A stretch of 8,142 nt of DNA, from positions 1-8,142 of the forward strand of contig QNFO01000040.1 in the NCBI GenBank assembly GCA_003646355.1, in the 5' to 3' direction. The translations under genes and the position numbers were made by a program. Below are positions 1 through 8,142 of this stretch, in pieces. The DNA is from Gammaproteobacteria bacterium (GTDB lineage: Bacteria > Pseudomonadota > Gammaproteobacteria > Pseudomonadales > Porticoccaceae). Positions within the stretch are counted from its first letter, which is position 1. Every line of letters begins with the position of its first letter. The notes under the pieces are model-generated. The model ran no database searches. It saw only the letters and a list, made by a program, of their open reading frames with translations, and had not been told where the DNA came from.

Positions 1-89
1 TACAAGTAGGAAACGGAATCGTTACAAGCAACTGCAACTTCTGCGCGTTCCCTCTTGGTTGCCATTTTTAGAAAGTTCTTTAGCTCCAT
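1..89 (-). CDS. Cro/YdaS-like HTH regulator, 5' part only (runs off left edge)
   Basis: The minus strand from the ATG at 89-87 is open to the window edge and gives 29 residues beginning MELKNFLKMATKRERAEV and continuing AVACNDSVSYL. This matches the opening of small phage Cro/YdaS-type proteins, which run M-x-L-x-x-(Y/F)-L, then a charged R-x-R/E-R stretch and an HTH recognition part of the form C-x-x-S-x-x-Y-L-Y-Q. A second in-frame ATG lies at 65-63, but the upstream one keeps the conserved M-x-L-K-x-F-L start. The position, divergent from a CI-like repressor, supports the role of early-gene regulator opposing it. No Shine-Dalgarno sequence precedes the ATG. The C-terminal part is not visible, so the family call rests on about 29 residues. 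Confidence 0.65.
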   Translation of the reverse strand, partial: MELKNFLKMATKRERAEVAVACNDSVSYL

Positions 90-96
90 GCGCAGA
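78..96. promoter_or_regulatory. Weak operator-like site over the Cro-like start codon
   Basis: The site reads CTTTAGC-TCCAT-GCGCAGA. The left half keeps TTTAGC exactly; the right half keeps only GCG and one A of the expected GCKAANC. It is centred 21 bp from the next site (99-117), about two helical turns, and covers the start codon at 87-89 just as the 177-195 site covers the repressor start. It is a degenerate member of the set at best. Confidence 0.35.
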
Positions 97-97
97 A

Positions 98-126
98 AGA
101 TTAGCACCGTGCGAACCAAGCAACAA
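98..126 (-). promoter_or_regulatory. Predicted promoter of the Cro-like gene
   Basis: On the minus strand a -35 hexamer TTGTTG (126-121) is followed, after exactly 17 nt, by a -10 hexamer TAATCT (103-98). The ATG begins 8 nt later, at 89, so the transcript would start at or next to the start codon. The -10 lies at the edge of the 99-117 operator, as expected for a promoter shut off by the lysogenic repressor. Confidence 0.5.
99..117. promoter_or_regulatory. Predicted repressor operator over the Cro-like promoter
   Basis: The site reads GATTAGC-ACCGT-GCGAACC, two 7-bp half sites around a 5-bp spacer. The left half is identical to that of the 912-930 site, and the right half differs from it at one base. 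It overlaps the predicted -10 of the Cro-like promoter, so binding here would repress the early genes. Confidence 0.65.
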
Positions 127-145
127 CCAGCCAAATAGACTATTT

Positions 146-164
146 GTTTATCATTGTGCTAAAC
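146..164. promoter_or_regulatory. Predicted repressor operator over the repressor promoter -35
   Basis: The site reads GTTTATC-ATTGT-GCTAAAC; the arms are an inverted repeat with one mismatch. It contains the predicted -35 (148-153) of the repressor promoter. A directly repeated half site TGCTAAAC lies at 157-164 and again at 168-175, 11 bp apart, about one helical turn. That second copy has no partner arm at the right spacing. Confidence 0.65.
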
Positions 165-176
165 ACCTGCTAAACT
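148..176 (+). promoter_or_regulatory. Predicted promoter of the repressor gene
   Basis: A -35 hexamer TTATCA (148-153) and a -10 hexamer TAAACT (171-176) are separated by 17 nt, each matching four of six consensus bases. The repressor ATG at 184 lies 7 nt after the -10, where transcription would begin, so the message would be leaderless, as for lambda cI from PRM. Operators 146-164 and 177-195 flank the -10. Confidence 0.5.
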
Positions 177-195
177 GTTTCGCATGAAGCGAAAA
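177..195. promoter_or_regulatory. Predicted repressor operator over the repressor start codon
   Basis: The site reads GTTTCGC-ATGAA-GCGAAAA. TTTCGC and GCGAAA are perfect inverted arms around the same 5-bp spacer as the other sites. The repressor ATG (184-186) forms part of the spacer. Because it spans the predicted transcription start, binding here would switch off repressor synthesis, making it a candidate autoregulatory or Cro-preferred site. Confidence 0.6.
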
Positions 196-861
196 ATAAA
201 TCAAATAAGACTTAACAATCTTGAGCTTCTCATTAGCGAAGCCGGATCAGCCGCCAAGCTAGCGCGTACCGCTGGTACAAACAGCTCCTATCTCAGCCAG
301 GTACGCAATCAATTACCCACGAAAAAAGGAACCCCTCGCGCCATAGGCGATGACTTAGCAATCAAATTGGAAGATGCAATGAATAAACCCCAAGGATGGA
401 TGGACAATTGGCACGACGGTAATACCTACGACAAACAAGAATACAACGCACATTTAGGGCCAGAACTCAGAAGCCCCCTCCCCTTAATATCCTGGGTACA
501 GGCTGGGGAGTGGCAGGAAATATCAGAGAGTTTTGTACCTCAGTATGGCGACGAGATGTTTCAATGCCCCGCAAAATGTAGCCCTGAGTCTTTCGTACTC
601 AGGGTACGAGGCACCAGCATGGAACCCAAATTCCATGAAGGCGATTTAATCTTTGTCGACCCCAATGCCTCGGCTGAGCATGGTAAATATGTCGTAGTAC
701 GAATTGATGCCTCCAATGAAGCAACGTTTAAACAGTTGATCATTGAAGAAGGAAGTCAGTACTTAAAGGCATTAAACCCGGATTGGCCAAACCGCATTAT
801 CGAGATCGACGAAGATGCCAGTATTTGCGGTGTCATTGTGTTTAAGGGCGAGCTTATATGA
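184..861 (+). CDS. Phage CI-type repressor, LexA/S24 self-cleaving family
   Basis: This 225-aa protein is the likely lysogenic repressor. The N-terminal part holds a helix-turn-helix at about residues 22-42 (SAAKLARTAGTNSSYLSQVR). The C-terminal half is a LexA/UmuD-type S24 peptidase fold. All expected self-cleavage parts are visible: the scissile Ala107-Gly108 in WVQAGEW, the nucleophile Ser145 in GTSMEP and the general-base Lys183 in TFKQL. It should therefore dimerise, bind the palindromic operators around its own promoter and be inactivated through RecA-stimulated cleavage during SOS. It is divergent from the Cro-like gene and followed after 76 nt by the DUF4224-integrase pair, with no clear terminator between them. 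ATG at 184 is the natural start: it opens a full-length HTH domain, although no Shine-Dalgarno sequence is present. Confidence 0.92.
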   Translation: MKRKINQIRLNNLELLISEAGSAAKLARTAGTNSSYLSQVRNQLPTKKGTPRAIGDDLAIKLEDAMNKPQGWMDNWHDGNTYDKQEYNAHLGPELRSPLPLISWVQAGEWQEISESFVPQYGDEMFQCPAKCSPESFVLRVRGTSMEPKFHEGDLIFVDPNASAEHGKYVVVRIDASNEATFKQLIIEEGSQYLKALNPDWPNRIIEIDEDASICGVIVFKGELI

Positions 862-911
862 AAGTTTTAGCTGGAAGATAAGAAGAAAAAATATACCCAC
901 ACCACATATTT

Positions 912-930
912 GATTAGCTTAATGCTAACC
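912..930. promoter_or_regulatory. Predicted repressor operator and promoter region of the integrase genes
   Basis: The site reads GATTAGC-TTAAT-GCTAACC, a perfect TTAGC/GCTAA inverted repeat with the same 7-5-7 layout as the operators near the repressor. It ends 7 nt before the ATG of the DUF4224-like gene. A -10-like hexamer TAACCT (926-931) overlaps it and would start transcription at about the ATG at 938. No good -35 is seen at 16-18 nt, so the promoter itself is weakly supported; the operator is better supported than the promoter. Confidence 0.6.
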
Positions 931-937
931 TCTTTTT

Positions 938-1171
938 ATGGATATAGTAAAAGACTTCCTTACCCCTGAGCAGTGCCACCTGATAAGCGGCTATAAAAGA
1001 CCCAGAGATCAACTAAGATACTTTCGACTTATAGGTGTTACAGCGAATTTAAATGCCGCCAACAAGGTATTAGTACACCGATTAGCGCTAGAGCAAGCAC
1101 TAGGAGTATCGATAAAGCAATCTAATAAGAAGAGCCCTTCTGATCGCCTAAATATACAAGAGGTAATATGA
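938..1171 (+). CDS. Small DUF4224-like protein coupled to the integrase
   Basis: This 77-aa protein opens with FLTPEQ (residues 7-12) and then SGYKRPRDQLRYFRLIGV (17-34). That is the pattern of DUF4224 proteins, which carry a leading F-L-(T/S)-x-x-E/Q, an (L/I)-(S/T)-G-Y-(K/R)-(R/K)-P and a Q-(I/L)-R-x-(L/F) stretch, and are usually encoded directly before phage integrases. Such proteins have been suggested to act as excisionase-like or accessory DNA-binding factors, but I know of no firm function. Its stop overlaps the integrase start (ATGA at 1168-1171), so the two are probably translated together. No Shine-Dalgarno sequence precedes its ATG, and a predicted repressor operator lies 7 nt upstream. 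The lysine-rich C-terminal third, about residues 60-77, matches nothing I recognise. Confidence 0.75.
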   Translation: MDIVKDFLTPEQCHLISGYKRPRDQLRYFRLIGVTANLNAANKVLVHRLALEQALGVSIKQSNKKSPSDRLNIQEVI

Positions 1172-2196
1172 TGGCCCCTCAAAAAAGGAACACGGAAAAC
1201 CGAAAACTGCCTCAATACTGGAGGTATCGAAAAGGGTTTTATTGGTTCAGAACATCACCTGAAAATCGCCACCTTTGGGATAATAAAGTTGAATTCAAAT
1301 TAGGCAGGACAGAATCTGAAGCCTTTGATTCTTATGCTAGACGAATTGCTATATCAGAAGACTGCGAAACGATGAGGGATGTTCTCACTCGCTACAGGCT
1401 AGAGATTTTACCTACCAAAGCCAACAGCACGCAAAAACAACGAGCTTACTGTTTACCCAGGCTTATGACCGCATTTGGCGATCTGAAGCCCTTTGAGCTA
1501 ACACCCTCGATGATTTATAAATACATGGATCACGTTAAGAGGGTGAAATCAGAAAAATGGGCGAATACTGATTTAGAGTGCTTATCCCACGCCCTGTCAT
1601 GCGCAGTTAGATGGGGCACACTCGACCGCAATCCCGCCATCGGTCAAGTTCGTAAGTTTAGTACCAAAGGACGTAAGCATAAAGTTAGCAATGAAGACCT
1701 AATTTTATTTGCAGAGTTACTACCCCGTAAATGGCAACTCTATATTTCATTAAAGCTTTGCACACGCGGTAGAAGAAAAGGGGAGCTACTCCGTATCAAG
1801 CTTTCCGACTGTACTGAAGATGGCATTGAGTTTCGTAACAACAAAAACCCCGATGACCTATACCTCATCGAATGGACGCCCCAACTAAAATCGATTATTC
1901 ACGAAATAGAGTCTCTACCACCAAGACGAATCGGCAGCGCCTATTTATTCATCAACAGGCATGGTAGACCCTACATAAATGAGGAGACTAGTGAAACAAG
2001 CGGCTTTGATTCAATGTGGCAACGATGGATGAAAAAAGCTAAGGCAAAAGGTGTCACACACTTCACTGAAAATGACTTAAGAAAGAAGGCCGTCGAAGGT
2101 GAAAGTTTACAAAGGGCACAAGAATTATTGAGACACACAACAGCGCAGACAACTAAGAAACACTACTCAATTCGAGACAAAATAAGTACAACTTGA
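1168..2196 (+). CDS. Phage tyrosine recombinase (integrase) with an atypical box II
   Basis: This 342-aa site-specific recombinase should insert and excise the element at the neighbouring tRNA-Lys. The N-terminal part (about 10-60) resembles an arm-binding region, about 65-160 a core-binding SAM-like domain, and about 170-342 the catalytic domain. Active-site residues in order are Arg203 in GRRKGELL (box I), a probable beta-hairpin Lys226, Arg305 in NDLRKK (box II), His323 in LLRHTT and the nucleophile Tyr333 in KKHYS. The first His of the usual H-x-L-R box is Asn302 here. The closing part resembles the A-K-x-x-S-D-x-E-S-L class of phage integrases. AGG at 1161-1163 gives a spacing of 4 nt to the ATG at 1168 and 7 nt to a second ATG at 1171, so the second may be the real start. 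It overlaps the upstream gene and converges on the tRNA. Confidence 0.93.
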   Translation: MMAPQKRNTENRKLPQYWRYRKGFYWFRTSPENRHLWDNKVEFKLGRTESEAFDSYARRIAISEDCETMRDVLTRYRLEILPTKANSTQKQRAYCLPRLMTAFGDLKPFELTPSMIYKYMDHVKRVKSEKWANTDLECLSHALSCAVRWGTLDRNPAIGQVRKFSTKGRKHKVSNEDLILFAELLPRKWQLYISLKLCTRGRRKGELLRIKLSDCTEDGIEFRNNKNPDDLYLIEWTPQLKSIIHEIESLPPRRIGSAYLFINRHGRPYINEETSETSGFDSMWQRWMKKAKAKGVTHFTENDLRKKAVEGESLQRAQELLRHTTAQTTKKHYSIRDKISTT

Positions 2197-2215
2197 GCAA
2201 GGTATATTCATTCTA

Positions 2216-2244
2216 TGGGGAAAACCCCCAATTGTGGGGAAAAC
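2216..2244. repeat. Direct repeats with alternative hairpins next to the attachment site
   Basis: TGGGGAAAAC occurs at 2216-2225 and again at 2235-2244, 19 bp apart. The same bases allow two mutually exclusive hairpins: GGGG-AAAA-CCCC (2217-2228) and CCCCA-ATTG-TGGGG (2226-2239). The position, between the integrase stop and the tRNA end, is where integrase arm-type binding sites are expected, so the direct repeats are candidate arm sites. This is inferred from position and repetition only. Confidence 0.4.
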
Positions 2245-2261
2245 GATAGTGGTCACTATCG
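2240..2261 (-). terminator. Probable intrinsic terminator of tRNA-Lys
   Basis: On the minus strand, 16 nt after the tRNA CCA end, an 8-bp inverted repeat (CGATAGTG at 2244-2251 and CACTATCG at 2254-2261, with 2 nt between) is followed by TTTT (2243-2240). The outer seven pairs with a 4-nt loop make a plausible short terminator. The U tract is short. The sequence belongs to the element side, so the element would have brought its own terminator. The near-perfect symmetry could instead be a protein-binding site. Confidence 0.45.
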
Positions 2262-2277
2262 CTGCAGGTATTGAAAA

Positions 2278-2315
2278 TGGTGGGCCGTCCGGGATTCGAA
2301 CCCAGGACCAATTGG
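2278..2315. other. Candidate attachment site in the tRNA 3' half
   Basis: Tyrosine integrases commonly recombine within the anticodon-to-3' end part of a tRNA gene, and the element restores the gene by supplying an identical 3' segment. Here the intact 3' half, from the anticodon stem through the T arm to the encoded CCA, faces an integrase gene that ends 81 nt away. The exact core cannot be fixed, because the second copy at the far end of the element is outside the window. Confidence 0.5.
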
Positions 2316-2353
2316 TTAAAAGCCAACTGCTCTACCAACTGAGCTAACGGCCC
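2278..2353 (-). tRNA. tRNA-Lys (anticodon UUU)
   Basis: The minus strand folds as a complete 76-nt tRNA. The acceptor stem GGGCCGT (2353-2347) pairs with ACGGCCC (2288-2282). The D arm contains GCTCAGTTGGTAGAGC. The anticodon stem GTTGG/CCAAT closes around the loop CTTTTAA with anticodon TTT, and the T arm is CTGGG-TTCGAAT-CCCGG. The discriminator is A (2281) and CCA (2280-2278) is encoded. It should decode AAA and AAG lysine codons. The gene follows queC by 58 nt, has its own strong-looking promoter, and its 3' end marks the border of the integrated element. It is not a queuosine substrate, since Q occurs in GUN anticodons, so its place next to queC is probably only positional. Confidence 0.97.
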
Positions 2354-2368
2354 TCAGAGGAGGCGCAC

Positions 2369-2396
2369 ATCTTACTTGTCAGAAAAAAAAGGTCAA
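2369..2396 (-). promoter_or_regulatory. Promoter of tRNA-Lys
   Basis: On the minus strand TTGACC (2396-2391), 16 nt and TAAGAT (2374-2369) form a good sigma-70 promoter. The bases just after the -10 read GTGCGCC, a GC-rich discriminator of the kind linked to stringent control of stable RNA genes. Transcription should begin around 2362, about 9 nt before the mature tRNA end. The T8 run lies in the spacer. Confidence 0.75.
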
Positions 2397-2411
2397 GCGT
2401 AATTTGTCATT

Positions 2412-3089
2412 TTAGGCATATTTTGTTGGATCGGGGACACCCGCTGCCAAAAAGCCTTCCGCCCTTAATCGGCAACTGTCGCACACACCGCAGGCAAGGC
2501 CATTGTCAGTGGCCTGATAGCAGGAAACAGTCTGTCCATAGTCGACCCCCAGAGCCATGCCACGGCGAATAATATCGCCCTTGCTGAGGGACATCAGCGG
2601 CGTGTGTATGCGCATCTTCTGCCCTTCCACGCCCACCTGAGTGGCGAGATTGGCGACGACCTCAAAGGCGGCGATGAACTCGGGGCGACAGTCTGGGTAG
2701 CCGGAGTAATCGACGGCGTTAACACCGATGTGAATCGAGTTGGCGCCAAGTACTTCAGCCCAACCCAAAGCCAGCGACAGGAAGACCGTATTGCGCGCTG
2801 GCACGTAGGTCACGGGAATGCCCTCTGCCTCCTCCTCCGGTACGGCTATGCTGTCATCGGTCAATGCTGAACCACCTATGGCGCGCAGGTCGAGGGCGAC
2901 CACTTTATGGGCTTTACAACCGAGGGCGGCACTGATGTCACGTGAGGCATCTAGCTCTGCTCGGTGGCGCTGGCCGTAATCGAAGGCTAGCGCATAACAC
3001 TCATAGCCCTCTGCCATCGCCATGGCGAGCACTGTGGCCGAATCGAGGCCGCCAGATACCAGCACTACCGCTTTGTTTTTTGTCGTCAT
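2412..3089 (-). CDS. queC: 7-cyano-7-deazaguanine (preQ0) synthase QueC
   Basis: QueC converts 7-carboxy-7-deazaguanine to preQ0 with ammonia and ATP, in the cytoplasm, in the queuosine pathway. The 225-aa protein shows the N-terminal ATP-binding PP-loop SGGLDSAT (residues 12-19) and, near the C terminus, four cysteines at 190, 200, 203 and 206 (C-x9-C-x2-C-x2-C) that bind the structural zinc. Family blocks FDYGQRH (37-43), VPARN (96-100) and [15 protein letters not shown] (124-138) are all present, and the length is normal. It lies 44 nt downstream of queE, which makes its substrate, so the two are very likely co-transcribed. The Shine-Dalgarno sequence is weak (GAGAG about 11 nt before the ATG). 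The tRNA-Lys promoter begins right after its stop. Confidence 0.97.
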
Positions 3090-3133
3090 GGTGGTCGCGT
3101 CTCTCTATCAATCGGTGTCAATGGACGGAAATA

Positions 3134-3784
3134 TCAGGTGCCGGGCTTATCGCCCCAGAGCTGCTTGTGAAGCTGCATTTGCAGGCGTACGGGCAAGTTG
3201 TCTTCCATGATCCACTGCGCCAGCTGAGCGGGCTCTAGCTGTCCCTGACTGGGTGAGAACAAGAGTTCAAAGCGACCATCATTCAATTGATATTGATCGA
3301 GCTTGAGGCGCACCCATTCGTAGTCAGCACGATCACAAATCACAAACTTAATTTCGTCGCCATTTTTTAGATGGGGAAGGTTCTCCCACAAGTTGCGCCC
3401 GGCCTCACCCGAGGCTGGGGTTTTTAAATCGAGAATAACGACTACTCGCTGATCAACATCGGCAATCGGCAAAGCGCCGCTGGTTTCCAGCGACACTCGA
3501 TAGCCTGCATCACACAAATCTTTAAGCAAAGGCAGGCAATTGGGCTGAGCTAGCGGCTCGCCCCCCGTTACCGTCACATATTTTGGCTGGTAGCCTTTTA
3601 CTTGCTCAAGCACCTGGCTTAAGGGATATTTCTCACCCCCAAAGAAAGCATATTCTGTATCACAGTAGTTGCAGCGTAAAGGGCAACCCGTCAGGCGTAC
3701 AAAGACCGTCGGCAAACCACTGGTCGTGGTTTCACCCTGCAGGGAATAGAATATTTCGGTAATACGAAGTGTGGCTTCTGACAT
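3134..3784 (-). CDS. queE: 7-carboxy-7-deazaguanine synthase QueE (radical SAM)
   Basis: QueE is a radical SAM enzyme that contracts 6-carboxy-5,6,7,8-tetrahydropterin to 7-carboxy-7-deazaguanine. From the start chosen here the protein has 216 aa. It opens with the typical (R/K)-I-x-E-I-F-x-S-L-Q-G-E block (7-18), then the cluster-binding Cys34, Cys38 and Cys41 in GCPLRCNYCDTEY. C-x3-C-x2-C is the ordinary radical SAM spacing. The SAM-binding GGEP lies at 74-77, and LETSG at about 105. A longer open frame begins at 3832, but the ATG at 3784-3782 is preferred because AGGA lies 6 nt upstream and the family's conserved start follows at once. It is 117 nt after cpoB and 44 nt before queC. The C terminus ends in WGDKPGT, close to that of other QueE proteins. 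Confidence 0.95.
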   Translation of the reverse strand: MSEATLRITEIFYSLQGETTTSGLPTVFVRLTGCPLRCNYCDTEYAFFGGEKYPLSQVLEQVKGYQPKYVTVTGGEPLAQPNCLPLLKDLCDAGYRVSLETSGALPIADVDQRVVVILDLKTPASGEAGRNLWENLPHLKNGDEIKFVICDRADYEWVRLKLDQYQLNDGRFELLFSPSQGQLEPAQLAQWIMEDNLPVRLQMQLHKQLWGDKPGT

Positions 3785-3843
3785 CGCTGATCCTGACTCT
3801 GATCCGATACTGGTCGGACATCGACGCCGCACAGCATGCTGGT

Positions 3844-3872
3844 AATTAACGCCGGGAGTTTACCGGAATCAA
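3844..3872 (-). promoter_or_regulatory. Possible promoter for queE-queC
   Basis: In the 117-nt gap between cpoB and queE the minus strand carries TTGATT (3872-3867), 17 nt and TTAATT (3849-3844). The -35 fits well; the -10 matches only three of six bases. I see no preQ1 riboswitch-like structure between it and the queE start. It would allow the que genes to be transcribed apart from cpoB. Confidence 0.35.
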
Positions 3873-3901
3873 GGGGCCAGTGCCCGACGATAAAGCGAAG
3901 C

Positions 3902-4696
3902 CTAGAAATTGGCCTTGAGGTAATCGCCAGCCAACTTGCCAGCACTACTCTTGGTAGCGGCGACACGGCTTAGGATAACTTTGGCTTTTTCATTTTTGCC
4001 CTGCAAGTGATAAACCTTGCCGAGTTTATAACTGGCATCGAGCATTTTACGATGTGCCGGATACTTCTCAACAACAACGGCGAAGGCTTCACCCGCCTCT
4101 TTTAACTGGTTGTCGAGCATATATATTTCACCCAGCCAATACTGCCCATTAGGGACATAGCGCCCTTTGGGGTATTTGGCGAGATAGGCTTTAAAGGCCT
4201 GCTTTGCCGGTTCAATCTTGCCTGACTTTAATACGCCGTAGGCCTTCTCGTATGCCGCTTTTTCAGCATCATTTGAAGCTACTGGCGCGGCCACGACTGG
4301 GGGGAAGGTTTTTGTCGCATTAGTCACAGAACCGGCAGGTGACTTAACAGGGGCACTCGCACCACCCGCCGCTAACCCGCTGACACGACGATCAAGATCG
4401 AGATAATCATCAACCTGGCGCTGTTTCAGTTGCCGTATTGTATGCCCCTGCTCCTCCAACATGCCGCGTAATACACGCAGCTCATCACGCAAGCTTTGCA
4501 GCAAATAATAAGTTTCCACCTGAGGGGAAGCAGCAGCCGCTGGCTGAGCTGTAGCCCTAACCGCCGCCTGACTCGCTCCCGGTGTGCCGCTAATTTCGGC
4601 AACCGGTGCGGCTGCACTGGCCGGAAGAGCCAAAGGGGCCAGCACCAGGCTGGTCACTGCAATCTGAGCTGCAATGTAAGCTGCGTTCAATTTCAC
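3902..4696 (-). CDS. cpoB: Tol-Pal accessory periplasmic protein CpoB (YbgF)
   Basis: CpoB works in the periplasm, where in E. coli it links peptidoglycan synthesis by PBP1B to Tol-Pal-driven outer membrane constriction. The 264-aa protein has a signal peptide with a hydrophobic core (about 5-24) and a likely cut after PASA (residue 28) or close to it. A heptad-rich helix at about 62-108, in the place of the trimeric coiled coil, follows. Then comes an Ala/Pro/Ser-rich linker (109-140) and TPR-type repeats at about 145-255, including YWLGEIYMLDNQLKEAGEAF and SYKLGKVYHLQGKNEKA. The start is GTG (4696-4694) with AGG 6 nt upstream; no ATG fits. The domain order is that of the family. A strong terminator in the 82-nt gap to pal suggests separate or reduced expression. 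Confidence 0.93.
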   Translation of the reverse strand: MKLNAAYIAAQIAVTSLVLAPLALPASAAAPVAEISGTPGASQAAVRATAQPAAAASPQVETYYLLQSLRDELRVLRGMLEEQGHTIRQLKQRQVDDYLDLDRRVSGLAAGGASAPVKSPAGSVTNATKTFPPVVAAPVASNDAEKAAYEKAYGVLKSGKIEPAKQAFKAYLAKYPKGRYVPNGQYWLGEIYMLDNQLKEAGEAFAVVVEKYPAHRKMLDASYKLGKVYHLQGKNEKAKVILSRVAATKSSAGKLAGDYLKANF

Positions 4697-4724
4697 AATG
4701 GGCCTATCTGTTGATTCAATACTA

Positions 4725-4766
4725 AAACACCCCGCTTTGATGAGCTGGCATCAAAGCGGGGTGTTT
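4725..4766 (-). terminator. Strong intrinsic terminator after pal
   Basis: Perfect 18-nt inverted arms (4725-4742 and 4749-4766) enclose a 6-nt loop (4743-4748). The stem contains a GC-rich CACCCCGC core, and on the minus strand it is followed by TTTT at the base. It begins 12 nt after the pal stop codon. Its other strand also ends in TTT, but no gene reads that way here. Confidence 0.88.
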
Positions 4767-4778
4767 AATGCGTCGCGT

Positions 4779-5294
4779 CTATTTAATTTCGACGCGGCGA
4801 TTCAATGACCAGCTGCTATCAGTGCTATCCAATGAAGCGGGACGCTCTTCACCGTAGCTGATAACTTCGAGCAAGCTCGCATCTACACCCTGCAAGACCA
4901 GAAATTCTTGCACGGAGCTACCGCGACGCTCGCCCAGTGCCATGTTGTATTCACGCGTACCACGCTCGTCGGCGTGGCCTTCGAGGCGAACACTGGCGGG
5001 GTTAGCGATCAAGCGCTGCGCATGAATACGCAAGGCCGCGAGAGATTCAGGCTTCAATGTGGACTTATCAAAGTCGAAATAAAATACGGTTTCAATGCCA
5101 CCATCAACATCGATATCGCTACCACTGATACCGCCACCATCAACGCTACCCGTTGACACTCCACCATCGGTAGACATTGTGGAAGAGCTGCCATCAGTAC
5201 CATCTGTTGAGGATGATGGTGTGCTAGAACAGCCAACCAAAAAACTCGACAATATGGCGCAAGCAAGAATAGGTTTCAGTGTTTCAAACTTCAT
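4779..5294 (-). CDS. pal: Peptidoglycan-associated outer membrane lipoprotein Pal
   Basis: Pal is anchored in the outer membrane by its lipid and grips peptidoglycan; it pairs with TolB and TolA. The 171-aa protein has a lipoprotein signal with the lipobox LVGC and lipidated Cys22. Ser follows at +2, which fits outer membrane sorting. A Ser/Gly/Asp-rich linker (23-66) leads to an OmpA-like domain (about 68-171). Within that domain GHADERGTREYN (106-117) and LGERRG (120-125) are the peptidoglycan-binding part, and NRRVEIK ends the protein. The linker holds D-x-D-x-D-G (60-65), unusual for Pal. AGGA lies 7 nt before the ATG. It is 55 nt after tolB and is followed by a terminator, so it is probably the last strongly expressed gene of the tol operon. 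Confidence 0.96.
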   Translation of the reverse strand: MKFETLKPILACAILSSFLVGCSSTPSSSTDGTDGSSSTMSTDGGVSTGSVDGGGISGSDIDVDGGIETVFYFDFDKSTLKPESLAALRIHAQRLIANPASVRLEGHADERGTREYNMALGERRGSSVQEFLVLQGVDASLLEVISYGEERPASLDSTDSSWSLNRRVEIK

Positions 5295-5349
5295 AATATT
5301 TTCCTAGTAGATGTGAACAGACGAACGGGCGTACTTTAAACGATTCTCT

Positions 5350-6633
5350 TTAAAAGGGCGACCATGCAGGCTCACGAACATCACCGCGTCGCGAGGGCAA
5401 CAAAAACCGACTACCTGCATCAATCGACACGGCCGCCAGCACACCCTTTTTACCGCGCTTGGTGGCGTACATCAACATTGCCCCATTGGGCGCCACGGTG
5501 GGCGATTCATCGAGGCGAGTCTGAGTCAAAACGCGCAAATCACCGGTCACTAAATCCTGCGAGGCAATATGAAACATGCCCTGAGAGCGATGCACCATCA
5601 CCAGTGTGCGGTCATCCGCCGCCAGGCGAGGCCGGGCGTTGTATGAGCCATTGAAGGTGAGGCGCTCTATCTTTCGGCTAATGATATTTAATTTATAGAT
5701 TTGCGGCGAGCCACCCCGATCAGAGGTGAAAATAAGCGACTTGCCGTCACTCATCCAGTTCGGCTCGGTATCAATTGAAAAGTGGCGTGTCAGCCGGGTA
5801 AAGGTCTTAGTTGCGAAGCGATAAAGATAAATTTCTGGATTGCCATCTTTGGACAACACCAGCGCCATACTCTTGCCATCGGGCGACCAGGCGGGCGCAC
5901 CATTTAAGCCTTTGAAATTGGTTAACTGTTCTCGCTTAGCGTTGTCGAGACGCTGGCGAAAGATGGCCGGGCGACCGGTCTCGAAAGACACATAAGCTAA
6001 TTCTTTAGCGTCCGGCGACCAGGCTGGCGACATAATCGGTTCTTTCGATTTCAGCATTAGTCGCTCGCGAGCGCCATCCGCATCGGACACCATCAGCCGA
6101 AAAACCTGTCGCCCGCCCTCATTAATGGCCGTGACATAAGCCAGGCGAGTCGAAAAAGCGCCTTTAATACCGGTTATGGTGTAAAACACTTTATCGCTTA
6201 TATAGTGGGCGATATCACGCAACTGACTATCGCGGCCCTTCGCCACATGGGTAAACAAAACGCGCTCACCGGCAACTTCGACCAGGCTAAAGGTCGCACT
6301 CAGCTGACCATCACTCTGGCGTATCACACTGCCCACCACCAAATACTGCATGTCGATAATACGCCAGTCGCGGTAATACACTTCGGACAAGCTGCGGGGG
6401 TTAGACAGCATATTGGCTCGCGGCATAGCGCTGAACAGGCCACTCCTGTCCAGATCAGCCCCGACAATGGCGCTAATATCCTCAGCCAAAGGCGCGCCCT
6501 TCATCATAATCGGCGAAATAGCGATGCTCGTCGGATTATCAACGCCGCTAGTAATTTCTATACTCAGCTCAGCCAGTGCCGAAAGAGGCATAAGAACGAT
6601 CAGAAAAACAATTCGGCTAACTCTTTTTAACAC
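5350..6633 (-). CDS. tolB: Tol-Pal system periplasmic protein TolB
   Basis: TolB is the periplasmic partner that binds Pal and TolA in turn and so moves Pal to the division site. The 427-aa protein has a signal peptide with a likely cut after SALA (21). The mature N terminus [18 protein letters not shown] resembles the TolA-binding TolB segment. An alpha/beta domain follows (about 22-155), then a six-bladed propeller (about 160-427). Blade motifs are [12 protein letters not shown] (203-214), [12 protein letters not shown] (247-258), [12 protein letters not shown] (291-302), [12 protein letters not shown] (335-346) and [12 protein letters not shown] (378-389), with a closing PAWSPF. The length is normal. 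The start is GTG (6633-6631) with AGAGGT 5 nt upstream. It follows tolA by 56 nt; a promoter in that gap is possible, but I could not define one. Confidence 0.97.
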
Positions 6634-6689
6634 TGTTTACCTCTGAAAAACCAAGTAACGAATAAATTAAAGTATTGACCCGTAAAACG

Positions 6690-7541
6690 CTAAAGCCGTA
6701 AATCTTCGGGTCGAAAAACTAACTGAAACTGGCGAAAATTCTGCTCAAAAATTACGGGCGATTCTCGCGACAGCTGCTGCAATTTTTCAAAGCGCCCAAC
6801 CTTTTTTACCGCTTGCTGGGCCGACAGGTCAAAAGCATCATTGCCACTCGACTTAATAACCGATACGCCAACCACCTGCCCAGTGGGCACCAGTTGTATC
6901 GACAAAATCGTTTCCATGCCGCGCCGGGCACTGAGTGGGCGATTCCAGTTGGCAATAATCCGCTGCTGAATATAACTCTGATAACCCTGAGCCACCTGCT
7001 CACTTTGCTCGTCAGCGAGAAACTCATCCTCGTTATCCAGAGCACTCGCCAGGGCTTGTGCTCGCGCCTGGCGTTGTAACTCTTCCAGCTGCTCAGCAGC
7101 TTTAGCCTTTTTTTCTCGCTCCGCTTTTTTCTTCTGTGCATCGGCCTTGCGAGCCTTTTCATCGGCCTGTTTTTTCTTCCACGCTTTATCACGGCGATTT
7201 TTTTCATCGCGCGCTTTTTTCTGCTCGGCCTTTTTACGTTCCGCTTTTTTACGTTCCGCAGCCTTCTTCTTGCGGGCTTTTTCTTTGCGCTGCTTTTCCG
7301 CCCTCTTTTTCGCTGCAGCTTTAGCCTTTTTATTGGCGACTTGTCTTTCCTGGGCTTTCGCCCTCGGCGCCATTTGCACTAAAGTGGCTTGCACAAAATT
7401 CGGTCGCTTCGGCTTGTGGACTGTGTTTTTTTCCGTCCAGCCCACCAACAATAAAAGAACGACAAAGGCATGCAGGACCAAACTGAACAGGCCTGCCAGA
7501 CTATAAATGCCAAACTTTTTCAGATCTTTACTAATTCGCAT
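6690..7541 (-). CDS. tolA: Tol-Pal system protein TolA
   Basis: TolA spans the periplasm, is energised by TolQR and reaches TolB and Pal at the outer membrane. The 283-aa protein has one N-terminal membrane helix (about 13-34) carrying the S-x3-H pair (Ser20, His24) used for coupling to TolQR. Next comes a long Lys/Ala/Glu/Arg helix (about 60-165) and a C-terminal domain (about 185-283) opening YQSYIQQRIIANWNRP and including SSGNDAFD. The helical part is clearly shorter than in E. coli TolA (421 aa in total). There is no cysteine anywhere, so the disulfide of E. coli TolA domain III is absent. Its ATG shares one base with the tolR stop codon (7541), so translation is probably coupled. It may also be used by colicin-like toxins or filamentous phages. 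Confidence 0.96.
   Translation of the reverse strand: MRISKDLKKFGIYSLAGLFSLVLHAFVVLLLLVGWTEKNTVHKPKRPNFVQATLVQMAPRAKAQERQVANKKAKAAAKKRAEKQRKEKARKKKAAERKKAERKKAEQKKARDEKNRRDKAWKKKQADEKARKADAQKKKAEREKKAKAAEQLEELQRQARAQALASALDNEDEFLADEQSEQVAQGYQSYIQQRIIANWNRPLSARRGMETILSIQLVPTGQVVGVSVIKSSGNDAFDLSAQQAVKKVGRFEKLQQLSRESPVIFEQNFRQFQLVFRPEDLRL
7231..7259 (-). repeat. Tandem 14/15-nt repeat inside tolA
   Basis: On the plus strand TTTTTACGTTCCGC (7231-7244) is followed directly by TTTTTTACGTTCCGC (7245-7259). It encodes the repeated A-E-R-K-K peptide of the TolA helical domain (about residues 94-104). The near-identical DNA, rather than only similar protein, points to a recent slippage duplication. 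Confidence 0.6.
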
Positions 7542-7972
7542 TAACGAGCCGAGGTAGGTGGTTCCGTCACCAAACCGACACTCGGCGCTCCGGCAGCCTG
7601 TAGCTCGGTCATCAAACTGACCACCACGCCGTAATCGACACGGGCATCGCCCCAGACCAGAACCGGCGTACCAGGCTTCTGTCGTAGCACCTTGGCGACT
7701 TTGTCTATAATTTCAGGTAAAGGTTCCTGACGATTTTTACCGCTACCCAGGTCGAGGTAGTAGCTGCCATCGGCCTTAACCGAAACGATTAATGGCTCTT
7801 TGTCTTTATCATCGAGGGGGCTGGACGGCGCCTGGGGCAAGTCAACTTTTACGCCCTGCATTAACAGCGGTGCCGTCACCATAAACACAATTAGCAGCAC
7901 CAACATGACGTCGATGTAGGGCACAACATTAATTTCTGCGACAAAGCGCCGCTTGGTGATCTTCCGTGTCAT
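7541..7972 (-). CDS. tolR: Tol-Pal system proton-channel subunit TolR
   Basis: TolR is an ExbD/MotB-like inner membrane subunit that, with TolQ, uses the proton gradient to power TolA. From the chosen start the protein has 143 aa: a short basic cytoplasmic tail (1-10), then INVVPYIDVMLVLLIVFMVT with the essential membrane Asp21, and a periplasmic ExbD-type domain (about 60-143) containing DGSYYLDLG and VWGDARVDYGVVVSLM. The frame stays open upstream to 8125, but that part is the tolQ gene read in another frame. The ATG at 7972-7970 has GGA 7 nt upstream and begins the usual family N terminus. It starts 4 nt after the tolQ stop, and its TAA overlaps the tolA ATG, a tightly packed operon. Confidence 0.96.
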   Translation of the reverse strand: MTRKITKRRFVAEINVVPYIDVMLVLLIVFMVTAPLLMQGVKVDLPQAPSSPLDDKDKEPLIVSVKADGSYYLDLGSGKNRQEPLPEIIDKVAKVLRQKPGTPVLVWGDARVDYGVVVSLMTELQAAGAPSVGLVTEPPTSAR

Positions 7973-7976
7973 CAGA

Positions 7977-8142
7977 CTATCCGCTGTGAACGCGGCGGTG
8001 GAGAATGCTGGTGAACTCGTCAGAGAAGGTGTCGTAGCGACTATAGAGGGCGTCGGCATCGGCCGAGAAACGGTTGTAGGCAAGCACCGCCGGTATCGCC
8101 GCAAACAGGCCCATGGCCGTGGCAATCAGGGCCTCGGAAATA
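7977..8142 (-). CDS. tolQ: Tol-Pal system proton-channel subunit TolQ, C-terminal end only
   Basis: The last 54 codons of tolQ enter from the right edge. They read [20 protein letters not shown] and then [19 protein letters not shown], ending in a region with [13 protein letters not shown] before the TAG at 7979-7977. This is the third membrane helix of TolQ, with its A-T-A-M-G-L-x-A-A-I-P-A signature, followed by the cytoplasmic tail; E. coli TolQ has the matching YDNFMEEFTAILHRQ. TolQ forms the ring around TolR in the inner membrane. Nothing suggests that the gene is broken; it is simply cut by the window. Confidence 0.95.

Follow-up and report, generated by a model that had tools for sequence, protein, structure and literature searches.

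In the conjugative element (ICE) SXT/R391, the CI-like repressor SetR controls setCD and binds to four operators located between s086 and setR. The transcript carries a predicted Cro-like gene together with the FlhDC-type activator SetCD, which int and xis require for their expression (PMC4542580). ICEclc is driven by MfsR, TciR, and BisR, with BisR activating the alpA promoter, and transfer is jointly activated by BisD, which has a ParB domain, and BisC, which has a DUF2857 domain (PMC7423338 and PMC9286271). In ICEBs1, ImmR inhibits the excisionase and the downstream transfer genes, and this inhibition is relieved by the ImmA protease (PMC6540685).

These systems were compared with a bacterial locus contained in a window of 8,142 nt, i.e., the whole stretch of DNA that was analyzed, and with its relatives. 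As in SXT/R391 (PMC4542580), a CI-like repressor is combined with four operators in the gap and with a transcript for a Cro-like gene and an activator. However, here two operators lie on the excisionase promoter itself, and the activator would be of the BisD/BisC type (ParB-like plus DUF2857). A SetR-type circuit, in which the repressor reaches int and xis via the activator only, would not describe this arrangement, because sites precede the excisionase gene in 22 of 25 sequences. As in ICEclc, ParB-domain and DUF2857 genes adjoin and the ICE core is related by family names, but here an S24 repressor gene and a Cro-like gene precede the operon. As with ImmR, an element repressor would hold the excisionase off; whereas the Gram-positive ICEBs1 has one repressed start for excisionase and transfer genes, two separate control points are present here. 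Klebsiella phage Chronis and IMG/VR contigs from the set L059-L069 have similar immunity regions as well, with a related repressor, a related Cro-like protein, TTTAGC-N5-GCTAAA operators, and a distal operator. Among openly licensed PMC papers, none of the titles or abstracts that were found dealt with this repressor, with operators of this kind in PFGI-1-type ICEs, or with the operator pair at the excisionase gene.

The window contains the following genes:

3 to 89, minus strand: 5' end of the divergent Cro-like gene, which runs off the window (86% identity over 29 amino acids to the divergent gene of locus L004 from Haliea salexigens)
184 to 861, plus strand: S24/CI-LexA-like repressor, 225 amino acids (PF00717, 4e-29; phrog_4, 3e-37)
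938 to 1171, plus strand: excisionase/RDF (xis), 77 amino acids (phrog_4764, 5e-5; phrog_8896, 7e-5; modest E-values)
1168 to 2196, plus strand: tyrosine integrase, in a 4-bp overlap (ATGA) with xis (phrog_1 integrase, 4e-23)
2278 to 2353, minus strand: tRNA-Lys(ttt), predicted by ARAGORN

A Pfam search with the xis product gave no match. The tRNA-Lys gene, the 3' end of which faces the integrase gene, is the presumed integration target, and the genes to its right, which we take from ORF reading alone to be queC, queE, and a tol-pal cluster, presumably belong to the host. Motif inspection and alignment revealed that the window repressor carries an Ala-Gly cleavage motif (QAG), a serine (GTSMEP), and a lysine (GKYVVV), i.e., the residues of a putative self-cleaving CI/LexA-like (S24) protein, and among solved chains lambda CI (3bdn) gave the best score. 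At the predicted cleavage position, 6 of 24 relatives, and also L082-L084, have Val-Gly, and self-cleavage is thus probably not general.

A preliminary description of this DNA had reported four clear palindromic sites, and all four were found (99-117, 146-164, 177-195, and 912-930), with the center distances it had given: 21, 47, and 31 bp in the switch region and 47 bp for the distal pair. A search of the window with its consensus, GNTTAGCN5GCKAANC, allowing up to three mismatches, yielded 27 matches versus 13.4 expected from dinucleotide shuffles, and 27 matches were reached in 2 of 200 shuffles. The loose consensus alone is therefore only moderately significant, about two-fold over chance, and it was dropped as a test for this reason and replaced by a trained matrix. 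Palindromic EM, seeded with the motif of the preliminary description, was applied to 15 non-redundant switch regions and returned about 55 sites (TTTAGCAYNRTGCTAAA), three to four per region in 14 of the 15 regions and two in L022. For a matrix that left out the window, palindromic EM was run on the switch regions of 14 non-redundant relatives (consensus TTTAGCACCGTGCTAAA). With this matrix, six sites took ranks 1 to 6 of the whole window; the seventh-best score was 9.6 bits and the eighth 4.4 bits. Order-1 Markov-shuffled windows contained on average 0.1 sites of at least 14 bits, although across 300 shuffles the highest-scoring individual site had 19.4 bits. The six sites, with their scores in the window-left-out matrix, are:

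79 to 95, center 87: O1 (TTTAGCTCCATGCGCAG), over the initiation codon of the divergent Cro-like gene, 16.0 bits
100 to 116, center 108: O2 (ATTAGCACCGTGCGAAC), over the extended -10-like TGCTAATCT of the divergent promoter, 19.6 bits
147 to 163, center 155: O3 (TTTATCATTGTGCTAAA), including the -35-like TTATCA of the repressor promoter, 20.6 bits
178 to 194, center 186: O4 (TTTCGCATGAAGCGAAA), over the repressor start codon, 19.9 bits
866 to 882, center 874: R1 (TTTAGCTGGAAGATAAG), the upstream member of the excisionase pair, 13.8 bits
913 to 929, center 921: R2 (ATTAGCTTAATGCTAAC), overlapping the extended -10-like TGCTAACCT before xis, 17.8 bits

Because the matrix ranked both of them in the top six, the weaker forms that the preliminary description had listed at 78-96 and 865-883 are counted as true members. 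Its proposal of one operator family common to the repressor/Cro-like gap and the integration module and placed at promoter elements or start codons was likewise supported. Its 5-bp spacer is not neutral, as the bases beside the GC steps are conserved as well (TTAGCA-YNR-TGCTAA).

Relatives were collected by scanning genome contigs with the repressor, which gave 35 loci. These included 24 full-length relatives (65-79% identity), while the other 11 were cut by contig ends or matched only part of the protein. Upstream of the relatives' repressor genes, short blocks of conservation were visible. O2 and O3 exceeded 11 bits in all 24 full-length relatives, so the motif is conserved beside close homologs of the repressor, as had been predicted; O1 did so in 23 of 24 and O4 in 14 of 24. 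O4 did not exceed 11 bits in L019-L027 and L034, and L022 has lost both O1 and O4. The six relatives with Val-Gly and L082-L084 lack O4; it is also missing in L022, L025, L026, and L034, which have Ala-Gly, and thus the loss of O4 and Val-Gly are not strictly linked. The O1-O2 distance is 20 or 21 bp wherever both sites exceed 11 bits, and the O2-O3 distance is 47 or 48 bp in 25 of 28 sequences and 37 bp in the other three. In the divergent genes, Leu3, the codon for which lies inside O1, is encoded by CTA in 24 of 25 cases, with near-identical genes among them, whereas 6 of the 147 other leucine codons of these genes are CTA. Hence, O1 is kept at the DNA level. L081, the most divergent of the loci added afterwards (63% identity), has O2 only, no site was found in L028 (51%, cut), and where a locus matched the repressor in its C-terminal half only (L001-L003, L030-L032), no site exceeded 14 bits.

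All three promoters of the window read TGC-TAAnnT (TGCTAATCT, TGCTAAACT, and TGCTAACCT), such that the operator half TGCTAA doubles as an extended -10 element. The TGC before the divergent -10 at O2 is not kept in L022, L025, L026, and L034. A sigma-70 scan of positions 1-2400 gave three matches, none of them at operator sites, and no -35 was recognizable for the R2 promoter of the window. Promoters were also sought as the best match within the expected distance, a search that always returns something and is therefore weak evidence. In this search, the divergent gene had, in all 25 cases, a -35 starting with TTG and a -10 whose end lies 7 or 8 bases ahead of the ATG. For the repressor gene, 17 of 25 cases had the best match 6-8 bases ahead of the ATG, and the other 8 had it elsewhere. 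Leaderless transcripts are therefore plausible.

The distal pair R1-R2 was present in 21 of the 24 full-length relatives and in the window, directly upstream of a small excisionase-like gene; L025, L026, and L034 have kept the switch and lack R1-R2. The pair was also found in five loci in which the repressor gene is cut by a contig end (L014, L029, L033, L035, and L037), and L082-L084, relatives of L019 and L021 that lay outside the training set, have O1-O3 and R1-R2. Outside the switches, 25 sequences totaling 397 kb contained 40 sites above 14 bits versus 2.0 expected from order-1 Markov shuffles. Thirty-nine of the 40 were members of R1-R2 pairs upstream of an excisionase-like gene, and the other one was in L025. 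The spacing of 30 pairs was 48 bp in 14, 47 bp in 2, 37 bp in 13, and 38 bp in 1, which corresponds to about 3.5 or 4.5 helical turns. These two distances differ by about one helical turn and recur in O2-O3, which suggests phased cooperative binding. When the window was compared with seven relatives of the 47/48 class, R1 was 65-76% and R2 82-94% identical, whereas the spacer was 10-30% identical. Conserved sites around a spacer at chance identity amount to a footprint. The mean spacer identity was 0.41 among all eight sequences of the 47/48 class; in the 37-bp class it was 0.82, and recent common ancestry accounts for part of the conservation there.

The genes behind R2 were not uniform. All eight of the products scanned matched excisionase families of PHROGs: phrog_66 in L004 and L013 and phrog_2790 in L009, where other DNA-binding families were matched in addition, phrog_2917/539/9668 in L010 and L019, and phrog_2907 in L018 (1e-6) and, weakly, in L022 (0.0015). 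Pfam assigned HTH_17 to L004 and L018 (L013 below the cut-off), DUF1233 to L019 (L010 below the cut-off), and AlpA to L009 from Alcanivorax nanhaiticus; the remaining products were assigned according to sequence similarity or cluster. The integrase of cluster c13, which accompanies the AlpA-type excisionase, lies on the opposite strand in all eight loci that have c13 (L005, L006, L009, L012, L015-L017, and L021; integrase domain confirmed in L009). The preliminary description had the repressor directly govern the integrase genes. This needs correction, since the integrase of the AlpA class is on the other strand and the constant target of the sites is the excisionase promoter. In L079, the coordinates of which are those of L027, an AlpA-type gene resembling the excisionase of the other class lies between the repressor gene and the pair, and cluster membership places such a gene there in L004, L007, L008, and L011 as well, as if it were a remnant of an earlier module.

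The motif was also nearly exclusive to these loci within genomes. In 400,000 of the 405,965 bases of an Alcanivorax nanhaiticus contig, six sites scored 16.4-21.3 bits and the next best 13.4 bits. The repressor was detected in 8 of 390 genomes from the order of G001 (E up to 1e-60). Two composite patterns of the pair matched 8 places in the 390 genomes, all beside a repressor gene: seven in the repressor-bearing genomes (all except G148, which carries L081) and one at the contig end of L037, where the repressor gene is cut. Reversed control patterns gave no match in the 390 genomes in either case. As the patterns were built from known pairs, these numbers describe specificity and not a discovery rate. 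The motif is therefore not scattered through the genome, which would have spoken against the operators proposed earlier. Satellites that borrow the pair without a repressor were also considered; the sole candidate, G244:C25, was rejected because it is the contig end of L037 with its cut repressor gene.

The genes behind the divergent Cro-like gene characterize the relatives. A ParB-like core gene follows in 22 of the 24, and the other two, L006 and L011, are truncated there. By clusters, DUF2857 was found in 17, STY4528 in 18, and PFL_4669 in 17 of the 24, the rest being mostly short loci. A scan of the L019 core with NCBIfam and Pfam detected a PFGI-1-type ParB (TIGR03764), DUF2857, an STY4528 replication protein, TIGR03761 (PFL_4669/AcaB), and a ParM-like protein, with STY4534 just under and a RadC-like protein under the cut-off. 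The T4SS ATPase TraC_PFL_4706 was over the cut-off in 11 of 12 host genomes. Six genomes had the repressor placed, and TraC lay on the contig of the repressor, 25-32 kb away, in four of them (G001, G003, G005, and G006) and on another contig in G004; G002 had no match. Two of the 12 host genomes contained the relaxase TIGR03760, one of them over the cut-off, and that of G003 lay on a contig other than the repressor's. Owing to the syntenic core and to TraC on the repressor contig, the relatives look like ICEs with a PFGI-1/ICEclc-type core, and not like phages. The repressor gene starts 183 bp from the left end of the window, and the putative ICE nature of the window element is therefore assigned by homology, the repressor being up to 79% identical and the divergent protein, over its first 29 residues, 86%.

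The immunity module itself has phage kin. Eleven viral contigs (IMG/VR, L059-L069) carry a relative of the divergent Cro-like protein (39-53%) in the Cro position. Eight of these have sites above 11 bits between the Cro-like gene and a divergent repressor gene, mostly of 12-15 bits and weaker than in the ICEs; L061, L067, and L068 had no switch site above 11 bits. In six of the eight motif-bearing contigs, the repressor has 244-261 amino acids and appears S24-like by eye, and L065 has a shorter repressor of 167 amino acids with a related N-terminus, in which no S24 part was seen; in L059, the repressor gene could not be made out among the ORFs. Distal sites of 16-21 bits are frequent in the viral contigs. 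Unlike in the ICEs, the distal site of the phages L060, L062, and L066 is located 11 bp before a short leftward ORF and not before an excisionase gene. In Klebsiella phage Chronis, the repressor is 38% identical and gp43, in the Cro position, was 36% identical over 70 amino acids in a direct comparison. The opening codons of the annotated gp42 hold two sites, of 20.2 and 17.9 bits, ahead of a later ATG, and a 21.6-bit site lies downstream of the repressor gene. The later ATG of gp42 fits a repressor start better than the annotated one. In six other S24 phages (SfV, yong2, PAJU2, BPP-1, Turba, and one Acinetobacter phage), no site in the gap from repressor to Cro exceeded 10 bits, and thus the motif belongs to a sub-group; the Acinetobacter phage has a similar palindrome, TTTAGTATTTTACTAAA, in this position. 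A tblastn search of phage records with the Cro-like protein gave no match at 1e-3. A repressor scan of viral contigs with six exact-word patterns, which have limited reach, gave three loci, all of them C-terminal matches. The best repressor relatives in phage records were below 60% identity, as were all those in 170 plasmid records. A phage origin of the immunity module is plausible. The term "phage switch" used in the preliminary description thus applies to the module, which is phage-related; for the element it was not upheld, the relatives having ICE-type genes behind the Cro-like gene.

A single palindromic motif, its positions, spacing, conservation, and specificity, and the gene order can be read directly from the DNA. 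From these, we consider it likely that the six sites are the operators of the S24-family repressor, probably shared with the Cro-like partner, in an ICE; binding by the repressor, rather than by the Cro-like partner, is presumed. Most likely, the repressor would silence a BisDC-type activator operon and the excisionase gene in parallel. In the quiet state, repressor dimers on O1 and O2 would block the divergent promoter and thereby keep the Cro-like protein, the ParB-like and DUF2857 pair (a BisD/BisC-type transfer activator), and the replication genes off. Repressor on R1 and R2 would separately mask the extended -10 of the excisionase promoter, preventing excision. O3 and O4 flank the -10 of the repressor gene itself, and could serve autoregulation. 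Upon loss of the repressor, presumably by self-cleavage, for which the window copy has a LexA-type motif, both promoters would be released together.

That the sites are mainly operators of the divergent Cro-like protein, with the S24 repressor binding weakly or elsewhere, appears improbable. A Cro-like gene does stand beside the repressor gene in 24 of 24 full-length relatives and in the motif-bearing viral contigs, both proteins have a similar S-x-YL-x-Q stretch, and the motif of L065 adjoins the repressor without a visible S24 part. However, in well-studied CI/Cro pairs both proteins use common operators, and in L061 and L068 the Cro-like protein is encoded beside repressors of another type with no switch site above 11 bits, although these are two cases only. 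Less probable still is an ordinary prophage switch. Phage relatives of both proteins with the same operator exist, for example in Chronis, but in 22 of the 24 relatives (repressors 65-79% identical) the Cro-like gene is followed by the ICE-type ParB gene, with the other two cut there, which argues against it, as do the yield of the viral-contig scan with its limited reach, three C-terminal matches, and the identities below 60% in phage records.

R1-R2 might instead be recombination sites (arm or Xis sites) of the integration module and not transcription operators, as the pair adjoins recombination genes near one end of the element. We regard this as very unlikely, because the motif is the same as in the switch, the pair is found ahead of excisionases of different families and irrespective of the integrase strand, and R2 lies on a -10-like element as O2 does. 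Lastly, extended -10 TGCTAA promoter elements could have been misread as operators, or the matches could be due to chance. The right halves of O2 and R2 do coincide with -10-like elements, and the loose consensus is merely two-fold over chance, but promoters leave the left halves, the palindromy, the fixed spacing, and the near-exclusivity in genomes unexplained, and the probability of this explanation is close to nil.

With the sites taken as operators of the S24 repressor, these results bear on how the large PFGI-1/ICEclc group of conjugative elements remains coherent while its integration modules are swapped. R1-R2 and the promoter may form a portable regulatory socket, in which ICEs swap excisionase/integrase modules behind a phase-locked pair. 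A captured module of any family and integrase orientation would then at once come under the immunity repressor, as the BisDC-type transfer activator does. For the present, we consider the chances of this proposal to be even. The operators and their spacing represent a short DNA signature for finding such elements, and for finding excisionases that are hard to annotate, such as xis of the window. If a phage-type repressor gates excision directly and, in parallel, a BisDC-type activator, SOS-like induction would be coupled to a core for which ICEclc uses other regulators.

The TTTAGC-N5-GCTAAA operator was common to the immunity regions of phages that carry a related Cro-like protein (viral contigs L059-L069 and locus L074), and in these phages it was often found at a distal site as well. 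The sites in the immunity regions scored above 11 bits in 8 of the 11 viral contigs. A variant palindrome, TTTAGTATTTTACTAAA, was present in the switch of an Acinetobacter phage (L076), upstream of the repressor, and possibly represents the same operator type with a shifted specificity.

Among the relatives with a homologous repressor, the predicted self-cleavage dipeptide Ala-Gly (repressor residues near 106-108) was replaced by Val-Gly in L019, L020, L021, L023, L024, L027, and L082-L084. O4, the predicted operator over the repressor start codon, was absent from all of these loci, and likewise from four Ala-Gly relatives. The Val-Gly repressors possibly form a non-cleavable branch.

The excisionase operator pair was missing in the L025 lineage; in L025, an isolated operator-like palindrome, TTTCGCATTCTGCGAAG (15.9 bits), lay on the downstream side of the repressor start at a distance of 3662 bp. 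In L027 (identical in coordinates to L079), a second AlpA-type gene immediately followed the repressor, before R1, the first operator of the pair, and a gene assigned by cluster occupied the same place between repressor and R1 in L004, L007, L008, and L011. This second gene resembled the excisionase of the class of relatives with 37-bp R1-R2 spacing and lacked an operator pair of its own; it is perhaps a remnant of an integration module that has since been replaced.

Repeats were also observed. In the window, the gap between the integrase and tRNA-Lys genes contained the direct repeat TGGGGAAAAC (2216-2225 and 2235-2244, copies 19 bp apart), which could represent integrase arm sites. In Alcanivorax nanhaiticus, a 21-bp direct repeat (95% identical; contig G003:C2, 133242-133262 and about 241830-241850) may delimit an ICE of roughly 108 kb.
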